DNA from: Cetobacterium somerae ATCC BAA-474
GTDB taxonomy: Bacteria > Fusobacteriota > Fusobacteriia > Fusobacteriales > Fusobacteriaceae
Assembly (NCBI RefSeq): GCF_000479045.1
Contig: NZ_KI518173.1
Coordinates: 7,822-71,821, forward strand
Direction: 5' to 3'
DNA length: 64,000 nucleotides
Shown: positions 1 through 64,000 of the stretch, one piece after another
Numbering within the stretch: position 1 is the first letter of the stretch
Layout: every line of letters starts with the position of its first letter
The notes under the pieces: model-generated
The model's database searches: none
What the model was told of the DNA's origin: nothing
The model's input: the letters and a program-made list of their open reading frames with translations, nothing else
Translations under genes and position numbers: made by a program

Positions 1-50
1 CCCAAAGGCATCATATTCATCATTGTAGTTTTCATTGTTATTTTAAACAT
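1..50 (-). CDS. 5' end of an unidentified gene (partial)
   Basis: On the minus strand an ATG at 48-50 is preceded by a good ribosome site (AGGAGTGG, about 5 bases upstream). An open frame runs leftwards off the window for 16 codons. The visible start is methionine-rich (MFKITMKTTMMNMMPLG). This is too short to identify. The call rests only on the ribosome site and the open frame. Confidence 0.45.
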   Translation of the reverse strand, partial: MFKITMKTTMMNMMPL

Positions 51-210
51 AGTAACCACTCCTATAAAATATTTTTGTATACTTTATCATAAAAAAAAAT
101 GTTTTCAAGTTTTTTATTAAAAAAATTAGAAAAAATATTTTGTAGTGACATACTTATGTAACAAATTTATATTATTATAAACTATATAATTTAAATAAGG
201 ATGTGATTTT

Positions 211-432
211 ATGTTTTTAGTTTTAATAGTTTTACTTATATTTTTAATTGTTGATAGAAGAGAGTGTTGTGGAAGAAGTGATGACAATAAAAGAGGTAAA
301 TCTTATAATTTAATTTCAAAATTAACTGTTATTGCATTAATTGTTTGTATAGTCTATTTTTTAATAGGGAGATTTTTTTACTCGAATCTATTTATGATGA
401 GGGGATTGAATAGTTTTTTAATTGGATGTTAG
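211..432 (+). CDS. Small hypothetical membrane protein (73 aa)
   Basis: It begins with ATG after the ribosome site AAGGATGTGATTTT, nearly the same leader as the gene at 2292, which supports a real start. A hydrophobic segment lies at about residues 1-14. A basic, Cys-containing loop (RRECCGR) follows, then a second hydrophobic segment at about 36-52. This predicts a small inner-membrane protein with two spans. I do not recognise a family. It converges on cspA and no partner gene is adjacent. The two adjacent cysteines may matter, but no function can be assigned. Confidence 0.55.
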   Translation: MFLVLIVLLIFLIVDRRECCGRSDDNKRGKSYNLISKLTVIALIVCIVYFLIGRFFYSNLFMMRGLNSFLIGC

Positions 433-437
433 GTGAG

Positions 438-477
438 AAAAAAAAAAAATCCCTTATAGAAATTTCTATAAGGGATT
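438..477 (-). terminator. Rho-independent terminator of cspA
   Basis: A perfect 15-bp-arm inverted repeat (448-477) is followed on the minus strand by about 12 T residues (A run 438-449). It lies just after the cspA stop codon. There is no T run on the plus side, so it serves the minus strand. Confidence 0.88.
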
Positions 478-488
478 GTAAAATTCAA

Positions 489-689
489 TTACTTTGCAGA
501 AACAATGTTCTCAGCTTGTAATCCTCTGTCACCTTTAACAACATCGAATTCTACTTCTTCGTTTTCTTTTAAAGACTTGAATCCGTCTTTTTTGATTTGA
601 GAGAAGTGTGCGAATACATCTTTCCCGTCCTCACCAGTGATAAATCCAAATCCTTTTTCTTCGTTAAACCATTTTACTGTACCTTTCAT
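489..689 (-). CDS. cspA: Cold-shock protein, CspA family
   Basis: Single 66-residue cold-shock domain of normal length. RNP1 is KGFGFIT (12-18) and RNP2 is VFAHF (25-29), with the usual start MKGTVKWFN. These proteins bind single-stranded RNA and DNA and melt RNA structure in the cytoplasm. The ATG follows GGAGGT at normal spacing. The gene is monocistronic, with its own promoter (818-846), a leader of about 120 nt and a strong terminator. A long leader is typical of csp mRNAs and suggests post-transcriptional control. Low-GC bacteria often carry several csp genes, so the paralogue letter is not certain. Confidence 0.95.
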
Positions 690-817
690 TTAAGTACCTC
701 CGTTATTTTTAATTGTTAGTAACTATTTACCCAATCAATATTATTATAAAGAAGTACTCGTTAAAATAGTTCCTTAAAAATCTTTATCTACTTGTGTTAT
801 TTCCTTACTACAAAATT

Positions 818-846
818 AGTATAACATATAATTTTCAAAAAGTAAA
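818..846 (-). promoter_or_regulatory. Sigma-70-type promoter of cspA with long leader
   Basis: On the minus strand TTTACT (841-846) and TATACT (818-823) are separated by 17 bases. The predicted transcript start is near 811, which leaves an untranslated leader of about 120 nt before the cspA ATG. From 847 to 945 I see nothing definite. Confidence 0.7.
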
Positions 847-945
847 CATTTTATTTTAAAATATTTTATTATGTTTATTTTCTTTATGTTTTTAACTAGT
901 TATATTTTAAAAATGAACAGAGGTTTAATAGGTTAATACCCTTGA

Positions 946-1950
946 TTAATCTAACTCTTTTAGTAAATTTTTTAATTTTTCTTTAGTTTGACAATCTGTG
1001 AAAGCCGCATCAACACTATTAAAATAAATATTTTTATAGGTATCTAAATCAATTTCAAAATTTTCTTTTATAACATGACACTCATTAGTTAAAGTTGTAT
1101 TAGACACAGTTCTATTATCTGTATTTATTGTCACTTTGATACCATCTCTATGAAAATCTAAAATAGGATGAGCATCAAAAGAGTTCACAGCTTTAGTTTG
1201 AACGTTGCTAGTTGGACACATCTCTAGAAAAATATTTTTTTCTTTTACTAGTTCATAAGCTTCTTTACAATTTTTAATATGAATTCCATGCCCAATTCTT
1301 TCTGCTCCAAGAGTTTGAATTGCATCAAAAACATTTTTACCTATTCCCGTTTCTCCAGCATGAATTGTAACTCTGTATCCATAATTTTTTCCTAATAAAA
1401 ACGGTTTAATGAATTTTTCACAAAATCCTTTTTCTTCACTAGCACACAAATCTATTGCAACAACTCCTTGTCCTAAGTATTTTTTTCCAATTTCAATAAC
1501 TTCGTAAATTGTTTCTGCTGGCATATGTCTTAGAAAAGATAGGATTAAATTCCCTTTTATATCATAATTTTTTTCGCCTTCTTTTATTCCTTCTAAAACA
1601 CTTTGAATAATATCTTCAGAAGTTAATCCTTTATTTGTATGTAGTAGTGGAGCAAATCTAATTTCAATATATTTTATATTTTCTTTTGCTGAATCCTCCA
1701 TTAACTCATATGCAACTCTTTTTAAACTTTCCTTTGATTGCATAATAGCTACAGGAACTTGGAATCTTTCTAAATATTCATTTAAAGATGTACATTCCAT
1801 AGGAGCAATTAAAATATTTTTTATTTTTTCAATGTTGGAAGTGGGTAGGTCAACACCTTCTATTTTTGCTAACTCAATTATTGTTTCAGGTCTTACACTT
1901 CCATCTAAGTGACAGTGTAACTCTATTTTAGGTAATTTTTCAAAGTTCAT
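946..1950 (-). CDS. add: Adenosine deaminase
   Basis: 334 residues, normal for bacterial adenosine deaminase, which hydrolyses adenosine or deoxyadenosine to inosine and ammonia in purine salvage. Zinc ligands are in LHCHLDGS (His12, His14). Other motifs are HAGE (197-200), GHG (His221) and INTDNR near 275-280, the low-GC version of the usual NTDDP. The start is the first ATG of the MNFEKLPKIELHCH block and follows AGAGGAGG. The gene is monocistronic behind a purine riboswitch (2033-2099) whose terminator overlaps the aptamer. Adenine deaminases of the same superfamily are a less likely alternative. Confidence 0.93.
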   Translation of the reverse strand: MNFEKLPKIELHCHLDGSVRPETIIELAKIEGVDLPTSNIEKIKNILIAPMECTSLNEYLERFQVPVAIMQSKESLKRVAYELMEDSAKENIKYIEIRFAPLLHTNKGLTSEDIIQSVLEGIKEGEKNYDIKGNLILSFLRHMPAETIYEVIEIGKKYLGQGVVAIDLCASEEKGFCEKFIKPFLLGKNYGYRVTIHAGETGIGKNVFDAIQTLGAERIGHGIHIKNCKEAYELVKEKNIFLEMCPTSNVQTKAVNSFDAHPILDFHRDGIKVTINTDNRTVSNTTLTNECHVIKENFEIDLDTYKNIYFNSVDAAFTDCQTKEKLKNLLKELD

Positions 1951-1982
1951 ATATCCTCCTCTAAAATTTAAATTTTATAAAT

Positions 1983-2041
1983 AAAAAAATCCCACTTACA
2001 AAGAAAATATGACACAATATGTGACGTATTTTCTTCGTAAG
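1983..2041 (-). terminator. Riboswitch-controlled intrinsic terminator before add
   Basis: On the minus strand the arms 2027-2041 (CTTACGAAGAAAATA) and 1995-2009 pair over 15 bp including one G-U. An inner CACA/TGTG pair extends the stem. A short TGGGA and then seven T residues follow. The 5' arm includes the 3' half of aptamer helix P1 (2033-2040), so the two folds are mutually exclusive. Confidence 0.85.
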
Positions 2042-2099
2042 CAGGAATTAAGGTTCCACGGTAGATACCCCTATACCAAATTAATAGGGTTATACGAAG
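2033..2099 (-). promoter_or_regulatory. Purine riboswitch aptamer, predicted adenine-type ON switch
   Basis: Read on the minus strand: P1 CTTCGTA/TACGAAG, P2 CCCTAT/ATAGGG with loop TAATTTGGT, the conserved junction TATCTACC, and a P3 region ending TTCCTG. This is the purine-riboswitch fold. Aligned by P1, the specificity position in J3/1 (U74 in Bacillus numbering) is U, which predicts adenine rather than guanine. Ligand binding would hold P1 and block the downstream terminator, turning add on. The P3 helix is weak (bulge or mismatch), so the exact alignment is a little uncertain. Confidence 0.85.
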
Positions 2100-2124
2100 G
2101 GCTTTTATATAATTTATTCCGTAT

Positions 2125-2154
2125 ATTATATAATATAAATCATTTATATGTCAA
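2125..2154 (-). promoter_or_regulatory. Promoter of the riboswitch-add transcript
   Basis: On the minus strand TTGACA (2149-2154) and TATAAT (2125-2130) are 18 bases apart. Transcription would start shortly before the aptamer. Confidence 0.75.
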
Positions 2155-2213
2155 TAAAAAAATATCTAAACTGTTCAAAAAAATTTAGAATGAAATATTT
2201 TATTATAACATAT

Positions 2214-2241
2214 TACAAGGAAAAAATATTTTTTTCTTGTA
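2214..2241. repeat. 28-bp inverted repeat upstream of the DUF1971 gene
   Basis: TACAAGGAAAAAAT is followed directly by its reverse complement with one mismatch. Neither strand has a T run after it, so it is not an ordinary terminator. It may be an operator or an mRNA hairpin about 50 bases before the 2292 start. The rest of the 1951-2291 gap is filled by the add riboswitch region. Confidence 0.45.
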
Positions 2242-2291
2242 CATTTAGTTGTCTTAAAATTTTAGTTTTTTAATTAAAAGGATGTGATTTT

Positions 2292-2771
2292 ATGAAATGT
2301 AACTGTGAAAAAGAAAAAATAGATTTAAAAAGATTAAATCCAGATATTGAAGGGGATGCTAGTGAAGTTATTGAAGAGGAGATACAAGAAATAATTGAGG
2401 ATGGGAAGTTGGCAGATATAAAACTTTATGATAATTTAATTTTTCCAGAGGGATTGGAAAAAGTTGGAGAAACACCGTGGATGAATGAACAAAATGTTTT
2501 CCCAGATATCTTGAAAAAACATATGGCTCCAAAGGATAAGCTAGGTTATCTTATTGTAAAAAAAGGTGAGCTTGAGTTTGTATGGGAAGATGAAAAAGGA
2601 AAAGTTTATACAGTAGATGCAAAACATCCTCTTATTATTTATCCAGAAAGATACCATCACGTTATTTTAAAAGGGCCAGTTGAACTTAAAATAAAATTTT
2701 ATAAATTTGATGTAGATAGAGTTAAAGATATGAGTGCTCTTAGACCAGGAGAGGAATTTATAAAAAAATAA
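2292..2771 (+). CDS. DUF1971 (TehB-like) cupin domain protein
   Basis: 159 residues. The C-terminal half (about 60-145) matches the DUF1971 pattern: LPEG-like start, TPWMNE, LGYLIVKKGELEFVWEDEKG, then a proline/His stretch (YPERYHHV) and a closing strand. Families of this type are small cupin barrels, sometimes fused to the tellurite-resistance methyltransferase TehB; here no methyltransferase is attached. The first 50 residues are very acidic and start MKCNCEKEK, a possible metal-binding tag. ATG follows AAGGATGTGATTTT. The gene stands alone between two terminator-like hairpins. Function is unknown. Confidence 0.7.
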   Translation: MKCNCEKEKIDLKRLNPDIEGDASEVIEEEIQEIIEDGKLADIKLYDNLIFPEGLEKVGETPWMNEQNVFPDILKKHMAPKDKLGYLIVKKGELEFVWEDEKGKVYTVDAKHPLIIYPERYHHVILKGPVELKIKFYKFDVDRVKDMSALRPGEEFIKK

Positions 2772-2779
2772 AAAATAAA

Positions 2780-2815
2780 AGAGACAGCTTTAATTTTAAA
2801 TTAAAGTTGTCTCTT
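2780..2815. terminator. Convergent terminator between the DUF1971 gene and the arsC-like gene
   Basis: The hairpin AGAGACAGCTTTAAT.../...TTAAAGTTGTCTCT is flanked by a strong T-rich run on the minus side (AT-rich 2762-2779) and a weaker TTTCTATAT on the plus side. It probably ends both convergent transcripts. Confidence 0.65.
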
Positions 2816-2910
2816 TCTATATAAAATTTAATAATCCCCACACATAATCTACCATATTTATATATAACTTTACAATTATTAAATAAAATTTTTATATTTA
2901 AATAAAAAAA

Positions 2911-3297
2911 TTACTTAGTAATTGATTTTATAAATTCTTTAACTTTTTTTTCAAGAAGATTTACTATGAGTTCTTTTTCTTCAAAAGTGTTAGCTGGGTA
3001 TTTATCCATATCGAAATCAATTGTTTCTTTAGCAGGAACAAATGGACATTCTACAGCACATCCCATTTTTACTAAGTAATCTATATTTTGTGGAAGCTCG
3101 TCTAAAGAGTGTGGTTTATAGTTAGACATAGAAAGACTTTTTGCTTTCATAATTTTTGCACCGTCATCATTTACTTTTTCTGCAGGATTTGTTCCAGCAC
3201 TAACAATTATAAAATCATTTGTTAGTTCTTTTGCAAATCTTTCACAGATTATACTTTTAAAAGAGTTACCTCTACACACAAAAGCTATTGTTTTCAT
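2911..3297 (-). CDS. Low-molecular-weight phosphatase / arsenate reductase-like protein with altered P-loop
   Basis: 128 residues with the LMW-PTPase/ArsC fold: start MKTIAFVC, SAGT at about 33-36, and MGCAVECPFVP (77-88), the cysteine block of arsenate reductases. The active loop reads C8-RGNSF-K14-S15, so the normally invariant CX5R arginine is a lysine. The second redox cysteine found in thioredoxin-coupled ArsC (C15 of CTGNSCRS) is Phe13. Nucleophile Cys8 remains. It is monocistronic with no arsR or transporter nearby. It may reduce arsenate poorly, act on another substrate, or bind only. Confidence 0.72.
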   Translation of the reverse strand: MKTIAFVCRGNSFKSIICERFAKELTNDFIIVSAGTNPAEKVNDDGAKIMKAKSLSMSNYKPHSLDELPQNIDYLVKMGCAVECPFVPAKETIDFDMDKYPANTFEEKELIVNLLEKKVKEFIKSITK

Positions 3298-3389
3298 TGA
3301 ATATTATCCTCCAAATTTTATAATAATTTGGTATATGTTACCATGAATTAAATTCTTTGTAAATTAGTATATTAGAAAATTCTAATTTA

Positions 3390-4100
3390 TCATCTTTTAG
3401 CATAACTACTAAAAACAAATTTATCACTTCTATGGTGAGACTCAGTATATTCAAAAAGAGTTCCATTATCTAAGTAAGCAAAGTTTTTAACAATAGCTAC
3501 AAGATTATTTCCTCTTAAATCTAAATATTTTTTATCCTCTTCATTAGGAGGTTCAACAGAGATTATTTTTTGAGCTCCATTTATTTTAATCCCTTTTTTA
3601 TTTTCTAAAAATTCATATATAGAATCCATAGCAATTGAAGCAGTTAATCCTTCAACAATCTCTTTTAAGAAATAGTTATCATCTAAAATAACTTTTTCGT
3701 CACTAATTTCTCGTATTCTAATAATATGATAAATAGTTTCACCAATGGGAAAATGAGTTTTTTTATTTAGTTCCTCATTAACAATTAGAGTTTCAAAAAT
3801 TGGAATGGATGTTTTATACTTTAAACTATTTTTTAAAGAAGCTTCTTTAAAGCTCTCAGTTCCACCTAATAAAAAATTAACAGGAATTTTTTTCATAACA
3901 AAAACTCCCTTCCCATGAACTGAACTCAAAAGTCCATCACTTGCCAAAAGATCGATAGCTTTTCGAACTGTATTTCTACTAACTGAAAAAATATCCTTCA
4001 ATTGATTTTCAGATGGAATTTTTTCTTCTGGTAGATAAGTTCCATTATTTATATTTTCCTTAATAAAGTTGTAGATTTCTAAATATCTGCTTTTAGCCAT
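3390..4100 (-). CDS. treR: GntR/UTRA-family repressor of the trehalose operon
   Basis: 236 residues: an N-terminal winged helix (about 5-70, with VSRNTVRKAIDLLASDGLL) and a C-terminal UTRA ligand domain. This is the architecture of TreR, which senses trehalose-6-phosphate. It is divergent from treB-treC with an 18-bp perfect palindrome (4176-4193) between the two starts. The ATG at 4098-4100 follows AGGAGAC. The assignment rests on family plus neighbours. Confidence 0.88.
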   Translation of the reverse strand: MAKSRYLEIYNFIKENINNGTYLPEEKIPSENQLKDIFSVSRNTVRKAIDLLASDGLLSSVHGKGVFVMKKIPVNFLLGGTESFKEASLKNSLKYKTSIPIFETLIVNEELNKKTHFPIGETIYHIIRIREISDEKVILDDNYFLKEIVEGLTASIAMDSIYEFLENKKGIKINGAQKIISVEPPNEEDKKYLDLRGNNLVAIVKNFAYLDNGTLFEYTESHHRSDKFVFSSYAKR

Positions 4101-4175
4101 TTTGTCTCCTAAATATATATTAACTAATTTTGTTAAATATATTATATCAGAAAAAAATAATTATACAAAGACACA

Positions 4176-4193
4176 AACTTGTTTAAACAAGTT
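4176..4193. promoter_or_regulatory. Probable TreR operator, 18-bp perfect palindrome
   Basis: AACTTGTTTAAACAAGTT lies between divergent treR and treB, one base upstream of the treB -35 box. GntR/UTRA regulators bind such AT-centred palindromes. On the other side, a weak treR promoter with TATAAT at 4141-4146 (minus strand) lies within reach, so one site could control both directions. Confidence 0.8.
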
Positions 4194-4194
4194 G

Positions 4195-4223
4195 TTGACA
4201 AAATAACAAAAAATTTATATGAT
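4195..4223 (+). promoter_or_regulatory. Promoter of treB-treC
   Basis: TTGACA (4195-4200), 17-base spacer, TATGAT (4218-4223). It abuts the palindromic operator on the upstream side. Confidence 0.8.
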
Positions 4224-4272
4224 ATGTTCAATAAGAGATTAAAAAGTTTTTTAAAAACATTGGAGGGTAAAA

Positions 4273-5691
4273 ATGGGTAAATATGAAAAGGAAGCTAAAG
4301 AGATATTAGATTTAATCGGTGGAAAAAATAATCTAATTAGTGCAACTCACTGTGTGACTAGACTTAGGTTAGTTTTAAAAGATGAAAGTTTAGTAAAAAA
4401 AGTAGAGCTTGAAAATAATTCTTTGGTAAAGGGGTGTTTTTCAACCTCAGGACAATTTCAAATAATAATTGGAAATCAAGTTAAAGATTTATATAAAGAT
4501 TTTGTGATAGCTGCAGGAATTTCAGAGGCAACTAAAGAGGAAACAAAAGTTGCTGCTAATGAAAAAATGGGAAGATTACAAAAAATTGTTGGTGGATTTG
4601 CAGAAATATTTACGCCACTTCTTCCAGTTATTATTGCAGGTGGATTGATATTAGGGTTCAGAAATATAATTGGAGATTTAGCAATATTCGGAGATGGAAG
4701 CCAAACTTTAACAAGTTTAAATCCTAAATTAGCAGAACTTCATAGTTTTTTATGGATTTTAGGTGAAGCTATATTCCACTTTTTACCAGTAGGAGTAACA
4801 TGGTCTACAGTAAAAAAATATGGAGGAACAGAGATTTTGGGAATTGTTTTAGGAATAACATTAGTTTCTCCACAACTTATGAATGCTTATGGGTATGCCA
4901 CAGCTCAAGCTACAGGAACAATACCTTTCTGGGATTTTGGATTTATAACTATTGAAAAAGTTGGGTACCAAGCTCAAGTTATTCCAGCTATGTTAGCGGG
5001 AGTCTTTATGGCAAAAATGGAACTTTTCTTAAGAAAGTATCTTTCTGAAATTTTAAAAATGATACTACTGCCATTTCTAGTTTTGTTTACAACTGTTGTT
5101 GTTTCATATTTGGTTATTGGCCCAGTGTCTCGTGAGCTAGGAAATTATATTGCAGCAATATTTAATATTTTATTAACTGGTCCTTTTAGAGTGTTTGGTT
5201 CAATACTTTTTGGAATGCTTTACGCTCCATTAGTTATAACAGGAGTTCATCATACATTCTTGGCTGTAGATTTACAGTTAATTGCTCAAGGTGGAACAAT
5301 GATTTGGCCAATGATAGCTTTAAGTAATATAGCTCAAGGATCAGCAGCTGTGACAATTATGTTTTTAAATAGAAAGGATGAAAAATTAAAATCTTTATCT
5401 TTATCATCAGCAATATCAGCATGGTTAGGAGTTACTGAGCCAGCTATGTTTGGGGTAAACTTAAGATTTATGTATCCTTTTTATGGAGCATTAATTGGTT
5501 CTGCACTTGCAGCTATTTATTCAACTTTAACAGGAGTTTTAGCAAACTCAATAGGAATAGGTGGACTTCCAGCATTTTTAGCTATTCAGCCTAAATTTTG
5601 GATAAACTATATTATAGCCATGTCAATAGCTTTTGTTATACCAATTATAGCTACTTATTTATTGAGTAAAGGAAGATTTGCAAAAAAATAA
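4273..5691 (+). CDS. treB: PTS trehalose-specific EIIBC component
   Basis: 472 residues. The N-terminal EIIB domain (1-90) carries the phosphorylation cysteine in ATHCVTRLR (Cys27). A linker and an EIIC membrane domain of about ten hydrophobic segments (about 105-468) follow, including the GVHHTF motif. The protein phosphorylates trehalose during uptake to trehalose-6-phosphate. EIIA is absent, as in TreB proteins that borrow glucose EIIA. ATG follows GGAGG. It is first in a two-gene operon with treC 32 bases downstream. Sucrose-type EIIBC is related, but treR and treC settle the call. Confidence 0.92.
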   Translation: MGKYEKEAKEILDLIGGKNNLISATHCVTRLRLVLKDESLVKKVELENNSLVKGCFSTSGQFQIIIGNQVKDLYKDFVIAAGISEATKEETKVAANEKMGRLQKIVGGFAEIFTPLLPVIIAGGLILGFRNIIGDLAIFGDGSQTLTSLNPKLAELHSFLWILGEAIFHFLPVGVTWSTVKKYGGTEILGIVLGITLVSPQLMNAYGYATAQATGTIPFWDFGFITIEKVGYQAQVIPAMLAGVFMAKMELFLRKYLSEILKMILLPFLVLFTTVVVSYLVIGPVSRELGNYIAAIFNILLTGPFRVFGSILFGMLYAPLVITGVHHTFLAVDLQLIAQGGTMIWPMIALSNIAQGSAAVTIMFLNRKDEKLKSLSLSSAISAWLGVTEPAMFGVNLRFMYPFYGALIGSALAAIYSTLTGVLANSIGIGGLPAFLAIQPKFWINYIIAMSIAFVIPIIATYLLSKGRFAKK

Positions 5692-5723
5692 AATTATAAA
5701 TTTAAAATAAAGTGAGGAAAATT

Positions 5724-7394
5724 ATGTTAGAAAAAGATTGGTGGAAAAGTGCTACAGTTTATCAGATATATCCGAAAAGTTTTTGTGATAGTAATGGGGA
5801 TGGAATAGGAGATATTAGAGGAATTATAAGTAAACTAGATTATTTAAAAAATTTAGGCGTGGATGTAGTTTGGACAACTCCTATGTATGTCTCACCAATG
5901 ATGGATAACGGATATGACATAGCTGATTACTATAATATTGATCCAATATTTGGAACTATGGAAGATTTTCATCTATTATTAGATGAGATGCATAAAAAAG
6001 GAATGAAGTTAATAATGGATATGGTTATTAATCATACTTCTACAGAGCACTTTTGGTTTAAAGAAGCTTTAAAAGGGCCTGGAAATAAATATCATAATTA
6101 TTATATTTGGAAAGAAGGAACAGCTGATAAAGCTCCTAATAACTGGGCTTCAAAATTTGGTGGAAATGCTTGGAAATATGTGGAATCATTAGGAAAATAT
6201 TATTTACATTTATTTGATGTTACTCAAGCTGATCTTAATTGGGAGAACCCAGAGTTAAGAGAGGATATTTATAAAATGATAAACTTTTGGCTAGAAAAAG
6301 GTGTGGATGGATTTAGATTAGATGTGATAAATTTAATTTCAAAAAATCAAAATTTTCCAGATGATAACTATGAGACTGCTACATCAGATGGAAGAAAATT
6401 TTATACAGATGGACCTAAAGTTCATGAATATTTAAAAGAATTAACAGCTAATACTTTTGGAAAATATCCAGGAAGTTTAACTGTAGGAGAGATGTCATCA
6501 ACAACGATTTCCCATTGTGTAGAGTATACAAAACCAGAAAATAAAGAGTTATCTATGGTATTTAATTTTCATCATTTAAAAGTAGATTATCCAAATGGGG
6601 AGAAATGGGCTTTAGGAGATATGGATTTTAAATCTTTAAAAGAGATATTTTTTAAGTGGCAAGTGGGAATAGAAAATGGAGATGGGTGGAGTGCAGTATT
6701 TTGGTGTAATCATGATCAACCAAGAATTGTTTCTAGATTTGGAAATGAAAAATATTTAAAAGAATCTGGAAAAATGCTGGGAACAGCAATCCATATGTTA
6801 AGAGGAACTCCATATGTTTACCAAGGTGAAGAGATTGCCATGACTAATCCTCACTTTAAAAATATAAATGAATATAAAGATGTAGAAGCTCTAAATAATT
6901 ATAAACTACTTCTTGAAAAAGGAAAAACTATCGATGAAGCTATAGAAATTCTAGGGCAAAAATCCAGAGATAATAGCAGAACTCCAGTTCAGTGGAATAA
7001 TAATGAAAATGCAGGTTTTACTATAGGAACTCCATGGATAGATGTAGCTAAAAATTATTCTACAATAAATGTTGAGAGTAATTTAAAAGATGGAGAATCA
7101 GTTTTTTATCACTATAAAAAATTAATAGAGTTAAGAAGAGAGTATAAAGTTATTTCTCATGGAGATTTTATTCCTATGTATGAGGAGAATTCACAAGTAT
7201 TTGGATATATGCGTAAATTTGAAGCTGAAAAACTTTTAGTTATAAATAATTTTTATGAAAATGAAGTAGAAGTTGAAATTCCAGATGAATTTATAGGAAA
7301 AGATATTTTAGTAAAAAATTATAATGATGTATTGTTAAATGGTAAAAAAATAAAATTGAGAGCTTATGAATCAGTTGTAATTTATTTATCTTAA
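5724..7394 (+). CDS. treC: Alpha,alpha-phosphotrehalase (trehalose-6-phosphate hydrolase), GH13
   Basis: About 556 residues, a GH13 alpha-amylase-fold enzyme. It starts MLEKDWWKSATVYQIYPKSF, with NGDGIGD, GFRLDVI (nucleophile Asp near 199), VGEM (acid/base Glu near 255) and NHDQPR (Asp near 330). It splits trehalose-6-phosphate to glucose and glucose-6-phosphate in the cytoplasm. An upstream in-frame GTG at 5712 overlaps the ribosome site AGTGAGG, so the ATG at 5724 is preferred. It ends at a strong terminator. Oligo-1,6-glucosidases are close relatives; the operon decides. Confidence 0.92.
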   Translation: MLEKDWWKSATVYQIYPKSFCDSNGDGIGDIRGIISKLDYLKNLGVDVVWTTPMYVSPMMDNGYDIADYYNIDPIFGTMEDFHLLLDEMHKKGMKLIMDMVINHTSTEHFWFKEALKGPGNKYHNYYIWKEGTADKAPNNWASKFGGNAWKYVESLGKYYLHLFDVTQADLNWENPELREDIYKMINFWLEKGVDGFRLDVINLISKNQNFPDDNYETATSDGRKFYTDGPKVHEYLKELTANTFGKYPGSLTVGEMSSTTISHCVEYTKPENKELSMVFNFHHLKVDYPNGEKWALGDMDFKSLKEIFFKWQVGIENGDGWSAVFWCNHDQPRIVSRFGNEKYLKESGKMLGTAIHMLRGTPYVYQGEEIAMTNPHFKNINEYKDVEALNNYKLLLEKGKTIDEAIEILGQKSRDNSRTPVQWNNNENAGFTIGTPWIDVAKNYSTINVESNLKDGESVFYHYKKLIELRREYKVISHGDFIPMYEENSQVFGYMRKFEAEKLLVINNFYENEVEVEIPDEFIGKDILVKNYNDVLLNGKKIKLRAYESVVIYLS

Positions 7395-7395
7395 A

Positions 7396-7423
7396 AAAAG
7401 AACCTCATTTTTGAGGTTCTTTT
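7396..7423. terminator. Bidirectional terminator between treC and panE
   Basis: AAAAGAACCTCA (7396-7407) and TGAGGTTCTTTT (7412-7423) form a 12-bp stem with A and T flanks on both sides, serving convergent treC and panE. Confidence 0.9.
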
Positions 7424-8353
7424 CTATTTTATTAATAATTCCTCTTTAGAATGTACAAGTATTGTTAAAAGATTGTTATATGGGGTTGGGATATCAAATT
7501 CTTTTCCTTTTTTTGAAATATAACCATTGATATAGTCAATCTCTGTAAGTCGATGATTTTGTATTAAATCCTGATGCATAGATGGAAAGTGTTCACCAGC
7601 TTCATTTGGATCATAGGTTTGTTCAACATTTTTTACAATTTCATCAATATTTAAAGGGATATTGTATTTACTAGCTATTTGTGAAAACTCTTGAATTATT
7701 TTTGTAATGATTTTCTTAGAGTTTTTTAACTGTCCAAACTCTTCAATATTACAATCTAGAATGGTACAAGTACTATTTAATGCGCCGTTGATACAAGCTT
7801 TTTTCCAAATTGAAAGAACAACATTTTTACTATAGATTGCATTGAGGTTTGCATCATTTAAAGTTTGACATATTTTTTTTGCAGTAACTCCCATAGTTGG
7901 ATCTAAATTTTGAATTTCCAAGTTTCCACTACCTGTCAGCTTAACATGACCAGGGCCAATTAGTTCTGATGTCCATAGAGTAACGCCCATAAATATATTT
8001 TTTATATCCACAAATTCAGATATTGTTTCACTATGACCTAATCCATTTAATAGGCATAAAACTTGTGTATTTTTTCCAATTATTTTATTAATACTTTTTA
8101 GCATTGGTTTTAGTCCCATTGATTTAGTAAATAAAATTATTAGCTCTGGAATTTCTACTACCTCTTCAGGAAGAAAAGCGGGTATTTTAATTGAATTTAA
8201 TTTACTGTTTTCTTCAACTAAAAGACCATTTTTATTTATTGTATCAACATGTTCTTTCCAAGTATCAACTAAAAATACATCATTTCCAGAATGCTGTAAC
8301 ATATATCCAAATCTTGAACCCATAGCTCCAGCTCCAATTATTGCAATCTTCAT
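7424..8353 (-). CDS. panE: 2-dehydropantoate 2-reductase (ketopantoate reductase family)
   Basis: 309 residues. The Rossmann nucleotide loop GAGAMG (7-12) is followed by LVDTW and an all-alpha C-terminal domain with KKACINGALNS and the conserved motif around EIDYINGYI. PanE reduces 2-dehydropantoate to pantoate with NADPH in coenzyme A synthesis. No panB or panC is nearby, and many orphan members of this family act on other 2-keto acids, so the substrate is less certain than the fold. It is divergent from fnr with an FNR-type box between. Confidence 0.85.
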   Translation of the reverse strand: MKIAIIGAGAMGSRFGYMLQHSGNDVFLVDTWKEHVDTINKNGLLVEENSKLNSIKIPAFLPEEVVEIPELIILFTKSMGLKPMLKSINKIIGKNTQVLCLLNGLGHSETISEFVDIKNIFMGVTLWTSELIGPGHVKLTGSGNLEIQNLDPTMGVTAKKICQTLNDANLNAIYSKNVVLSIWKKACINGALNSTCTILDCNIEEFGQLKNSKKIITKIIQEFSQIASKYNIPLNIDEIVKNVEQTYDPNEAGEHFPSMHQDLIQNHRLTEIDYINGYISKKGKEFDIPTPYNNLLTILVHSKEELLIK

Positions 8354-8430
8354 GTTTAATTATCTCCTTTGTTTCTATATTTAATATTTTGTTATATATA
8401 TAATTTTATCATAAAAAAATTCTAAAAAAC

Positions 8431-8444
8431 TTGATTAAAATCAA
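8431..8444. promoter_or_regulatory. FNR-type binding site (perfect TTGAT-N4-ATCAA)
   Basis: TTGATTAAAATCAA matches the FNR consensus exactly. It lies between divergent panE and the Fnr-like gene at 8553, about 90-110 bases from each start. The adjacent regulator has the matching E-x-x-S-R recognition helix, so autoregulation is likely. Confidence 0.75.
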
Positions 8445-8552
8445 TAATTTACATTTTTTTTAAAAAAGTACTATAAAGATAATACAAATTGAAAAAGAAA
8501 TGTGTTAAAATTTTGTATAATTTAATTAGAAAAGTTATTTGAAAGGAAAAAT

Positions 8553-9251
8553 ATGACATTCTTAGAGTATAGAAAAAATTTAATAAAAGATATTTTAAAA
8601 TTTAACCCACAAAGAAAAGAGTATAAAAAAGGAGAGATTTTAACAGATATTAGTTTTTCTACTGAAAAAATTTTGATTATAGATAAAGGATTGATTAGAT
8701 ATTATCATAATCTTTGTGAAGAAAAAGAGTTTCTATTAGGGTGTTATTCAAAAGGGAATATAATTATTTTAGATCGAATAAGTGATTTTTTAGATGGAGA
8801 TAAGTATCTAGAAAATTTTTATATTGAGGTTTGTGAAGATACAACATGTTACATTGTGGATAAAAACTTTTTAAAAATTTTATATATGAAAGATATAGAT
8901 TTACATGAGAAAATTTTAGAATATACTTCTATTTTTTATCAAAAGTTATTTTTTCAAATAAGAGATATAAAGCTATTTTCTATAGAAAATGCAGTGTTAT
9001 CATTATTGATTAGAGCATATAGAACTTATGGAAATAATAATGAGAATAGTTTTATAAATCATAAGATTCTAAATAAAAATATTGCAAAATCTTTAAATTC
9101 AACAGAAGAAACAGTTTCAAGAGTAGTTGCAAAATTAAAAAAAGAGGGCTTTATATCCATTAAAAAGAAGCATTTTTTCCTTCAAAATTTGGAGGAGATT
9201 GAAAAGAGATTAGGATGCAAATCTTGTAGAAAAAGTATTTGCTATTTCTAA
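8553..9251 (+). CDS. fnr: CRP/FNR-family regulator with C-terminal CX2CX4C, Bacillus-type Fnr
   Basis: 232 residues: N-terminal cyclic-nucleotide-binding-like barrel, dimer helix, and a C-terminal winged helix with NIAKSLNSTEETVSRVVAKL. The recognition helix has E-T-V-S-R, as in FNR proteins that read TTGAT. The tail holds Cys222, Cys225 and Cys230 (GCKSCRKSIC). This CX2CX4C spacing is that of Bacillus subtilis Fnr, where three C-terminal cysteines plus an aspartate hold an oxygen-sensitive [4Fe-4S] cluster. E. coli FNR instead uses N-terminal cysteines, absent here. ATG follows GAAAGG. The fourth ligand was not identified. Confidence 0.82.
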   Translation: MTFLEYRKNLIKDILKFNPQRKEYKKGEILTDISFSTEKILIIDKGLIRYYHNLCEEKEFLLGCYSKGNIIILDRISDFLDGDKYLENFYIEVCEDTTCYIVDKNFLKILYMKDIDLHEKILEYTSIFYQKLFFQIRDIKLFSIENAVLSLLIRAYRTYGNNNENSFINHKILNKNIAKSLNSTEETVSRVVAKLKKEGFISIKKKHFFLQNLEEIEKRLGCKSCRKSICYF

Positions 9252-9259
9252 CAAAAAAT

Positions 9260-9296
9260 AAAGAAAAAGATTAGAGTGTAAATAATCTTTTTCTTT
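9260..9296. terminator. Bidirectional terminator between fnr and the DUF5996 gene
   Basis: AAAGAAAAAGATTA (9260-9273) pairs with TAATCTTTTTCTTT (9283-9296). It sits between two convergent genes. Confidence 0.8.
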
Positions 9297-9312
9297 GTTA
9301 GATTTGTATAAC

Positions 9313-10227
9313 TTACTTATTTCTACGAATTTTTTGTGATGGAAGCTCTAAAGGTTTATTATAAGACTCAAGATTTTGCCAGTCTTGAATTTTAGTTGCT
9401 GCTTCGTAAACACTTTGGAAAAAAGTCATTGCTGATTCATCCGGATTAGAAGTGGCAAGACAGTCAGTTAATTTATAAATAAATTGGTCATTATAATAAG
9501 TTTTTTCAATAGGTAGAGCAATCTTTTTATATTCATCCGGATTATTAGGCCACATAAATCCAAAGAAATATGGTTCGCCAATATTGTTATTACCAAGATT
9601 AAATCCAAATTCAACCTCTTCAGCATCAACACCATATCTAAAACCAACAGGTAAAGAAGGGTCGATATTAAGAAGTTTACCAGAATATCTAACAGTTCCC
9701 ATATCTAAACAACCCCAATAGAAATTAACTTTTGTTCTTCTTCCTCTAAAAGGAGCAGCAAATTTACTAAGAATTTTATAAGCATATTTAATCATTTCAA
9801 ACCACTTTTCAACAGCTTCTCGGTCATAGGATTTATGAGTTTCATCTTTTTCAAAAGGTGTTGTAAAGTTCCATTCTTGAGGAATAGAATAAATATCAGT
9901 TCGATATCCTAAAAATTCAAGTTTACTTAAAAATATCTTATAAAATTGAGCTACAGAAACTCCATCTTTAAGAGGAGTAACAGCTTCTTTTCCATTTTCA
10001 TCAAGAATAACCAGTTCATGTTTTATAAAATTAAATGAAATTTGAAATAATCCATTTTCAGATGGAATATTTCCAGTAGAAATTCCAGTTGGTGTAATAT
10101 GAAGCATAGCTGATTCCCACTCAGGTTCTTGAGGAATTCTCTCAAGAGCAACCTTTCCAACCATTTGAATATACATTCCTAGAGTATCAACAGTATTTTG
10201 CCAATCTTTATATTTTAAAATTACCAT
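9313..10227 (-). CDS. DUF5996 family protein
   Basis: 304 residues matching the DUF5996 pattern: WQNTVDTLGMYIQMVGKV at the start, then ITPTGISTGNIP, ISFNFIKHEL, a mid-protein PFEKDETHKSYD, and FRGRRTKVNFYWGCLDMGTVRYSG. The family is cytosolic and widespread, with no proven function known to me. The start ATG follows AGGAGG. It is monocistronic, ending toward fnr. Structured RNA copy 1 lies upstream on the same strand and ends about 108 bases before this start, so the gene needs its own promoter or read-through from the RNA. Confidence 0.8.
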   Translation of the reverse strand: MVILKYKDWQNTVDTLGMYIQMVGKVALERIPQEPEWESAMLHITPTGISTGNIPSENGLFQISFNFIKHELVILDENGKEAVTPLKDGVSVAQFYKIFLSKLEFLGYRTDIYSIPQEWNFTTPFEKDETHKSYDREAVEKWFEMIKYAYKILSKFAAPFRGRRTKVNFYWGCLDMGTVRYSGKLLNIDPSLPVGFRYGVDAEEVEFGFNLGNNNIGEPYFFGFMWPNNPDEYKKIALPIEKTYYNDQFIYKLTDCLATSNPDESAMTFFQSVYEAATKIQDWQNLESYNKPLELPSQKIRRNK

Positions 10228-10334
10228 AATATCCTCCTATAATATTTAGAAATGAGTTTTCTTAAACATAAATTCGGATAAAAAATGTGTTTCCTTTTAT
10301 TTAGTATTAATATTTAATTGATTATAAAATTTAA

Positions 10335-10645
10335 TAAAAAAAGTAGAGGGCAACCATCACAAATCCCTCTACTTCACTATTAAAACTTAATCACCTTCTA
10401 ATAACTTTAAAACTTGTAAAAATTTTCTTTTAAATCTCTTAAAAATAAAATAGTTTACTGACTTTAAATCTATTACTTCATATAATAGTTAGAATAACAA
10501 CTTCATAATTAGTTAAAACTCTTTAAAAATTTAAACATATTTCTAAATATTAAAACTTTATTGAAACTGTGTGATGGTTATTTTTTACAATATTTACAAA
10601 TTGCTACAAAATCCTTTTCTACTTTCTAACTATTATTATATTAAT
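10335..10645 (-). ncRNA. Candidate structured non-coding RNA, copy 1
   Basis: This fills most of the 10228-10682 gap. On the minus strand it aligns along its whole length with 50590-50895. Its 5' part carries ATAATAGTTAGAA (10624-10636), which pairs with TTCTAACTATTAT (10482-10494), a 13-bp helix closing about 130 nt. Its 3' end is a strong terminator (stem 10342-10350/10365-10373, then T7). The terminator loop UGUGAUGGUU (10352-10361) is complementary over 10 nt to AACCAUCACA at 1070-79 of the same kilobase (10570-10579). A TATAAT-like -10 lies at the 5' end; the -35 is poor. No conserved reading frame was seen. Confidence 0.65.
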
Positions 10646-10682
10646 TAGACGTTTTTTGATAAGAAAAAAGTTTTGAATTTTT

Positions 10683-11084
10683 TTATTTTTTAAAAATTTT
10701 CCAATCCCCTGATGAAACAGGTATCAGATTATCATATGAAAAATTTGGATTAGTTATATTATAAACATAAACATCTAAAATTTCTATTTCACCAGTTTCT
10801 AAATTTTTAATCTCTTTTTTTACCTTATTATATTCATTATTAGGATTATTTTCACCAAAATAATTTTCCATATCATCAATAGCTTTTAAATCACAATTTT
10901 CAACTGTTATAATTTCTCCAATTACAGTTCCGTTTTCTTCTAATAGTGCAGGATATTCTTGATCTTTAATAGCATATAGTTTGCCTTTAACTTCACCAAG
11001 TTCAATTTTTTTAGCTGCGTTATTTATATATTTATTAAAATTAAAAAATCCCTCTCTTAAACTTCCATAGACAAAAATTTTCAT
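10683..11084 (-). CDS. Gamma-glutamylcyclotransferase (AIG2-like) family protein
   Basis: 133 residues with the GGCT fold: MKIFVYGSLREGFFN at the start (YGSLR substrate loop), GKLYAIKDQEYPALLEENGTVIGEII, then YFGENNPNNEYNKV and a C-terminal YVYN. The family cyclises gamma-glutamyl amines or peptides with release of 5-oxoproline; bacterial YtfP-type members are mostly uncharacterised. The conserved acidic residue is probably the Glu in LLEENGTVIGE. ATG follows AGGAGG. Structured RNA copy 1 begins about 40 bases after its stop on the same strand. Confidence 0.8.
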   Translation of the reverse strand: MKIFVYGSLREGFFNFNKYINNAAKKIELGEVKGKLYAIKDQEYPALLEENGTVIGEIITVENCDLKAIDDMENYFGENNPNNEYNKVKKEIKNLETGEIEILDVYVYNITNPNFSYDNLIPVSSGDWKIFKK

Positions 11085-11183
11085 AGTTATCCTCCTTATT
11101 AATAAAAATATTTATCCTTAAATAATAACACAGAATGAAAACTTTGTCCAAAAAATATCTCTTTTTAAATTTAAACTTTTTTG

Positions 11184-11354
11184 TTAAACAATACATTTAG
11201 AAGGACAAGCTAATTGACAAGCTCCACAATCTACACATGCATTAGAATTTATGAACATTTTTTTATTTTTTATTTGAGATATACAACCTACGATACACGT
11301 TCTTTCACAAGATCCACATCCAATACAATTTTCTTCTATTATTTGCTTAGCCAT
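11184..11354 (-). CDS. 2[4Fe-4S] ferredoxin, 56 aa
   Basis: A short gene found by reading the minus strand: ATG at 11352-11354 after AAGGAG, stop TAA at 11184-11186. The protein has two cluster motifs: C10-x2-C13-x2-C16-x3-C20 with C24, and C40-x2-C43-x2-C46-x3-C50-P with C54. This is a bacterial low-potential electron carrier. The first motif lacks the proline usually found after the fourth cysteine. It lies 18 bases downstream of a flavin-binding protein gene on the same strand, so the two likely share the Rrf2-controlled promoter. Confidence 0.9.
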   Translation of the reverse strand: MAKQIIEENCIGCGSCERTCIVGCISQIKNKKMFINSNACVDCGACQLACPSKCIV

Positions 11355-11372
11355 TGTTATTTCTCCTTAAAT

Positions 11373-11744
11373 TTAAAGTGTTTGTTTATATGATGTTACA
11401 GTAATTTCTAAGACCCTTGTAAGAAATGAAAATTTTTCTTTCATCATATCAAAATCGGCACCCTCTTTTAAAAATTTTGCAGTTCCTTCAACAAGAAACC
11501 CAGTTCCCATATATCTATATCCCATTACTTCGTGACTACCTAATGTTAATTTTACTTTTGGATTTTCAATAATATTTTTCTCTGTTAGAATCATTGCAGC
11601 AGCAGGAATTAAAATTTTATTATTATCAGTTATAGTAAGGTAACTATTCCAAGTATTAGAAACATGAGCTTCGTTTACTCCACAAGAAACAATAGAAACT
11701 ACCCCTTCATGTTTTAATACCTCTAAAAATTTTTCATTAAACAT
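11373..11744 (-). CDS. Pyridoxamine 5'-phosphate oxidase-like FMN-binding protein
   Basis: 123 residues, a split-barrel flavin protein: NEKFLEVLKHEGVVSIVSCG, then NTWNSYLTITDNNKILIPAAAM and GTGFLVEGTAKFL. I place the start at the ATG 11742-11744 because it directly follows AGGAGGTTTT; an earlier in-frame ATG at 11775-11777 overlaps the operator and has no ribosome site. These proteins bind FMN and reduce small substrates. The partner ferredoxin downstream suggests an electron-transfer pair. It is divergent from an Rrf2 regulator with an inverted repeat over its promoter. Confidence 0.82.
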   Translation of the reverse strand: MFNEKFLEVLKHEGVVSIVSCGVNEAHVSNTWNSYLTITDNNKILIPAAAMILTEKNIIENPKVKLTLGSHEVMGYRYMGTGFLVEGTAKFLKEGADFDMMKEKFSFLTRVLEITVTSYKQTL

Positions 11745-11771
11745 AAAACCTCCTATAAAAATTTCAATTAG

Positions 11772-11786
11772 CGACATATATTGTCG
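11772..11786. promoter_or_regulatory. Probable Rrf2 operator (CGACA-TATAT-TGTCG)
   Basis: A 15-bp inverted repeat lies just downstream of the minus-strand -10 box, at the start of transcription of the flavoprotein-ferredoxin pair. The divergent Rrf2 gene at 11899 is the obvious candidate regulator. Confidence 0.7.
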
Positions 11787-11792
11787 TTAATT

Positions 11793-11821
11793 ATATTAAC
11801 ATTTTATTAAAATTATGTCAA
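11793..11821 (-). promoter_or_regulatory. Promoter of the flavoprotein-ferredoxin operon
   Basis: On the minus strand TTGACA (11816-11821), 17-base spacer, TAATAT (11793-11798). Confidence 0.75.
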
Positions 11822-11836
11822 TAAAAAATATCGTTC

Positions 11837-11865
11837 TTGAATCAATAATATTTTGATGATAAAAT
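11837..11865 (+). promoter_or_regulatory. Promoter of the Rrf2 regulator gene
   Basis: TTGAAT (11837-11842), 17-base spacer, TAAAAT (11860-11865), about 30 bases before the start codon. Confidence 0.65.
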
Positions 11866-11898
11866 ATAAGACAATAACATTTAAAGGAGTGAAAAATT

Positions 11899-12414
11899 AT
11901 GAAAATGTCAATAGGTGTGGAGTATGCTATTCATTGCCTTTTATATATAGTAAAGCTTAAAGATAAAGATTATGTTGGAATTAAAGATTTAGCAGAATTT
12001 CAAGGAGTATCAGAATCTTATTTAGCTAAAGTTTTTACAAAATTAGGAAAATCTGGAATAACTAAATCAGTTCCTGGCGTAAAGGGTGGATATGAATTAG
12101 CTCGAAATCCTGAAGAGATATCTTTCTGGGATATAATTGAGGCTATTGAAGGAAAAGAGCCCTTTTTTCAATGTGCAGAGATTAGACAGAAAAATATTTT
12201 AGTAGATCAAAATAATCTTCCAGAATCATATACTAAGTGTCCATGTTTTATTAAAGTGGTTATGCAAGAGGGAGAGGAAGAAATGAAAAAATATCTTTCA
12301 AAAAAAACTTTATCATGGTTGTATAATGAAGTTTATGGAAGAATTCTTCCACAAGAAACTGAAGGGGAGACCCTTGAATGGTTTAAATCTAGAAGAAATC
12401 TTTCAATGAAGTAG
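11899..12414 (+). CDS. Rrf2-family transcriptional regulator
   Basis: 171 residues. N-terminal winged helix: MSIGVEYAIHCLLYIVKL, GIKDLAEFQGVSESYLAKVFTKL, and the wing GVKGGYELAR. A cysteine region follows (FQCAEIR..., then TKCPCF near 112-117). Rrf2 proteins such as IscR, NsrR and CymR sense Fe-S status, nitric oxide or cysteine; the three cysteines could hold a cluster, but the spacing is not the classic IscR pattern. The C-terminal about 40 residues are longer than usual. ATG follows AAAGGAG. It likely represses the divergent flavoprotein-ferredoxin operon. Confidence 0.85.
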   Translation: MKMSIGVEYAIHCLLYIVKLKDKDYVGIKDLAEFQGVSESYLAKVFTKLGKSGITKSVPGVKGGYELARNPEEISFWDIIEAIEGKEPFFQCAEIRQKNILVDQNNLPESYTKCPCFIKVVMQEGEEEMKKYLSKKTLSWLYNEVYGRILPQETEGETLEWFKSRRNLSMK

Positions 12415-12430
12415 AATTTTATTTTTTAAT

Positions 12431-12601
12431 AACTTTTAAGCATATCTGATTTTAATTATAATGAAAAGGTAAATTTTTTAGAATCGAAAATTAAAGAATT
12501 GGAAGATAGTAAAAATTCTAAAATTGAAAAATAAAAAAAGATTTAATTAAAAATCCAGAGAGATATAAAATTGATAGTGAAGGAACTACTTCTTTAATTT
12601 A
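12431..12601 (+). pseudogene. Possible gene remnant (coiled-coil fragment)
   Basis: The gap holds coding-like sequence without a start. One frame reads ...SDFNYNEKVNFLES then KIKELEDSKNSKIEK and stops. After a frame change it continues KDLIKNPERYKIDSEGTTSLI and stops. The charged heptad-like stretch and the continuation across a frameshift suggest a decayed gene. It could also be chance AT-rich open frame; there is no ribosome site. Confidence 0.3.
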
Positions 12602-12644
12602 GTATAACTCTTTAAATATAATTATTTTTTAGGGAGATGATGCT

Positions 12645-12854
12645 ATGAAGATTATAAGTGAAGTAGATATTATGGGTAGATGGGAAGTTGCTATTGAAAC
12701 AAATAATGAGCGAGAGCAAGATATTTTAAAAGAAAAAATTGATGAGATTGGAGCAGAATTTATGGAATCAGGTGTTTCTGAGATTATAGTTTATGCTACT
12801 GGTGCTCAAAAAATTAAGTTAATTAGCTTTGTTTCAAATAATGAAGAAATATAA
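12645..12854 (+). CDS. Small hypothetical protein (69 aa)
   Basis: ATG follows a good ribosome site (GGGAGATGATGCT). The protein is acidic with a mixed alpha/beta look: MKIISEVDIMGRWEVAIETN, an acidic helix (EREQDILKEKIDEIG), then strand-like SEIIVYATG and KIKLISFVS. It has no signal peptide or membrane span. I do not recognise a family. The nearest downstream gene starts 95 bases later and has its own TATAAT, so it is probably monocistronic. Confidence 0.55.
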   Translation: MKIISEVDIMGRWEVAIETNNEREQDILKEKIDEIGAEFMESGVSEIIVYATGAQKIKLISFVSNNEEI

Positions 12855-12949
12855 AAATAAAAAGAACTGAAATAAAGATTATAGCAAACTATAGAGCATA
12901 TGTTATAATACAACATTATTAAGAATTAATAGTTTAAAGGAGCAACCTT

Positions 12950-13591
12950 ATGTTTTTTAAAAAGATTGATATTGAAAATTGGAAAAGAAAAGAATACTAT
13001 GAATATTTTTCTAAAGATATTCCATGCACAGTAAGTTTAACAACAAAAATAGATATAACTAATATAAAAGAATTAAATTTGAAAATTTATCCAGCACTAA
13101 TTTTTGCATTAACTAAAACTGTTAATGAGTTTGAAGAGTTTAGAATAAATAAAAATTCTAATGGAGTTTTAGGAGTTTATGAAACTTTATATCCTTGTTA
13201 TACCTATTTGAAAGATGGGAATGATCTATTTACTAATTTATGGAGTGATTGTATCAGTTCTTACTCTGAATTTTATAACTCGTATGTTCTTGATATAGCT
13301 AAATTTGGAGATAGTATAAAAATGATTGGAAAAGAAAATCCTCCTGAAAATAGTTTTCCAGTTTCAATGATTCCTTGGAATACTTTTGATGGGTTTAATT
13401 TGAATTTGAAAAATGGATATGATTATTATTTTCCTATATTTACCTTTGGAAAATTTTATTTAGAAAATAATAAATATTTAATTCCTTTAGCTATTCAAGT
13501 TCATCATGCAGTATGTGATGGTTTTCATCTTTGTAGATTTATAGATAAGCTTCAAGAAATTATCAATGATAAAAAAACTTTTTTAAATTAA
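12950..13591 (+). CDS. Chloramphenicol acetyltransferase-like protein (type A CAT fold)
   Basis: 213 residues, the usual CAT monomer length. The catalytic block HHAVCDGFH is present near 184-192, with the general-base His and the structural Asp. Other family positions are FEEFRINK, YPCYTYL (the HPSYTxF region) and IPWNTFDGFNLN. CAT acetylates chloramphenicol with acetyl-CoA as a trimer. Chromosomal CAT-like proteins can lack resistance activity, so this is a family call and not evidence of resistance. ATG follows AAAGGAG and a TATAAT lies at about 12903-12908. No mobile-element signs flank it. Confidence 0.82.
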   Translation: MFFKKIDIENWKRKEYYEYFSKDIPCTVSLTTKIDITNIKELNLKIYPALIFALTKTVNEFEEFRINKNSNGVLGVYETLYPCYTYLKDGNDLFTNLWSDCISSYSEFYNSYVLDIAKFGDSIKMIGKENPPENSFPVSMIPWNTFDGFNLNLKNGYDYYFPIFTFGKFYLENNKYLIPLAIQVHHAVCDGFHLCRFIDKLQEIINDKKTFLN

Positions 13592-13615
13592 GAAGTATCA
13601 AATAATGAGAAATTG

Positions 13616-13644
13616 AAATACACCGGTATATAGCCGGTGTATTT
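13616..13644. terminator. Bidirectional terminator between the CAT-like gene and hydA
   Basis: AAATACACCGG pairs with CCGGTGTATTT, with T-rich flanks on both strands, between two convergent genes. Confidence 0.88.
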
Positions 13645-13647
13645 TAT

Positions 13648-15387
13648 TTATTTTTTAAAAAATCTTGTATGAAGTAAAATTTTAGCTTTTTCTGAACATG
13701 GAAAATCAAAATATTCATTATATAAGTTGTTAATATAGGGATTTTCATGAGATTTTCTCAATTTACAATTTTTATCTATATCATTTAAAGCTTCAACTCT
13801 TTTGTTTAATATGTCAATATTTTCATGGACGAAAGGTTGACCACCGCCACCAACACATCCATAATGGCAAGCCATTATTTCTATTGCGTGGTAAATCTCT
13901 TTTCCTGATTCAATCTCTTCTAAAAGTTTTCTAGCATTTCCAAGTCCATGAGCTATCCCTATAGTTAATTCTTTTGGTCCAAAATTTACTTTTTTAACTA
14001 TCAAACCTTTCGATATTTCTAATTTTAAAAAATCAATATCTTTTAGCTCTTCACCGACAACCCACTCGTAGGCAGTTCTTAAAGCAGCTTCAAGCACACC
14101 TCCAGTTCTTCCAAATATTATTCCAGCACCCGTATATTCTCCCATTGGTGAATCAAATTCTTGACCTATAACCTCTTTAAAATCAATATTAAAATATTTT
14201 ATCATATCTGCTAATTCTCTTGTTGAGATAGATATATCGGTGTCTCTATTTCCGTCTTTTATAAATTCAGTTCTTGAAGCCTCATACTTTTTAGCTAAAC
14301 AAGGCATTATAGAAACAACTACTAAGTTTTTTCGATCTATTCCCATTTTAGGTGCCCATACATTTTTAGCTATTGCTGAAAACATTTGTTGTGGAGATTT
14401 GCTCGTAGAAGGGATATCTAGTAAGTTAGGAAAATTATATTCTATAAAATTTACCCAAGCAGGACAACAAGATGTTAATATTGGAAGTTTTATTGTTTTA
14501 TCTCCAGATAAATAACCTTCTAATCTTTCTTTTAACTCTGTTGCTTCCTCCATAATAGTTAAATCAGCTGCCCAAGTTGTATCAAAGACTCCATCGAATC
14601 CCATTTTTTTTAGAGCTGTAACTATTTTTTTTTCAACATTTAAACCTACATCCATTCCAAATTCCTCACCTAATGCAACTCTAACAGCAGGAGCAACCTG
14701 TGCGATAACTTTTTTATTAGGATCTGCAAGAGCTTCGATAACTTCCCAAATGTAATTTCTTTCATGTAATGCACCAACAGGGCATACACTTACACATTGT
14801 CCACAGAATGTGCAAACTGTTTTATCCAAATTATTTCCATATACTGTAGAAACTACAGAATGAAATCCCTTGTTTATTGCTGAGAGAACTCCACATGTTT
14901 GAACTTTATTACACATAGTTTCGCATCTTCTACACATAATACACTTTTCAGGATCTCTTATAATAGATTCTGAATATTCACTTTTAAATTGATTTCTTTC
15001 GCCACTAAATCTAATCTCTTTAAGCCTAAACTCTTGTGTTAATTTTTGTAATTCACACTCTCCAGATTTAGAGCATATTAGGCAATCTTTCGGATGATTT
15101 GAAATTAGGAGTTCAAGTATATTTTTTCTAATTTGTATAATTTGTGAAGAGTTTGTTACAACGTTCATTCCATCCCAACAAATAGTTGAACAAGCAGGAT
15201 ACAAACCATCTCTTTTATCTACTTCAACAACACATATTCTACAAGTTGCATGGTTATTAAAAAAATAATCATCCAATTTTAAATTACAAAGAGATGGAAT
15301 TTTTATACCTATATTTTTTGCAGCTGTTAAAATAGTTGTATTTTCAGAAACTTGAGTTTTAACACCATCAATTGTTATTTCAAACAA
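13648..15387 (-). CDS. hydA: [FeFe]-hydrogenase catalytic subunit HydA
   Basis: About 579 residues. Domains in order: N-terminal [2Fe-2S] plant-type domain (SLCNL, TCRICVVEV, PACST), a His-ligated [4Fe-4S] site HPKDCLICSKSGEC, two [4Fe-4S] motifs (CIMCRRCETMC, CTFCGQCVSVCP), then the H-cluster domain with TSCCPAW, MPCLAKKYE and MACHYGCVGGGGQP, and the small C-terminal domain. It makes or oxidises H2 in the cytoplasm. In HydABC complexes it couples ferredoxin and NADH. An ATG at 15394-15396 sits directly on the AGGAG, so a TTG at 15385-15387 (spacing about 9) is the better start. It is the last gene of hydCBA. Confidence 0.93.
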   Translation of the reverse strand: MFEITIDGVKTQVSENTTILTAAKNIGIKIPSLCNLKLDDYFFNNHATCRICVVEVDKRDGLYPACSTICWDGMNVVTNSSQIIQIRKNILELLISNHPKDCLICSKSGECELQKLTQEFRLKEIRFSGERNQFKSEYSESIIRDPEKCIMCRRCETMCNKVQTCGVLSAINKGFHSVVSTVYGNNLDKTVCTFCGQCVSVCPVGALHERNYIWEVIEALADPNKKVIAQVAPAVRVALGEEFGMDVGLNVEKKIVTALKKMGFDGVFDTTWAADLTIMEEATELKERLEGYLSGDKTIKLPILTSCCPAWVNFIEYNFPNLLDIPSTSKSPQQMFSAIAKNVWAPKMGIDRKNLVVVSIMPCLAKKYEASRTEFIKDGNRDTDISISTRELADMIKYFNIDFKEVIGQEFDSPMGEYTGAGIIFGRTGGVLEAALRTAYEWVVGEELKDIDFLKLEISKGLIVKKVNFGPKELTIGIAHGLGNARKLLEEIESGKEIYHAIEIMACHYGCVGGGGQPFVHENIDILNKRVEALNDIDKNCKLRKSHENPYINNLYNEYFDFPCSEKAKILLHTRFFKK

Positions 15388-15392
15388 AAAAA

Positions 15393-16988
15393 TCATCTCC
15401 TTTCTATTTTTTCTAAGTATTCATTTTTAAATTTTTTAAGCGTAGATAAAACAGGATTAGGAGCAGATTTACCAAGTCCACAAAGAGATGCTCTTCTAAC
15501 TGTTATACTTAATTCCTCTAATAGATTTAAATCTTTCATTTCTCCATTTCTACTTAATATTTTATCTAAAAGTTCATATAATCTTTTAGTTCCTATTCTA
15601 CAAGGAGTACATTTTCCACAGGATTCACCTACTGAAAACCCAATATAAAACTTAGCCATCTCAACCATACAATCATCTTCATCTAAAACAATTAATCCTC
15701 CAGATCCCATCATGGCCCCTCTTTTTACAAGTTCGTCATATTCAACTGAAATATTTAAATCTTCATCACTTAAGCATCCGCCAGAAGGACCTCCCGTTTG
15801 AACTGCTTTAAATTTTTTTCCATTTTTAATACCACCACCAATTTTATATATAATATCCTCTAGTTTTGTTCCTAAAGGAACCTCAACTAAACCAACTTTT
15901 TCTATCTTACCAACAAGAGCGAAAATCTTAGTTCCTGGTGATTTATATGTGCCTATTTTTCTATACCATTCAACGCCATTTTGAAATATTCTAGTTATAT
16001 TAGCAAGAGTTTCAACGTTATTTACAACAGTTGGCTTTCCTCGGAAACCAAGTTCAACAGGATAGGGTGGTTTTGCTTTAGGTTCTCCTCTTTTTCCCTC
16101 CATAGATTGAATAAGAGCAGTTTCTTCTCCGCAAACAAAAGCTCCTGCTCCATATTTTAATTCAATGTTGAAACTAAAATTTGTTCCAAAAATATTATTT
16201 CCCAATATGCCATGTTTTTTTAAATCCTCAATACCTTTTAAAAGCATATCTATAGCTTGTGGATATTCAGCTCTTATATAGATAATCCCTTCTTGCGCAC
16301 CAACAGCATATCCTCCAATGATTATACCTTCTAGTACAAGATGTGGATCTCCAGCTAAAATTGACCTATCCATAAAGGCTCCAGGATCACCTTCGTCTGC
16401 ATTACAAACAATATATTTCTCCTCATCTTTATTTTCATAAAGAGCTCTCCATTTTTTACCTGTTGGATAACCAGCTCCTCCTCTTCCTCTTAATCCAGAT
16501 TTTTCTACAGAGTCAACAATATTTTCTCTTGAAAAGTTAGTTAGTATATTTTCTAAAGAAAAATAGGCTCCTCTAGAGATAGCAGCTTCAAAACTTTCTG
16601 GATTTATGTCACCACAATTTAAAAGTGAAACTCTTTTTTCGTTTACTCTAGGTGTTACATCGCCCTCTATTTTTTCATTTTTTACTATTTTATCTAAAAT
16701 ATTTTTTGATTTTTCAATGGTAACTTCTCCAATAATTTTTACTTCTTTAGATTTAGGATCTACTACTTTTAAAGTTGGTTCACAATAGCAAAATCCCATG
16801 CATCCAGTAGGAATAATTTCTATATCTAAATTTTTCTTTTTAATTTCCTCTAAAAAATAGTTATAAATTTTTTCTGAACCAGAAGATTTTGCACAAACAG
16901 ACATGGCTATTTTTATTTGAATTTTATCTTTTTGATTTTCTATAAAATATTTTTTGATTTGTTCTAAATCATCTTTTTTAGTAATCAT
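15393..16988 (-). CDS. hydB: HydB, NuoF-like NADH/FMN subunit of the [FeFe]-hydrogenase
   Basis: 531 residues. An N-terminal thioredoxin-like domain is followed by the NuoF core: GLRGRGGAGYPTGKKW (NADH site), VCNADEGDPGAFMDR (FMN site), FVCGEETALIQS, an SLBB domain and the [4Fe-4S] block SCGKCTPCRIGT...SLCGLGKSAPNP. It oxidises or reduces NAD(H). Two oddities: in the N-terminal domain only Cys32 remains of the first cysteine pair (Cys63, Cys67 and Cys69 follow), and the C-terminal 2[4Fe-4S] ferredoxin domain of Thermotoga HydB is absent. Its start overlaps the hydC stop by 4 bases. Confidence 0.92.
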   Translation of the reverse strand: MITKKDDLEQIKKYFIENQKDKIQIKIAMSVCAKSSGSEKIYNYFLEEIKKKNLDIEIIPTGCMGFCYCEPTLKVVDPKSKEVKIIGEVTIEKSKNILDKIVKNEKIEGDVTPRVNEKRVSLLNCGDINPESFEAAISRGAYFSLENILTNFSRENIVDSVEKSGLRGRGGAGYPTGKKWRALYENKDEEKYIVCNADEGDPGAFMDRSILAGDPHLVLEGIIIGGYAVGAQEGIIYIRAEYPQAIDMLLKGIEDLKKHGILGNNIFGTNFSFNIELKYGAGAFVCGEETALIQSMEGKRGEPKAKPPYPVELGFRGKPTVVNNVETLANITRIFQNGVEWYRKIGTYKSPGTKIFALVGKIEKVGLVEVPLGTKLEDIIYKIGGGIKNGKKFKAVQTGGPSGGCLSDEDLNISVEYDELVKRGAMMGSGGLIVLDEDDCMVEMAKFYIGFSVGESCGKCTPCRIGTKRLYELLDKILSRNGEMKDLNLLEELSITVRRASLCGLGKSAPNPVLSTLKKFKNEYLEKIERR

Positions 16989-17473
16989 ACCTCATCCTCC
17001 TTATATTTTTTTAGTATATCTTCTAAAGATTCTGGAGTTAATTTACTATAAATCTTTCCGTTTATATTAATTACAGGAGCTAAAGCACAAGCACCAAAGC
17101 ATCTAACTATGCTTAAAGAAAAAAGTCCATCTTCAGTTATTTGCCCTATATCTATATTTAGAATTCTTTTAATCTCTTTTAATAGATTTTCAGATTTATT
17201 TATATAACAAGCTGTCCCCATACAAAGATGAATTGGATATTTTCCTTCAGGTTCTGTTATAAAATAATTATAAAATGTGATTACGCCATAAATTTCAGCA
17301 ATAGGTATTCTTAATTTTTTAGATATTAAATTTTGGATATCTTTTGGAATATATCCAAATATGCTTTGAGCTGTTCTTAAAATAATAATCAGTTGTTCTC
17401 TATTTTGATTTGAAGAGTTTAAAATGTTTTCAAACTTCAAAAACTTTTCTCTTATAGAATTTTTTTCATCCAT
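16985..17473 (-). CDS. hydC: HydC, NuoE-like [2Fe-2S] subunit of the [FeFe]-hydrogenase
   Basis: 162 residues, a NuoE-type helical bundle plus thioredoxin-like [2Fe-2S] domain. All four ligands are visible: Cys84 and Cys89 in CMGTAC, Cys125 and Cys129 in CFGAC. It passes electrons to the FMN of HydB. It is the first gene of the hydCBA operon, with ATG after AGGAGG, and its stop overlaps the hydB start (ATGA). A TATAGT-like -10 lies about 20 bases before the ribosome site; no clear -35 was seen. Confidence 0.92.
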   Translation of the reverse strand: MDEKNSIREKFLKFENILNSSNQNREQLIIILRTAQSIFGYIPKDIQNLISKKLRIPIAEIYGVITFYNYFITEPEGKYPIHLCMGTACYINKSENLLKEIKRILNIDIGQITEDGLFSLSIVRCFGACALAPVININGKIYSKLTPESLEDILKKYKEDEV

Positions 17474-17553
17474 GCATAATCCTCCTAAATACTATATAAA
17501 TATATACTTATATTTTTTTTAACTTTTTCCTTTGCATATTTATTCAAAAAAAT

Positions 17554-17585
17554 AAAAAAACTTTTCTCTATTATGAGAAAAGTTT
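17554..17585 (-). terminator. Terminator after the PhnA-like gene
   Basis: AAACTTTTCTC...GAGAAAAGTTT hairpin overlapping the stop codon of the 17584-17988 gene, followed on the minus strand by a T run. It separates that gene from hydC. Confidence 0.85.
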
Positions 17586-17988
17586 ATTCTAACTCTATGG
17601 TTTTAATCAATTCTTCAGTTGATTCATCAATATAAAGATCATCTAAAACTAACTCTGCCCACGAGTATTTCGTTGCCATTTCTGTTAGAAGTTTGATAGA
17701 TAAAGCTCTAACCATATCAACTTCACTCCAAATAGAGTTAGTTAAAAATCTAAAATCATTTTCTTTAGCTTTTTTTACTCTTTCTAATTTATTTTTACAC
17801 TCATCACAGATAAAAATACATCTTTCTACCTCTGGCTCCTCTTTTACTGGAGGAACTTCGAAAACACTTAGACTTACACCTGTAGCTTCACAAAGCTCAC
17901 ATTTTGACTTAGCTCTTCTTGTAAGTTCTTTACCAAAACTATTTACTTTATTTTTTCTTTCTATATGTTGATCATAACCTTTTGCCAT
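17584..17988 (-). CDS. PhnA-like zinc-ribbon protein
   Basis: 134 residues. Two CxxC knuckles (Cys30/Cys33 in SKCELC and Cys61/Cys64 in CDEC) form a zinc ribbon, with VSLSVFEVPPVKEEPE between them. A helical part NDFRFLTNSIWSEVDMVRALSIKLL follows. This matches the N-terminal zinc-ribbon part of PhnA-type proteins; the usual C-terminal PhnA domain is missing. The PhnA name comes from the phosphonate region, but these proteins are not shown to act on phosphonates. The gene is monocistronic and starts after AGGAGAG. Confidence 0.72.
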   Translation of the reverse strand: MAKGYDQHIERKNKVNSFGKELTRRAKSKCELCEATGVSLSVFEVPPVKEEPEVERCIFICDECKNKLERVKKAKENDFRFLTNSIWSEVDMVRALSIKLLTEMATKYSWAELVLDDLYIDESTEELIKTIELE

Positions 17989-18036
17989 TTTAACTCTCCT
18001 TTATTTTAATTCTATAGATTGATGTTAACATAATTC

Positions 18037-18068
18037 AAAAAAAAATCCAATCAAATTGTGATTGGATT
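18037..18068 (-). terminator. Terminator of the phytase-like gene
   Basis: AATCCAATCA/TGATTGGATT hairpin (18044-18068) followed on the minus strand by a run of about nine T residues. Confidence 0.88.
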
Positions 18069-18087
18069 AAAATTTTTAAAATAATTT

Positions 18088-19371
18088 TTATATTTCCTCT
18101 TTAAGTGTAACTAACCAAAGTTGACTAGTTTCTGTATTTTTCTTTAAAGTTAGTTTTTGATTTGTAGCTTTATTATTTAAGTATAGTTGTTTTTCATTTT
18201 CGTTATAATGATAAGGAGATACATCTTCACTTATTGCCATTCCAAAGTCATTATCATTGATTATCGCAATTGTTTTATTGTCTGGTAAAAGAGTTAATCC
18301 TTCAGCTTTTTCAGTATCCCATCCATGTTTTCTTAAATCTACAACTAGCTTTTTCTCTCCAAGCTTTATTTTTAAATCGTTTCCTTTACTCTCTAGGTTA
18401 CCTAAAGTTGTAATATCATCAGCTTTTGAAAAATCAACTAAATAGATTAAGTTTTCCATTTTTCCTTTTTGCTTTCCCTGTTCTATTATCAATAGTTTAT
18501 TCTCATCAACTGCATAGATATCACCAATTTTAGCAGCAGAGTTAGATTTATAATTTTTATCAATTGGATATGCAAAAGTTTTAACCTCTTTTGTGTCTGG
18601 ATCAATTTTTAAAACTCTAGTAAAAATTGCAGTATCTTTTGTTTTTCCGTCGACATTTAAAGTACTTTGAACTGCGGCATAGATATTTCCATTTTTATCA
18701 ATTGTTAACCCTTCTATTCCTCTATTTGGAATTCTATATTTTACAATTTCAGGTAATCCATTTCCAGGTTCTAATTTTTCTAAAATTTTTCCATTCTTAT
18801 CAACCTTTATTATAAATGGTCCATACTCATCTGAAATCCAGAAGTTTCCATCTTTATCAATAGCTATTCCCTCTGGGTCAAGACCATTGATATCATACCC
18901 TAGACTATTCATATTTAAATCTAATGCAACCTCACCAGTAGAACCGATTCTGTTTAAGGGAAGAGGTAATCCAGTAATATTTTTTCCAGTTGAATCTTTT
19001 AGTTCAATTTTATCTATTATTTCAGCTTTTTTATCATCAACTTTTAAAATTCCAATTGAAGGAGTGAAGTTTGGTGCTGGGAAAAATTTTCCAGGAACAC
19101 TTTTACCATCTTTTAAATATTTTGGAATATCTGCATTAGGACCTCTATCTGTTAAAGCATAAAATTCTATTGTCCCATCAGAATTTATATTTTTAAAAGC
19201 TAGAGCTGACCCAAAACCTGTTTTGAAGCCATCTTTAAATTCAGATTCATCACCACTATATGGAACCATGAATTGAGATGGTACTTCTATATCAAATTTT
19301 TTTAAATTTACAACCTCTGAAAAAGTTAATGTAGAAACAAATAATGATAGTAATGCTAATTTAGTTTTCAA
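18088..19371 (-). CDS. Exported phytase-like (esterase-like activity of phytase) protein
   Basis: 427 residues. Signal peptide at 1-18 (MKTKLALLSLFVSTLTFS-EV), so periplasmic. The body matches the phytase-like beta-propeller family: FGSALAFKN, ALTDRGPNAD, FTPSIGILKV, GLDPEGIAIDKDGNFWISDEYGPF, NRGIEGLTID and GWDTEKAEGLTLL. Members are predicted phosphoesterases, and phytate hydrolysis is not proven for most. There is no lipobox and no membrane anchor. It is monocistronic with its own terminator. The repeated DGN and DKNGN turns are typical of propeller blades. Confidence 0.82.
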   Translation of the reverse strand: MKTKLALLSLFVSTLTFSEVVNLKKFDIEVPSQFMVPYSGDESEFKDGFKTGFGSALAFKNINSDGTIEFYALTDRGPNADIPKYLKDGKSVPGKFFPAPNFTPSIGILKVDDKKAEIIDKIELKDSTGKNITGLPLPLNRIGSTGEVALDLNMNSLGYDINGLDPEGIAIDKDGNFWISDEYGPFIIKVDKNGKILEKLEPGNGLPEIVKYRIPNRGIEGLTIDKNGNIYAAVQSTLNVDGKTKDTAIFTRVLKIDPDTKEVKTFAYPIDKNYKSNSAAKIGDIYAVDENKLLIIEQGKQKGKMENLIYLVDFSKADDITTLGNLESKGNDLKIKLGEKKLVVDLRKHGWDTEKAEGLTLLPDNKTIAIINDNDFGMAISEDVSPYHYNENEKQLYLNNKATNQKLTLKKNTETSQLWLVTLKEEI

Positions 19372-19466
19372 TATAATCCCTCCGAAATAAATCTTATAAG
19401 TTATTATATAACATAAGAGTTAAGTAGAAGTTAATATAGTGTAAAAAGTTGGTAAATAAATTTAAA

Positions 19467-20795
19467 TTACTGGTTTTTAGGTGTAGATTTTATAAAATAA
19501 TTTGTTAATACTGAACCCAAGTTTTTATTAAATAGAAGATTCCAAGTTATAAAGCAAAGAGTTTCAGAAAATAAAGGACTTAGCCAAACTCCAGTTAATC
19601 CCCAAAAATGACTGCTTATAAAAATTGTTATTGGAAAAAATATAATTGATCTTAAAAAAGATATAATATTTGAGTTTTTAGGGTTGTTTATAGCTTGATA
19701 ATATCCTGATTGAATAACATTAATCCCTACGATAAAAAATGAAAGATTAAATAGAGTGAGACCAATATAAGTTTCATTTAAAATACTTCCATCTTTAGTA
19801 AATAATTTAACAATGTCATATCCATAAAAATATGAAATAGCAAAATAAATAAAGTTAATAACTATAGAAGATACAATTGTAAATTTATAAAATTTAAAAA
19901 CATTTTCATAATTTTTAGCTCCATGGTTGAAACTAAATAATGGTTGAACTCCAAAAGATAAACCAAGTAAAAGCATATAAACAATTGTAGTTAGATAGTT
20001 TATTATTCCAAATGAAGCTAGTTGACTTTCATTTCCAACTTTTGAAATAGCTATATTCATACAAAATACCATTATTGAAAAAGTTATCTCCATAAAAAAA
20101 GATGGAAACCCCAGCGTAATAAATCTTAATATATTTTCTTTGTGAAGTTTAGTTTTACCAAAAGAAAGATATCCTTTTTTAAATAAAAAGTGTAGTAGTA
20201 TAATTAGAACAGTTAAAATCTGTCCAAGCCCTGTAGCTATAGCAGCTCCCTTTATTCCCCATTTAAAAATAAAAATAAATACATAATCCAGAGCAATATT
20301 TAAAAAAGCACCAGAAACAGTTGCAATCATGGCAAGCTTTGGATTTCCATCATTTCTTATAAAGCTACTTAAAGATATTCCTAGGATATTTGGAATACAA
20401 AACATAACATAATATTTTAGATAAGTATTAGCTTCCTCTAAAACATTTCCATTAGCTCCTAAAAGTATAACTATCTTTTTTGAAAAAACAACAAATATGA
20501 AACTCATAAAAAAGCTTAAAATTAATAGAACTATAAAAGCTTCTCTAAAGATGTGAACACCTTTTGCTATGTCTTTTTTTCCAAAACTTTCAGAAATAAG
20601 AGTTCCACCTCCAACAGCAAACATTGTGGCCATTCCAAAAAAGAAAATTGATACAGGTACTACTAAATTAACAGCGGCAAGAGCTAAGTTTCCGACACCT
20701 TGACCTACAAAGATTCCATCAATAATTACATAAAGTGATGATACAAACATCGCAAATACAGATGGAACAGCATAATTAATAAATTTTTTTAACAT
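19467..20795 (-). CDS. MATE-family efflux transporter
   Basis: About 442 residues with twelve hydrophobic segments in two repeats. The first is MLKKFINYAVPSVFAMFVSSLYVIIDGIFVGQGVGNLALAAVNL, with the typical P-S and D-G-I-F-V-G residues. It exports drugs or metabolites by Na+ or H+ antiport across the inner membrane. The start is the ATG at 20793-20795 after AAAGGAGG; an upstream in-frame extension crosses the promoter. The gene is divergent from a MerR regulator, and its promoter has the 19-base spacer of MerR-activated genes. No hairpin was seen after its stop. Confidence 0.9.
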   Translation of the reverse strand: MLKKFINYAVPSVFAMFVSSLYVIIDGIFVGQGVGNLALAAVNLVVPVSIFFFGMATMFAVGGGTLISESFGKKDIAKGVHIFREAFIVLLILSFFMSFIFVVFSKKIVILLGANGNVLEEANTYLKYYVMFCIPNILGISLSSFIRNDGNPKLAMIATVSGAFLNIALDYVFIFIFKWGIKGAAIATGLGQILTVLIILLHFLFKKGYLSFGKTKLHKENILRFITLGFPSFFMEITFSIMVFCMNIAISKVGNESQLASFGIINYLTTIVYMLLLGLSFGVQPLFSFNHGAKNYENVFKFYKFTIVSSIVINFIYFAISYFYGYDIVKLFTKDGSILNETYIGLTLFNLSFFIVGINVIQSGYYQAINNPKNSNIISFLRSIIFFPITIFISSHFWGLTGVWLSPLFSETLCFITWNLLFNKNLGSVLTNYFIKSTPKNQ

Positions 20796-20820
20796 TTCAC
20801 TTCCTCCTTTACTAGAGAAT

Positions 20821-20851
20821 AGTATATACTCTATTGTAACTATAGAGTCAA
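20821..20851 (-). promoter_or_regulatory. MerR-type promoter of the MATE gene with 19-bp spacer and dyad
   Basis: On the minus strand TTGACT (20846-20851) and TATACT (20821-20826) are 19 bases apart. The spacer region carries the inverted repeat ACTCTAT-N7-ATAGAGT (20828-20848). Over-long spacers with a dyad are the signature of promoters that MerR proteins untwist on inducer binding. The MerR gene is adjacent at 20870. Confidence 0.85.
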
Positions 20852-20869
20852 AAAAATTTGGAGGAAAAA

Positions 20870-21649
20870 ATGATATTTTCAATAGGAGAAACATCTAAAT
20901 TAACAAAAATTTCTATTCAAACCCTTCGTCACTATGATAAAGAGGGACTTTTAAAGCCAATTTATGTTGATGAAGAGACGAAATATAGATATTATTCAAT
21001 AGATCAATTTTTACAAATAGATTTTATAAAGAGGTGTAAGTCTTTAGGATTTTCTTTGGAAAAAATAAAACAGATTTTATATGAAGGGAATAATTTAGAA
21101 AATATTTTAAAGTCAATTGTATTTCAAAAAAATATAATTGAAAAAGAGATTGAAAACTTAAAAAATATAAAATCTAATTTAAATAGATTAGAAAAAACTT
21201 TGAGTCACGCAATGAATAGTTTAAATAAACCACCTCAAATGGAAGAGTTAGAGTTTTTTATTTTGGGAAGTTCTCAAGGAGAAATAAAAGATAACAATGA
21301 TATTGAAACTCATATAAGAAAAGTTTTTAAAAAGATAGATATTTCTTATAATATAAGCGATACCTTTATAATATTAAAGGTGGATGAAAAAAATTATAGT
21401 TACTATGAAGAGATTATAGTAGCTTCTAAATCTATTAATAGTGAAGAGATTTATAAAAATAAAGGAGTATCTTTATATGTGGAAGGAGCAGCTTTTAAAA
21501 ACGAAATATACTTTGAAAAAATAAAAAAATTTCAAAGAGATAAGAAGTTGAAAAAATCTGAAATTTTTTATGAAATATATTATATTTCTAAACTAGATAA
21601 TAAAAATGAAGAATATTCCTTAATAAATATTTTTCATCCTTTTGGCTAA
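20870..21649 (+). CDS. MerR-family regulator with effector-binding C-terminus (BmrR-like)
   Basis: 259 residues. MerR winged helix at 1-70 (IFSIGETSKLTKISIQTLRHYDKEGLLKP, then YRYYSIDQFLQIDFIKRCKSLGFSLEKIKQIL), a long coiled dimer helix at about 75-115, and a C-terminal domain resembling GyrI/BmrR effector domains. BmrR-type proteins bind cationic drugs and activate an adjacent pump. The ATG at 20870 follows TTTGGAGG. It is divergent from the MATE gene; the dyad in that promoter is the probable target. The effector domain is assigned by length and position more than by sequence. Confidence 0.83.
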   Translation: MIFSIGETSKLTKISIQTLRHYDKEGLLKPIYVDEETKYRYYSIDQFLQIDFIKRCKSLGFSLEKIKQILYEGNNLENILKSIVFQKNIIEKEIENLKNIKSNLNRLEKTLSHAMNSLNKPPQMEELEFFILGSSQGEIKDNNDIETHIRKVFKKIDISYNISDTFIILKVDEKNYSYYEEIIVASKSINSEEIYKNKGVSLYVEGAAFKNEIYFEKIKKFQRDKKLKKSEIFYEIYYISKLDNKNEEYSLINIFHPFG

Positions 21650-21709
21650 CTATAAAAAATAATATTTTCTAAAGTTTCTATTATTTAAAAATTATATAAT
21701 GTTTAAATA

Positions 21710-21737
21710 TTGACATTTTAAATTAATATAGTATACT
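21710..21737 (+). promoter_or_regulatory. Promoter of the TRAP-glpQ-abgT operon
   Basis: TTGACA (21710-21715), 16-base spacer, TATACT (21732-21737). Predicted start near 21744, leaving a leader of about 168 nt before dctP. Confidence 0.78.
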
Positions 21738-21826
21738 TAGTACTGAAAAAATATGAAATGAATTTAAAGTCGAAAATATTAAACAAAAATGTAAAGATTT
21801 TTATAAAATAGCAGAGATGAGAGAGA

Positions 21827-21876
21827 GAGCTATTCAGTAAAAAAGATTTTTATCTTTTTTTGAATAGCTCTTTTTT
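21827..21876 (+). terminator. Leader terminator / possible attenuator before dctP
   Basis: GAGCTATTCA (21827-21836) and TGAATAGCTC (21861-21870) form a 10-bp stem, with an inner AAAAAAGAT/ATCTTTTTT helix, followed by T6. It lies between the promoter and the first gene, so it must be bypassed for expression. A short frame ATGAGAGAGAGAGCTATTCAG-TAA runs into the stem. AAAGATTTTTAT occurs both in the leader (about 21793) and inside the hairpin, offering alternative pairing. The controlling signal is unknown. Confidence 0.65.
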
Positions 21877-21911
21877 CATAAAAAACAAAATTTAATTTGG
21901 GAGGAGATCAA

Positions 21912-22940
21912 ATGAAAAAGGGATTTTTAAAAGTTTTAATGTTGGTTTTAAGTATTTTTTTAGTGGGATGTGGAGGAGAAAAAGAGAAAACAGATGGAGT
22001 ACAACAAGCTAAAGCTCCTCAAAAAAAGGTTATTAAAATGAGTATGAAGTTTGTTGAAGATGAGCAAACAGCAAAAACTTTTCATCAGGTAGCTAATAAA
22101 ATAAATGATAGATTAAAAGATAATTTAGAGATACAGGTTTTCACAGGCGGACAACTACCAATTGGAAAAGATAGTATGGAACAAGTTGTTGGTGGAGCAA
22201 ACTGGATATCAGTAGATGGAATAAACTTTTTAGGAGATTACGTACCTGATTATAACGCAGTAGTTGGACCTATGTTATATAATAATTTTGATGAATACTT
22301 AGCTATGACTAAAAGTGATTTAGTTAAAAATTTAAATGCTGAAGCTGAGAAAAAAGGGATAAAAGTTTTATCATTAGATTATCTATTTGGATTTAGAAGT
22401 ATGTTAACAGAAAAAGAGGTAAAAACTCCAGAAGATTTAAAAGGATTAAAAATTAGAGTTCCAAATAGCCAACTTTATATGTTAACTTTAGAAGCTATGG
22501 GAGCAAATCCAACTCCACTTCCATTTACAGAAGTTTATAGTGGAATTCAACAAAAAGTTGTAGATGGATTAGAGGGATCTTTAATGACAATTTATGGAAC
22601 TAAAATATATGAGGTTAGAAAGCAAGTTTCTTTAACGAATCACCTTTTAGGAGTTTCAGCTGTTACTATTTCAAATAAAGTTTGGAATGAGTTAACTGAT
22701 GAGCAAAGAAAAGTTATTGAAGAAGAGATTTATAACGGAAGTGTTTATAATACAGATGAAACTGTGAAGTTAGAGAAAGAGTACCAAACTAAATTAGAAG
22801 AACTTGGAGTTAAATTTAATGAGGTTGATGCAGTTGCATTTAATAAAGCAATTGAAAACGTATTTAACCAATTTCCAAAATGGACACCAGGAATCTATAA
22901 TCAAATAATGGATGAATTAAATAAAATTAGAAATAAATAG
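21912..22940 (+). CDS. dctP: TRAP transporter substrate-binding lipoprotein, DctP family
   Basis: 342 residues. A lipoprotein signal ends LVGC (Cys20), followed by an acidic linker. The TRAP binding-protein fold shows IKMSMKFVEDEQTAKTFHQVANKINDR, VFTGGQLP, and the conserved LKIRVPNSQLYMLTLEAMGANPTPLPFTEVYSGIQQKVVDGLEG region (about 185-228), where Arg binds the substrate carboxylate. The ATG at 21912 follows GGGAGGAG. It is the first gene of a long operon. The ligand is unknown; most DctP proteins bind organic acids. Confidence 0.92.
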   Translation: MKKGFLKVLMLVLSIFLVGCGGEKEKTDGVQQAKAPQKKVIKMSMKFVEDEQTAKTFHQVANKINDRLKDNLEIQVFTGGQLPIGKDSMEQVVGGANWISVDGINFLGDYVPDYNAVVGPMLYNNFDEYLAMTKSDLVKNLNAEAEKKGIKVLSLDYLFGFRSMLTEKEVKTPEDLKGLKIRVPNSQLYMLTLEAMGANPTPLPFTEVYSGIQQKVVDGLEGSLMTIYGTKIYEVRKQVSLTNHLLGVSAVTISNKVWNELTDEQRKVIEEEIYNGSVYNTDETVKLEKEYQTKLEELGVKFNEVDAVAFNKAIENVFNQFPKWTPGIYNQIMDELNKIRNK

Positions 22941-22963
22941 AATCTGCTAGTTTGGAGGCTTAC

Positions 22964-23503
22964 ATGAGTAATGATATTTTAAAAAAATTTAGGGCAATAG
23001 AGTTTGAAGCATTACTTGGAAGTATAACAATCAGCGTAACTGTAATTCTTGTAATAGTAAATGTATTCCTAAGATATTTCTTAGGAATACAATACTCTTG
23101 GATAGAAGAGGTTTCTGTTGGTTGCTTTATATGGACAGTTTATTTAGGAGCAACAGCAAGTTATAGAAAAAGAGGACTTATAGGAGTAGATGCTGTAACA
23201 AAAATACTACCTCTAAAAGGGAGAAGAGTATTAAGGGTTATAACGAATACTCTACTTTTAGTATTATCTGCTTCTATGTTTTATTTAAGTTATAACTATA
23301 CATCTTCATCTGATAAGATAACTTCAGCTTTAGAAATATCGTATGTTTATATAAATAGTTCTTTGCCAATTTCCTTTGGGTTAATGACAATTTACTCTAT
23401 CTATTTTTTTATTTACGATATTATTAATTTTAATAATTTAGAAATAGAAGAGCAAGAGGAGCAAGAGGAGTTTGAACAGCAAATAGAGGATGTGATGATG
23501 TAA
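22964..23503 (+). CDS. dctQ: TRAP transporter small permease, DctQ family
   Basis: About 179 residues with four membrane segments (about 17-38, 48-66, 87-107, 128-148), including NVFLRYFLGIQYSWIEEVSVGCFIWTVYLGA, the DctQ signature. The C-terminus is highly acidic (EEQEEQEEFEQQIED). The ATG at 22964 follows TTGGAGG; an upstream in-frame start is not needed. Its stop overlaps the dctM start by one base (TAATG). Confidence 0.88.
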   Translation: MSNDILKKFRAIEFEALLGSITISVTVILVIVNVFLRYFLGIQYSWIEEVSVGCFIWTVYLGATASYRKRGLIGVDAVTKILPLKGRRVLRVITNTLLLVLSASMFYLSYNYTSSSDKITSALEISYVYINSSLPISFGLMTIYSIYFFIYDIINFNNLEIEEQEEQEEFEQQIEDVMM

Positions 23504-24789
23504 TGGAACCATTTATACCAGTTATTATTTTATTTATACTGTTTTTCTTAAATATACCTATTGCTTTTGCTCTTATAGGAGCATCACTATATTATTTTAT
23601 ATTCCAGAATAATATAATGTCTGTTAATATGGTTATTCAACAGTTTGTAACTTCAGTGGAATCATTTCCATATTTGGCAGTTCCATTTTTTATAATGGTT
23701 GGATCTGTTATGAACTTTTCAGGAATTAGTTCTAGTTTAATGAAAATGGCAGAAGTTTTAACAGGGCATATGGTCGGAGGACTAGCACAAGTTAATGTAA
23801 TATTAAGTGCTATGATGGGTGGAATTTCAGGTTCTGCAAATGCTGATGCAGCTATGCAATCTAAAATCTTAGTTCCAGAGATGGTAAAAAGAAATTTCTC
23901 AAAACCATTTTCAGCAGCTGTTACAGCTGCATCATCTTCGGTAAGTCCAGTAATACCTCCAGGAACAAATTTGATAATCTATTCATTAATAGCCAACGTT
24001 TCAGTAGCTAAAATGTTTTTAGCAGGATATACACCTGGAATTATGATGACAGTTGCTCTTATGTTTGTAGTGCATATAATTTCTAAGAAAAGAGGATATA
24101 CTTCAACTAGAGATAAAAGAGCTACAATAAAGGAGATTTTGATTCAGATTAAAGATTCTATATGGGCGTTACTAATTCCTTTTGGAATTATTTTAGGAAT
24201 GCGTATGGGACTTTTTACTCCAACAGAAGCTGGTGGAGTTGCTGTATTATTCTGTTTTGTAGTTGGAGTTTTTGTATATAAAAAACTAAAATGGGAGCAT
24301 GTGCCTATTATTTTAAAAGATACGGTTTATGGAACAGGTTCTGTTATGCTTCTTATAATAGGAGCAAAAGTTTTTGGATATTATTTAACACTAGAAAGAA
24401 TTCCTCAAATGATAACAAATCTATTAGTTGGATTTACAGATAATAGATACATGTTACTTTTTATAGTTAACCTGCTTTTACTTTTTGTTGGAATGTTTTT
24501 AGAAGGAGGGGCAGCACTTGTAATTCTTGCTCCACTTTTAGTACCAGCAGCTTTAAAGGTTGGAATAGATCCAATTCAGTTTGGAGTAATATTAATTGTT
24601 AATATTATGATTGGAGGAATAACACCACCTTTTGGCTCAATGATGTTTACAACATGTACTATAGTTGGTGTAAAACTCGATGAGTTTGTAAAAGAGGTAT
24701 TACCATTTATTTTAGCATTGTTAGTAGTTTTAGCTATCTTAACTTATTCGGAGACAATAGCACTATATATACCAAACCTATTAATGTAA
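23503..24789 (+). CDS. dctM: TRAP transporter large permease, DctM family
   Basis: 428 residues, many membrane segments of the ion-transporter superfamily. Visible signatures are LAVPFFIMVGSVMNFSGISS, MMGGISGSANADAAMQSKILVPEM, ASSSVSPVIPPGTNLIIYSL and GGITPPFGSMMF. It forms the Na+-coupled channel with DctQ. Start by translational coupling to dctQ. The next gene begins 14 bases later. Confidence 0.93.
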   Translation: MEPFIPVIILFILFFLNIPIAFALIGASLYYFIFQNNIMSVNMVIQQFVTSVESFPYLAVPFFIMVGSVMNFSGISSSLMKMAEVLTGHMVGGLAQVNVILSAMMGGISGSANADAAMQSKILVPEMVKRNFSKPFSAAVTAASSSVSPVIPPGTNLIIYSLIANVSVAKMFLAGYTPGIMMTVALMFVVHIISKKRGYTSTRDKRATIKEILIQIKDSIWALLIPFGIILGMRMGLFTPTEAGGVAVLFCFVVGVFVYKKLKWEHVPIILKDTVYGTGSVMLLIIGAKVFGYYLTLERIPQMITNLLVGFTDNRYMLLFIVNLLLLFVGMFLEGGAALVILAPLLVPAALKVGIDPIQFGVILIVNIMIGGITPPFGSMMFTTCTIVGVKLDEFVKEVLPFILALLVVLAILTYSETIALYIPNLLM

Positions 24790-24803
24790 TCCATGGAGGT
24801 CAG

Positions 24804-25871
24804 ATGAACGTAAAAATATTATTAGCACTTAGTATGGTAGGATTATCTTTAGCGACTTTTTCACAAAATGATAAAAAAATTATAATAGCACATAGAGGAG
24901 CAAGTGGTTATTTGCCAGAACATACACTTGAATCAAAGGCTTTAGCTTTTGGTCAAGGAGCAGATTATTTAGAACAAGATTTGGCTATGACTAAGGATAA
25001 TAAAGTAATTGTAATACATGATCATTTTTTAGACCAACTTACAGATGTTGCTAAGCAATATCCAAATAGAGCAAGAAAAGATGGTAGATATTATGTAATG
25101 GATTTTACTTTAGCTGAAATAAAAGGTTTAAATATGACTGAAAATTTTAAAGTGGAAAATGGTGAGGAAAAATTGGTTTACGAAGGAAGATTCCCTTTAT
25201 GGAAATCAACATTTAAAATTCATACTTTAGAAGAAGAATTAGAGTTTATTCAAGGGTTAGAAAAAACAGCAGGAAAAAGAATTGGAATATATCCAGAAAT
25301 TAAAGCTCCTTGGTTACATCATCAAGAGGGAAAAGATATAGCTAAAGAAACTTTACAAATTCTAAAAAAGTATGGTTATACAAGTAAGAATGACCCCATC
25401 TATTTCCAAGTTTTTGATTTTAATGAGTTAAAAAGAGTTAAAAATGAACTTATGCCAGAGATGGGAATGGATTTAAAATTAGTTCAGTTAGTTGCATATA
25501 CTGATTGGAATGAAACTATGGAAAAAAATAAAAAAGGTGAATGGGTAAACTATAATTATGATTGGATGTTTACTCCAGAGGGAGTGGAAGAAGTATCAAA
25601 ATATGCTGATGGAATAGGTCCAGCATGGTATATGCTAATAGATGGAGATAATTCTAAAAAAGGAGATATAAAAGTAACTCCATTAGTAGAATATATTGGA
25701 AAAAATGGATTGGAATTACATCCGTATACAATTAGAAAAGATGCTTTACCAAACTATGTAGACAATATAGATGAGATGTTTGAAATCATATTTAACCAAA
25801 CTAATTCTACAGGAGTATTTACAGATTTTCCAGATTTAGGAGTTCAGTTTATAGCAAATCAAAATAAATAA
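24804..25871 (+). CDS. glpQ: Periplasmic glycerophosphodiester phosphodiesterase
   Basis: 355 residues. Signal peptide 1-20 (MNVKILLALSMVGLSLATFS). The GDPD catalytic core shows IIIAHRGASGYLPEHT (His30, Arg31, Glu39), DYLEQDLAMTKD and VIHDHFLD, and the length matches E. coli GlpQ. It hydrolyses glycerophosphodiesters to sn-glycerol-3-phosphate and an alcohol in the periplasm. ATG follows ATGGAGGTC. Its place straight after dctPQM suggests that the TRAP transporter takes up a product or related substrate; that link is an inference. Confidence 0.92.
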   Translation: MNVKILLALSMVGLSLATFSQNDKKIIIAHRGASGYLPEHTLESKALAFGQGADYLEQDLAMTKDNKVIVIHDHFLDQLTDVAKQYPNRARKDGRYYVMDFTLAEIKGLNMTENFKVENGEEKLVYEGRFPLWKSTFKIHTLEEELEFIQGLEKTAGKRIGIYPEIKAPWLHHQEGKDIAKETLQILKKYGYTSKNDPIYFQVFDFNELKRVKNELMPEMGMDLKLVQLVAYTDWNETMEKNKKGEWVNYNYDWMFTPEGVEEVSKYADGIGPAWYMLIDGDNSKKGDIKVTPLVEYIGKNGLELHPYTIRKDALPNYVDNIDEMFEIIFNQTNSTGVFTDFPDLGVQFIANQNK

Positions 25872-25891
25872 ATATAAAATGAGGGATAATT

Positions 25892-26410
25892 ATGACTGGG
25901 ATAGGATTGACAGAGATATTATTTAGATTGACAGTTTCTTCAATATTTGGAGGTTGTATAGGATTAGAAAGAGAGTTAAAAAATAAATCAGCAGGATTTG
26001 TAACCTTAATATTGGTATGTTTAGGAGCTACAACGATTGCCCTTTTACAAGAGGAGCTGTTAATAAGGCAAATAAATTTAATATCCTCCCAACCTAACCT
26101 CATAGAAAGTTATAAATTAGATATTACAAGACTATCAGCTCAAGTTGTAACAGGAGTGGGATTTATAGGGGGAGGAGCAATAGTTTATTCAAATGATAAG
26201 GTTTCAGGAATAACAACAGCAGCTACTTTATGGATAACAGCAGCAATTGGATTAGCAATTGGATATGGATTTGTATTTTTATCTATAGCAGCTTTTTTAA
26301 TTGTTGTTATAACTTTAATAGTAATGAAAATACTAGAAAGAAAAGTTATAACCATGGTAAGAAATAAAAAAGCAACTAAAAGTAATTTAACAAAAGAGGA
26401 GCAAAAATGA
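25892..26410 (+). CDS. MgtC/SapB family membrane protein
   Basis: 172 residues with four or five membrane segments. The family pattern is clear: LTEILFRLTVSSIFGGCIGLERELKNKSAGFVTLILVCLGATTIALLQ, then TRLSAQVVTGVGFIGGGAIV and GITTAATLWITAAIGLAIG. The large C-terminal ACT-like domain of Salmonella MgtC is missing, so it is the short SapB-like form. MgtC modulates ATP synthase and Mg2+ or phosphate homeostasis in pathogens; the role of short forms is unclear. It overlaps the following HAD gene by 4 bases (ATGA). Confidence 0.85.
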   Translation: MTGIGLTEILFRLTVSSIFGGCIGLERELKNKSAGFVTLILVCLGATTIALLQEELLIRQINLISSQPNLIESYKLDITRLSAQVVTGVGFIGGGAIVYSNDKVSGITTAATLWITAAIGLAIGYGFVFLSIAAFLIVVITLIVMKILERKVITMVRNKKATKSNLTKEEQK

Positions 26411-27183
26411 AAGATTATAAAGGATACTTATTTGATATAGACGGAACAATAGTTTTAGGGGATGTTCTAATACCAGGAGCTAAAGAAAAAATTGAGGAAT
26501 TACGAAAATGTGGAAAGAAAATAGGGTTTTATACGAATAATTCCTCTAAAAATCCAAAGAGCTATATCGAAAAATTTACAAAACTGGGAATAGAAACTGA
26601 ATTGAAAGAGATAATAACTGCTGGAGGAGTATTAGCAGATTATTTAAAAAATAGTTGTAAAGATAAAAAAATATTTATGGTGGGGACAAAGGATTATAAA
26701 AATTATTGTAAAGATTTAGAGATTCAAATATTTGATGAAAATGATGAGTTTGATTTTTCTGAAATTGATATAGTTGTGGTAACACTTGATTCTGAATTAA
26801 ACTATAAAAAGTTAGAGATTGCTTGTAAACTTCTACATAGAAATGTAGAATATTTAGCAGCAAATGAAGATTTAGTTTATCCTGTGGAGGATGGAGTATT
26901 TTTACCAGACTGTAAAGCTATTTGCAATATAATTGAGTTATGTACAAAAAAAATTCCTAAATATTTTGGAAAGCCTAAAAAAGCTATGCTTGATTATGCA
27001 CTGAGAAATTTAAATTTACTAAAAGATGAAGTAGTAATAGTAGGGGATAGATTATATACTGATATCGCTTCAGGGTATATTAATGGCTGTGACACAATAT
27101 TAGTTTTAACAGGAGAAGCTAAAAGAGATAGTAAAAGTGTTTATAATCCAACTTATATATTAGATAGTATAGCTGATATATAA
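26407..27183 (+). CDS. HAD-IIA family sugar/glycerol phosphatase (NagD-like)
   Basis: 258 residues. Motif I FDIDGTIV (nucleophile Asp9, acid Asp11), motif II YTNNSSKNP, Lys in KYFGKPKKAML and motif III GDRLYTDIASG, with the C2 cap of HAD-IIA enzymes between. Members dephosphorylate small phosphates including sugar phosphates, p-nitrophenyl phosphate and glycerol-3-phosphate. Translational coupling to the mgtC-like gene and nearness to glpQ suggest a phosphate-ester route; glycerol-3-phosphate is a plausible but unproven substrate. Confidence 0.85.
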   Translation: MKDYKGYLFDIDGTIVLGDVLIPGAKEKIEELRKCGKKIGFYTNNSSKNPKSYIEKFTKLGIETELKEIITAGGVLADYLKNSCKDKKIFMVGTKDYKNYCKDLEIQIFDENDEFDFSEIDIVVVTLDSELNYKKLEIACKLLHRNVEYLAANEDLVYPVEDGVFLPDCKAICNIIELCTKKIPKYFGKPKKAMLDYALRNLNLLKDEVVIVGDRLYTDIASGYINGCDTILVLTGEAKRDSKSVYNPTYILDSIADI

Positions 27184-27217
27184 AAAATACAAAATATAAT
27201 TTACTAAGGGGGACAAA

Positions 27218-28801
27218 ATGTCAAATACAAATATAGGTATATTAAGTAAAACGATTAGAATAGTAGAGAAAACAGGAAATAAACTTCCACATCCATTTAT
27301 TTTATTTGGGATATTTTCAATAATAACTTTATTTGTTTCTTTTAGCTTAAATAAGCTAGGTTTTGGAGTTACATATTTTGAAAGTGCTAAGACCGTAGGG
27401 GAAGTTGGAAAAGATGTGACGATAATAGTTGAAAATTTATTAACATTCAAAAATATGAGAACTTTAGTTCAAGAAATTCCAACAATATATGTAAATTTTC
27501 CATCATTAAAAATAGTAGTTTTAATGATGATGGCAATAGGATTAGTAGAAAAAACAGGTTTTTTTACAGCTTTAATGAGAAAATATCTATTAAATGCTCC
27601 TAGAAGTATTATAACAGGAGCTTTAATATTTACTGCAGTTAATGCAAATATTATGTCAGATGCAGGAACAATATTTGCTTTTACAATAGGAGGAGTATTA
27701 TTTGCAGCTTTAGGAAGAAATCCTAAGATTGGAATAATAGCTGGATTTGCAGCATGCAGTGGTGGATTTACTGCAAATATGTTTGTCGCAGGTACAGATG
27801 CACTATTAGCAGGAATAACAGAACAGGCAGCAGCAGCAGTAGGAGTAAATTTAGCAATAAATCCATTATGTAACTATTATTTTATGGCAGCAGCAACAAT
27901 TATTTTAACAATAACATTAACTATTTTTACAGAAAAATTTGTTGTAAAAACTGTAGGAGATACGGATTTAGGAAATAATACAGAATTATTAAAAAGTTAT
28001 AAGTTAACTTCAAAAGAAGAGAGAGGATTAAAGTTTGCTTTTTATGGATTTTTAGTTTTTTTAGCTATATTTTTATCATTATGTTATCCTGAAAATGCAT
28101 TTTTTAGAAATAATGATGGTGGATTCTTACCAAAGTCTCCTCTATTATTTTCTATCGTACCAATAATTTTTGTAATGTTTTCTGTTATAGGAATCTCTTA
28201 TGGTGTCGGAGAAGGAAAAATAAAGACAACAAGAGATATTCCAAAGCTACTACAAGCTGGACTAACTCAAGCAGTTCCTTTAATGGTAACTTTATTATCT
28301 TCATCAATATTTATATATTTATTAAATAAGTCAAATATATTTAGAATTTTTGCAGTTAAAGGTTCATTTATTTTAAAGGAAGCTAATGTAGGACCATTAC
28401 CATTACTACTTTTAGTTGTATTAATAACAACATTGATAAATCCAATGATGACGTCAGGATCAACAAAATGGATTTTATTAGCTCCAATGGTAGTACCAAT
28501 GTTTACTTTATTAAATATATCACCGGCTTATGCACAATTGGCTTTTAGAATAGGAGATTCATCAACTAATATTATATCTCCATTACACTCATCAATTCCT
28601 GTAATTTTAGGTCTTTTAGCCCAATACCAAGCAGAAGGAAAAATACCAAATACAAAAGAAGAGGGAGAAGCAGGTTTTGGAACAATTTTTGCTTTAACAC
28701 TTCCTTATTCAATAGTTATTTTAGCTTCTTTAATTTCATTGATGGTAATTTGGTATTTCTTAGGATTACCAATTGGTCCAGGATTTAATTTAAATTTATA
28801 A
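27218..28801 (+). CDS. abgT: AbgT-family transporter (p-aminobenzoyl-glutamate type)
   Basis: 527 residues with about a dozen membrane segments. It matches AbgT throughout: VEKTGNKLPHPFILFGIF, then NIMSDAGTIFAFTIGGVLFAALGRNPKIGIIAGFA, CSGGFTANMFVAGTDALLAGITEQAA, and TSGSTKWILLAPMVVPM with RIGDSSTNIISPL. AbgT imports p-aminobenzoyl-glutamate in E. coli, and other members export sulfonamides. ATG follows AAGGGGGAC. It is followed by an amidohydrolase 22 bases downstream, which favours import of an N-acyl or peptide-like substrate for hydrolysis. Confidence 0.92.
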   Translation: MSNTNIGILSKTIRIVEKTGNKLPHPFILFGIFSIITLFVSFSLNKLGFGVTYFESAKTVGEVGKDVTIIVENLLTFKNMRTLVQEIPTIYVNFPSLKIVVLMMMAIGLVEKTGFFTALMRKYLLNAPRSIITGALIFTAVNANIMSDAGTIFAFTIGGVLFAALGRNPKIGIIAGFAACSGGFTANMFVAGTDALLAGITEQAAAAVGVNLAINPLCNYYFMAAATIILTITLTIFTEKFVVKTVGDTDLGNNTELLKSYKLTSKEERGLKFAFYGFLVFLAIFLSLCYPENAFFRNNDGGFLPKSPLLFSIVPIIFVMFSVIGISYGVGEGKIKTTRDIPKLLQAGLTQAVPLMVTLLSSSIFIYLLNKSNIFRIFAVKGSFILKEANVGPLPLLLLVVLITTLINPMMTSGSTKWILLAPMVVPMFTLLNISPAYAQLAFRIGDSSTNIISPLHSSIPVILGLLAQYQAEGKIPNTKEEGEAGFGTIFALTLPYSIVILASLISLMVIWYFLGLPIGPGFNLNL

Positions 28802-28823
28802 TATAAAATACTAGGGGGAAATT

Positions 28824-29954
28824 ATGAAATTACTAAAAAATGCATTAATAATGGATTATAAAACAAAAAGTTATAAATTATCTAATATTTATTATGAAAA
28901 TGGAATAATTCAAAAGATATTATCTGAAAAAGAAATTGAAGATTTAGAATATGAAGAGGTTATAGATGCTGAAGGATTGTATGTAACATCAGGGTTGATA
29001 GATGCTCATACTCATTTAGGAATGAAGGGTGACAGCCAAGGATTTGAAGGGATTGACCACAATGAAAAAAATGATCCAATTACTCCAAATATGAGAGCTA
29101 TAGATGGAATTAATCCTCAGGACATAACATTTGTAGAGGCATTACAAGCTGGAATAACTGTTGTAGGTAGTGGACCTGGGTCAACTAACGTTATAGGGGG
29201 ACAGTATTCTTGTATAAAAACACATGGAACATCAGTTGATAAGATGATTATAAAATTTCCATTAGCTATGAAAGTCGCTTTCGGTGAAAATCCTAAAAAG
29301 AATTATAATTCAAAAAGTAAAACTCCAATAACTCGTATGGGAATTGCAGCACTGTTAAGAGAGACAATTGAAAAAACTTTTGAGTATAGAAACAATCATA
29401 ATAGAAAATATGATGCAAAGTTAGAGGCTATGTTGCCTGTAATAAATAGAGAGATTCCTTTAAAAGCTCATGTTCATAGAGGAGATGATATTTTAACCGC
29501 TATAAGAATAGCAAAAGAGTTTAATTTAGATATGACTTTGGATCATTGTACGTGTATAACAGATATTTTAGATGATGTTTTAAACGAAAAGTATCCTTTA
29601 ATAATGGGACCATCTTTGGGGGCTCGTGGAAAAATTGAATTAAAAGGAAAATCTTTTAAAAATGTGGCACTTGTAAGTGAAAAAAGAGATATTTGTATAA
29701 CGACAGACGCTCCAGTAATTCCTTTAGAGTATCTCCCTATATGTGTAGGATTAGCTATAGAAAACGGAATGGACGAATGGAAAGCATTAGAAGCTGTTAC
29801 TATAAACGGAGCTAAAGTTATGAAAATTGATGAAAAATATGGATCTTTAGAAGAGGGGAAAGTTGCAGATATTGTAGTCTGGAAAAGAAAACCTTTTGTA
29901 TCAGTAACATCACCAAAATTTGTCATAGCAGAAGGAAGAAATATAGAAGTTTAA
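28824..29954 (+). CDS. Amidohydrolase (imidazolonepropionase-like superfamily)
   Basis: 376 residues of the metal-dependent amidohydrolase fold: small beta domain, then GLIDAHTHLGM (metal His pair near 60-62), AHVHRGDDI (near 215), DHCTCI (near 240), TTDAPVIPL (metal Asp near 293) and the closing GSLEEGKVADIVVWK. It hydrolyses a C-N bond in the cytoplasm. Partner AbgT suggests an acyl-amino acid or dipeptide-like substrate. ATG follows CTAGGGGG. It is the last gene of the run; no hairpin terminator was seen after it. Confidence 0.85.
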   Translation: MKLLKNALIMDYKTKSYKLSNIYYENGIIQKILSEKEIEDLEYEEVIDAEGLYVTSGLIDAHTHLGMKGDSQGFEGIDHNEKNDPITPNMRAIDGINPQDITFVEALQAGITVVGSGPGSTNVIGGQYSCIKTHGTSVDKMIIKFPLAMKVAFGENPKKNYNSKSKTPITRMGIAALLRETIEKTFEYRNNHNRKYDAKLEAMLPVINREIPLKAHVHRGDDILTAIRIAKEFNLDMTLDHCTCITDILDDVLNEKYPLIMGPSLGARGKIELKGKSFKNVALVSEKRDICITTDAPVIPLEYLPICVGLAIENGMDEWKALEAVTINGAKVMKIDEKYGSLEEGKVADIVVWKRKPFVSVTSPKFVIAEGRNIEV

Positions 29955-29964
29955 CTAAATTTGA

Positions 29965-29993
29965 TTGACAAATAATTCAAAATACGATATACA
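29965..29993 (+). promoter_or_regulatory. Promoter of the cobalamin-riboswitch transcript
   Basis: TTGACA (29965-29970), 17-base spacer, TATACA (29988-29993), with a predicted start about 15 bases before the aptamer. Confidence 0.82.
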
Positions 29994-30015
29994 ATTATTA
30001 TAAAACTAAATAAAA

Positions 30016-30166
30016 GTTTTTAGGTGCTTAGGCATAACAAGGAAGTAGGTGTAAATCCTACACAGCCTCCGCTACTGTAATGAGGATGAAACTATATAAC
30101 CACTGGAATAAAATCTGGGAAGGATAGGAGTAAAGTGATTCTAAGTCAGGAGACTTACCTAAAAAC
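30016..30166 (+). promoter_or_regulatory. Cobalamin (B12) riboswitch aptamer
   Basis: P1 is GTTTTTAGGT (30016-30025) paired with ACCTAAAAAC (30157-30166). Conserved core blocks are present: GCCTCCGCTACTGTAATG and the B12 box AAGTCAGGAGACTTACC (30143-30159). This is the class I cobalamin riboswitch layout. With promoter and terminator it fills the 29955-30270 gap. Confidence 0.93.
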
Positions 30167-30197
30167 TACACAAAATTGTTAGGAGTGGACAAGTGTG

Positions 30198-30237
30198 TAA
30201 AAAAATCTAAAGGATCATATATCCAGTAGATTTTTTT
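30198..30237 (+). terminator. Expression-platform terminator of the cobalamin riboswitch
   Basis: AAAAATCTA pairs with TAGATTTTT around an inner GGAT/ATCC helix and runs into seven T residues. It lies between aptamer and start codon, so B12 binding would be expected to stop transcription (OFF switch). Confidence 0.85.
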
Positions 30238-30270
30238 GTCTTCTTCTCTACGTTCAAGGGAGTGAGAAAG

Positions 30271-30675
30271 ATGAGTAAAGATTTAAAATGGGATTATAAT
30301 AAGTTTAGAGAATTTGATAAGTTTATACATACTTTTAAAACTTATCAAGATTTGTCAAAGTTTTTAGAAGAAAATTTATCAGCTATGAGTGGGAAGCAGG
30401 AGTTTTTATATCATATTGTAAAGATGACACCTCAAGAACAGCTATTGTTATTTTATTTAAAAAAGTATAAAGGAATAAAAAATTTAGAAACTTTTTATAA
30501 AGAATATATAAAGTTTTGCCAAGAATATTATTATTCTTTAAGTAAAGATTTATTTGAAGTTGACCCGTGGAAAAGGCAAGCTATTTATCATATAAATAGA
30601 AAAAATAGATTTTTAGAAAGTTTGAAAACGGTTAAAAATAAATTGAAAAGTTTTGAAAATAAATATTTTTATTAA
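30271..30675 (+). CDS. Orphan hypothetical protein under B12 riboswitch control (134 aa)
   Basis: ATG at 30271 follows AAGGGAGTGAG; a GTG at 30262 lies within the ribosome site. The protein is lysine- and aromatic-rich and looks all-helical: KWDYNKFREFDKFIHTFK, then KMTPQEQLLLFYLKKYKGIKNLETFYKEYIKF, and VDPWKRQAIYHINRKNRFLESL. It has one cysteine, no signal peptide and no membrane span. I do not recognise a family. A terminator at 30689-30712 follows directly, so it is the only gene under this riboswitch. Known B12 targets (transport, synthesis, B12-independent isozymes) do not resemble it. Confidence 0.8.
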   Translation: MSKDLKWDYNKFREFDKFIHTFKTYQDLSKFLEENLSAMSGKQEFLYHIVKMTPQEQLLLFYLKKYKGIKNLETFYKEYIKFCQEYYYSLSKDLFEVDPWKRQAIYHINRKNRFLESLKTVKNKLKSFENKYFY

Positions 30676-30688
30676 AAATAAAACATAT

Positions 30689-30712
30689 AGAGAGTGAAAA
30701 CTCTCTTTTTTT
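30689..30712 (+). terminator. Terminator after the B12-controlled gene
   Basis: AGAGAGT-GAAA-ACTCTCT followed by T7. It isolates the riboswitch gene from the next transcript. Confidence 0.9.
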
Positions 30713-30798
30713 ATATAAAGTTTTATAGTATAATCCTAATATATAAATTTTTATAAAAAATTTATATTGGTAAAATTAAAAATGTGGAGGAAATTAAA

Positions 30799-31419
30799 AT
30801 GAAACTTGAAGAGATTAAATTGAGAATGAATGCAAAAAAATTATATTTCTGTGATGATCCAAGCTTAGCTAAAGAACAAATGGAACAATTGGATAGATTA
30901 TTTGATTACAATAATATTCGTCCAAGCGAGCAAAATAAAAAGCAAGAGTTACTTAAAAAGATGTTTGGATCAATTGGAGAAAATTGTTATATAGAAACAC
31001 CTTTTCATGCTAACTGGGGAGGAAAATTTGTTCATTTTGGAAAAAGTGTTTATGCTAATTTTGGTTTAACTTTAGTTGATGATTGTCCTATTCATGTTGG
31101 AGATAATGTGTTATTTGCTCCAAATGTAACTTTGTGTACAGGAACTCATCCAATTCACCCAATGCTAAGAAGTCAACAAGCTCAATATAATCTTCCAATA
31201 ACTATCGGTAATAACGTTTGGCTTGGAGCAGGAGTAATTGTATTACCTGGAGTTACCATTGGAGATAATTCAGTTATTGGAGCAGGAAGTATTGTAACTA
31301 AAGATATTCCTTCTAATGTTGTAGCCGTAGGAAATCCATGTAAAGTTTTAAGACCTATTGATGAAAATGATTTTGAATATTATTATAAAGATATGAAAAT
31401 TGATATAGCTTGTAAATAA
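30799..31419 (+). CDS. maa: Sugar O-acetyltransferase (maltose acetyltransferase family)
   Basis: About 206 residues. N-terminal helices of the Maa domain, then left-handed beta-helix hexapeptide repeats (ITIGNNVWLGAGVIVLPGV, TIGDNSVIGAGSIVT) with the catalytic His in TGTHPIHP (about residue 118). The family transfers acetyl from acetyl-CoA to maltose, galactosides or similar sugars. ATG at 30799 follows GTGGAGG; the in-frame GTG at 30784 is inside that site. A TATAAT lies near 30729-30734. It is monocistronic. Confidence 0.9.
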   Translation: MKLEEIKLRMNAKKLYFCDDPSLAKEQMEQLDRLFDYNNIRPSEQNKKQELLKKMFGSIGENCYIETPFHANWGGKFVHFGKSVYANFGLTLVDDCPIHVGDNVLFAPNVTLCTGTHPIHPMLRSQQAQYNLPITIGNNVWLGAGVIVLPGVTIGDNSVIGAGSIVTKDIPSNVVAVGNPCKVLRPIDENDFEYYYKDMKIDIACK

Positions 31420-31454
31420 AATCTTTTTTTACTTAAGTTAAAAAACTTTTTAAA

Positions 31455-31491
31455 TTATTTCTATAAAAATGTTTTATTTTTATAGAAATAA
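31455..31491. repeat. 16-bp-arm inverted repeat before the alpha-galactoside operon
   Basis: TTATTTCTATAAAAAT (31455-31470) and its exact complement (31476-31491) with a 5-base loop. It has no T run on either side. It lies where the -35 region of the TATAAT at 31494-31499 would be, and no good -35 is visible, so it may be a regulator site and not a terminator. Confidence 0.55.
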
Positions 31492-31527
31492 TATATAATA
31501 CGAACATAATATTTTTTTAATCAAGTT

Positions 31528-31543
31528 TTGGACAGCTGTCCAA
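31528..31543. promoter_or_regulatory. Probable LacI-family operator, 16-bp perfect palindrome
   Basis: TTGGACAGCTGTCCAA sits between the TATAAT at 31494-31499 and the ribosome site of the LacI gene. A CG-poor centre AGCT and even symmetry fit LacI/GalR operators. It suggests autoregulation of the whole operon. Confidence 0.75.
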
Positions 31544-31562
31544 TTTTTAAAGGAGAATTTAA

Positions 31563-32582
31563 TTGAAAATAGATAGCATAAAAATTGCTGAAATAGCAGG
31601 AGTTTCAAGAAGTACTGTTTCAAGAGTTTTAAATAATCATCCAAATGTAAGTAAAAAAAATAGAGAAAAAATTTTAAAAATAATAGATGAGTATAATTAT
31701 ATTCCAAATCTAAATGCTCAAACGTTAGCAGGAAAAAAAAATAAAGTTATTGGTATTTTTATATATGAACCAAATATGATAAATAGAACTACAGCCATGG
31801 ATACCGCATATTTTATGAATTTTACAGATACAGTTGTTAAAGAGGCGTTCTTAAAAAATCATCAAATTTTGGTTGATTATATTAAGGATTCTAATGATGA
31901 AAAAAGAATAGAAACATTTTTTAAAAATGGGAATGTTTGTAGTGGAATATTTATTGGTTTTTTAAAGAATAATTTATTTTTAGAAAAAATGATTGAAAGT
32001 GAATACAAGGTAGTGGTAGTAGATTATGATACAAAATTAAATAGCAAAGCAAAGCAAACACTATATATAAATACGGATGATTATGGTGGAGCAGCAGCAG
32101 CTATGGAGAAAATTTTAAATAAAAATAATAATAAAGTTTTATTTTTTTCAGGAGATATGAAAAAACTTTCAGGGGTAGAAAGAGAACGAGCGTACATAGA
32201 TACATTAAACAATAAGTCTATTATTGTAGATAGAAATTTAATATATGAATCTGATTATTCAAAAGAAAAAGCTTATAAAAATATGAAAAAGGTTTTAAAA
32301 AACAAAATAGAGTTTGATTCGATTTTTTCAGCTTCAGATAATATGCTCTTTGGAGTTGTTAGAGCTTTAAGCGAAGAGAAGATAGATTACAAAAAGTTAG
32401 AAATTTGGGGTTTTGACAATTTAAAATATACAGTTCCAATGGGACTAAAAACGGTTTCTCCAATGTTAAAAGATACAGCTAAAAAAAGTATAGAGTTTTT
32501 AATTTCAGATTCAATAACAAGTACAGTTGAATATACAAAAACAAAATTAGTTGAAAATATGAGTGATTATTTCGAAGATTAA
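31563..32582 (+). CDS. LacI/GalR-family transcriptional regulator
   Basis: 339 residues. N-terminal helix-turn-helix IKIAEIAGVSRSTVSRVLNNHPNVS (about 5-30), hinge helix, then a periplasmic-binding-protein-like sugar domain. TTG start at 31563 follows AAAGGAG at 7-base spacing; no ATG fits. It is the first gene of an operon with a Na+/sugar symporter, alpha-galactosidase and SemiSWEET, so it probably senses an alpha-galactoside or galactose. A perfect palindrome (31528-31543) precedes it. Confidence 0.88.
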   Translation: MKIDSIKIAEIAGVSRSTVSRVLNNHPNVSKKNREKILKIIDEYNYIPNLNAQTLAGKKNKVIGIFIYEPNMINRTTAMDTAYFMNFTDTVVKEAFLKNHQILVDYIKDSNDEKRIETFFKNGNVCSGIFIGFLKNNLFLEKMIESEYKVVVVDYDTKLNSKAKQTLYINTDDYGGAAAAMEKILNKNNNKVLFFSGDMKKLSGVERERAYIDTLNNKSIIVDRNLIYESDYSKEKAYKNMKKVLKNKIEFDSIFSASDNMLFGVVRALSEEKIDYKKLEIWGFDNLKYTVPMGLKTVSPMLKDTAKKSIEFLISDSITSTVEYTKTKLVENMSDYFED

Positions 32583-32618
32583 AATTTTTTAAAATAAAGT
32601 AAAGGGGAGTGTTGTTTT

Positions 32619-34322
32619 ATGTTAATGTTTTTATCTTTTATTTTTTTTACTGCTTTAGTTGCAGTTATAACTTACTATAAAACTAAAGGAGAAACTCTAG
32701 ATACTAACGATGGTTATTTTTTAGGAGGAAGAAGTTTGACAGCAGGATTTATAGCAGGGTCGTTAATGCTAACTAACTTAAGTCCAGCAAATTTTGCAGG
32801 TATGAGTGCACAGTCTTATACACATAATATGTCAGTTATGGGATGGGAAGTTGGATCTGGAATTACTCTAGTATTAGTTGCTATGTTTTTAGTTCCAAGA
32901 TATTTAAAAGGAGGATTAACTACAATTCCTGAATTTTTAGAGGATCGTTTTGATCCAGGAGTTAAAAAGTTTGTAACATATTTATTTTTAATTAGTTATG
33001 TTTTAAATGGATTACCACCTACACTTTATGCAGGAGCTTTGGTAATGAGTCAACTTTTTGATATTTCAGGAATTTTGGGTGTTTCTTATGGTACTGGAAT
33101 CTGGATAACAGTATGGGCAATAGGAGTTATTGGTGCAATCTACGCTATTTTTGGAGGATTGAAAGCAGTTGCCTTTTCAGATACTCTAAATGGAATTGGA
33201 CTTATAATTGGGGGATTATCTGTTCCATATTTTGGATTTAAATATATTGGAGATGGTTCTGTTTTAAAAGGAATAGGAGATTTAGTTGTAGCTCATCCAG
33301 AAAAATTTGATGCTATTGGATCTAGTTCCGATCCAGTTCCATTTACAACTCTTTTTACAGGTATGCTTTTAGTTAATCTTTACTATTGGGGAACTGATCA
33401 AGGAATTATTCAAAGAGCATTGGGTGCTAAAAATTTAAAAGAGGGACAAAAGGGAGTTATGTTAGCAGGATTATTAAAAATTTTTACACCACTTATAGTA
33501 ATCGTTCCAGGCATTATAGCTTTCCATATGTATGGAGAAAATTATGCAGCACCTGATTTAGTTTACTCTCATTTGATAAAAGATTTAATGCCTAAATATT
33601 TTGTAGGATTTTTTGCAGCAGTTATGTTTGGAGCAGTTTTAAGTACTTATAATAGTGTTTTAAACAGTGCATCTACATTATTTTGTTTAAATGTTTATAA
33701 ACCAGTTTTTGGGAAAAATAAAACAGATGCTGAAATAGTGTCAAAAGGAAAAGTATTTGGAAGTATTATTGCGTTAATTTCTATGTTAATAGCTCCGATG
33801 ATTATGAATGCACCTCAAGGGTTATTTCAATATTTACAAATTGTTAACGGATTCTTTAATGTACCAATCTTTACAATTATATTTATCGGTTATATGACAA
33901 AATATGTTCCTGCAATAGCAGCAAAAGTATCATTAGTATTTTTCGTATCATCGTACGCGGTATTACAGCTTATAATAAAACCTGAATTACATTTCTTACA
34001 TCAATTAACAATATTATTTATTATAAGTTGTGGGATTATGTTAGTTATTGGAAAAATAAAACCAAGAGAGACTCCATATGTTTTAGTAAATAAAAATGTA
34101 GTAGAAATTACACCTTGGGAATATCAATATGAAGCTGGAGTAATAATAATAGCTGTAATGTTATCATTTTATGTAATTTTTTCAAAACTTGGATTAGCAA
34201 GTTTAAATTTTCAAGGATTACAAAAAGGTTTAGGTTTATTATGGACTATTACAGCATTATTAGTTATATCTATTAGAAAATATAGACAAAAATCAAAAAT
34301 AGAAAAAAGAGCAGAAGCTTAG
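32619..34322 (+). CDS. Sodium:solute symporter (SglT-like, sugar)
   Basis: 567 residues, about 14 membrane segments of the SSS family. Visible are DGYFLGGRSLTAGFIAGSLMLTNLSPANFAGMSAQ, TIPEFLEDRFDP, YYWGTDQGIIQRALGAKNLKEGQKG and FGAVLSTYNSVLNSASTLF, as in Na+/galactose and glucose symporters. It imports a sugar with Na+ across the inner membrane. The operon suggests melibiose, raffinose-type sugars or galactose. ATG follows AAGGGGAG. alpha-Galactosidase begins 15 bases after its stop. Confidence 0.9.
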   Translation: MLMFLSFIFFTALVAVITYYKTKGETLDTNDGYFLGGRSLTAGFIAGSLMLTNLSPANFAGMSAQSYTHNMSVMGWEVGSGITLVLVAMFLVPRYLKGGLTTIPEFLEDRFDPGVKKFVTYLFLISYVLNGLPPTLYAGALVMSQLFDISGILGVSYGTGIWITVWAIGVIGAIYAIFGGLKAVAFSDTLNGIGLIIGGLSVPYFGFKYIGDGSVLKGIGDLVVAHPEKFDAIGSSSDPVPFTTLFTGMLLVNLYYWGTDQGIIQRALGAKNLKEGQKGVMLAGLLKIFTPLIVIVPGIIAFHMYGENYAAPDLVYSHLIKDLMPKYFVGFFAAVMFGAVLSTYNSVLNSASTLFCLNVYKPVFGKNKTDAEIVSKGKVFGSIIALISMLIAPMIMNAPQGLFQYLQIVNGFFNVPIFTIIFIGYMTKYVPAIAAKVSLVFFVSSYAVLQLIIKPELHFLHQLTILFIISCGIMLVIGKIKPRETPYVLVNKNVVEITPWEYQYEAGVIIIAVMLSFYVIFSKLGLASLNFQGLQKGLGLLWTITALLVISIRKYRQKSKIEKRAEA

Positions 34323-34337
34323 GAGGAGTAAGATTAA

Positions 34338-36608
34338 ATGAACATATTAGTAAATAAAAATAATTTAGAGTTTCATCTATATAATAATAATATTAGTTAT
34401 ATACTTAAAGTTTTAGAAGATGGAACCTTGGGACATATATATTTTGGAAAGAAACTTATACCTAGAAATTCTTATGAACATATAATCCAAGTGACTGCAG
34501 CAGAAGTGCCTGTAACTCCAAATTGTTTGGAACATAGAAGAGGATTTTGTAAAGATATTTTGCCACAAGAATATCCAAGTTATGGAAATGGTGATTATAG
34601 AGAGCCCGCAATAGTTGTTTTACAAGAAAATGGAAGTAGAGTTACAAATTTTATATATGATTCGTATGAAGTTATAGAAGGTAAAGAAAATCTAAAAAAT
34701 CTTCCAAATACTTACGTTGAAAGTGAAGATGAAGCTAAAACTTTAAAGATTTATTTAAAAGATGAAACGATAGGAGCAGTATTAACTTTAAGCTACACTA
34801 TTTTTAGAGATTATGATGTAATTTCTAGAAATGCTCATATAAAAAATAACTCTGATGAAAAACTTGTTTTAGAAAGATTTTTAAGTGCTTCTATTGATTT
34901 TAAAGAACCAAATTTTCAAATAGTTCATTTGTCTGGAGCTTGGGCAAGAGAAAGACATATTGAAATAACAGAGATAAATCAAAATAAGTTTGTAATAGAT
35001 AGTAAAAGAGGAACAAGCAGTGTAAATAGTAATCCATTTATAGCTTTAAAAAGAAAAGAGACAACTGAATTCAGTGGAGAAGTTTATGGATTTAATTTAG
35101 TTTACAGTGGAAATCACATTGAGGTTGTAGAGAAAAATCATTATAACAAATTAAGAGTATCCATTGGTATAAATCCTTTTAATTTTCAATGGACTTTATT
35201 AAAGGATGATGAGTTTCAAAGTCCAGAAGTGATAATGGTATATTCTAGTTCTGGAATGAATGGCCTAAGTTTAAATTATCACAGACTTTATAGAGAAAGA
35301 TTAGCAAGAGGTGTTTGGAGAGATCAAGTTAGGCCAATTCTTTTAAACAACTGGGAAGCTACATATTTTGATTTTAATGAAGATAAAATTTTAGATATAG
35401 CTAGTAAAGCAAAAGAATTAGGTGTTGAGTTATTTGTTTTAGATGATGGCTGGTTTGGTGCAAGAAATCATGATAAAGCTGGTCTTGGTGATTGGTGGAG
35501 TAATTTAGAAAAAATTCCAAGTGGAGTGGAAGGATTATCTAAAAAAGTCGAAGCAATGGGAATTAAATTTGGACTTTGGTTTGAACCAGAAATGGTTAAT
35601 AAAGATAGTGAACTTTATAGAAATCATCCAAATTGGATACTACAAGCTCCTAAAAGAGTTAATACTCCAAGTAGAAATCAACATACCTTAGATTTAGGAA
35701 GAGAAGACGTTCGTAATTATCTTTATGAAAAAATTTCTAAAATTTTAAAAAATTCTAAAATATCTTATATAAAATGGGATATGAATAGACCAATGACTGA
35801 AGTTTGGTCAGAAGTTTTAGATTCTCAAAATCAAGGAGAGGTTTTCCATAGATATATTTTAGGATTATACGAGTTGTTGGAAAAGTTAACTTCAGAATTT
35901 CCTGAAATATTATTTGAATCTTGTGCAAGTGGAGGAAATAGATTTGACTCTGGAATGCTTTATTATATGCCACAAGCATGGACAAGCGATGACACAGATG
36001 CAGTGGAAAGAATTAAAATTCAATATGGATCATCATTATGTTATCCAATATCATCTATGGGAGCTCATGTTTCAGCAGTTCCAAATCATCAAACAAATAG
36101 AATGACTTCTATAAAAACTCGTGGTAATGTAGCTTTCTTTGGTGCTTTTGGATATGAACTAGATTTAAATAAAATCTCTGATTATGAAAAAGAGATTGTA
36201 AAAAAACAAATAGAATTCTTTAAAATAAATAGAAAGTTAATTCAATATGGTGATTTCTATAGATTAATATCTCCTTTTGAAGATAAACTAAATGATGCTG
36301 CTTGGATGGTTGTAAATCGAGATAAAACAGAAGCAATTGTTGCAAAATATAAAATTCTATCGGTACCTAATTCAGGATACGAATCTTTAAAAGTTAAGGG
36401 ACTAGATGAAAATAAATTATACTCTATTGAAAGTTTACAAATTCAAGGAAAGACATATTATGGTGACGAATTAGGAAATAGTGGACTTATATTTAAAGAA
36501 CCATCTTTTAATGATTTAGGGAACATACAAATAGAAGGAGATTTTGATAGTTTAGTCGGAGATTTTAAGAGTTGTTTAATAAAGTTAACAGCAATTCAAG
36601 GAGATTAA
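34338..36608 (+). CDS. Alpha-galactosidase, GH36
   Basis: 756 residues, the length of large bacterial GH36 enzymes: N-terminal beta-sandwich, catalytic barrel with LDDGWFGARNHDKAGLGDW, the nucleophile in YIKWDMNR (Asp near 480), and acid/base in AWTSDDTDAVERIKIQYG (near 549), then a C-terminal beta domain. It removes terminal alpha-galactose from melibiose or raffinose-type sugars. There is no signal peptide, so it acts in the cytoplasm after symport. ATG follows AGGAGGAG. SemiSWEET follows within 4 bases of its stop. Confidence 0.95.
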   Translation: MNILVNKNNLEFHLYNNNISYILKVLEDGTLGHIYFGKKLIPRNSYEHIIQVTAAEVPVTPNCLEHRRGFCKDILPQEYPSYGNGDYREPAIVVLQENGSRVTNFIYDSYEVIEGKENLKNLPNTYVESEDEAKTLKIYLKDETIGAVLTLSYTIFRDYDVISRNAHIKNNSDEKLVLERFLSASIDFKEPNFQIVHLSGAWARERHIEITEINQNKFVIDSKRGTSSVNSNPFIALKRKETTEFSGEVYGFNLVYSGNHIEVVEKNHYNKLRVSIGINPFNFQWTLLKDDEFQSPEVIMVYSSSGMNGLSLNYHRLYRERLARGVWRDQVRPILLNNWEATYFDFNEDKILDIASKAKELGVELFVLDDGWFGARNHDKAGLGDWWSNLEKIPSGVEGLSKKVEAMGIKFGLWFEPEMVNKDSELYRNHPNWILQAPKRVNTPSRNQHTLDLGREDVRNYLYEKISKILKNSKISYIKWDMNRPMTEVWSEVLDSQNQGEVFHRYILGLYELLEKLTSEFPEILFESCASGGNRFDSGMLYYMPQAWTSDDTDAVERIKIQYGSSLCYPISSMGAHVSAVPNHQTNRMTSIKTRGNVAFFGAFGYELDLNKISDYEKEIVKKQIEFFKINRKLIQYGDFYRLISPFEDKLNDAAWMVVNRDKTEAIVAKYKILSVPNSGYESLKVKGLDENKLYSIESLQIQGKTYYGDELGNSGLIFKEPSFNDLGNIQIEGDFDSLVGDFKSCLIKLTAIQGD

Positions 36609-36612
36609 TTAT

Positions 36613-36870
36613 ATGGAAAATATTATAGATACAATTGGATATTGTGCTGCACTTTTAACAACATTATCATTTTTACCACAAGCTATAAAAACTATAAAGA
36701 CAAAGGATACAAGTGGAATTTCTTTAATAATGTATTCTATGTTTACTCTTGGAGTTTTTGGTTGGTTAGTATATGGTTTTATTAAAAATGATATACCTCT
36801 TATTATGGCAAATTTAGTTACATTATCTTTAGCAGGAATTATTTTAAGGCTTAAAATAAAATATAAATAA
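36613..36870 (+). CDS. SemiSWEET sugar transporter
   Basis: 85 residues, one three-helix bundle of the SWEET/PQ-loop family: IGYCAALLTTLSFLPQAIK (with the PQ motif), TIKTKDTSGISLIMYSMFTLGVFGWLVYG, then a third helix starting DIPLIMANLVTLSLAG with the conserved Asn. SemiSWEETs dimerise to make a sugar uniporter. The ribosome site AAGGAG lies inside the end of the alpha-galactosidase gene, so the two are tightly coupled. A terminator follows. Its likely job is releasing or equilibrating a free sugar such as galactose or glucose. Confidence 0.9.
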   Translation: MENIIDTIGYCAALLTTLSFLPQAIKTIKTKDTSGISLIMYSMFTLGVFGWLVYGFIKNDIPLIMANLVTLSLAGIILRLKIKYK

Positions 36871-36884
36871 TATTTTTATTATTA

Positions 36885-36920
36885 GACGCTAGAATTTTAA
36901 ATTTTAGCGTCTTTTATTTT
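36885..36920 (+). terminator. Terminator of the alpha-galactoside operon
   Basis: GACGCTAGAATTTT...TTTTAGCGTC hairpin followed by TTTTATTTTTTT. Confidence 0.88.
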
Positions 36921-36921
36921 T

Positions 36922-37509
36922 TTAAATTTTCTTAATTATAAGTTGATCAAGAGATAATTTAGGCACAAAATGCTTGTAATTATGATTTTCTAAATTTTCT
37001 CTCCAATACTTCATATTTTCATTTTCAACTACTGTTAAAACAACCTCATCTGTAGGGACTCCTATCGGCATTACAAAAAGTGGAATATACTCCTTTGAAA
37101 TATTTAGTGTTTCTAAAATATCATCTTTTTTTACAGGCTCCATGAAGTTAACTCCATATCCTAATGATGTTGCTATTAATTTCATATTTTGAAGAGCTAT
37201 ACCACAATCCGCATATATAAAATTTAGTGGTAATTTAGGAGGGTTATCTGTAAATATAACTATATATCCCCCTGGAGCTTCATCTTCAGTAGGTTTCCAT
37301 TCTATTTGACTAGCCCAAACAACATCTTTAAAAAGCCGAGAACATATATCTTTATCATTTACTAAAACATATCTTAGAAATTGTTTGTTAGCACCAGCTG
37401 ATGAAAAGTGGGCTCCTTCAATAACTCTCATTAAATCATCCATTGGAACACTAATATTTTTGAAGCTTCTGTGAGAACGAGCTTTTTTAATTAAATCTAA
37501 TATTTCCAT
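36922..37509 (-). CDS. Nitroreductase family protein
   Basis: About 195 residues of the FMN-dependent nitroreductase fold: EILDLIKKARSHRSFKN (FMN-phosphate-binding SHRSF in place of the usual RRSIR), FSSAGANKQFLRYVLV, ADCGIALQNMKLIATSLGYG and a C-terminal MKYWR. These enzymes reduce nitro compounds, quinones or enones with NAD(P)H. The start ATG at 37507-37509 follows TGGAGG; an earlier ATG at 37533 lies upstream of that site. It is monocistronic, divergent from the two-component pair. Confidence 0.85.
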   Translation of the reverse strand: MEILDLIKKARSHRSFKNISVPMDDLMRVIEGAHFSSAGANKQFLRYVLVNDKDICSRLFKDVVWASQIEWKPTEDEAPGGYIVIFTDNPPKLPLNFIYADCGIALQNMKLIATSLGYGVNFMEPVKKDDILETLNISKEYIPLFVMPIGVPTDEVVLTVVENENMKYWRENLENHNYKHFVPKLSLDQLIIKKI

Positions 37510-37682
37510 CTTAATCCTCCATAAAATTTTCATTAAATATTCTCTTAAATAAAATCATTTTGTAATTTTTTCAATGCTTATCTATCACTTCCTTTTTTAG
37601 AAACAAAATTTACTAGAAAGATTTATATATATGAGTTAAAATATAAGGTAAAAAATAGTACAATTATTTTGCGGAGGTATAA

Positions 37683-39254
37683 ATGAAAAGCCGTTTTGAG
37701 CAAAGAGTTATTAAATTATCTATTTTAATAACCTCTCCTTTGCTAATATTACTTATAGGAATAATAACTTATACAGAGATTAATAATGAAACTAGCAAAG
37801 TAAAAAGAAGTTTAAGTGAAGTAGCTCTTGAAATTTCCAATACTAAATTTGTAAAAGATTCTATAATTAATGGAAATTTTAATCTACAAAAATATGCAGA
37901 GATATTTGTTGATAATAATCAAGATGTTGATATTGTAGTTATAGCTGATAAAAATAAACGTCGTTTTAGTCATCTTGATACAAGTAAAATTGGAGAAATA
38001 TTTGGAACTAAAGATAGTGAAGAGGTTTTTAAAAATAAAAAGGGATACTTTATAATAACTAAAGGATCTCAAGGTTTAACATATAGAAGATTTGAACCTA
38101 TAATTAGAAATAAAGAAATCATAGGTTTTGTCATGGTTGGAAAGCTCTTTAATATTTTTAGACATACTATTTTTCTTATTTTATTAAAGATTTTACTTCT
38201 TGCTTTTGTAAGCTCTAGTTTTATTTTTATAAGTTCTAGAGTTTTTGCAAAAAAAATAAAAAAAGAGATGCTTAACTTAGAGCCTGAAGAGATTACAAAT
38301 CTTTATGTAAATACGAAAAGTCTTGTACAACAACAAGCCGCTATTATTGACAATATTCATGAAGGAGTGGTTGTTTTAAATTCATCTTTAGAGATAATAA
38401 ATATCAATAAAAAAGTTTTTGAAATTCTTCATGAGTTTGATATTCAGCTTTTTATAAAAAGATTTTATGACATTTTCTATGAGAAAAAAAATGTTTATTT
38501 CAAAGAGATAAAAATAGGTCATGAAAAAGTTTTTGTTAGTATAATACATCTTTTAGAGGATGAAAATCACTTAGGAGTTATTATAACCTTCTATAAACAT
38601 CTAGAAATTATAAATTTAGCAAAAGAACTCACAAGTATAAATAATGTAATTACTGGATTTAGAGAAAATAACCATGAATTTAAAAATCAACTTCAAGTTA
38701 TTTCTGGATTAATCCAATTAAAAAAATATGACTTAGTTCAAGAATATATGAAAAATTTAGAGAATAGTAGCATGAAGATATTAACTGAAATTGCTAATAT
38801 TTCTGATTATTATATATTAGGAATTTTAATCGGAAAGTTTAGTGTTATAAAAGAAAAAGGTATCAATTTTACAATTGATCAAGATTCTATTTTATTTAAA
38901 GAGCACGGTTTCATTACCTCACTTGATATTATAACTATTGTATCTAATCTTTTAGAAAATGCAATTGAAGCTTTGGAGAAAATTAAAATTGATGATAAAA
39001 AAATTGAGCTTCTTTTATTAGAAGACAATGATTCTATTCAAATTACAGTTTTTGATAATGGTTTAAAAGTTGATCCTAATATAAAAAATAAAATGTTTGA
39101 AAGATATGTTTCTTCTAAAGGAACAAATCGAGGTATTGGATTAGCTCTTGTAAAATCTAAAATTGAACTTTATAATGGACAGTTTCTTTTAGAAGAGGTT
39201 GATTATGGAAAATATTTTACAATCATATTGAATAAGGAGAATAAAGATGTATAA
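37683..39254 (+). CDS. Sensor histidine kinase, CitA/DcuS family
   Basis: 523 residues. Membrane helix at 12-31, periplasmic PAS-like sensor (32-160) with RRFSHLDTSKIG (93-104), the dicarboxylate/citrate-binding motif of CitA/DcuS, second membrane helix at about 162-185, a cytoplasmic PAS, then NNHEFKNQLQVISG (phosphoacceptor His331) and an ATPase domain with NLLENAIEA and GIGLALVKS. It senses extracellular di- or tricarboxylates. It overlaps the response regulator gene by 8 bases. No carboxylate transporter is adjacent. Confidence 0.9.
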   Translation: MKSRFEQRVIKLSILITSPLLILLIGIITYTEINNETSKVKRSLSEVALEISNTKFVKDSIINGNFNLQKYAEIFVDNNQDVDIVVIADKNKRRFSHLDTSKIGEIFGTKDSEEVFKNKKGYFIITKGSQGLTYRRFEPIIRNKEIIGFVMVGKLFNIFRHTIFLILLKILLLAFVSSSFIFISSRVFAKKIKKEMLNLEPEEITNLYVNTKSLVQQQAAIIDNIHEGVVVLNSSLEIININKKVFEILHEFDIQLFIKRFYDIFYEKKNVYFKEIKIGHEKVFVSIIHLLEDENHLGVIITFYKHLEIINLAKELTSINNVITGFRENNHEFKNQLQVISGLIQLKKYDLVQEYMKNLENSSMKILTEIANISDYYILGILIGKFSVIKEKGINFTIDQDSILFKEHGFITSLDIITIVSNLLENAIEALEKIKIDDKKIELLLLEDNDSIQITVFDNGLKVDPNIKNKMFERYVSSKGTNRGIGLALVKSKIELYNGQFLLEEVDYGKYFTIILNKENKDV

Positions 39255-39912
39255 AGTATTAATTGTTGAAGATGATCCTATGGTTGCATCTATAAATAGT
39301 ATTTTTTTAGAGAAATATAGTAACTTAGAAGTTGTTAACATAGCAAAGAACGAAGAGGAAGTTTTTGAAATTCTTGAAAAAAATTTTGTAGATTTGATTT
39401 TATGTGATGTTTATTTAGAGGAAAGTAATGGGATTGAGATTTTAAAAAAAATTAGATCTAAAGGAATCTTAACAGATATTATTTTTATTACAGCTTTAAA
39501 CGAATCTAATAAAATCAAAGAAGCTGTTGCTTTTGGAGCTATAGATTTTTTAATTAAACCGTATAATCAAGCTAGATTAGATACAGCTATTGGTAAGTTT
39601 TTAAAGAAAAATGAGCTACTTATAAAAACTACTATGGATCAAGAAGAGTGTGATGAATATTTCTCTTTTGACTCCACTCAAACAGAATTTCCAAAAGGAA
39701 TAAATGAAAAAACTTTAGAAAAAATCGAGTTATTTTTAAGTGAAAACAGAAAAAAATGGTGGAATGCTAATAAACTTTCTGAAGAGCTTAATATAAGTAC
39801 TGTAACTCTAAATAAATATCTAAAATATTTGGTTTCTATAAATAAACTAACTGTTAACACATCTTATGGTGAAGTTGGAAGACCTGAAAATTTTTATAAA
39901 TATCATAATTAA
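39247..39912 (+). CDS. Response regulator, CitB/DcuR family
   Basis: 221 residues. Receiver domain 1-120 with EDDPMV (acidic pocket at about 8-10), LCDVYLEESNG (phosphoacceptor Asp near 54), FITALNE and the Lys in LIKPYNQ. A C-terminal helix-turn-helix (about 155-215, NKLSEELNISTVTLNKYLKYL) is of the CitB/DcuR type. It is translationally coupled to the kinase. Its targets are unknown; the dctPQM operon elsewhere in the window is one conceivable target. Confidence 0.9.
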   Translation: MYKVLIVEDDPMVASINSIFLEKYSNLEVVNIAKNEEEVFEILEKNFVDLILCDVYLEESNGIEILKKIRSKGILTDIIFITALNESNKIKEAVAFGAIDFLIKPYNQARLDTAIGKFLKKNELLIKTTMDQEECDEYFSFDSTQTEFPKGINEKTLEKIELFLSENRKKWWNANKLSEELNISTVTLNKYLKYLVSINKLTVNTSYGEVGRPENFYKYHN

Positions 39913-39913
39913 T

Positions 39914-39941
39914 AAAAAGAAAACTAAGGTTTCTCTTTTTA
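39914..39941 (+). terminator. Terminator after the two-component operon
   Basis: AAAAAGAAA-CTAAGG-TTTCTCTTTTT-type hairpin just after the response regulator stop. Confidence 0.7.
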
Positions 39942-40020
39942 TTTATAAGAATTTATTTTAATATAAAGAGTATAAAATTTTAAAAGAATGTGATATGCTA
40001 ATTGAAAAAAGAATAAAAGT

Positions 40021-40055
40021 AGAGATAAGTAGTGATTAACTTATCTCTATTTTTA
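40021..40055 (+). terminator. Second hairpin terminator in the 39.9-40.1 kb gap
   Basis: AGAGATAAGT (40021-40030) pairs with ACTTATCTCT (40039-40048), then ATTTTT. It lies about 30 bases after a TGATATGCT extended -10-like sequence (39990-39998), so it could end a very short transcript or act as a second stop for the upstream operon. Confidence 0.6.
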
Positions 40056-40096
40056 TAATACCGCAAGAAAAAATATTTATATAAAGGGGAGAGTAT

Positions 40097-40894
40097 ATGA
40101 ATAGCATTTTAAAGTATTATGAAGAGTATGATGAGGATAAAAGACTTTTTAAATCAAATGTGAATAAACTAGAGTTTATAACAACTATTGAAAAGCTTAA
40201 CTCAATTATTAAGTCAGGGGATAAAATTATAGAATTAGGAGCTGGAACAGGAAATTATAGTTTTTATTATAATGACAAAGGACATGAGGTAACGGCTTTA
40301 GATATTGTTCCAAAACATGTAGAAATAATAGAACAAAAGATAAAAGAGAAAAATAGTGAAAAAATAAAAACTTATTTAGGAAGTGCTATAGATTTATCAG
40401 AATTTTCTGATGAGAGTTTCGATGTTGTTTTATGTTTAGGGCCAATGTATCATTTAACGTCAGTAGAAGATCAGAGAAGTTGTATAATGGAATCAAGACG
40501 AATTTTAAAAAAAGATGGAATTTTAGCAATAGCTTATATAAATAAGCATTATATACTCGCAAACACTATGCTAAATAATAACTATTTAAAAGAAAGTTTT
40601 ATAGAAAAAACGCTTACTAGCGGGATAATGAAATCAGAGGATGAAGGTAACTTTTGGGTTGAATCAAATTACTTTACTCCAAAAGAGATAGAGAAGCTTG
40701 TAGATAAAATTGGATTTAGAAAGATATCTAATCTTGCTACAGATGGGATAGGAAGATTATTTAGTGAAAAAGTTAATAGTTTTTCAGAAAAAGAGTTTGA
40801 TATATTTAAAAACTATCATTTAGCTTCATGTGATGATGAATCGTTATTGGGATATAGTAATCACGGGCTTTATATTGTTAAAAAAATTGATTAA
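40097..40894 (+). CDS. Class I SAM-dependent methyltransferase
   Basis: 265 residues. Rossmann methyltransferase motifs: motif I IIELGAGTGNYS (about 46-57), the acidic end of strand 2 VTALDIV, motif II/III LGSAIDLSEF and FDVVLCLGPMYHL, then RILKKDGILAIAYI. The substrate is not identifiable; the C-terminal half resembles small-molecule methyltransferases of the UbiE/Methyltransf_11 type. ATG follows AAGGGGAG. It starts a same-strand run with a GNAT, an S66 peptidase and a Fic protein, but the gaps (62, 18 and 38 bases) leave operon status open. Confidence 0.82.
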   Translation: MNSILKYYEEYDEDKRLFKSNVNKLEFITTIEKLNSIIKSGDKIIELGAGTGNYSFYYNDKGHEVTALDIVPKHVEIIEQKIKEKNSEKIKTYLGSAIDLSEFSDESFDVVLCLGPMYHLTSVEDQRSCIMESRRILKKDGILAIAYINKHYILANTMLNNNYLKESFIEKTLTSGIMKSEDEGNFWVESNYFTPKEIEKLVDKIGFRKISNLATDGIGRLFSEKVNSFSEKEFDIFKNYHLASCDDESLLGYSNHGLYIVKKID

Positions 40895-40956
40895 GAAATA
40901 CTAATGATCTTAACTTTTAATTTGTATAGACTTTTTATGAGAGAAATAGGAGGAGT

Positions 40957-41427
40957 ATGATTATAAAAAACATTTCAGAAATTGAAGCTAAAGAGATTAG
41001 TCTTTGGAAATATTTAGGAGAATATTCAGTTTATAACTATCCTTCTTGGGAGACGATGTGTAAACAAAACTGGGCTATTACAATTGATAATGTAAGAGTA
41101 ATCGAATATTTTGGTTTGTACAATACTTTAAATATTTTAATTGGTAATTTTAGGCTTCATAATACGGGAGAATTTATTTTGGTGAGTTTAGCTTTAAATC
41201 CATCTTTGTGTGGTAAAGGTTTAGGAAATGAATTGATGAATGCGATTAAAAATCAAAGTAAAATTAAATATCCAGATATAACAAAAATTGTATTAGAGGT
41301 TCGTTCATTTAATAGAAGAGCTATTAAGTGTTATCAAAAAAATGGATTTAAAATTGAAAATATTTATATAAAAGATACTTTAACTGGAAAAGATATTTTC
41401 TTCAAGATGGTTTATTATTCTGCATAA
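40957..41427 (+). CDS. GNAT-family N-acetyltransferase (RimI-like)
   Basis: 156 residues. The acetyl-CoA motif A is LVSLALNPSLCGKGLGNELMNAIKN (Q/R-x-x-G-x-G/A version S-L-C-G-K-G-L-G), followed by KIVLEVRSFNRRAIKCYQKNGFKI (motif B), the RimI/RimL hallmark. It acetylates an amine on a protein, amino acid or drug; the substrate is unknown. ATG follows AGGAGGAG. An S66 peptidase gene begins 18 bases after its stop. Confidence 0.85.
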   Translation: MIIKNISEIEAKEISLWKYLGEYSVYNYPSWETMCKQNWAITIDNVRVIEYFGLYNTLNILIGNFRLHNTGEFILVSLALNPSLCGKGLGNELMNAIKNQSKIKYPDITKIVLEVRSFNRRAIKCYQKNGFKIENIYIKDTLTGKDIFFKMVYYSA

Positions 41428-41445
41428 ATGTAAAGGGGGAGATTA

Positions 41446-42423
41446 ATGAAAAAAATGACAATAGGAATTTTTGCTCCATCAAGTCCTGCTCATATTTTAT
41501 TTGCATCAAAATATAAATATGCTAAATCTAGGTTATTAGAACTGGGATTTAATGTAAAAGAGGGAAATTTAATTCAAAATAAAAACTTTCAAGGATATCG
41601 AACTGCCTCTGGAAAAGAGAGAGCTAATGAATTAATGAATTTAATTTTAGATGAAGATATTGATATTTTAATGCCTGTTATTGGAGGTTATAATAGTGCT
41701 AGTTTACTTCCATACTTAGATTTTGACAAAATAAAAAATACTAAAAAAATTCTTTGTGGATATAGTGATATAACAGCTCTTCAAATGGCATTTTTAGAGA
41801 AAACAAATTTTTCTATTATATATGGAGCATCACTAATCCCAACTTTTGGTGAATATCATTCTAAAAATATATTTGGGGAAAGTAGTTTTTTTCAGGCTTT
41901 AATTGAAAAAAGTTATGATTTGATACCTCCTGAAAAATGGTCCAATCAACTTTTAAATGCTTTAACTGAAGAATGGAAAAATGAGAGGTTATATGAAAAA
42001 AATGATGGTTGGAAGATTTTAAATGAAGGGGAAGGAAGAGGAAGAGTTATCGTTGCAAATATAGAAACGTTTGTTACACTTTTTGGCAGTGATTTTATTC
42101 CCGATTTAAAAAATTGTATTCTGGTTTTAGAGGATGAAGATGCTACTATAACTTTAGAAGAGAGAAGTCTAAATGCTTTAAAACTTTATAAAATTTTTGA
42201 TAATTTAAAAGGTTTAATTTTTAGTAAACCAGAAATATACAACAATAAAAATTCAGGTTTGAAATATGAGGAGCTTATAGATGAGATTGTTGGTAAAAGA
42301 GACTATCCTATAATTTATAATTTTGATTGCGGACATACAATTCCTAGTATATGTATCCCTCAAAATGGTATAATGAATTTAGTAGCAAAAAATGGCGAGA
42401 TTAAGATTAAAATAGAAAAGTAG
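41446..42423 (+). CDS. S66-family peptidase (LD-carboxypeptidase / MccF-like)
   Basis: 325 residues. S66 features: IGIFAPSSPA at the start, PVIGGYNSASLLPYLDF, the nucleophile loop LCGYSDITAL (Ser near 113), the Glu region ILVLEDEDATITLEERSL, and the catalytic His in NFDCGHTIPSICIP (near 299). S66 enzymes cut the L,D-bond of muropeptides (LdcA) or detoxify microcin-C-type aminoacyl nucleotides (MccF). The long insert and the VLEDED stretch look closer to MccF than LdcA. The GNAT neighbour is notable because microcin C immunity can pair MccF with an acetyltransferase. Confidence 0.85.
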   Translation: MKKMTIGIFAPSSPAHILFASKYKYAKSRLLELGFNVKEGNLIQNKNFQGYRTASGKERANELMNLILDEDIDILMPVIGGYNSASLLPYLDFDKIKNTKKILCGYSDITALQMAFLEKTNFSIIYGASLIPTFGEYHSKNIFGESSFFQALIEKSYDLIPPEKWSNQLLNALTEEWKNERLYEKNDGWKILNEGEGRGRVIVANIETFVTLFGSDFIPDLKNCILVLEDEDATITLEERSLNALKLYKIFDNLKGLIFSKPEIYNNKNSGLKYEELIDEIVGKRDYPIIYNFDCGHTIPSICIPQNGIMNLVAKNGEIKIKIEK

Positions 42424-42461
42424 CTATTAAAATATAAATAAATTGAAATAGGTGATAAAAA

Positions 42462-43214
42462 ATGATTGAAAAAAATATTTTTGATGCGATTAATCAAAAA
42501 AAATTAAAATTAGATGAATTAAGACCATTGTCAGAAGAGACAGTAAAAAGTTTAAGAGAAAGTGTTTTATTAGAATGGACATATAATTCTAACGCTATAG
42601 AGGGAAATATATTGACTCTACTTGAAACAAAAGTGGTTTTAGAGGGGATAACAGTTGGTGGAAAAAGTTTAAGAGAACATTTAGAGGTTGTAAATCATAA
42701 AGAGGCAATCTTGTATTTAGAAGATATTATAAGAAATAAAGAGCCATTTAGTGAGTGGCAAATAAAAAATATTCACCATTTAGTTTTAAAAGGTATTAAT
42801 GATAAGTATGCAGGGAATTATAGAGATCAGCAAGTGATGATTTCAGGAGCTCAACATCTCCCACCAGCACCATTTTTATTAAAAGAAAAAATGAATGAAT
42901 TTATAGAGTGGTATTCTACAAAAGCACAAGAGTTGCATCCAGTAGAAAGGGCTGCAATGGTTCATATTATATTTGTAGGGATACATCCATTTGTTGATGT
43001 AAATGGAAGAACATCTAGATTACTTTTAAATCTGGAATTAATGAAAAATGGCTATCCTCCAATAGTTATAAAAAATGCAAACAGATTAGAGTATTATTCA
43101 GCTCTAGATAAAGCACATACGACAGGAGAAAATTTTGATTTTGTCTCTTTAGTTGTGAAAGAAACAAATGACATGTTAGATCGTTATATATCTCTTTGCA
43201 ATAATAATTTTTAG
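42462..43214 (+). CDS. Fic-domain protein with intact inhibitory motif (class II)
   Basis: 250 residues. The Fic active site HPFVDVNGRTSR (His175-Arg186) contains the catalytic His and the anion-binding NGR. The usual Gly/Ala before Asn is Val. The N-terminal inhibitory helix motif S-N-A-I-E-G-N (43-49) is intact, so the enzyme should be auto-inhibited through Glu47. A flap block QVMISGAQHLPPAPFLL is present. Fic enzymes transfer AMP or other nucleotide groups to protein targets. No helix-turn-helix is attached, unlike many longer Fic proteins. Confidence 0.9.
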   Translation: MIEKNIFDAINQKKLKLDELRPLSEETVKSLRESVLLEWTYNSNAIEGNILTLLETKVVLEGITVGGKSLREHLEVVNHKEAILYLEDIIRNKEPFSEWQIKNIHHLVLKGINDKYAGNYRDQQVMISGAQHLPPAPFLLKEKMNEFIEWYSTKAQELHPVERAAMVHIIFVGIHPFVDVNGRTSRLLLNLELMKNGYPPIVIKNANRLEYYSALDKAHTTGENFDFVSLVVKETNDMLDRYISLCNNNF

Positions 43215-43218
43215 ATAT

Positions 43219-43248
43219 AAAAAACTTGGTTCTCACGAGAGAACCAAG
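43219..43248 (-). terminator. Terminator downstream of the hxlR / GNAT-fragment transcript
   Basis: CTTGGTTCTC-ACGA-GAGAACCAAG (43225-43248). On the minus strand T6 follows directly; on the plus strand no T run follows, although it could also slow the fic transcript. Confidence 0.8.
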
Positions 43249-43254
43249 CAAAGT

Positions 43255-43452
43255 TTATTTATTTAACTTTTTTGAGAAGTAAATCATATCAATAAGCTGC
43301 TTTCCATCCTCAAAGATTAAGTGGTCATAGTTATCGGTAAAAAAGTTTTTAATTCGATGAGATTCTGTAAAACCACAATTTTTATAGAAGTTAATAGTTG
43401 AAGGAGTTTTTCCAGTTCCAACTAGTATAGTGTTATAATTATTTTTATTCAA
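43255..43452 (-). pseudogene. Truncated GNAT acetyltransferase (C-terminal piece)
   Basis: 65 residues matching only the last part of a GNAT protein: [20 protein letters not shown] (motif B), then [31 protein letters not shown]. The acetyl-CoA motif A and the N-terminal half, about 80-90 residues, are missing. The only start is a TTG inside the end of hxlR. It is probably a gene remnant left by a deletion fused to hxlR, though translation by coupling cannot be excluded. Confidence 0.65.
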
Positions 43453-43780
43453 TAGAGCAAGATTCTAAATATTTTTCAGCCCACTTTTCAATCATTTCTA
43501 AGGCTGGTAAAAGAGCTAATCCCTTTTCGGTAAGTTTATATTCAACTCTAGGTGGAACTTCTGGGTAAACTATTCTCTCTACAATTTTTTCCTCTTCTAA
43601 CGCTTTAAGTTGTTCGTTTAATATTTTTTGAGTAATTCCATGAATTCTTCTCTGAAGTTCTAAAAATCTAACAGGCTCCTCTTTCAAATGACAGATAATT
43701 AATGCTTTCCATTTTCCACGAATAAATTCTAATCCCAAATCTAGTTGGCAAAAGTAGTTTTTATCTTTATAATTTAACAT
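43445..43780 (-). CDS. HxlR-family transcriptional regulator
   Basis: About 111 residues. Winged helix: [22 protein letters not shown] (HxlR start with Cys), [52 protein letters not shown]. HxlR/YodB proteins sense electrophiles through the N-terminal Cys (here CQLD, about residue 11). The ATG at 43778-43780 follows AAGGGAG. It is divergent from an Old Yellow Enzyme and a nitroreductase, the typical targets of quinone- or aldehyde-responsive HxlR proteins; twin repeats lie at the divergent promoter. Confidence 0.88.
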
Positions 43781-43910
43781 TTTATCTCCCTTTAATTTCA
43801 AAAAATTTTTAGTATTTATATTTTAACATTTAAATCATTAATGTCAAATAACAAATTTTTTTAATATTATTAAAATACTTTTTATAAAGAAAACCTTATT
43901 CTGTTTAAAT

Positions 43911-43950
43911 TCTTACAAAAAAGTAAGTAGTCTTACAAAAAAGTGCGTAC
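43911..43950. promoter_or_regulatory. Twin direct repeats, probable HxlR operators
   Basis: TCTTACAAAAAAGTAAGTA (43911-43929) and TCTTACAAAAAAGTGCGTAC (43931-43950) are tandem near-copies with a 20-base period, the first also a CTTAC-N6-GTAAG dyad. They end directly at the -35 box of the Old Yellow Enzyme promoter. Confidence 0.75.
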
Positions 43951-43979
43951 TTGTTAAAGAAATTATAATGAAATATAAT
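43951..43979 (+). promoter_or_regulatory. Promoter of the Old Yellow Enzyme-nitroreductase operon
   Basis: TTGTTA (43951-43956), 17-base spacer, TATAAT (43974-43979). Confidence 0.8.
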
Positions 43980-44013
43980 CTCGTTATAATATAAAAGTTT
44001 AAAGGAGATAAAT

Positions 44014-45123
44014 GTGAAAAGTATTTTTGATAAAACAAAATTAGGTAATTTAGAAATGAAAAATAGAATAATAAGAGGAGCGTTATGGGAAGATTTAGCA
44101 GATGAAAAAGGGCACCTTACTCCAGAACTTTCAGCTATTTATGAAGAATTAGCTCAAGGTGGAGCTTCAACTCTTATTACAGGATATGCTTTTGTTACTA
44201 AAGATGAGCAACCGAATCCTGGAATGATGGGGATATATGATGATAGTTTTATTCCTGAATATCAAAAATTTACAAATAAAATTCATGAATATGGAGCTAA
44301 TATAATAATGCAAATAGTTTACGGAGGGTTCATGACAACGTTTAATGTTGGAGAAAGAACTATTTGGGGGCCTTCAACTATACAAAATGAAAATACTGGA
44401 ACTTGGGCTAAAGAGATTACAAAAGAAGAGATAAAGTATTTAGTTAAAGCATATGCTAATGCAGCATTAAGAGTTAAAAAATCAGGATTTGATGGTGTAG
44501 AAATACATGGCGGTCATGGATATCTTCTTAGTCAATTTTTATCACCATATTATAACGAAAGAACTGATGAATATGGTGGTTGTATTGAAAATAGAGGAAG
44601 AATTATATTTGAAATTTTTACAGCTATGAGAGAGTCTGTAGGAAAAGATTTTCCAATTTGGATTAAATTAAACTCTGCTGATTATGTTAAAGAGGGTGGA
44701 CTTACAGAAGAGGACAGCATGTACGTTGCTAAAAAACTTGCAGAGTTAGGAATTGATGCAATAGAGGTTACAGGTGGAAATGAATCTATAAAAGAGGTAT
44801 CAGAAAATAATTTAGGTGCTGCTAGAACAAAAGTTGTAGTTTCTAAAACTAACGAATCATATTTTAAAGACTATGCTAAAAAATTAGCTGAAATGATTGA
44901 TATTCCAGTAATTTTAATAGGTGGAAATAGACATATAGATGTGATGGAGGAGATTTTAAATAGTAGTAAAATTGAGTATTTTTCAATGTCTAGACCATTG
45001 ACTTGCGAACCTAATTTAGTGAATATTTGGATGTCAGGAGACTTGAAAAAACCAAAATGTGTGTCGTGTAATAAATGTTATTTTACACCAGGGAAGAGAT
45101 GTATTTTTAATTTAAAAAAATAG
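44014..45123 (+). CDS. NADH:flavin oxidoreductase, Old Yellow Enzyme family
   Basis: 369 residues, an FMN TIM barrel: LGNLEMKNRIIRGALWE at the start, GASTLITGYAFV, FDGVEIHGGHGYLLSQFLSPYYNERTDEYGG with the active-site His/Gly-His pair, IWIKLNSADY, and a C-terminal Cys block CVSCNKCYFTPGKRC. The cysteine tail resembles the [4Fe-4S] linker of the larger 2,4-dienoyl-CoA reductase subfamily, but the NAD-binding half is absent. GTG start at 44014 follows AAAGGAG. It reduces activated alkenes or quinones. Nitroreductase follows 18 bases after the stop. Confidence 0.88.
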   Translation: MKSIFDKTKLGNLEMKNRIIRGALWEDLADEKGHLTPELSAIYEELAQGGASTLITGYAFVTKDEQPNPGMMGIYDDSFIPEYQKFTNKIHEYGANIIMQIVYGGFMTTFNVGERTIWGPSTIQNENTGTWAKEITKEEIKYLVKAYANAALRVKKSGFDGVEIHGGHGYLLSQFLSPYYNERTDEYGGCIENRGRIIFEIFTAMRESVGKDFPIWIKLNSADYVKEGGLTEEDSMYVAKKLAELGIDAIEVTGGNESIKEVSENNLGAARTKVVVSKTNESYFKDYAKKLAEMIDIPVILIGGNRHIDVMEEILNSSKIEYFSMSRPLTCEPNLVNIWMSGDLKKPKCVSCNKCYFTPGKRCIFNLKK

Positions 45124-45141
45124 TTGGATAAAGGAGAACAT

Positions 45142-45660
45142 ATGAATTCAATTTTTTATAGAAGAAGTATTAGAAGTTTTTTAGATAAAGATGTTGAATG
45201 TGAAAAAATAGAAAGGGTTTTAAGAGCTGGGATGCAAGCACCATCAGCACATAATTTTAAACCTTGGGAATTTATTGTTGTTGAAAGTGAAGAAAAGAAA
45301 AATGATATTTCAAAAATGAGTCCTTATGCAATTCCTGTAAGTAAATCTAAAGTTTCGATAGTTGTTTTAGGAAATATAAAATTAGTAGAAAAAGATAATA
45401 TGTGGTTACAACAAGATTTAAGTGCAGCTATTCAAAATATGTTGCTTCAAATTGTAGAAGAGGGGCTAGGGGGAGTTTGGCTTGGTTTTTATCCTGAAGT
45501 GGAAAGAGTAGAGAAAATGAAGAGATATTTTAATCTACCAGAACATATAATTCCTTTTGGAGTCGTGGCTTTTGGATATTCCAATGAAGAAAATAAATTT
45601 ATAGATAGATATGATGAGACAAAAGTTTATTGTGAAAACTATAATTGGGAAGAAAATTGA
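45142..45660 (+). CDS. Nitroreductase family protein
   Basis: About 172 residues: MNSIFYRRSIRSFLDKDV (FMN-binding RRSIRSF), MQAPSAHNFKPWEFIVVE, LSAAIQNMLLQIVEEGLGGVWLGFYPE and VVAFGY. An FMN-dependent dimer that reduces nitro groups or quinones. The ATG at 45142 follows AAAGGAG; an in-frame TTG upstream is not needed. It is the second gene of the HxlR-controlled pair. Its stop lies within the terminator stem. Confidence 0.88.
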   Translation: MNSIFYRRSIRSFLDKDVECEKIERVLRAGMQAPSAHNFKPWEFIVVESEEKKNDISKMSPYAIPVSKSKVSIVVLGNIKLVEKDNMWLQQDLSAAIQNMLLQIVEEGLGGVWLGFYPEVERVEKMKRYFNLPEHIIPFGVVAFGYSNEENKFIDRYDETKVYCENYNWEEN

Positions 45661-45687
45661 TAATCTAATTATCAATTTTCTTCTTTT
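45649..45687. terminator. Bidirectional terminator between the nitroreductase and gntR genes
   Basis: GAAGAAAATTGATAAT pairs with ATTATCAATTTTCTTC around a CTA loop, then TTTTATTTTT on the plus strand. Confidence 0.88.
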
Positions 45688-45691
45688 ATTT

Positions 45692-46393
45692 TTATCTTTT
45701 TGAAGTAAAAGTAAACTCATATATATTTGGATTAAAATATAGTTCACTATATTCAAATGGTATATCTTTTTTAGAAATTCCAATAGATGTTTTGTAGAAT
45801 ATTGGTTCACAAGAAGTTAAATTAAATAGTTGACTTAACTCTTCGTTTGGTAGAATTGGAGTTATTTTATTGTAGCTCTCCTTTATAGAAAGGGTTTTCT
45901 CTACAAAATCATACTTAGATCCCTTCATAATATCTTTAGTTAAATTTGGAAAAAGACTTTTAGGAAGATAAGTATTTTCAAGGTTTACAGGAGTATTATC
46001 CAAATATCTAACTCTTTTTATAAAGAAAAAAACTTCATTAGAATCACAATTAAATATCTCCATTAATTTTGCATCTCCAGAAATCTCTTTAAATTCAATA
46101 ACATCTGTTCGTGGTGTTTGCTTTAAAAAATGTGATTTTTCACTAAAACTTAATTGTTCACTAATATTTAAATTTAAAGTATTTTTCTTAACATAGTTTC
46201 CACTTCCAACTTTTTTTTCTAAAAATCCCTTTAAGACTAAATGTTCAATAGCATTTCTAATTGTAACTCTAGTAACATTGTATTCTTCGGCTAATATTCT
46301 CTCAGCAGGAAGACGTTCATTTTTTTTATAGGTATTATTTAAAATTTTCTCTTCAAGTTCTTTTGCAATTTCAATATATCTAGGTAACTTCAT
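45692..46393 (-). CDS. GntR/UTRA-family regulator of the alpha-glucoside operon
   Basis: 233 residues: winged helix (RYIEIAKELEEKILNNTYKKNERLPAERILAEEYNVTRVTIRNAIEHLVLKGFLEKKVGSG) and UTRA domain. It is divergent from an alpha-glucoside PTS and GH4 6-phospho-alpha-glucosidase; an 18-bp palindrome overlaps the start of that transcript. The effector is probably a phosphorylated alpha-glucoside. It is analogous to, but distinct from, treR at 3390. Confidence 0.85.
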   Translation of the reverse strand: MKLPRYIEIAKELEEKILNNTYKKNERLPAERILAEEYNVTRVTIRNAIEHLVLKGFLEKKVGSGNYVKKNTLNLNISEQLSFSEKSHFLKQTPRTDVIEFKEISGDAKLMEIFNCDSNEVFFFIKRVRYLDNTPVNLENTYLPKSLFPNLTKDIMKGSKYDFVEKTLSIKESYNKITPILPNEELSQLFNLTSCEPIFYKTSIGISKKDIPFEYSELYFNPNIYEFTFTSKR

Positions 46394-46466
46394 TAATATC
46401 TCCTATATTTTTTGTCTATTGAAATAATTATAATTTTTATTAAAAAAAAAATCAATAAAAAAATTA

Positions 46467-46495
46467 TTGACAAAAATGAAAAAATGAAATATCAT
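46467..46495 (+). promoter_or_regulatory. Promoter of the alpha-glucoside PTS operon
   Basis: TTGACA (46467-46472), 17-base spacer, TATCAT (46490-46495). Confidence 0.8.
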
Positions 46496-46503
46496 TACCT
46501 TAT

Positions 46504-46521
46504 AATTGGTATATACCAATT
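46504..46521. promoter_or_regulatory. Probable GntR/UTRA operator, 18-bp perfect palindrome
   Basis: AATTGGTATATACCAATT sits right after the -10 box, over the transcription start of the PTS operon, a repressor position. The sequence differs from the treR operator, consistent with two separate regulators. Confidence 0.8.
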
Positions 46522-46546
46522 TTAAAAAATTGTTTTTGGGGGTCTT

Positions 46547-48142
46547 ATGGACAAAGTTTTAAAAAAAGATTGCGGTTTAAATTTTGAAAAACTAAAAAAA
46601 ACTATAACTCGACTGGGAACTGAATTTTCTAAAGGAATATTAGTTCCAGTATTTACACTACCTATAGTTGGAATGTTATTAGCATTTGGAGTTTTATTAA
46701 CAAATCCATCTATTCCTTTTTCAAAAATTCAATGGTTAAATAATTTTGGTGTTTTGACAAAAGATTCATTACTAAGCATATTTATAAATCTATCTCCAAT
46801 ATTTGCTGTTGGAATTGCTTCGGGAATGGCAAAAAGAAAAAAGGGAGATGCAGGATTAAGTGGAATAATTTTATTTTTTATTTTTCTTTATTCTATGAAT
46901 TCTTTTATGAAAATTAAAGGATTTCTTATAACCGGTGATTTAAGAGGTACTGGACAGAGTTTAGTCTTAGGTGTTCAAGTTTTAGATATGGGGGTATTTT
47001 TAGGAATTATTTTAGGATTGGTTACATCTTATCTACATAATAAATTTGTAGATAAAGAATTTGAAGGTGCAATGAGACTTTATGGTAGTTCAAATTTAGC
47101 TTTATTGATAGGGATACCAATTGTAATTTCATTATCAATATTTTTTACTTATACTTGGCCAGTGATACAGATTTTTATAGCTAAAATGACGAATACAATT
47201 GTTTCTACAGGAGTATTTGGTGTAGGTATTTATGGGTTTTTAGAAAGAATATTGATTCCGACAGGATTACATCATTTGTTATGGGTACCTGTAGAATTAT
47301 CAGCTATAAGCGGAACTGGTGTAGTTGATGGCCAATATTTAGAAGGTGTAAGAAATATTGCTATGGCAGAACTGTCATCTTCAACTATTAATAGATTAGG
47401 GCCTGGAGCAGTTTATTTAACAAAAGCTATGAGCAAAATGTTTGGATTAGTAGGAGCAGCTTTAGCTATGTATAGATGTGCAAATAGTGATTTAAAAGAA
47501 AAAACAAAAGGGATTTTAATTCCAGCAGTAGGAGCAGCAGTTTTTGCAGGAGTGACAGAACCATTAGAATTTTCATTTTTATTCACTGCTCCAATTTTAT
47601 TTGTTGTTCATGCAATATTAGCTGGAATAGGAATGGCAGTAGCTGCATTATTAGATTTAAGAGTAATAGCTGTATCTGGAGGAATTGAATTTTTAGCAAT
47701 GATGCTTCCAGCAGGGGTTAAAGGAGATACACTTAAATTTATTTTATTAGGGTTTGCTCAGATTGCTTTATATTATGTTATATTTAAGTTTTTAATAGAA
47801 AAATTAAATTTAAAAACTCCAGGAAGAGAGAGTGGAGAAGTAAAGCTTTATAGCAAAGAGGATTATAAAGAAAAAAATAAAGAGAGTGAAAAAAGCGATA
47901 AAATAAAAAATATAATTTTGGGATTAGGTAGTTCTGAAAATATAAAAACTATTACAAATTGTTACTCAAGACTTAGAGTTCAAGTTAAAGATTTAGAAAA
48001 AATAGATGAGAATTTATTAAACACAACAGGATGTAGTGGTATTGTTAAAAGTTCTGAGGGCGTTCAGATTATATATGGATTATCTGTTCAAAAGATAAAA
48101 AAAGAGGTTTGTAAAGAGTTAAATATAAAAGATGAAGAGTAA
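46547..48142 (+). CDS. PTS alpha-glucoside-specific EIICB component
   Basis: 531 residues in the order EIIC then EIIB. EIIC (about 15-430) has GILVPVFTLPIVGMLLAFGVLL, LIPTGLHHLLWVP and FAGVTEPLEFSFLF. After a charged linker, EIIB (about 455-525) carries the phosphorylation Cys in ITNCYSRLRVQV. It matches the maltose/alpha-glucoside PTS of Fusobacterium (MalB/AglA type). EIIA is absent and must come from elsewhere. ATG follows a GGGGG-rich site. GH4 6-phospho-alpha-glucosidase begins 18 bases after its stop. Confidence 0.9.
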   Translation: MDKVLKKDCGLNFEKLKKTITRLGTEFSKGILVPVFTLPIVGMLLAFGVLLTNPSIPFSKIQWLNNFGVLTKDSLLSIFINLSPIFAVGIASGMAKRKKGDAGLSGIILFFIFLYSMNSFMKIKGFLITGDLRGTGQSLVLGVQVLDMGVFLGIILGLVTSYLHNKFVDKEFEGAMRLYGSSNLALLIGIPIVISLSIFFTYTWPVIQIFIAKMTNTIVSTGVFGVGIYGFLERILIPTGLHHLLWVPVELSAISGTGVVDGQYLEGVRNIAMAELSSSTINRLGPGAVYLTKAMSKMFGLVGAALAMYRCANSDLKEKTKGILIPAVGAAVFAGVTEPLEFSFLFTAPILFVVHAILAGIGMAVAALLDLRVIAVSGGIEFLAMMLPAGVKGDTLKFILLGFAQIALYYVIFKFLIEKLNLKTPGRESGEVKLYSKEDYKEKNKESEKSDKIKNIILGLGSSENIKTITNCYSRLRVQVKDLEKIDENLLNTTGCSGIVKSSEGVQIIYGLSVQKIKKEVCKELNIKDEE

Positions 48143-48160
48143 AGATGAGGGAGGATTATT

Positions 48161-49492
48161 ATGAAAAAATATATTGTAGTTATAGCAGGTGGGGGAAGCA
48201 CATTTACGCCTGGAGTTGTAAAAGCTTTATTAAGTAAAAAAAATGAATTTAAATTAGATGAATTAAGAGTATTTGATATAGATGGAGAAAGACAGAGAAA
48301 GATTTCTGTTATAACAAAAAGTGTAGTTGATGAAATGGATCCAGGGTTATTATTTACAGAGCATACAAATCCAGAATCAGCTTTTCAAGATGCAGATTTT
48401 ATATTTGCACAAATCAGAACTGGTAAATATGCAATGAGAGAATTAGACGAAAAAATTCCTTTATCATTAGGAACAATTGGACAAGAAACTTGTGGTCCAG
48501 GAGGAATGGCATACGCATTAAGAGCTATTAAACCTATGGTAGAATTAGTTGATTACATGGAAAAATATTCTAAAAAAGATTGCTGGATGATAAACTATTC
48601 AAATCCAGCTTCAATAGTAGCAGAGGCAATGAGAAGATTAAGACCTAACTCAAAAGTTCTTAATATATGTGACATGCCAGTTGGTATGATGCAAAAAATG
48701 ACAGATATATTTAAATGTGATTATGAAGAGATTGAACCTGAATATTTTGGACTTAATCATTTTGGATGGTTTACAAGTTTAAAAGTAAATGGTGTTGAGA
48801 GAATAGATGAGATGAAAAGCTTTATAAAAGAGCATGGACTATTTCCTGAAACTAATTATGATTTACAGCATAAGGATGCATCATGGCAAAAAACTTATAA
48901 AAATATGAAGTACATTTTAAATCTATTTGATGACTATGTACCAAATACATATATGCAATATTATCTATTAGGAGATTTAGTTTTAAATCAATTAAATAAA
49001 GATTATACAAGAGCAAATGAAGTAATGGATGGAAGAGAAGCAACACTATTCAAAGCTATAGATGAGTATGAAAAAACAGGTAATTATGATAGAGAAGCTT
49101 TCCATGTTGGAGCTCATGGATTATTTATTGTAGATGTTGCAAACTCTTTGGTGAATGATTTAAATAAAAAATATTTAGTGATTGTAGAAAATAATGGAGC
49201 TATTAAAAATCTTCCGAATGATGCTATGATAGAAATACCATGTTTAATAACTAAAGATGGACCGGTAAGTACGTATAAAAATTTAGAAATACCTACATTC
49301 AATAAAGGGATGATAGAGCAGCAATTAGCTTCTGAAAAATGTTTAGTAGATGCTTATATGGAAAATTCATATGATAAAGCACTTAAAGCATTAACTTTAA
49401 ATAAAACAGTTTCATCAGCATTAAAAGCAAAAGATATTTTAGATAGTTTAATCGAAGCTAATAAAGATTTTTGGCCAGAATTAAGAAAATAA
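48161..49492 (+). CDS. malH: 6-phospho-alpha-glucosidase, GH4 (MalH type)
   Basis: 443 residues, the length of Fusobacterium mortiferum MalH. NAD-binding start IVVIAGGGSTFTPGVV, then QIRTGKYAMRELDEKIPLSLGTIGQETCGPGG, NYSNPASIVAEAM, the metal-binding Cys in LNICDMP (near 171) and His in FGLNHFGWF (near 200). GH4 enzymes use NAD+, a divalent metal and redox chemistry to split 6-phospho-alpha-glucosides. It works on the product of the adjacent PTS. ATG follows GGGAGG. Aldo/keto reductase follows after 10 bases. Confidence 0.94.
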   Translation: MKKYIVVIAGGGSTFTPGVVKALLSKKNEFKLDELRVFDIDGERQRKISVITKSVVDEMDPGLLFTEHTNPESAFQDADFIFAQIRTGKYAMRELDEKIPLSLGTIGQETCGPGGMAYALRAIKPMVELVDYMEKYSKKDCWMINYSNPASIVAEAMRRLRPNSKVLNICDMPVGMMQKMTDIFKCDYEEIEPEYFGLNHFGWFTSLKVNGVERIDEMKSFIKEHGLFPETNYDLQHKDASWQKTYKNMKYILNLFDDYVPNTYMQYYLLGDLVLNQLNKDYTRANEVMDGREATLFKAIDEYEKTGNYDREAFHVGAHGLFIVDVANSLVNDLNKKYLVIVENNGAIKNLPNDAMIEIPCLITKDGPVSTYKNLEIPTFNKGMIEQQLASEKCLVDAYMENSYDKALKALTLNKTVSSALKAKDILDSLIEANKDFWPELRK

Positions 49493-49502
49493 GGAGAAAA
49501 TT

Positions 49503-50486
49503 ATGATATATAAACAGTTTAAAGCATTAAATAATGAAAAACTATCTTCAGTTGGATTTGGGTGTTGGGCGATAGGTGGTACATGGAATAATACAGAGGA
49601 TCAAAAATCTATAGAAACAATAAAGAAAGCTGTAGAGTTAGGTATAAATTTTTTTGATGTCGCTCCTATTTATGGAATGGGACATTCAGAAAAAATCTTA
49701 GGAGAGGCCTTAAAAGATTATGATAGAAGTTCTCTTTTTATTGCAACAAAATGTGGTCTTATATGGGATGAAAATAAAGTTGTTACTAAAAGTATATCAA
49801 GAGAAAGTTTATATAAAGAGTTGAATGCCTCATTAGAAAGACTTCAAACTTCTTATATTGATTTATATCAAATACATTGGCCATTTGAAGGAATGAAATT
49901 AGAAGAGGGAATGGCTACTTTAATGGAGATGAAAGAAAAAGGGTTAATAAGATATATTGGTCTATCTAATTTTTCCTTAAAAGATACAAAAAAATGTATG
50001 GAGTTAGCTGAAATTTCAACGCTTCAAGGTTTATATAATATGTTAGAACCAAATTCAGAAATTTATCATCATAAACAGCTAGAATATAGAACAGCAAACG
50101 AATTATTACCGCTATGTAAAGAGGAAGGTATGGCATTTTTACCATATAGCCCTTTAATGCAAGGGTTACTAACTGGAGAGTTTAAATTAGAAAATAATTT
50201 TGATTCATCAGACGATAGATCAAAAAATCCAAAGTTAAATGGAGAAAGATTTTTAAATTACTTTAACTGTGTTGAAGAATTAAAAGAAATAGCTCAAGAA
50301 ATAGGAAAACCATTATCACAAGTTGCTATAAATTGGTTAATAGCTCAAAAAGAAGTTGGTCCAGTTATTTGTGGGGCTCAAACACCTCAGCAAATAGAAG
50401 AGAATGTAAGAAGTACGACATGGGAATTAGAAGAAAAAACAATTAAAAAAATAGAAATGGTATTAAATAAAAAAAATATTTGCTAA
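49503..50486 (+). CDS. Aldo/keto reductase
   Basis: 327 residues, TIM barrel: SSVGFGCWAIGGTW, the catalytic FFDVAPIYGMGHSEKILGEAL (Asp and Tyr), ATKCGL (catalytic Lys), YIDLYQIHWP (His) and IRYIGLSNFS. It uses NADPH to reduce a sugar or other carbonyl. ATG follows AAGGAG. As the third gene of the alpha-glucoside operon it may reduce or epimerise an oxidised sugar released by this route; that link is inferred. Confidence 0.9.
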   Translation: MIYKQFKALNNEKLSSVGFGCWAIGGTWNNTEDQKSIETIKKAVELGINFFDVAPIYGMGHSEKILGEALKDYDRSSLFIATKCGLIWDENKVVTKSISRESLYKELNASLERLQTSYIDLYQIHWPFEGMKLEEGMATLMEMKEKGLIRYIGLSNFSLKDTKKCMELAEISTLQGLYNMLEPNSEIYHHKQLEYRTANELLPLCKEEGMAFLPYSPLMQGLLTGEFKLENNFDSSDDRSKNPKLNGERFLNYFNCVEELKEIAQEIGKPLSQVAINWLIAQKEVGPVICGAQTPQQIEENVRSTTWELEEKTIKKIEMVLNKKNIC

Positions 50487-50545
50487 AATTCTGTTATTTT
50501 TTAAAATTTGAGAAATAGAATAGATAAAGATAATAGTATTAAAAA

Positions 50546-50580
50546 GGATTAAGTTATTTTAGCTTAATCCATTAATTTTT
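50546..50580 (+). terminator. Terminator of the alpha-glucoside operon
   Basis: GGATTAAG-TTATTTTAG-CTTAATCC followed by a T-rich run. Confidence 0.82.
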
Positions 50581-50589
50581 ATATTTTTT

Positions 50590-50895
50590 AATAAAAAAAG
50601 TAGAGGGCAACCATCACAAATCCCTCTACTTCACTACTAAATCACCTTTGAATAACTTTAAAACTTTCAATCATTTCATTTAAAAATTAAAAAACTTCTT
50701 AAAAATAAATTAATCTACTAACATTTAAATCTATTTCCTCAATATAATAGTTAGACAAAACAACTTCATAATTTGTTAAAACTTTTTAAAAACTCCTCCT
50801 TTTAAAAATTAAAACATCTTTGAAACTGTGTGATGGCTATTTTTACTGCTTTAAATATTTTTCTATCTTCTAACTATTATTATAATTATTAGACG
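50590..50895 (-). ncRNA. Candidate structured non-coding RNA, copy 2
   Basis: On the minus strand it aligns end to end with 10335-10645, with many substitutions but conserved blocks: AAACGTCTAAT, ATAATAATAGTTAGAA, CCATCACACAGTTTC, GTTTTAAC, ATTATGAAGTTGTT, CTAACTATTATAT, GATTTAAA, and AAAGTTATT. The long-range helix is kept: ATAATAGTTAGA (50869-50880) with TCTAACTATTAT (50744-50755). So is the terminator stem (50599-50607 with 50622-50630, then T7). The loop UGUGAUGGUU pairs with AGCCAUCACA (50829-50838) with one G-U, a compensated change against copy 1. It lies between unrelated genes, so it is an independent transcript. Confidence 0.65.
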
Positions 50896-50934
50896 TTTAT
50901 TTCTTAAAAAAAAGTTTGAAAAAATTTAAAATAC

Positions 50935-51024
50935 AAAAAAGGGAAAGAGCCTCTGGGGGGATAGAGGCTCTTTTGGGGGGATTAAATTATTTATTATTTT
51001 TTAACACTTATTAATAATATTTAG
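50935..51024 (-). ncRNA. Candidate short C-rich small RNA
   Basis: On the minus strand a promoter-like TTTACA-N16-TATTAT (about 51015-51042) is followed by an AU-rich stretch, then AATCCCCCCA. A hairpin AAAGAGCCTCT / AGAGGCTCTTT comes next, its loop being ATCCCCCC, then CCC and T6. Predicted length is about 75 nt. Two C6 runs, one single-stranded and one in the loop, are very unusual in this AT-rich DNA. They resemble C-rich seed motifs of Gram-positive small RNAs that pair with ribosome sites. The three C residues between stem and T run make the terminator imperfect. Confidence 0.45.
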
Positions 51025-51114
51025 ACAACAGGTTTTGTAAAAAAGTTTTAATTTTTTAAAAAATTAAATCAAAATACTTTCTCACAGGAATAGTTTCTTT
51101 AGAATGTTATTATA

Positions 51115-51143
51115 TTGACTCGATAATAAAATAACTGTATAAT
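51115..51143 (+). promoter_or_regulatory. Promoter of the GNAT gene at 51297
   Basis: TTGACT (51115-51120), 17-base spacer, TATAAT (51138-51143). The transcript would have a leader of about 150 nt. Confidence 0.78.
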
Positions 51144-51180
51144 ATCAAAATAAATAAAATTTAATATTAGGAGTGATTTT

Positions 51181-51213
51181 TTGTTTAATAATGAGAGTGT
51201 GTTCTTCCTATAA
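51181..51213 (+). CDS. Possible 10-codon leader peptide
   Basis: TTG at 51181 lies 7 bases after AGGAG (51169-51173) and opens a frame of 10 codons (MFNNESVFFL) ending TAA. The hairpin TTCCTA-TAA-TAGGAA overlaps its end, and an alternative GGAAGGG/TCCCTTTC hairpin shares the same bases. This arrangement is typical of attenuators, but no T-run terminator is present before the 51297 gene. Low certainty. Confidence 0.35.
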   Translation: MFNNESVFFL

Positions 51214-51296
51214 TAGGAAGGGCTATTGATTCCCTTTCTATATATAGGTTTTGATAAAATTATAGAGTCAGAATTAAAATTAGACGGAGGATAAAA

Positions 51297-51965
51297 TTGA
51301 AATTAGAAATAAGATTAGAAGAAAAAAATGATTATAGAAAAGTTGAGGAGATGACTAGAGAGGCTTTTTGGAATCTATATGTTCCAGGAGCTAATGAGCA
51401 TTCCATAGTTCACTATTTAAGAAATTCAGAAGTGACAATTCCTCAGTTAAACTTTGTTGCTACTAAAGATGGAGAGATAGTTGGACATATTTTTTATACT
51501 AAAGCTGAAGTTATAGATAAAGAGGGTAAATCTCATGAAGTCTTAACTTTTGGACCTTTAAGCGTATCTCCTAAATTTCAGAAACAGGGTATAGGGAGAG
51601 CTTTGATTGAATTTACTAAAAGAATAGCAGCTGATATGGGATATAAAGGGATAATTATATACGGATATCCTGGATATTACAATAGAGTTGGTTTTAAAAG
51701 TGCAGCTAGTTTTGGAATAGCAAGAGCTGATGGAGTTTTTGCCAAAGCCCTTTTAGCTATGGAGCTTTATCCCGGCTCTTTAAAAGAGATTTCTGGAGAT
51801 TTTCATGAAGCTGTAAGCTGTTTTCAATTGGATGAGAATGAATTTTTGAAATTTGAATCTTCATTCCCTGCAAAGGAGAAAAAACATGAACCATCACAGG
51901 ATCTGTTTTTAGAGATGGTTGATAAACTTGAAGATCCTGAAAATATAAAATTAAATAATCATTAA
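51297..51965 (+). CDS. GNAT-family N-acetyltransferase (YhbS-like)
   Basis: 222 residues. GNAT core: LNFVATKDGEIVGHIFYTKAEV, LTFGPLSVSPKFQKQGIGRALIEFTKRIA (motif A, Q-x-x-G-I-G), then IIIYGYPGYYNRVGFKSA. A C-terminal extension of about 70 residues (from FAKALLAMELYPG) has no clear motif. This is the YhbS type (COG3153). TTG start at 51297 follows GACGGAGG. It has its own promoter and terminator and a 150-nt leader that may be regulated. Substrate unknown. Confidence 0.85.
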   Translation: MKLEIRLEEKNDYRKVEEMTREAFWNLYVPGANEHSIVHYLRNSEVTIPQLNFVATKDGEIVGHIFYTKAEVIDKEGKSHEVLTFGPLSVSPKFQKQGIGRALIEFTKRIAADMGYKGIIIYGYPGYYNRVGFKSAASFGIARADGVFAKALLAMELYPGSLKEISGDFHEAVSCFQLDENEFLKFESSFPAKEKKHEPSQDLFLEMVDKLEDPENIKLNNH

Positions 51966-51974
51966 TCTAATTTT

Positions 51975-52012
51975 AGGAGCAGTGTCATTTCAAATGATAC
52001 CGCTCCTTTTTC
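51975..52012 (+). terminator. Terminator of the YhbS-like gene
   Basis: AGGAGCAGTGTCATTT pairs with AAATGATACCGCTCCT (two mismatches), then TTTTT. Confidence 0.82.
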
Positions 52013-52052
52013 TAATAAACTAAAGTTTATAGAACTATTAAACTAACTGAAT

Positions 52053-52125
52053 TAAAAAAGTAGAGGGCAATTATCACATAATCCCTCTACTCAATACTGA
52101 GTTACCTTTGAATAACTTTTAAACG
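52053..52125 (-). repeat. Third, 3'-only copy of the structured RNA repeat, overlapping the mocR end
   Basis: On the minus strand AAAGTTATTCAAAGGT, a short spacer, and the terminator AGTAGAGGG...CCCTCTACT-T6 (52059-52091) match the 3' ends of the RNA at 50.6 and 10.3 kb. The terminator loop reads ATTATGTGATAATTG, keeping UGUGAU of UGUGAUGG. Here the unit supplies the last codons (...LKVIQR), the stop codon and the terminator of the MocR gene. Confidence 0.7.
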
Positions 52126-53496
52126 ATCAATACCATCTATAATTTCTGGAATATCTGTAGTTGCAAATCTCACTCTGAAATATTGATTTTTCTGATTATC
52201 TAAAAAGAAAACATTTCCAGAAAGAAGTAGAATATTATTCTCTTTACATTTTAAGTAAAATTGGCTCGAATCTATTGTATCATTTAGTTTTATCCAAACA
52301 TAAAAACCACCATCAATATTATAAACAACATCTAAAAAAGGTATCTCTTTTAGTTTCTCAGTTAAAACGAGATATCTTTCTCTATAAATTTTGATTAGAT
52401 TTTCTATATGTAATTTCAGAAAATTGCCTTTCAAAAAATTAGCTAAAACTTTTTGATCAAGAGCTGATGTTGATATATCTGTGGTAAACTTAACAGTCAC
52501 TATTTTAGAAATAAGCTCAGTTGGTGCTATCATATATGCTAATCTTAAACCTGGCATAATTATTTTAGAAAATGATTTAATGTAAATAACAGTCTTATTA
52601 TCAGAATCTAAAGATTTTATAGAGGTTCTTGGAGTATTGTAAAATGAAAGTTCTGATGCAAAATCATCTTCTACAATCAATGTGTTATATTTTTTAGCTA
52701 ATAAAATTAACTTTTGTTTCTTTTCTTCACTCCAAGAAACACCTGTGGGGCAACTAAAATCCATTGTCGCATATATGAAAGTTATTTTTTCTTCAGATAA
52801 GATTTTTTCCAATTGAGTAAGATTAAAACCATCCTCTTCCATTTCTACAGGGTAAATTTTACAATTTGTTTTAAAAGTATTTAAAGCACCATGATAAGTT
52901 GGATTTCCTACAATTATTTTATTTTTTCTTTTAGACGAAAGCGTTTTTAATATCAAATCCAATCCTTGCTGTGAACCGCTAGTTATTTGTATCTCATCTT
53001 TAGATACAAAAATACCTTTGTCTTCAATATTTTTCTTAAGCACTTCTCGAAGTTCCTCTAAACCTTGAGTAGGATGATATAGCATAATTTTAGGGCCATA
53101 TTCTTCTAAAACATCACTATATAATTTTTTAAAAATTTGAAATGGATAAACATCTTCTGAAGGAGTTCCACTTGCAAAATTAATAAGATTATTTTGTTTT
53201 AATTGACCAACTTTAAAAGTTTCAATAAGATTATTAGATGGTGTATTGTAAAATAAAGATTCTTTAGATTTTACAAATATTCCAATGCCACGTTTTTTTA
53301 TAATATATCCCTCTTTTTCTAAAAGAGTAAAAGCTTTCATAATTGTAATATTATTTAGTTTATACTTTAAAGCAAGTTGTCTAATTGATGGTAGTTTAGA
53401 GTTTTCTGGATATTCATTTTTTTCAATTTTATTTTTCAAATCTTCATAAATTTTTAAATAAATAGGTATTTTCTTCTCTTCTGAGTTAATTTTCAT
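52102..53496 (-). CDS. MocR/PdxR-type regulator (GntR helix-turn-helix fused to aminotransferase fold)
   Basis: 464 residues. GntR winged helix at 10-75 (LKIYEDLKNKIEKNEYPENSKLPSIRQLALKYKLNNITIMKAF) followed by a class I aminotransferase-like domain with PTQGLEELREVLKKNIE, SGSQQGLDLILK, VEDDFASELSF and the PLP Lys in YIKSFSKIIMPGLRLAY. MocR proteins bind PLP and regulate B6, GABA or amino-acid genes. It is divergent from an AlaX-type gene with ACTGTTATA direct repeats between. Its 3' end lies in the dispersed RNA repeat. Confidence 0.9.
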   Translation of the reverse strand: MKINSEEKKIPIYLKIYEDLKNKIEKNEYPENSKLPSIRQLALKYKLNNITIMKAFTLLEKEGYIIKKRGIGIFVKSKESLFYNTPSNNLIETFKVGQLKQNNLINFASGTPSEDVYPFQIFKKLYSDVLEEYGPKIMLYHPTQGLEELREVLKKNIEDKGIFVSKDEIQITSGSQQGLDLILKTLSSKRKNKIIVGNPTYHGALNTFKTNCKIYPVEMEEDGFNLTQLEKILSEEKITFIYATMDFSCPTGVSWSEEKKQKLILLAKKYNTLIVEDDFASELSFYNTPRTSIKSLDSDNKTVIYIKSFSKIIMPGLRLAYMIAPTELISKIVTVKFTTDISTSALDQKVLANFLKGNFLKLHIENLIKIYRERYLVLTEKLKEIPFLDVVYNIDGGFYVWIKLNDTIDSSQFYLKCKENNILLLSGNVFFLDNQKNQYFRVRFATTDIPEIIDGIDRLKVIQR

Positions 53497-53507
53497 GAAA
53501 CCTCCAT

Positions 53508-53600
53508 CTGTAGTACTACAGTTTTTTTATATAACATTGACATAACTGTTATAGTTTTGTAGAATTAAAAATATATTTCACTGATATCACTGTTATACTA
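53508..53600. promoter_or_regulatory. Divergent mocR-alaX regulatory region
   Basis: The plus-strand promoter is TTGACA (53537-53542), 17-base spacer, TAGAAT (53560-53565). Direct repeats ACTGTTATA occur within the spacer and again near 53590, the paired-repeat layout typical of MocR sites. A 14-bp perfect palindrome CTGTAGTACTACAG lies at 53508-53521 in the mocR leader. The last may be an additional operator. Confidence 0.65.
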
Positions 53601-53652
53601 TTTTTTTTAATATTTGTAAATCTTATTAACAATAAAGTTTAAGGGAGCGACT

Positions 53653-54426
53653 ATGAAAACAGAAAAAATATATTATAAAAATCAATTTCAAACATCATGT
53701 GAAGCAGTTTTAATTGCAAGTACAGAAAATGGATTAATATTTGATAAATCTGTTGCTTATCCAGAGGGCGGAGGGCAGATAGGAGATATTGGAGTTTTAA
53801 TTAGATGTAAAGATGGATCTGAGATTCCATTTTACAACACAACAAAAATTAAGGGACGAAATATTTTCTTAAATGATTTTCCTAGCATAAAAGTAGAAAA
53901 CCAAATTGTACATCATATAGACAATGATTATGAATTTGAAAAAAATGAAAAATTTCTTATAAAGTTAGATAGTGTAAAAAGAGCTCAAACAACTCTTCAT
54001 CACTCTGGTTTGCATCTGGCTTTAATGGTTTTAGAAGAGATGTTTTCAGGTATTGATAAAAAAATAGTTGGTGCTAAAATAACTGATAAATATGGAAGAC
54101 TTGATTTTTTAATAGATTTTAAATTTACTCCAGAGCAAATAGCTCATATAGAATCTCGTTGTAATGAATATATCGACAAAAATATTCCAATAAATATATT
54201 TTCTCATCCAGAGGAAAATGAAGCTCTATATTGGAAATGTGATAATTTTATTGTTCCTTGTGGTGGAACTCATTGTGAAAATACAAAAGATTTAGTGGGA
54301 ATAAAAATTAAGAGAAAGAGCATTGGTAAAACATCTGAAAGGTTAATTGTTGAATTACCTTTTAATGAAGATTTTTTAAAATTATACAGCTATCCGAGCT
54401 TCTTATTTTCTATTGAAGAAAATTAA
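53653..54426 (+). CDS. AlaX-like alanyl-tRNA editing domain protein
   Basis: 257 residues resembling the editing part of alanyl-tRNA synthetase: AYPEGGGQIGDIG (about 36-48), TTLHHSGLHLALMVLEEM (zinc His pair HHSGLH, about 116-121), GAKITDKYGRLDFLIDF and VPCGGTHCENTKDL (CGGTH, zinc Cys/His). Such trans-editing proteins deacylate Ser- or Gly-tRNA(Ala). Size fits AlaX-M/L. ATG follows AAGGGAG. Divergence from a MocR regulator suggests regulation with amino-acid supply; some AlaX-like proteins in such contexts may act on free amino-acid esters, but that is speculation. Confidence 0.85.
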   Translation: MKTEKIYYKNQFQTSCEAVLIASTENGLIFDKSVAYPEGGGQIGDIGVLIRCKDGSEIPFYNTTKIKGRNIFLNDFPSIKVENQIVHHIDNDYEFEKNEKFLIKLDSVKRAQTTLHHSGLHLALMVLEEMFSGIDKKIVGAKITDKYGRLDFLIDFKFTPEQIAHIESRCNEYIDKNIPINIFSHPEENEALYWKCDNFIVPCGGTHCENTKDLVGIKIKRKSIGKTSERLIVELPFNEDFLKLYSYPSFLFSIEEN

Positions 54427-54490
54427 TATTTTATGAATATCGCAGTTGATTTCATTTTTTCGTAGTATTTTATAAAGGAATTTTTAAAAC

Positions 54491-54524
54491 AAAAAGTGGC
54501 ATTTCAAATTAATAGCCACTTTTT
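54491..54524. terminator. Bidirectional terminator between alaX and yfcC
   Basis: AAAAAGTGGC and GCCACTTTTT arms with T or A runs on both sides, between convergent genes. Confidence 0.88.
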
Positions 54525-54554
54525 GTTTAATTTAGATAAAACAGCGATGATTTA

Positions 54555-56030
54555 TTAATACCCTATAAAATATGCAATAACGATTGCAGCAGCTCCGATA
54601 CTTAGCCAGATTCCCATAAGAGGAGCCACCCACTTCACCCATTTTTCATATGAGATTTGTGAAATTGCAAGGTAACTCATAAGTCCTCCTGCAGTTGGAT
54701 TGATATAGTTTGTAAATCCATCTCCATATTGAAAAGCTAAAACAACGGTTTGTCTAGAAACTCCTATCATATCCCCTAAAGGAGCCATGATGGGCATAGT
54801 TGTTGCAGCTTGTCCACTTCCTGATGGAATAAATAGATTTGTTATAATCTGAACGCAATACATAAGTAAAGCTGAGATAACTCCTGGCAAGGATGAAATT
54901 TTGCTAGAGAGATAGAATAAAATTGTATCTATAATTTGTCCATCCTCTAACACAACTAGGATTCCACGAGCTAATCCCACAGCAAGAGCTCCAAATACAA
55001 CTCCTCTAGCTCCGTCTAAAAAGTTATTTGCAGAATTAGTTGGAGAGATTCCTGCAACAAAACTAGAAGCAATTCCCATGAACATAAATATACTAATTAA
55101 TTGTTCTGTTCCCCATCCGTGTTTTAAAACTCCATATGTTAAAGTTATAAATCCAACTAACATAACTAAAAGAACACCTTTTTGTCTAAGAGTTAAATCT
55201 GGAATTTCTTGATTATTTGTTGATGTATTAGACATAGCTTTTTGTTTAACCTCTAAATCAAATACCACACTGCTAAAAGGATTTTCCTTTACTTTTCTAG
55301 CATATCTCATAATATATAAAACTGTAGCAACGTATAAAACTATATAAACTGCTACTCTAAATCCCATTCCAGAGTAAATTGGAAGTCCAGCTATTGAGTG
55401 AGCAACTCCAACTGTAAATGGATTTATAAATCCACCAATGAAACCAACTCCAGCTCCCAAAGCTACCATAGCCATTCCAACCATAGCATCAAATCCAAGA
55501 GCTCTTGCTAAAAGAACTCCAAGTGGAACAAAAGCTATAGCTTCTGTGTTCATACCAATTGCTACTCCTCCAATTGAAAATACAAACATAACAACTGGGA
55601 TTAAAAGCATACCTTTATTTCTGAATAGGTAAGCCACTTTTGCTATTCCAGAATCAATGGCACCTGTTTTTTGAATCATATTAAAAAATCCACAAACCAA
55701 AAATGTGAAAAAAACAATTCCAGAGGTTGCCTGAAGACCTCTAATTAATACAGTAAATAGATTGTGCTCAGTAAAAGAGAAAAACTTAACAGGTGTATTG
55801 GCAACATATGTAAAAGTTTCTGGAGCTATAATCATTCTACCAGAATTGACATCTTTAACTCTTTCATAAACACCAGCAGGAATTATATAGGTTCCTATAA
55901 ATGATAAAATAATCATTCCAGCAATAATTACATAGGTATGAGGAATTTTAAATTTCTCTATTTTAAGTTCCTTTCCTTTTGTACCCACTCCGCCACTATT
56001 TTTTAAATTTAAATTTGATTCACTACTCAT
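54555..56030 (-). CDS. yfcC: YfcC-family transporter (amino-acid/carboxylate permease)
   Basis: 491 residues with about 12 membrane segments. Family blocks: PHTYVIIAGMIILSFIGTYIIPAG, GGVAIGMNTEAIAFVPLGV, GAGVGFIGGFINPFTVGVA, IPSGSGQAATTMPIMAPLGD and QYGDGFTNYINPTAGG. YfcC/DcuC-like proteins are predicted basic amino acid or C4-dicarboxylate antiporters; the substrate here is not proven. It follows murI by 15 bases and shares its leader-controlled promoter. The cluster suggests an amino acid, N-acyl amino acid or muropeptide-derived substrate. Confidence 0.88.
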   Translation of the reverse strand: MSSESNLNLKNSGGVGTKGKELKIEKFKIPHTYVIIAGMIILSFIGTYIIPAGVYERVKDVNSGRMIIAPETFTYVANTPVKFFSFTEHNLFTVLIRGLQATSGIVFFTFLVCGFFNMIQKTGAIDSGIAKVAYLFRNKGMLLIPVVMFVFSIGGVAIGMNTEAIAFVPLGVLLARALGFDAMVGMAMVALGAGVGFIGGFINPFTVGVAHSIAGLPIYSGMGFRVAVYIVLYVATVLYIMRYARKVKENPFSSVVFDLEVKQKAMSNTSTNNQEIPDLTLRQKGVLLVMLVGFITLTYGVLKHGWGTEQLISIFMFMGIASSFVAGISPTNSANNFLDGARGVVFGALAVGLARGILVVLEDGQIIDTILFYLSSKISSLPGVISALLMYCVQIITNLFIPSGSGQAATTMPIMAPLGDMIGVSRQTVVLAFQYGDGFTNYINPTAGGLMSYLAISQISYEKWVKWVAPLMGIWLSIGAAAIVIAYFIGY

Positions 56031-56045
56031 ATAGCACTCCCCTTT

Positions 56046-56822
56046 TTAAATTTTGTGTACATCAACCATTTTTTGATCCAATAGCTGTTCCCCAACAGTT
56101 ATAAAATTTTCTAAATCTCCAGTTACATAGTAACTTATTTTATTATAATTTTTTAAATTTGCAATACTTTTTAATTTTTTTAATTGTTCCCCAACTAATC
56201 TAGCAGTTTCCTTAGCTGGATTAACTATAGTACACTTAGCTATATCTCTAATTTTTTCTTCTAAGTACGGGTAGTGAGTGCAACCTAAAATTAGAGTATC
56301 AATATCCTTAGGTAAGTTTTCAATATAATTTTTTAAAATATTGTGAGACTCCTCGTTGTCCTTCCAACCTTTCTCTATCATAGGGCAAAGTAGTTCGCAT
56401 CCTTGTTGGTATACCTCATAATTTTCATTTAAATTTTGTATAGCATTTTTATAAGCATTTGTTTTAGCTGTCAATGGAGTTGAAAGTACCCCGATTTTTT
56501 TATTTTTACTTTCCCTAAGTGCCATAGTAGCTCCTGGATTTATAACGCCTATAATTGGGAGAGTAGGAAATTTTTCTTTTAAATAATCTAGAGAAGCCAC
56601 AGTGGCTGTGTTGCAAGCTATAACTATGAGGTCGACATCTTTGTTTATTAAAAATTCACTGATTTTATAACAAAGCTTTTGAATATCCTCAATTGTTTTA
56701 GTTCCATATGGAGAGTTAAAACTATCACCATAATAAATAAATTCAGCAGAACTTAGCTCTTTTAATAACTCTTTTAAAACTGTTAACCCGCCAACACCAG
56801 AATCAAAAACTCCTACTTTCAT
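56046..56822 (-). CDS. murI: Glutamate racemase
   Basis: 258 residues of the Asp/Glu racemase fold: MKVGVFDSGVGGLTVLKEL, YYGDSFNSPYGTKT, VIACNTATVASLDYL (first catalytic Cys near 70) and TLILGCTHYPYLEEKI (second catalytic Cys near 180). It interconverts L- and D-glutamate. Usually it supplies D-Glu for peptidoglycan, but beside LysA, a D-aminoacylase and a permease it may also run toward catabolism of D-Glu. ATG follows AAGGAGG. A leader terminator (56855-56916) lies between its promoter and its start. Confidence 0.93.
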   Translation of the reverse strand: MKVGVFDSGVGGLTVLKELLKELSSAEFIYYGDSFNSPYGTKTIEDIQKLCYKISEFLINKDVDLIVIACNTATVASLDYLKEKFPTLPIIGVINPGATMALRESKNKKIGVLSTPLTAKTNAYKNAIQNLNENYEVYQQGCELLCPMIEKGWKDNEESHNILKNYIENLPKDIDTLILGCTHYPYLEEKIRDIAKCTIVNPAKETARLVGEQLKKLKSIANLKNYNKISYYVTGDLENFITVGEQLLDQKMVDVHKI

Positions 56823-56854
56823 ATTTTCCTCCTTATACTATATAAAAAATGTAT

Positions 56855-56950
56855 AAAAAAAAGTCTAAAATTATTCTTACATAGTTTTGAAAACTATTTT
56901 AAAGATAATTTTAGACCTCATTTACTTTTAGAATCATAAATAAGTGTATT
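56855..56950 (-). promoter_or_regulatory. Leader hairpin-terminator element of murI-yfcC (copy A)
   Basis: Minus-strand order: AATACACTTATTTAT (56936-56950), a hairpin CTTATTTA...TAAATGAG, then a terminator with 12-bp arms GTCTAAAATTAT (56905-56916) and its complement (56863-56874), an inner ATAGTTTT-GAAAACTAT stem, and T8. It is related in order and sequence to the element at 57406-57481 on the plus strand. Lying between a promoter and murI, it must be anti-terminated for expression. Confidence 0.72.
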
Positions 56951-56982
56951 TTTTTATTTCTTCATTTATTTAATTAATAGAT

Positions 56983-57011
56983 GTTATACCTCAAGTTTTC
57001 ACTTCTGTCAA
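56983..57011 (-). promoter_or_regulatory. Promoter of the murI leader transcript
   Basis: On the minus strand TTGACA (57006-57011), 17-base spacer, TATAAC (56983-56988). Confidence 0.8.
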
Positions 57012-57033
57012 ATTTTTGTTTTAATTTTTTTAT

Positions 57034-57064
57034 TTGACTTTTAATCGTTCTTGGAGTATATACT
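57034..57064 (+). promoter_or_regulatory. Promoter of the DUF3870 gene
   Basis: TTGACT (57034-57039) with TATATA at 57057-57062 (17-base spacer) or TATACT at 57059-57064 (19-base spacer). It is divergent from the murI promoter, with 22 bases between the two -35 boxes. Confidence 0.7.
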
Positions 57065-57101
57065 ATTCATAGGAATTATTTGATACTAGGGGAGATAGTT
57101 G

Positions 57102-57407
57102 ATGAAAGAAAAGTATATTGTTGGGACTGCAAAAACGTCTATAGACAATGCAATAACTAAAAATTATAACAGCTTTTTTGTAGGGTTTATCATTGATGAA
57201 AATGGAAAAATTTTAGATGTTGAAGCTTCTGCAATTTTAAAGATAACGAATGATTTTATTAAAAAAATCTTTGTTGGAAAAGACTTTATAAAAGATTTTG
57301 AAGAGATAAGTTCTATCATATTAAAAAATTATTTAGGATCCTCTCAAAAATCTATAATCGTAGCCTATAAAGACGCTATAAAAAAATATAATCAATCAGC
57401 GAATTAA
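57102..57407 (+). CDS. DUF3870 family protein
   Basis: 101 residues. The family pattern is visible: YIVGTAKTS, FFVGFIIDENGKILDVEASAIL, FIKKIFVGKDF and YLGSSQKSIIVAYKDAIKKY. DUF3870 proteins are small and of unknown function, and I recall them near amidohydrolase and transporter genes. ATG at 57102 follows GGGGAG. It is bracketed by the two related leader elements, and the right-hand one begins at its stop codon. It could be an RNA-level or metabolic sensor for the cluster; there is no direct evidence. Confidence 0.82.
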   Translation: MKEKYIVGTAKTSIDNAITKNYNSFFVGFIIDENGKILDVEASAILKITNDFIKKIFVGKDFIKDFEEISSIILKNYLGSSQKSIIVAYKDAIKKYNQSAN

Positions 57408-57481
57408 TACACTTATTTATCAAAAAAAACGTAAATAAGGTCTAAAATTCTAATTAATATAGAGTTTTAGACCTTTTTTTG
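57406..57481 (+). promoter_or_regulatory. Leader hairpin-terminator element before lysA (copy B)
   Basis: AATACACTTATTTAT (57406-57420) is followed by a 9-bp hairpin CTTATTTAT/GTAAATAAG (57412-57420 with 57431-57439), then terminator AAGGTCTAAAA (57437-57447) paired with TTTTAGACCTT (57465-57475) and a T run. The last bases of the first hairpin are the first bases of the terminator stem, so the two compete. It lies between DUF3870 and lysA. Confidence 0.72.
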
Positions 57482-57515
57482 TATTTTAATAGTTTTATTA
57501 ATCAAGGAGGATACA

Positions 57516-58826
57516 GTGAAATATTTAGGAACAATGACTAATGTAGATGGAGTTTTAGAAATAGGTGGAGTTTCTGTAAAAGAGTTGCAGGAAAAGTATG
57601 GTACTCCTCTTTATATTTACGATTTAGAGTTTATGGAGAAAAATATAAAAGATTTAAAGGAATCTTTTGTCAGTGAAAAATTTAAAACAACTATAGTTTA
57701 TGCTTCAAAAGCTTATTTATCTAAAGGAATGACTCAAATTATTGAAAAGAATGGACTTGATATTGATGCTGTTTCAGGTGGAGAGCTATATACTATTTTA
57801 ACTTCGAATTTTCCTACAAAAAGAGTTCATATGCACGGTAATAATAAATCTTTAGAAGAGATTGAGATGTGTGTAAAAAACGGGATTGGGAGTATTATTT
57901 TAGATAATAGATTTGAAGCTGAAAAAGTTGCACTTGTATGTAGAAAATTTAATAAAAAAATGAATGTTATGTTAAGACTAAATATTGGAATAGATGCTCA
58001 TACTCATGAATATATAAAAACATCAAAGCACTCATCTAAGTTTGGGGAGTCTATTTTTGATAAAGATGTTGTTAAAATAGTTAAGGATATTGTAGATAGA
58101 CCTGAGTTAAATTTTTTAGGATTTCATAGTCACATTGGATCTCAGATTTTTGATGAGTTAGCTTTTTGCGAAGGTGTTGAAACTATGGTTGAGTTCACAA
58201 AGAAAATTTCAGAAAAACTTAATATTTGCATTCCAGATATAAATATTGGAGGAGGTTTTGGGGTTAGATATACCCAAGAGGATACTGATGTTAATCTAAA
58301 AAAAATAATGAAAAAGATTATCAGATGTTTAGAAAATAGTTTAGTAAAAGAAGGGATGGATATAAAAAATGTGACTATAGAACCTGGGCGATCTATCGTG
58401 GCTCAAGCTGGAAGTACTCTTTATACAGTTGGTGGTGAAAAAGAAACATATGGTGGAGAAAAATATATTTTTATTGATGGAGGGATGACAGATAATATAA
58501 GACCAGCTCTTTATCAAGCTAAATATGAGAGTATCGTTGCAAATAAACTTAATGAAACAGAGAAAGAGATTGTAACTATTGCTGGTAAATGTTGTGAATC
58601 GGGAGATATCATAGCTAAAAATGTAAGGTTAGGAAAATGTAGGGAAAATGATTTGATTCTTGTTAGCTGTACAGGGGCGTATGGACACTCTATGAGTAGT
58701 AATTACAATAAAGCTTTAAAACCAGCAGTGGTATTTGTAAAAGATGGAAAAAGTTATCTTGTTTCTAAAAGAGAAAGTTATGATGATTTAACAAAAAATG
58801 ATATACTATTGGAAAATATATTTTAA
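57516..58826 (+). CDS. lysA: Diaminopimelate decarboxylase
   Basis: 436 residues of the PLP fold III family: YGTPLYIYD, YASKAYLS (PLP Lys), DAVSGGELYT, HMHGNNKS, FHSHIGSQI, NIGGGFGVRY, EPGRSIVAQAG and the CCESGD signature with the active-site Cys. LysA removes CO2 from the D-centre of meso-diaminopimelate to give L-lysine. GTG start at 57516 follows AAGGAGG. No other lysine-biosynthesis gene is adjacent. The neighbours (D-aminoacylase, racemase, serine hydrolase) suggest salvage of peptidoglycan-derived DAP. Confidence 0.93.
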   Translation: MKYLGTMTNVDGVLEIGGVSVKELQEKYGTPLYIYDLEFMEKNIKDLKESFVSEKFKTTIVYASKAYLSKGMTQIIEKNGLDIDAVSGGELYTILTSNFPTKRVHMHGNNKSLEEIEMCVKNGIGSIILDNRFEAEKVALVCRKFNKKMNVMLRLNIGIDAHTHEYIKTSKHSSKFGESIFDKDVVKIVKDIVDRPELNFLGFHSHIGSQIFDELAFCEGVETMVEFTKKISEKLNICIPDINIGGGFGVRYTQEDTDVNLKKIMKKIIRCLENSLVKEGMDIKNVTIEPGRSIVAQAGSTLYTVGGEKETYGGEKYIFIDGGMTDNIRPALYQAKYESIVANKLNETEKEIVTIAGKCCESGDIIAKNVRLGKCRENDLILVSCTGAYGHSMSSNYNKALKPAVVFVKDGKSYLVSKRESYDDLTKNDILLENIF

Positions 58827-58839
58827 GGAGATGCAATTT

Positions 58840-60009
58840 ATGAATATAGAGCTTTTAAAAAAACACAGCGAAAATATAAAAAATTGGTTAGTAAAGGTGA
58901 GAAGAGATTTTCATGAGCACCCAGAATTAGGAACTCAAGAGTTTAGAACTCACGATAAAATTTGTGAATATTTAGATGAGATGAGTATTCCTCATAGAAC
59001 TTCATTTGACACAGGAGTTATAGCTGAGATTGAGGGAGAAAATAAAAATATAACGATAGCATTAAGAGGAGATATAGATGCACTTCCTATACAGGATATA
59101 AAAAGTGTTGATTATGCTTCAAAAAATAGTGGAATTTGCCATGCTTGTGGGCACGATGTACATACAACTGTAGTTTTAGGAGTGGCAAAATATTTTTATG
59201 AAACAAAGGAGAAGCCACCTGTAAATATAAGATTATTTTTCCAACCTGCTGAGGAAACTGTTGGAGGAGCAAAACCTATGATTGAAGATGGAGCTCTTGA
59301 TGGAGTTAATGCTGTTTATGGATTACATGTAGATGAAACTATAGATGTTGGAAAAATTGGAATAAAGTACGGAGCTATGAATGCTTCTTCAGATACCTTA
59401 AAAATAAAGATAAAGGGAGAAAGTTGTCATGGTGCTTATCCAAGTAGAGGTGTGGATGCACTTTTAATAGCATCTCATGTGATTATTGCTCTTCAGAGTA
59501 TTGTGAGTAGAAATTTAGATGCTAGAGAATCTGGTGTAATAACAATTGGAACAATAAATGGTGGAACTGCTGGGAATATTATATCAAATGAGATTGAGCT
59601 TAGAGGAACTTTGAGAACTTTAGATCCAGATGTTAGAGCTAGAATGAAAAAAAGAATTGAAGAGATTGTAACAACTCTACCTTTAGCTTTTGGTGGAAAG
59701 GGTGAGATTGATATAGAGCCTGGTTACACAGCTTTAATAAACCATGATAAATCTGTAGATATTATTAAAAAAAGTGCTACTGAACTTTTTGGAGAGAATA
59801 GTATCTATGAAAAAAAGTTAGCCAATATGGGAGTGGAAGACTTTGCGTATTTCATTGAAAACACTGAGGGAGCATTTTTTACTTTAGGAGTTAGAAATAC
59901 TGAAAAAAATATAAAAACTCAGGCTCATAATGGAAACTTTGATATTGATGAAGAAGCAATTGTTAATGGAGTAATGATGCAAATATTAAATGTATATAAC
60001 TCAATTTAA
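58840..60009 (+). CDS. M20-family amidohydrolase (aminoacylase / N-acyl-DAP deacetylase-like)
   Basis: About 389 residues. Metal sites are CHACGHDVHTTVVLG (Cys and His ligands near 98-104) and FFQPAEETVGGAKPMIEDG (catalytic Glu pair), with the dimer-domain block HGAYPSRGVDALLIASHVI. The family removes acyl groups from amino acids: hippurate hydrolase, aminoacylase, N-acetyl-diaminopimelate deacetylase. ATG at 58840 follows AAGGAG, which itself overlaps the lysA stop; an earlier in-frame ATG at 58798 is inside lysA. Its position after lysA makes an N-acyl-DAP-like substrate possible. Confidence 0.9.
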   Translation: MNIELLKKHSENIKNWLVKVRRDFHEHPELGTQEFRTHDKICEYLDEMSIPHRTSFDTGVIAEIEGENKNITIALRGDIDALPIQDIKSVDYASKNSGICHACGHDVHTTVVLGVAKYFYETKEKPPVNIRLFFQPAEETVGGAKPMIEDGALDGVNAVYGLHVDETIDVGKIGIKYGAMNASSDTLKIKIKGESCHGAYPSRGVDALLIASHVIIALQSIVSRNLDARESGVITIGTINGGTAGNIISNEIELRGTLRTLDPDVRARMKKRIEEIVTTLPLAFGGKGEIDIEPGYTALINHDKSVDIIKKSATELFGENSIYEKKLANMGVEDFAYFIENTEGAFFTLGVRNTEKNIKTQAHNGNFDIDEEAIVNGVMMQILNVYNSI

Positions 60010-60019
60010 GGAGGAAATC

Positions 60020-60778
60020 ATGGAAAGATTTAATCAACTAAAATCTAATTTACAAAATATAATTAATGAATTTTCAGGAAAAGTAGGCATTATAGTTAAG
60101 GTTGATGGAGAAGAGATATTTTCTAAAAATGAAAGTAAAATTTTTCAATCAGCTAGTTTGATAAAGCTTTTTATTTTAGAGGCACTCTTAGAAAAAATAT
60201 CTCAAGGTGAATTATCTTATAGTGATAAAAAAAGTGTGGATTCAATGGATAAAGTTCCAGGCTTTGGAGTTTTAAAAGTTTTAGATGATAATTTAAGTGT
60301 GACAATAAAAGATTTAGCGACACTTATGATAACTTTAAGTGATAATACAGCTACGAACATGTTGATAGATATTTTAGGAATAGATTACATTCAAAGTTTT
60401 ATTGAGAAAAAAAATTACTATGAGACTCAACTTCAAAGAAAAATGTATGACTCTGAAGCTAGAGAGAGGGGATTAGATAATTTTACAAGTGCTAGAGATA
60501 CCTTAAAGGTTTTAGAAAATCTATATTGTGATGAGACAGCACTTTTTATTTTAAAAAATCAACTGTGTAACTCTAAAATTCCTCTATATTTTTTTAGAAA
60601 GGTAGAGGTGGCTCATAAAACTGGTGATTTAACAAATATAGAGCATGATGCAGGAAGAATATTTTTCAAAAATAGCTTTGTAGATTTGATTATTTTAGCA
60701 GAGGGAGAAAATAAAGAAGCCGTTCTCTTAAATAATAGATTGGGTGAATGTATATATGAAAACTTTAAAAACTGTTGA
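60020..60778 (+). CDS. Class A beta-lactamase-fold serine hydrolase
   Basis: About 252 residues. The three catalytic blocks are present: SASLIKL (SxxK near 45-48), SDN in TLSDNTATNM (near 112) and KTG in VAHKTGDLTN (near 205). There is no signal peptide, so it should act in the cytoplasm, unlike secreted beta-lactamases. Such cytoplasmic homologues are probably peptidases or amidases for D-residue substrates. ATG at 60020 follows AAGGAGG. It overlaps the following D-aminoacylase gene by 23 bases. Confidence 0.85.
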   Translation: MERFNQLKSNLQNIINEFSGKVGIIVKVDGEEIFSKNESKIFQSASLIKLFILEALLEKISQGELSYSDKKSVDSMDKVPGFGVLKVLDDNLSVTIKDLATLMITLSDNTATNMLIDILGIDYIQSFIEKKNYYETQLQRKMYDSEARERGLDNFTSARDTLKVLENLYCDETALFILKNQLCNSKIPLYFFRKVEVAHKTGDLTNIEHDAGRIFFKNSFVDLIILAEGENKEAVLLNNRLGECIYENFKNC

Positions 60779-62363
60779 TGAAAAAAAATATGATTTAGTT
60801 ATAGAGAGTGGAACTGTTGTATTTGGGAATCTCAAAGAAAAAGAGATTTTAAATATAGGAATAATGGGAGATAAAATTGAGGCTGTCTCTAAAGATAAAC
60901 TAGTTGGAAAAAAAATTATTGATGCTAGGAATCTTTATGTAACTCCTGGATTTATAGATATTCATAGTCACTCAGATATCTCTGGATTTATAGCTGAAAG
61001 TTGTACAAGTAAAATTTATCAAGGAGTGACATCAGAAATTAATGGAAATTGTGGAATAGGAATCTCTCCGTGGTCAGATGAGAACAGGGGAAATCTTAAA
61101 AAGTATATTCAAACTCATTCAGATATAAACTATTATCCAATAGATTTAAATAAAACTAAATCTTTTTTAGATTTAAAAAAATTTTTAGAAAAGGGAAAAC
61201 TTGTAACTAATCAAGGATTTCTTGTTGGAGCTGGATGTATTCGAATAGCTATAATGGGGTTTAAGTCAAGTGAGGCCAATGAAAGTGAAATTGAAAAGAT
61301 GAAGATGCTTTTGGAAAAACAGTTTGATGAGGGCGCCCTTGGAATATCTTTTGGATTGATATATCAACCAGGAAATTTTATGAGCCAAAGGGAGATTTTA
61401 GAGCTTTTAAAAGTTGTAAAAAAGTATGATAAAGTCGCATCCTTTCATATGAGAGATGAAGTTAATGAGATTGAAAAATCCATAGAAGAGGTTATCTATT
61501 ATGGCAGAGAAACTAAAGCAAAGGTCAATGTTTCCCATTTAAAAGTTATGAATAGGAAAAATTGGGGAAAGTCTAGAAAAATTATAGAGATGTTAGAGAA
61601 AGCTTGGAAATCGGGAGTATTAATATCTTTTGATCAATATCCCTATGAAGCTACTTGTACCAACCTTTTTGTTCTTATACCTCAAAATGTTTTTGATGGA
61701 GATATAGAAACTTTTATAAAAGAGATTCCTAATTTCTCTGACAAAGTGATGTCTTTAATAAGGGAAAATATTGAAAAGAGAGGGGGAAGTAAAAACATTG
61801 TAGTATCTAATAGTTATTTAAAAGATACCTATTTCAATGGAAAAACAATCTCTGAGATTTCAAAATATCTGAATTTAAGTGAGGAAGAAACTATTTTATA
61901 TATACTTGAAAAATCTAAAGGAAAGGCTCAAGCCATCTATTTCTCTATGGATTTAGAGGATGTAAAGGAGTTTTTCAAAAGTGATTTGGGAGTTATTGCT
62001 AGTGATGGAAACTCTTTACCAATGGAGGATAAATTTGAATTGGGAAATCCTCATCCGAGAAATTTTGGAACGTTTCCAAAATATATATGGATGAATAAAG
62101 ATGAGGTTTCAATAGAAAAAATTATAAATAGAATTACCGAGAGACCAGCTAAACTCTTTAGATTAGAGGGGCGTGGAGAGATTAAAAATGGAAACTTTGC
62201 AGATATTACCATTTTTGATTTGGATAAAATTAAAGATAGCTCCACTTTTCAAAATTCTTTTCAGTGTCCTGTAGGGATAGAGTATGTTGTTATAAATGGA
62301 AAGATTGTTTTGGAAGAGGGAACTGTATTTACGGCTAAGGCTGGAACTATTTTAGTGAATTGA
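60756..62363 (+). CDS. N-acyl-D-amino-acid deacylase (D-aminoacylase)
   Basis: About 535 residues of the amidohydrolase fold: VTPGFIDIHSHSDI (metal His pair), GNCGIGISPW (bridging Cys), FHMRDEVNEIEKSIEE, VNVSHLKVMNRKNWGKS and SDGNSLP, closing GEIKNGNFADITIFDLD. The enzyme frees D-amino acids from N-acyl-D-amino acids, with Glu- and Asp-specific forms known. ATG at 60756 is preferred, but a GTG at 60744 is possible. The start lies inside the serine hydrolase gene (translational coupling). It is last in the operon, ending at a terminator. Confidence 0.92.
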   Translation: MKTLKTVDEKKYDLVIESGTVVFGNLKEKEILNIGIMGDKIEAVSKDKLVGKKIIDARNLYVTPGFIDIHSHSDISGFIAESCTSKIYQGVTSEINGNCGIGISPWSDENRGNLKKYIQTHSDINYYPIDLNKTKSFLDLKKFLEKGKLVTNQGFLVGAGCIRIAIMGFKSSEANESEIEKMKMLLEKQFDEGALGISFGLIYQPGNFMSQREILELLKVVKKYDKVASFHMRDEVNEIEKSIEEVIYYGRETKAKVNVSHLKVMNRKNWGKSRKIIEMLEKAWKSGVLISFDQYPYEATCTNLFVLIPQNVFDGDIETFIKEIPNFSDKVMSLIRENIEKRGGSKNIVVSNSYLKDTYFNGKTISEISKYLNLSEEETILYILEKSKGKAQAIYFSMDLEDVKEFFKSDLGVIASDGNSLPMEDKFELGNPHPRNFGTFPKYIWMNKDEVSIEKIINRITERPAKLFRLEGRGEIKNGNFADITIFDLDKIKDSSTFQNSFQCPVGIEYVVINGKIVLEEGTVFTAKAGTILVN

Positions 62364-62381
62364 AATAAAATTAAAAGAGAG

Positions 62382-62412
62382 CACTCATTAAAAAAATGAG
62401 TGTTTTTATTTT
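62382..62412 (+). terminator. Terminator of the lysA-D-aminoacylase operon
   Basis: CACTCATT (62382-62389) pairs with AATGAGTG (62395-62402), then TTTTTATTTTT. From 62413 to 62548 I see no clear feature other than the ribosome site of the next gene. Confidence 0.85.
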
Positions 62413-62548
62413 TAAGTAGATTATTATGGATAAATTTGTTTAAAATTTTTATTAAAATTTCTAATATTAAAATATTAATAAATATGATATTGTTATTGTA
62501 AGAAAGTATACTAAAATGGTTTCATATGTATTTAAGGGAGTGAAATAG

Positions 62549-64000
62549 TTGTACAAATTAGCAGCAATATTTATTTTTTTATTTTTTACATCAGTTACTG
62601 CATTAGGTGATAATTTAAATATAGGATTAATCACGGATGAGTTTATGGAAAAAAAAGTAAATAAAAAAAGTTTCAATGATTTAATTTTAGAAATGTTAGC
62701 AGAAGAGAGTGTAGAGTTTAATGTAGTAAAAGGAAGTAGAAATGATATAACAAAAAAGTTTTTAACTGGAGATATAAATCTTATATTTCCCATTAGAAAA
62801 AATGATTTTCCAGGAATTAAAATTAACTATAGTGATAATGTGTATTCTCAAATTTTACACATAGCTTCTAATAAAGAAAATATTAGAAATATGGAAGCAT
62901 TATCTGGTAAAACCCTATATATACTTAGAAATACTGGTATAAAAAAATCTATACAAAAGAAATTGAGGGATAACAATGTTATTGCCAACGTTGAAGTAGT
63001 AGATGATTTAAAAAAATATAGTAATCAAATAATCATAGATAGTTCATCATTTACTCATGATTTAAATTATACTTTTATGATTGGGAAAGTACCTTTTACA
63101 GTTTTTGGTTATAATGGAGAAAATCCAGATTTACTGAATAAAATAAATAAAGCATTAGAAAAGAAGTACTTTTGTATATTTAATAATCATAAAGAGAAAG
63201 TTGAACAAACTCTTAGAAAAGAGAAATTTTTTTATAGTTTAACAACAGCAGAAAAAAAATATCTAGAAAATTTAAAAGAAATAAATATAGCTTATGAAGA
63301 AAACTCAACTGTAAGTCATTATATTCCAGAAAGTAAATCTTATGGTGGAGTATTACCTTTAGTTTGGAATGAGATTGCAAAGGATTTAGATTTAAAACTT
63401 AATATTATAAATGAGCCATATGAAGGGTGGGATAAGATAGTATCAAGGTTTGAGAATGGAGAAATAAAAAGCCTAGGGGTTGCTAAGTTTCCTGGAAGAG
63501 AAAATAAATATATATTTAGTAATAAATTAACAGATATACATACTTATAAGATATATAAATCAGATTGCAAAGAAAATATAGATTCAAAAATAGGTGTTAT
63601 AGAAGAATCGATAGAAGACTATATATCCAAAGAGTACTATCCCAAAGAAAATATAATTAGATATAAAAATAAGGTAGAATTAATAGATGCTTTGAAGAGA
63701 GAAGATGTAAAATCTATTCTTCATGTAAATCCATATTTAAGTGGAATATCAGGATATAATTCTGAAATTTTTTATTCTTTTCCCATAAATTTAGCATTTA
63801 ATAAAGAGGATATAATTTTTAAGAATATATTCGATAAAGCTTATATATATTTAGTTGATAAAGATTTATTAAAAGAGAAAAGTATAGAAAGTGATAAAAG
63901 ATTTTCTGCTTTAAAGGTCAAAGAAGCTGAATATTTGAGGGGTCTACTTTATCGAGGAGTTCTTTTATTTTTAATATTTTTAGTTTTTGTATTAGGAGTA
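62549..64000 (+). CDS. Sensor protein with two periplasmic solute-binding-like domains (partial)
   Basis: TTG at 62549 follows AAGGGAG at 8-base spacing and the frame stays open for 484 codons to the window edge. Residues 1-20 form a signal peptide or anchor (AAIFIFLFFTSVTALG). Two tandem solute-binding (SBP family 3-like) domains follow: about 22-220 (NLNIGLITDEF, SGKTLYILRN) and about 245-455 (INIAYEENSTVSHYIPE, YGGVLPLVWNEIAKDLDLKLNI). A membrane helix starts near 470 (LYRGVLLFLIFLVFVLGV). This is the BvgS/EvgS sensor layout; the cytoplasmic output, whether kinase or GGDEF, is beyond the window. Confidence 0.8.
   Translation, partial: MYKLAAIFIFLFFTSVTALGDNLNIGLITDEFMEKKVNKKSFNDLILEMLAEESVEFNVVKGSRNDITKKFLTGDINLIFPIRKNDFPGIKINYSDNVYSQILHIASNKENIRNMEALSGKTLYILRNTGIKKSIQKKLRDNNVIANVEVVDDLKKYSNQIIIDSSSFTHDLNYTFMIGKVPFTVFGYNGENPDLLNKINKALEKKYFCIFNNHKEKVEQTLRKEKFFYSLTTAEKKYLENLKEINIAYEENSTVSHYIPESKSYGGVLPLVWNEIAKDLDLKLNIINEPYEGWDKIVSRFENGEIKSLGVAKFPGRENKYIFSNKLTDIHTYKIYKSDCKENIDSKIGVIEESIEDYISKEYYPKENIIRYKNKVELIDALKREDVKSILHVNPYLSGISGYNSEIFYSFPINLAFNKEDIIFKNIFDKAYIYLVDKDLLKEKSIESDKRFSALKVKEAEYLRGLLYRGVLLFLIFLVFVLGV

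What the first reader, a model, noticed from the sequence alone, without database searches (positions are those of the whole stretch)
10335..10645. Dispersed ~310-nt structured RNA with terminator-loop pseudoknot (copies at 10.3 and 50.6 kb)
Seen: the minus-strand sequences at 10335-10645 and 50590-50895 align end to end between unrelated genes and carry no shared reading frame. Both keep a 12-13-bp helix that closes about 130 nt, a strong terminator, and a 10-nt complement between the terminator loop (UGUGAUGGUU) and an internal AACCAUCACA. In copy 2 the internal strand is AGCCAUCACA, still pairing by G-U. Substitutions fall mainly outside these blocks. Inference: an independent, selected structured RNA, possibly a regulator that uses the terminator loop as a kissing site. 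I do not recognise it as tmRNA, RNase P, 6S or SRP RNA.
Basis: partly seen in the sequence, partly recalled or inferred. Interest (0 to 1): 0.8.

Follow-up and report, generated by a model that had tools for sequence, protein, structure and literature searches.

The report
Cetobacterium stress-controlled small RNA family
The two repeats are genes for an undescribed ~290-300-nucleotide non-coding RNA, found so far only in the fish-gut bacterium Cetobacterium in several copies per genome, and each appears to be switched on by the envelope-stress sigma factor, so it is probably a new stress-response regulatory RNA.

Summary
The window is Cetobacterium DNA (Fusobacteriota), matching a 231-kb plasmid. 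The two minus-strand copies (RNA about 10336-10639 and 50593-50883) belong to a family of 29 copies in 10 of 12 Cetobacterium genomes, on plasmids and chromosomes. It is absent from 49 other Fusobacteriaceae genomes and has no Rfam match. It is non-coding. The long helix and terminator show compensatory changes. The loop/internal pairing (core CCAUCAC/GUGAUGG) is kept in all 25 aligned copies, but the core never varies, so covariation cannot test it.

The main addition is a conserved ECF-type promoter, AAACTTTT-N14-CGTCTAA, upstream of nearly every copy. The same boxes precede rpoE (sigma-E) in all ten genomes found to carry rpoE, and a multicopy, short, C-rich, FoxI-like sRNA (51 hits in Cetobacterium). 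One such sRNA lies directly upstream of copy 2, and the two families co-localise far above chance. Best reading: a sigma-E-dependent family of sibling trans-acting sRNAs, a long companion to FoxI-like sRNAs, in a genus lacking Hfq and ProQ.

Targets, transcription and the pseudoknot's role are not shown; 5'-end target prediction and a FoxI-sponge test were negative.

The parts
10645..10674 (-). ECF (sigma-E)-type promoter of copy 1: AAAACTTTT (-35) ... CGTCTAA (-10)
   Evidence: conserved in nearly all full copies; same boxes upstream of rpoE in 10 genomes
10336..10639 (-). copy 1 of the sRNA gene (start inferred to within about 2 nt, end at terminator T-run)
   Evidence: alignments; start inferred from -10 box and helix P1
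10624..10636 (-). helix P1, 5' strand (copy 1)
10482..10494 (-). helix P1, 3' strand (copy 1)
10570..10579 (-). internal pseudoknot strand AACCAUCACA (copy 1), inside the near-invariant block CCAUCACACAGUUUCAAAGAUGUU
10562..10570 (-). helix P2, 5' strand ACAGUUUCA (3' strand at 10497-10505)
10497..10505 (-). helix P2, 3' strand UGAAGUUGU
10343..10372 (-). intrinsic terminator of copy 1; loop UGUGAUGGUU at 10352-10361 pairs with 10570-10579
50889..50917 (-). ECF (sigma-E)-type promoter of copy 2
50593..50883 (-). copy 2 of the sRNA gene
50869..50880 (-). helix P1, 5' strand (copy 2); 3' strand at 50744-50755
50829..50838 (-). internal pseudoknot strand AGCCAUCACA (copy 2)
50600..50629 (-). terminator of copy 2; loop UGUGAUGGUU at 50609-50618
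51021..51048 (-). ECF (sigma-E)-type promoter of the FoxI-like sRNA in tandem upstream of copy 2
50935..51015 (-). FoxI-like short sRNA: linear C-run AAUCCCCCC (50975-50983) then terminator hairpin with C-run loop (50947-50970)
   Evidence: fold z -4.8
52054..52124 (-). relic: only the 3' end/terminator of the family, now serving as 3' end of the gene at 52102-53496; loop drifted to UGUGAUAAUU

Best explanation
The feature is a family of stand-alone sibling sRNA genes of about 260-360 nt, specific to Cetobacterium, transcribed by the ECF sigma factor RpoE (sigma-E) from an AAACTTTT-N14-CGTCTAA promoter and ended by an intrinsic terminator. The first transcribed bases form helix P1 and the terminator loop pairs back onto an internal near-invariant strand (CCAUCAC), so both ends are tied into one compact fold. 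That fold would stabilise the RNA in a genus with no Hfq or ProQ and would mask or display the conserved strand. Under envelope/oxygen stress several copies are induced together with a multicopy FoxI-like C-rich sRNA family and act in trans after transcription, most likely by base pairing with envelope-protein mRNAs. Shown by sequence: gene boundaries, family, promoter identity with rpoE, structure of P1/P2b/terminator, conservation of the pseudoknot strands, absence of Hfq and ProQ matches. Inferred: expression, sigma-E control, stability role, base-pairing mode and targets.
For: Family: 4 copies in own genome; 29 copies in 10/12 Cetobacterium genomes, 0/49 other Fusobacteriaceae; only Cetobacterium hits in genome contigs; copies on Cetobacterium plasmids and chromosomes (G002:C1, G006:C1). 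Promoter boxes constant, and the same boxes precede rpoE in 10/10 genomes that have it. In the 64-kb window AAACTT-N-GTCTAA occurs only before the two copies and the FoxI-like sRNA (a looser AACTT match lies inside a coding region). In the G006 chromosome AAACTT...GTCTAA peaks at spacing 16 and strong matches sit before rpoE, C-rich sRNAs and this RNA. FoxI-like sRNAs with the same promoter: 51 hits in 7 Cetobacterium genomes plus 1 in another genus, control 0; co-localised with this RNA in 7/29 loci against 0.22 expected. Structure: compensatory changes in P1 of L080, in the terminator and in P2b. Covariation starting at ACAG in L080, which lacks TATAAT, puts the transcript start upstream of it, agreeing with the CGTC(T/A)AA box rather than a sigma-70 TATAAT. 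No Hfq or ProQ. F. nucleatum has sigma-E-dependent sRNAs FoxI and FoxJ, lacks Hfq/ProQ, and its foxI, foxJ and rpoE promoters share motifs (PMC11005410).
Against: No transcript data. Promoter spacing in this RNA is 1 bp longer (17 between AAACTT and GTCTAA) than at rpoE and most FoxI-like genes (16), and a TATAAT-like sequence overlaps the start region of most copies. Target prediction on 1694 G006 genes gave nothing above shuffled controls, and one candidate beside rpoE is not conserved in G005/G010. P1 double changes come from one divergent copy. The pseudoknot core is invariant, so covariation cannot test it. Single-sequence folding z-scores are modest (-2.1, -1.0).
Confidence: 0.72

Rival explanations
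1. Housekeeping (sigma-70) structured ncRNA that acts by structure or protein binding (a scaffold or ribonucleoprotein RNA), not by base pairing with mRNAs; the CGTCTAA block is incidental.
For: Invariant long block CCAUCACACAGUUUCAAAGAUGUU and tied ends are typical of RNP-type RNAs; TATAAT-like sequence in most copies; no target signal.
Against: No conserved sigma-70 -35; the -35/-10 pair at ECF spacing is conserved and shared with rpoE; L080 lacks TATAAT but keeps CGTCAAA; multiple copies on plasmids are unusual for a housekeeping RNA.
Confidence: 0.15
2. Sponge or modulator of the neighbouring FoxI-like sRNAs: the long RNA base-pairs with them and titrates them.
For: Co-localisation and shared promoter.
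Against: Complementarity to the FoxI-like sRNA is no better than for shuffled sequences in either copy; the only G-run (terminator stem) changes to GGA in L035 and L024 together with its partner strand.
Confidence: 0.05
3. Terminator-loop switch: internal AACCAUCACA (with the 5' segment GUAGAAAAGG) competes with terminator folding, so the element controls readthrough into downstream DNA (an attenuator).
For: The loop complement is transcribed first; the minimum-energy nested fold of copy 1 uses the long-range helix in place of the terminator hairpin.
Against: Flanking genes differ among copies and no conserved co-directional downstream gene is seen; the GUAGAAAAGG segment is not conserved in divergent copies.
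Confidence: 0.06
4. Mobile or decayed element (IS, retron or plasmid-maintenance RNA) whose copies merely spread.
For: Several copies per genome, many on plasmids, some beside Mob genes.
Against: Copies are 66-81% identical with preserved promoter and structure, several also at chromosomal sites, no ORF; no matches in the phage collection or, for the conserved 22-mer, in viral contigs.
Confidence: 0.04

Closest known systems
FoxI, sigma-E-dependent sRNA of Fusobacterium nucleatum
   Same: sigma-E-type promoter shared with rpoE, stand-alone sRNA ending in an intrinsic terminator, Fusobacteriaceae, no Hfq/ProQ host; a FoxI-like C-rich sRNA lies in tandem with copy 2
FoxJ, sigma-E-dependent sRNA of F. 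nucleatum (~156 nt)
   Same: sigma-E control as reported in PMC11005410
   Different: FoxJ carries a C-stretch in a hairpin loop, sits upstream of ylmH, and is about 156 nt; none of this applies here
Sibling sRNA families (Qrr, csRNAs, LhrC, AbcR; reviewed PMC4211561)
   Same: several related sRNA genes per genome under one regulator
   Different: no sequence relation looked for; much longer RNA with pairing between its terminator loop and 5' domain; copies carried on plasmids
Proteobacterial sigma-E sRNAs (MicA, RybB, VrrA)
   Same: works-like analogy: RpoE-driven non-coding arm against envelope proteins
   Different: those act with Hfq; no sequence or structural relationship claimed

Membership tests
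sigma-E (ECF)-dependent bacterial sRNA | promoter with the host's sigma-E -35/-10 boxes | tested here: met
   AAACTTTT...CGTCTAA before nearly every full copy, same boxes at rpoE in 10/10 genomes; spacing 1 bp longer than at rpoE
sigma-E (ECF)-dependent bacterial sRNA | short non-coding transcript with intrinsic terminator | tested here: met
   (sequence only; no RNA data)
sigma-E (ECF)-dependent bacterial sRNA | RpoE-dependent expression | not testable with these tools
   needs northern or RNA-seq with rpoE induction or deletion
sigma-E (ECF)-dependent bacterial sRNA | base-pairing targets among envelope mRNAs | tested here: inconclusive
   no excess over shuffled controls
FoxI | linear C-stretch seed | tested here: not met
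   no C-run in the long RNA; met by the neighbouring short sRNA
FoxJ | ~156 nt, C-stretch in hairpin loop, upstream of ylmH | tested here: not met
   length about 300 nt, no C-run, varied unrelated flanks
Any Rfam 15 family (6S, tmRNA, RNase P, SRP, riboswitches, OLE/GOLLD/ROOL etc.) | covariance-model match | tested here: not met
   no gathering-level match at the element; nothing credible at E<=1
Sibling sRNA family | two or more homologous sRNA genes in one genome | tested here: met
   up to 6 copies per genome

The most novel reading that the evidence does not exclude
The pairing between terminator loop and 5' domain is a functional switch or lock: it masks the invariant CCAUCAC seed, or builds a stable closed scaffold, so the RNA is an auto-inhibited or chaperone-independent stress sRNA whose 3' terminator doubles as its own regulatory antisense arm. 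In this reading several plasmid-borne copies set the dose of the sigma-E response.
Probability: 0.22. Interest if true: 0.8.

Novelty: new variant of a known kind. Interest (0 to 1): 0.58.

Why it matters
It reveals a second, larger class of sigma-E-type sRNA in Fusobacteriota, a phylum in which only FoxI and FoxJ were found described in the papers read here, and an expansion of FoxI-like sRNAs to as many as a dozen genes in a fish-gut genus. Having no Hfq or ProQ, these bacteria must stabilise and deploy sRNAs otherwise; an RNA that ties its terminator loop back to its 5' domain is a testable answer. Multicopy, plasmid-borne stress sRNAs also let plasmids tune a host stress response.

Tried and rejected
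Covariance/HMM search of the family with model R1 failed twice on the server; replaced by a pattern search allowing 3 mismatches. Target prediction by duplex energy on 1694 G006 genes: not above shuffles. Candidate target in the rpoE operon (GUGAUGG): not conserved in G005/G010. FoxI sponge: no excess complementarity. Small ORF: rejected. Putative third hairpin P3 (columns 232-266 of A2): 94-96% paired but no double changes, so not claimed. MAFFT misaligned L080 in A4/A5, so its P1 was read directly. Phage/mobile element: no phage or viral-contig matches. Literature searches found nothing on Cetobacterium sRNAs.

Full report
WHAT WAS CHECKED. The window is a stretch of a 72.8-kb contig of a Cetobacterium genome (G000:C118), 99% identical around copy 1 to a 231-kb plasmid of C. 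somerae. The 10-nt Watson-Crick match between terminator loop and internal strand in copy 1 was not reached in 1000 dinucleotide shuffles; copy 2's 8-nt match was reached 7 times; with G-U pairs allowed the match is not exceptional for one sequence (66/500), so the case rests on conservation.

FAMILY. BLAST and pattern searches find 4 copies in the own genome and 29 in 10 of 12 Cetobacterium genomes (1 to 6 each), with identities of 66-81% to copy 1 for near-full matches, on plasmids and on 1.9-Mb chromosomal contigs; 49 genomes of other Fusobacteriaceae genera have none at 3 mismatches in the 24-nt block. A scan of 84,980 species genomes returned only Cetobacterium. No Rfam family matches the element; no phage or viral-contig match. 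Copies lie between unrelated genes. There is no ORF: the longest are 2-37 aa, in different frames and strands, and most indels are not multiples of 3.

STRUCTURE. The consensus fold of 22 copies has P1 (the first bases of the RNA with a strand about 110-130 nt on), P2 (ACAGUUUCA/UGAAGUUGU) with a short P2b inside it, and the terminator. Pair counting gives 98% paired cells, 4 pairs with double changes (0 of 500 shuffles), and slid controls of 39-55% paired. Double changes lie in the terminator (GC to AU) and P2b. P1 varies only by G-U in that set, but the divergent copy L080 reads ACAGUAGCUAGA/UCUAGCUACUGU, i.e. three compensatory pairs against AUAAUAGUUAGA/UCUAACUAUUAU. The pseudoknot core CCAUCAC/GUGAUGG is intact in 25 of 25 copies but never varies. 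Its flanks pair as A-U, G-U or (L017, L018) G-C; L024 lost the outer pairs on one side and, by inspection, can gain pairs on the other (UGUGUGAUGG with CCAUCACACA). An orphan terminator of the same origin in this window (52054-52124), which has no internal strand, has drifted to UGUGAUAAUU, as expected if the loop is held by its partner; this is one case only. I regard the pairing as probable, in cis or between molecules, but not proven.

PROMOTER AND REGULON. Upstream of the RNA lies AAACTTTT-N14-CGTCTAA, conserved in nearly all full copies. The genome's RpoE-like ECF sigma gene (150 aa) carries AAACTTTTTTAAGAATTTTGTAGTCTAA just upstream, and all ten Cetobacterium rpoE loci found keep AAACTTTTT...GTCTAAAA, the pattern expected of an autoregulated ECF sigma. 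In the G006 chromosome AAACTT...GTCTAA shows a clear peak at spacing 16; besides rpoE and this RNA, the convincing matches precede short RNAs with UUUAAUCCCCCC and a C-run terminator hairpin. A pattern for this second type gives 51 hits in 7 Cetobacterium genomes (12 in one genome) and 1 hit in another genus of the family, with none for the reversed pattern; relaxed hits occur in that same other genus, two in tandem in three of its genomes. These resemble FoxI as described: sigma-E-dependent, with a C-stretch in a linear region (PMC11005410). One lies immediately upstream of copy 2, at 50935-51015. Seven of 29 long-RNA loci (about 5 independent) have one within 1.5 kb, against 0.22 expected. 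The TATAAT-like sequence after the -10 box is probably not the promoter: L080 lacks it but keeps the ECF boxes, and its covarying helix requires transcription to start before it. The 1-bp longer spacing in this RNA is a caveat.

HOW IT PROBABLY WORKS. Shown by sequence: a stand-alone, non-coding, multicopy RNA gene with the sigma-E promoter type and a terminator, in a genus without Hfq or ProQ matches. Inferred: induction by RpoE under envelope/oxygen stress, as FoxI and FoxJ in F. nucleatum (PMC11005410); stabilisation by tying both RNA ends into the fold; action in trans on envelope mRNAs. The near-invariant block around CCAUCACACAGUUUC is the best candidate for the interacting surface. I found no statistical support for particular targets, nor for titration of the FoxI-like RNA, so base pairing is the more likely but unproven mode; protein binding is the main rival.

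COMPARISON AND VERDICT. It works like sigma-E-dependent and sibling sRNAs. It is not FoxI or FoxJ (no C-run, different length and context), and it matches no Rfam family. It is a new family, best called a new variant of a known kind. Confidence is high that it is a real RNA gene family, good that it is under sigma-E, and low on its targets.

Noticed in passing
window 50935-51048 (-) and 51 hits in 7 Cetobacterium genomes: Large multicopy family of short C-rich, FoxI-like sRNAs with the same sigma-E-type promoter (up to 12 strict hits in one genome); none annotated on the plasmid records seen.
   Followed up: partly
window 52054-52124 (-): Relic of the RNA's terminator used as the 3' end of a GntR/aminotransferase-type gene; loop drifted to UGUGAUAAUU and no longer matches CCAUCAC.
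   Followed up: partly
copy 1, 10336-10639 (-): Alternative nested fold in which the internal strand/loop helix and the 5' GUAGAAAAGG segment replace the terminator hairpin; GUAGAAAAGGAUUU resembles the terminator 5' strand GUAGAGGGAUUU in many copies but not in divergent ones.
   Followed up: partly
G024-G027 (another Fusobacteriaceae genus), e.g. L210, L214: Two tandem short RNAs with AACTT...GTCTAA promoters and C-runs in three of these genomes, likely the FoxI counterparts of that genus.
   Followed up: no
window 30005-30176 (+); 2018-2117 (-): Cobalamin riboswitch and purine riboswitch (Rfam gathering-level matches).
   Followed up: no
L081 (G002:C3:70155-70280): Decayed copy lacking the promoter and the P1/P2 3' strands while keeping terminator and internal strand.
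   Followed up: no
position just before GAAGUUG in all copies: This position is A, G or T (ATG/GTG/TTG), never C, in the copies seen; downstream frames are 3-12 codons and not conserved, so probably not translated.
   Followed up: partly

Follow-up and report, generated by a model that had tools for sequence, protein, structure and literature searches.

To our knowledge, only a handful of protein families control transcription through antitermination. In the hut operon of Bacillus subtilis, the small regulator HutP is encoded by the first gene, a terminator precedes the catabolic genes and read-through depends on the substrate, with spaced NAG triplets serving as the HutP target. The pyr regulon contains several attenuator copies, one of them located directly behind the regulator gene, and its regulator PyrR stabilises an anti-antiterminator and so lowers expression. 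A description of PyrR is given in PMC4347634. In the case of ANTAR antiterminators such as EutV, hairpins held by the protein exclude the terminator, and the target consists of dual hexaloops with A at position 1 and G at position 4 (PMC8934654).

Within the 64,000-nucleotide stretch of Cetobacterium somerae DNA analyzed here (the window), a gene encoding a DUF3870 protein is followed by a terminator and then by catabolic genes, an arrangement that resembles the hut attenuator in logic only, with DUF3870 in the place of the regulator. As in the pyr regulon, more than one copy of an attenuator-like element is present, with an antiterminator opposed to a terminator. The original prediction, made from the sequence of this locus, described two related hairpin-terminator leaders that bracket the DUF3870 gene, and both copies were indeed found: copy A in the divergent leader of murI and copy B starting at the DUF3870 stop codon (Table 1). 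The strands of the P1 hairpin are CUUAUUUAU/GUAAAUGAG in copy A and CUUAUUUAU/GUAAAUAAG in copy B, with a loop of 10 nt in both; the compensating G-U that had been predicted corresponds to the third pair, which is U-G in copy A and U-A in copy B. Across the 3.07-Mb genome, the core pattern was present at these two copies only, while a reversed-pattern control gave no match. Both copies folded far more stably than their dinucleotide shuffles, with z values of -4.3 for copy A and -5.9 for copy B.

Table 1. Window coordinates of the two elements, their alternative folds, promoter-like sites and the genes of the cluster.
Feature	Position	Strand	Remarks
Copy A element	56964..56855	minus	AATACACTTATTTATGATTCTAAAAGTAAATGAGGTCTAAAATT, then terminator and T run
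Copy A antiterminator	56900..56964	minus	P0, AC/GU step, bulged A and P1; nascent-RNA folding; R2 match of 58.5 bits
Copy A P0	56964-56954 with 56908-56900	minus	UGAAGA..UAA with UUA.UCUUUA; folding
Copy A P1	56944-56936 with 56925-56917	minus	CUUAUUUAU with GUAAAUGAG; folding
Copy A intrinsic terminator	56855..56916	minus	Stem 56916-56863, U run 56862-56855; folding
Copy B element	57401..57481	plus	AATACACTTATTTATCAAAAAAAACGTAAATAAGGTCTAAAATT, then terminator and T run
Copy B antiterminator	57401..57450	plus	P0, AC/GU step, bulged A and P1; folding; R2 match of 73.4 bits
Copy B P0	57401-57405 with 57446-57450	plus	GAAUU with AAUUC; folding
Copy B P1	57412-57420 with 57431-57439	plus	Folding
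Copy B intrinsic terminator	57437..57481	plus	Stem 57437-57475, then U run; folding
Promoter-like site, murI-yfcC transcript	56983..57011	minus	-35 TTGACA 57011-57006, 17-nt spacer, -10 TATAAC 56988-56983; consensus match only
Promoter-like site, DUF3870 operon	57034..57062	plus	TTGACT, 17 nt, TATATA; consensus match only
YfcC/DcuC-type permease, second gene behind copy A	54555..56030	minus	Pfam DcuC 1.2e-101; nearest NCBIfam model YfcC, below cut-off
murI, glutamate racemase, first gene behind copy A	56046..56822	minus	Pfam Asp_Glu_race 1.6e-22; NCBIfam TIGR00067 above cut-off
DUF3870 gene (101 aa), candidate (anti)termination factor	57102..57407	plus	Pfam PF12986, 1.7e-30
lysA-type PLP decarboxylase, first gene behind copy B	57516..58826	plus	TIGR01048 430 bits, above cut-off
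M20 amidohydrolase/peptidase	58840..60009	plus	Pfam 1.9e-37; TIGR01891 above cut-off
Serine hydrolase, class A beta-lactamase fold	59990..60778	plus	Pfam Beta-lactamase2 1.8e-49
D-aminoacylase-type amidohydrolase	60756..62363	plus	Pfam Amidohydro_3 4.5e-19; function by family resemblance only

Beside the cluster, the window encodes a MocR/GntR-type aminotransferase-regulator (52102-53496, minus) and an AlaX-like editing protein (53653-54426, plus), both possibly linked to amino-acid handling. Clear Rfam matches were also obtained elsewhere in the window for a cobalamin riboswitch (30005-30176, plus) and a purine riboswitch (2018-2117, minus).

Folding of the growing transcripts revealed the same order in both copies: the 9-bp P1 preceded the AC/GU step and its bulged A, and P0, an outer helix that pairs with the 5' arm of the terminator, came last. 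This antiterminator was the minimum-energy nascent fold of both copies until the 3' arm of the terminator had been made, after which the terminator prevailed (the complete leaders fold at about -23 and -21 kcal/mol, the antiterminator alone at about -8 kcal/mol). Since the terminator is the more stable fold once complete, termination is the expected default, and read-through would need the antiterminator to be held. The P0 sequence differs between the two copies, with pairing maintained in each, and tracks their different terminator arms. A competition for three bases had been proposed for copy B, and the 3' AAG of its P1 hairpin (57437-57439) does lie inside the terminator stem; nevertheless, the competition exceeds these three bases, as P0, which had been overlooked, takes further terminator bases. 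The short hairpin overlapping the first terminator bases is reminiscent of the RAT of BglG, SacY and LicT, and would likewise need a protein to hold it, although both the hairpin and its sequence are different. Taken together, the elements are very likely attenuators with competing folds.

The 5' side of copy B P0 overlaps the DUF3870 stop codon (57405-57407), which would suit a translation-coupled mechanism in which a ribosome finishing at that codon masks P0 together with the 5' strand of P1, to the benefit of the terminator. We consider this extremely unlikely, given that copy A follows a promoter-like site with no coding sequence of note before P1, and that in Clostridia, described below, 19 to 243 nt separate the element from the preceding DUF3870 match. 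Leader-peptide attenuation was rejected for copy A, where no convincing ORF was found.

DUF3870 was detected in 18 of the 98 genomes of the window's phylum that were searched. A protein-only scan of the genome contigs with one sequence recovered just five loci. In other genera, the same element was present directly 3' of the DUF3870 stop codon and preceded D-aminoacylase-like or permease genes. P0 and P1 formed at the same place in all 15 elements folded, with differing P0 sequences, in a set that includes the two window copies and several close, some near-identical, orthologues. As the exact core pattern proved too strict over the 98 genomes, of which four matched, it was replaced by a covariance model, R2, the kind of check that the original prediction had called for. 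R2 detected 16 sites in 10 genomes, nine of them carrying DUF3870. The element does recur in other genera, upstream of functionally related genes. The tenth genome (G052) contains a strong element (68.6 bits) with no DUF3870 gene detectable by profile and protein search in a 97%-complete draft; a lost regulator, a gap in the draft or another factor are possible readings of this exception. The G052 element (L005/L052, G052:C54:27114-27182) forms the stand-alone leader of a permease gene.

In this subtype, loops of 4 to 16 nt vary freely and the only strongly conserved unpaired letters are those of the bulge and the internal loop. Considered alone, the window subtype showed weak covariation, with two pairs changed on both sides, which did not go beyond shuffles.

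Several variants were also observed. In one genome with several DUF3870 copies (L032/L036, G027:C1:384232-384512), one copy looks frame-broken near its 3' end and the element behind it is intact. Two other genera have a different hairpin-terminator with a DUF3870-murI operon, either upstream (L020-L025) or downstream (L031) of DUF3870, whose terminator arm UUACUU/UUACUC is matched, as read by eye, by an upstream AAGUAA/GAGUAA. In three loci (L015, L018 and L019), a strong hairpin (AAAGCUUU..AGGCUUU) lies within the end of the DUF3870 coding sequence, just before a terminator, and gene and switch may overlap there.

Related structures with the same architecture also occur behind the DUF3870 genes of Clostridia, where most have an additional upper hairpin, P2, with an NNNCC loop. 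In one Clostridial subtype (alignment A3, 24 sequences), comprising a P0 of UGCUG/CAGYA into the terminator arm, a 9-bp P1 and P2, P1 was 95.8% paired with six of its nine pairs changed on both sides. The whole-structure covariation score of A3 was 0.442, compared to 0.265 in shuffles, none of 500 shuffles reached that value, and register slides destroyed the signal. A second subtype (A5, 19 sequences) was 96.2% paired, with seven of its 14 pairs showing changes on both sides and none of 500 shuffles reaching its score, and its P0 paired to the terminator arm in all 19 sequences, as UUUAACU/AGUUAGA or AGCC/GGCU. The strongly conserved unpaired letters of the Clostridial elements are the CC of the P2 loop. 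A P2 with a pentaloop ending in CC was found at 56 of 140 DUF3870 loci, some of them in the window's phylum and a few being chance matches inside coding sequence. Such a loop is not rare enough by itself, as CC ranks fourth among loop endings in an unfiltered count, and its weight comes from its fixed position and from the covariation of the stem.

R2 matched no Clostridial element, and a single sequence model thus does not cover all subtypes. Conversely, the Clostridial model R1 matched, with 40 bits, a DUF3870 locus of the window's phylum (L053) that was not in its training set. From the shared architecture, the link to DUF3870 and the L053 match, all subtypes would appear to belong to one family. 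The mutually exclusive folds, the recurrence in other genera and in another phylum and the compensatory changes lend good support to the common antitermination signal that had been proposed. Tandem R1 elements were observed behind one DUF3870 gene at G511:C1:4788-5006 and G484:C41:141638-142011, with starts 155 and 310 nt apart.

A strict intrinsic terminator was located no more than 260 nt from the stop codon in 91 of 140 distinct DUF3870 genes, compared to 7.9% in shuffles. Likewise, where the next gene was co-directional and at least 60 nt away, a terminator occupied 73 of 102 DUF3870 gaps vs. 29 of 88 control gene pairs. The control value illustrates that co-directional genes are often separated by terminators, and the elements could accordingly be partial terminators without regulation, whose role would be to adjust the amount of DUF3870 relative to the products encoded downstream. 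This seems highly unlikely to us: a plain partial terminator needs neither an upstream hairpin, nor a P0 complementary to its arm, nor compensatory changes, and both copy A and the L020-L025 leaders precede the first genes of operons. At equal protein identity, DNA downstream of DUF3870 was better conserved than DNA upstream, with 33% vs. 10% of pairs alignable at 60–70% identity and 70% vs. 27% at 70–85%, downstream pairwise similarity being informative only above 60% protein identity.

The association was also examined genome-wide in 247 genomes of one Clostridial order, 69 with and 178 without DUF3870. R1 (E ≤ 0.001) matched in 37 genomes, of which 35 carry DUF3870 and the other two gave the weakest matches (E above 2e-4), while R3 matched in 27 genomes, all with DUF3870. 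Combined, both models matched in 46 of the 69 genomes with DUF3870 vs. 2 of the 178 without, these two being marginal; the corresponding p-value of 4e-30 is overstated, as the models were trained on DUF3870-adjacent sites and most sites adjoin DUF3870. Because of this training, the adjacency in cis, with a DUF3870 gene immediately 5' of 37 of the 54 R1 sites and 25 of the 29 R3 sites, and some of the co-occurrence follow from how the models were built. Fairer evidence is provided by 20 remote sites (16 R1 and 4 R3), which are separated by over 1 kb from the nearest DUF3870 gene or lie on a different contig. Every one of them occurs in a DUF3870-containing genome, and those inspected precede dicarboxylate/glutamate symporter, class-III aminotransferase, CoA-transferase and transport genes. 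Further, 10 genomes have two DUF3870 paralogues, each with its own RNA subtype behind it, as would be expected of a protein–RNA pair. Neither R1 nor R3 was found directly behind 59 of the 120 DUF3870 genes of this order, some of which have other hairpin-terminators and some none.

The original prediction considered either a small riboswitch or the target of an RNA-binding antiterminator, of which the latter fits better. If the RNA itself bound the pathway metabolite, DUF3870 would be a frequently co-regulated gene, a situation with a precedent in the yjdF riboswitch, where an RNA follows one protein family of unknown function (PMC4793209). The attenuator architecture, which is typical of riboswitches, the metabolic gene contexts and the G052 element without DUF3870 would all agree with this. 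However, the elements have few conserved unpaired letters and track one protein family, their subtypes share architecture rather than sequence and differ between paralogues within one genome, and the genes downstream cover diverse chemistries, among them CoA transferases and aminotransferases as well as epimerases and permeases. In addition, the yjdF riboswitch is a 5' UTR element with a conserved four-stem core, whereas the DUF3870-linked element is usually located 3' rather than 5' of the DUF3870 gene. A riboswitch is therefore unlikely.

Regarding the genes presumably controlled, the first gene behind each of 123 DUF3870 genes most often encoded an acetyl-CoA hydrolase/CoA-transferase (40), followed by L-Ala-D/L-Glu epimerase (13), class-III aminotransferase (12), D-glutamate cyclase (9) and Asp/Glu racemase (6); permeases, D-aminoacylase-type amidohydrolase (3), serine hydrolase (2) and lysA (2) were also represented. 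The D-amino-acid/muropeptide theme put forward for this locus thus recurs, in the epimerase, cyclase, racemase and D-aminoacylase genes, but is not universal, given the size of the CoA-transferase class. The setting of the window is thus a single branch within a wider theme of amino acids and dipeptides. Coordination of the murI-yfcC and lysA arms, which had also been proposed, is plausible from the sequence that they share.

The protein itself was recognized as DUF3870 (PF12986) with 105.5 bits, compared to a Pfam gathering cut-off of 22, and this was its sole significant Pfam family; by sequence, it would appear to differ in family from HutP. The AlphaFold2 model (mean pLDDT 90.5, pTM 0.82) comprises three strands followed by three helices, and a fold search with it returned IscU-type scaffolds, lipoate-ligase domains and a CO-dehydrogenase domain with middling scores. 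Known RNA-binding folds were not among the neighbors listed, an absence that proves little, and neither was HutP, which remains compatible with homology to HutP. The IscU-type resemblance of the model neither supports nor excludes RNA binding. A PDB sequence search with the DUF3870 profile gave nothing significant. No study of DUF3870 function was found in the literature searched, where the one paper naming DUF3870/PF12986 treats the neighboring DUF3869 in Bacteroides and, according to its abstract, does not address the function of DUF3870.

This lack of a recognizable RNA-binding fold, together with the element kept in G052 without DUF3870, would be accommodated if another protein or a small RNA were the factor, with DUF3870 being a pathway protein that heads these operons by chance. 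Known antiterminator families do not fit, however. The CAT_RBD domain (PF03123; LicT/BglG) was absent from all 10 element-bearing genomes of the window's phylum, in searches whose positive controls worked, and ANTAR was absent from four of them (G025, G043, G051 and G052); control by known LicT and by known ANTAR proteins was rejected on these grounds. Moreover, the ANTAR hexaloop pair is not present, as the element has one P1 with a variable loop, or a P2 with an NNNCC pentaloop. With remote sites confined to DUF3870-containing genomes and the RNA subtype going with the DUF3870 paralogue, a different factor is decidedly unlikely, and DUF3870 is, by its distribution and position, a strong candidate for a new RNA-binding gene regulator. 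The suggestion in the original prediction to test DUF3870 for RNA binding thus points in the right direction.

We propose that each copy acts as a transcription attenuator with two mutually exclusive RNA folds. The first would be an antiterminator made of P0 and the 9-bp P1, with P2 in most Clostridial relatives, whose 3' strands coincide with the beginning of the terminator; the second, an intrinsic terminator, would be more stable when fully transcribed and hence the default. A factor holding the antiterminator for long enough would allow RNA polymerase to read into the downstream genes. This factor would most likely be DUF3870, whose gene usually lies immediately upstream of the switch. It would control its own operon as well as additional copies of the element, the murI-yfcC leader among them, and a pathway substrate or product would serve as the co-signal, which for the window might be D-glutamate or a fragment of a muropeptide. 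On balance, the distribution and position of DUF3870 lead us to favor it as the RNA-binding factor of the attenuator, probably an antiterminating one; we infer that it promotes read-through instead of enforcing termination, and likewise the ligand and the co-regulation of the two arms.

In its operation, this system works like hut, pyr and LicT/ANTAR attenuation, yet by the features tested it falls outside LicT, ANTAR and PyrR. DUF3870 differs from PyrR in family and fold, not being of the phosphoribosyltransferase type, and its linked element is a helical P0-P1-P2 structure rather than the spaced NAG triplets of hut. Searches against Rfam 15 returned no family for the elements, either with the gathering score for the window or with E values up to 1 for 15 related loci. 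The elements belong to an extensive and hitherto undescribed set of RNA on/off switches adjoining DUF3870 genes in very different bacteria. We see an even chance that DUF3870 founds, as its first known member, a class of antiterminators that bind RNA sequence-specifically and have an IscU-like fold. Paralogues within one cell would each read their own hairpin and thus control distinct gene clusters for amino acids, dipeptides and acyl-CoA, in Clostridia as well as in the window's phylum. If true, this would add a further widespread antiterminator family, explain how many anaerobes control D-glutamate, L-Ala-D-Glu, aminotransferase and CoA-transferase operons, and give DUF3870 a testable role, and the paralogue-specific hairpins would offer material for studying the evolution of RNA specificity in a small fold and for orthogonal transcription switches.
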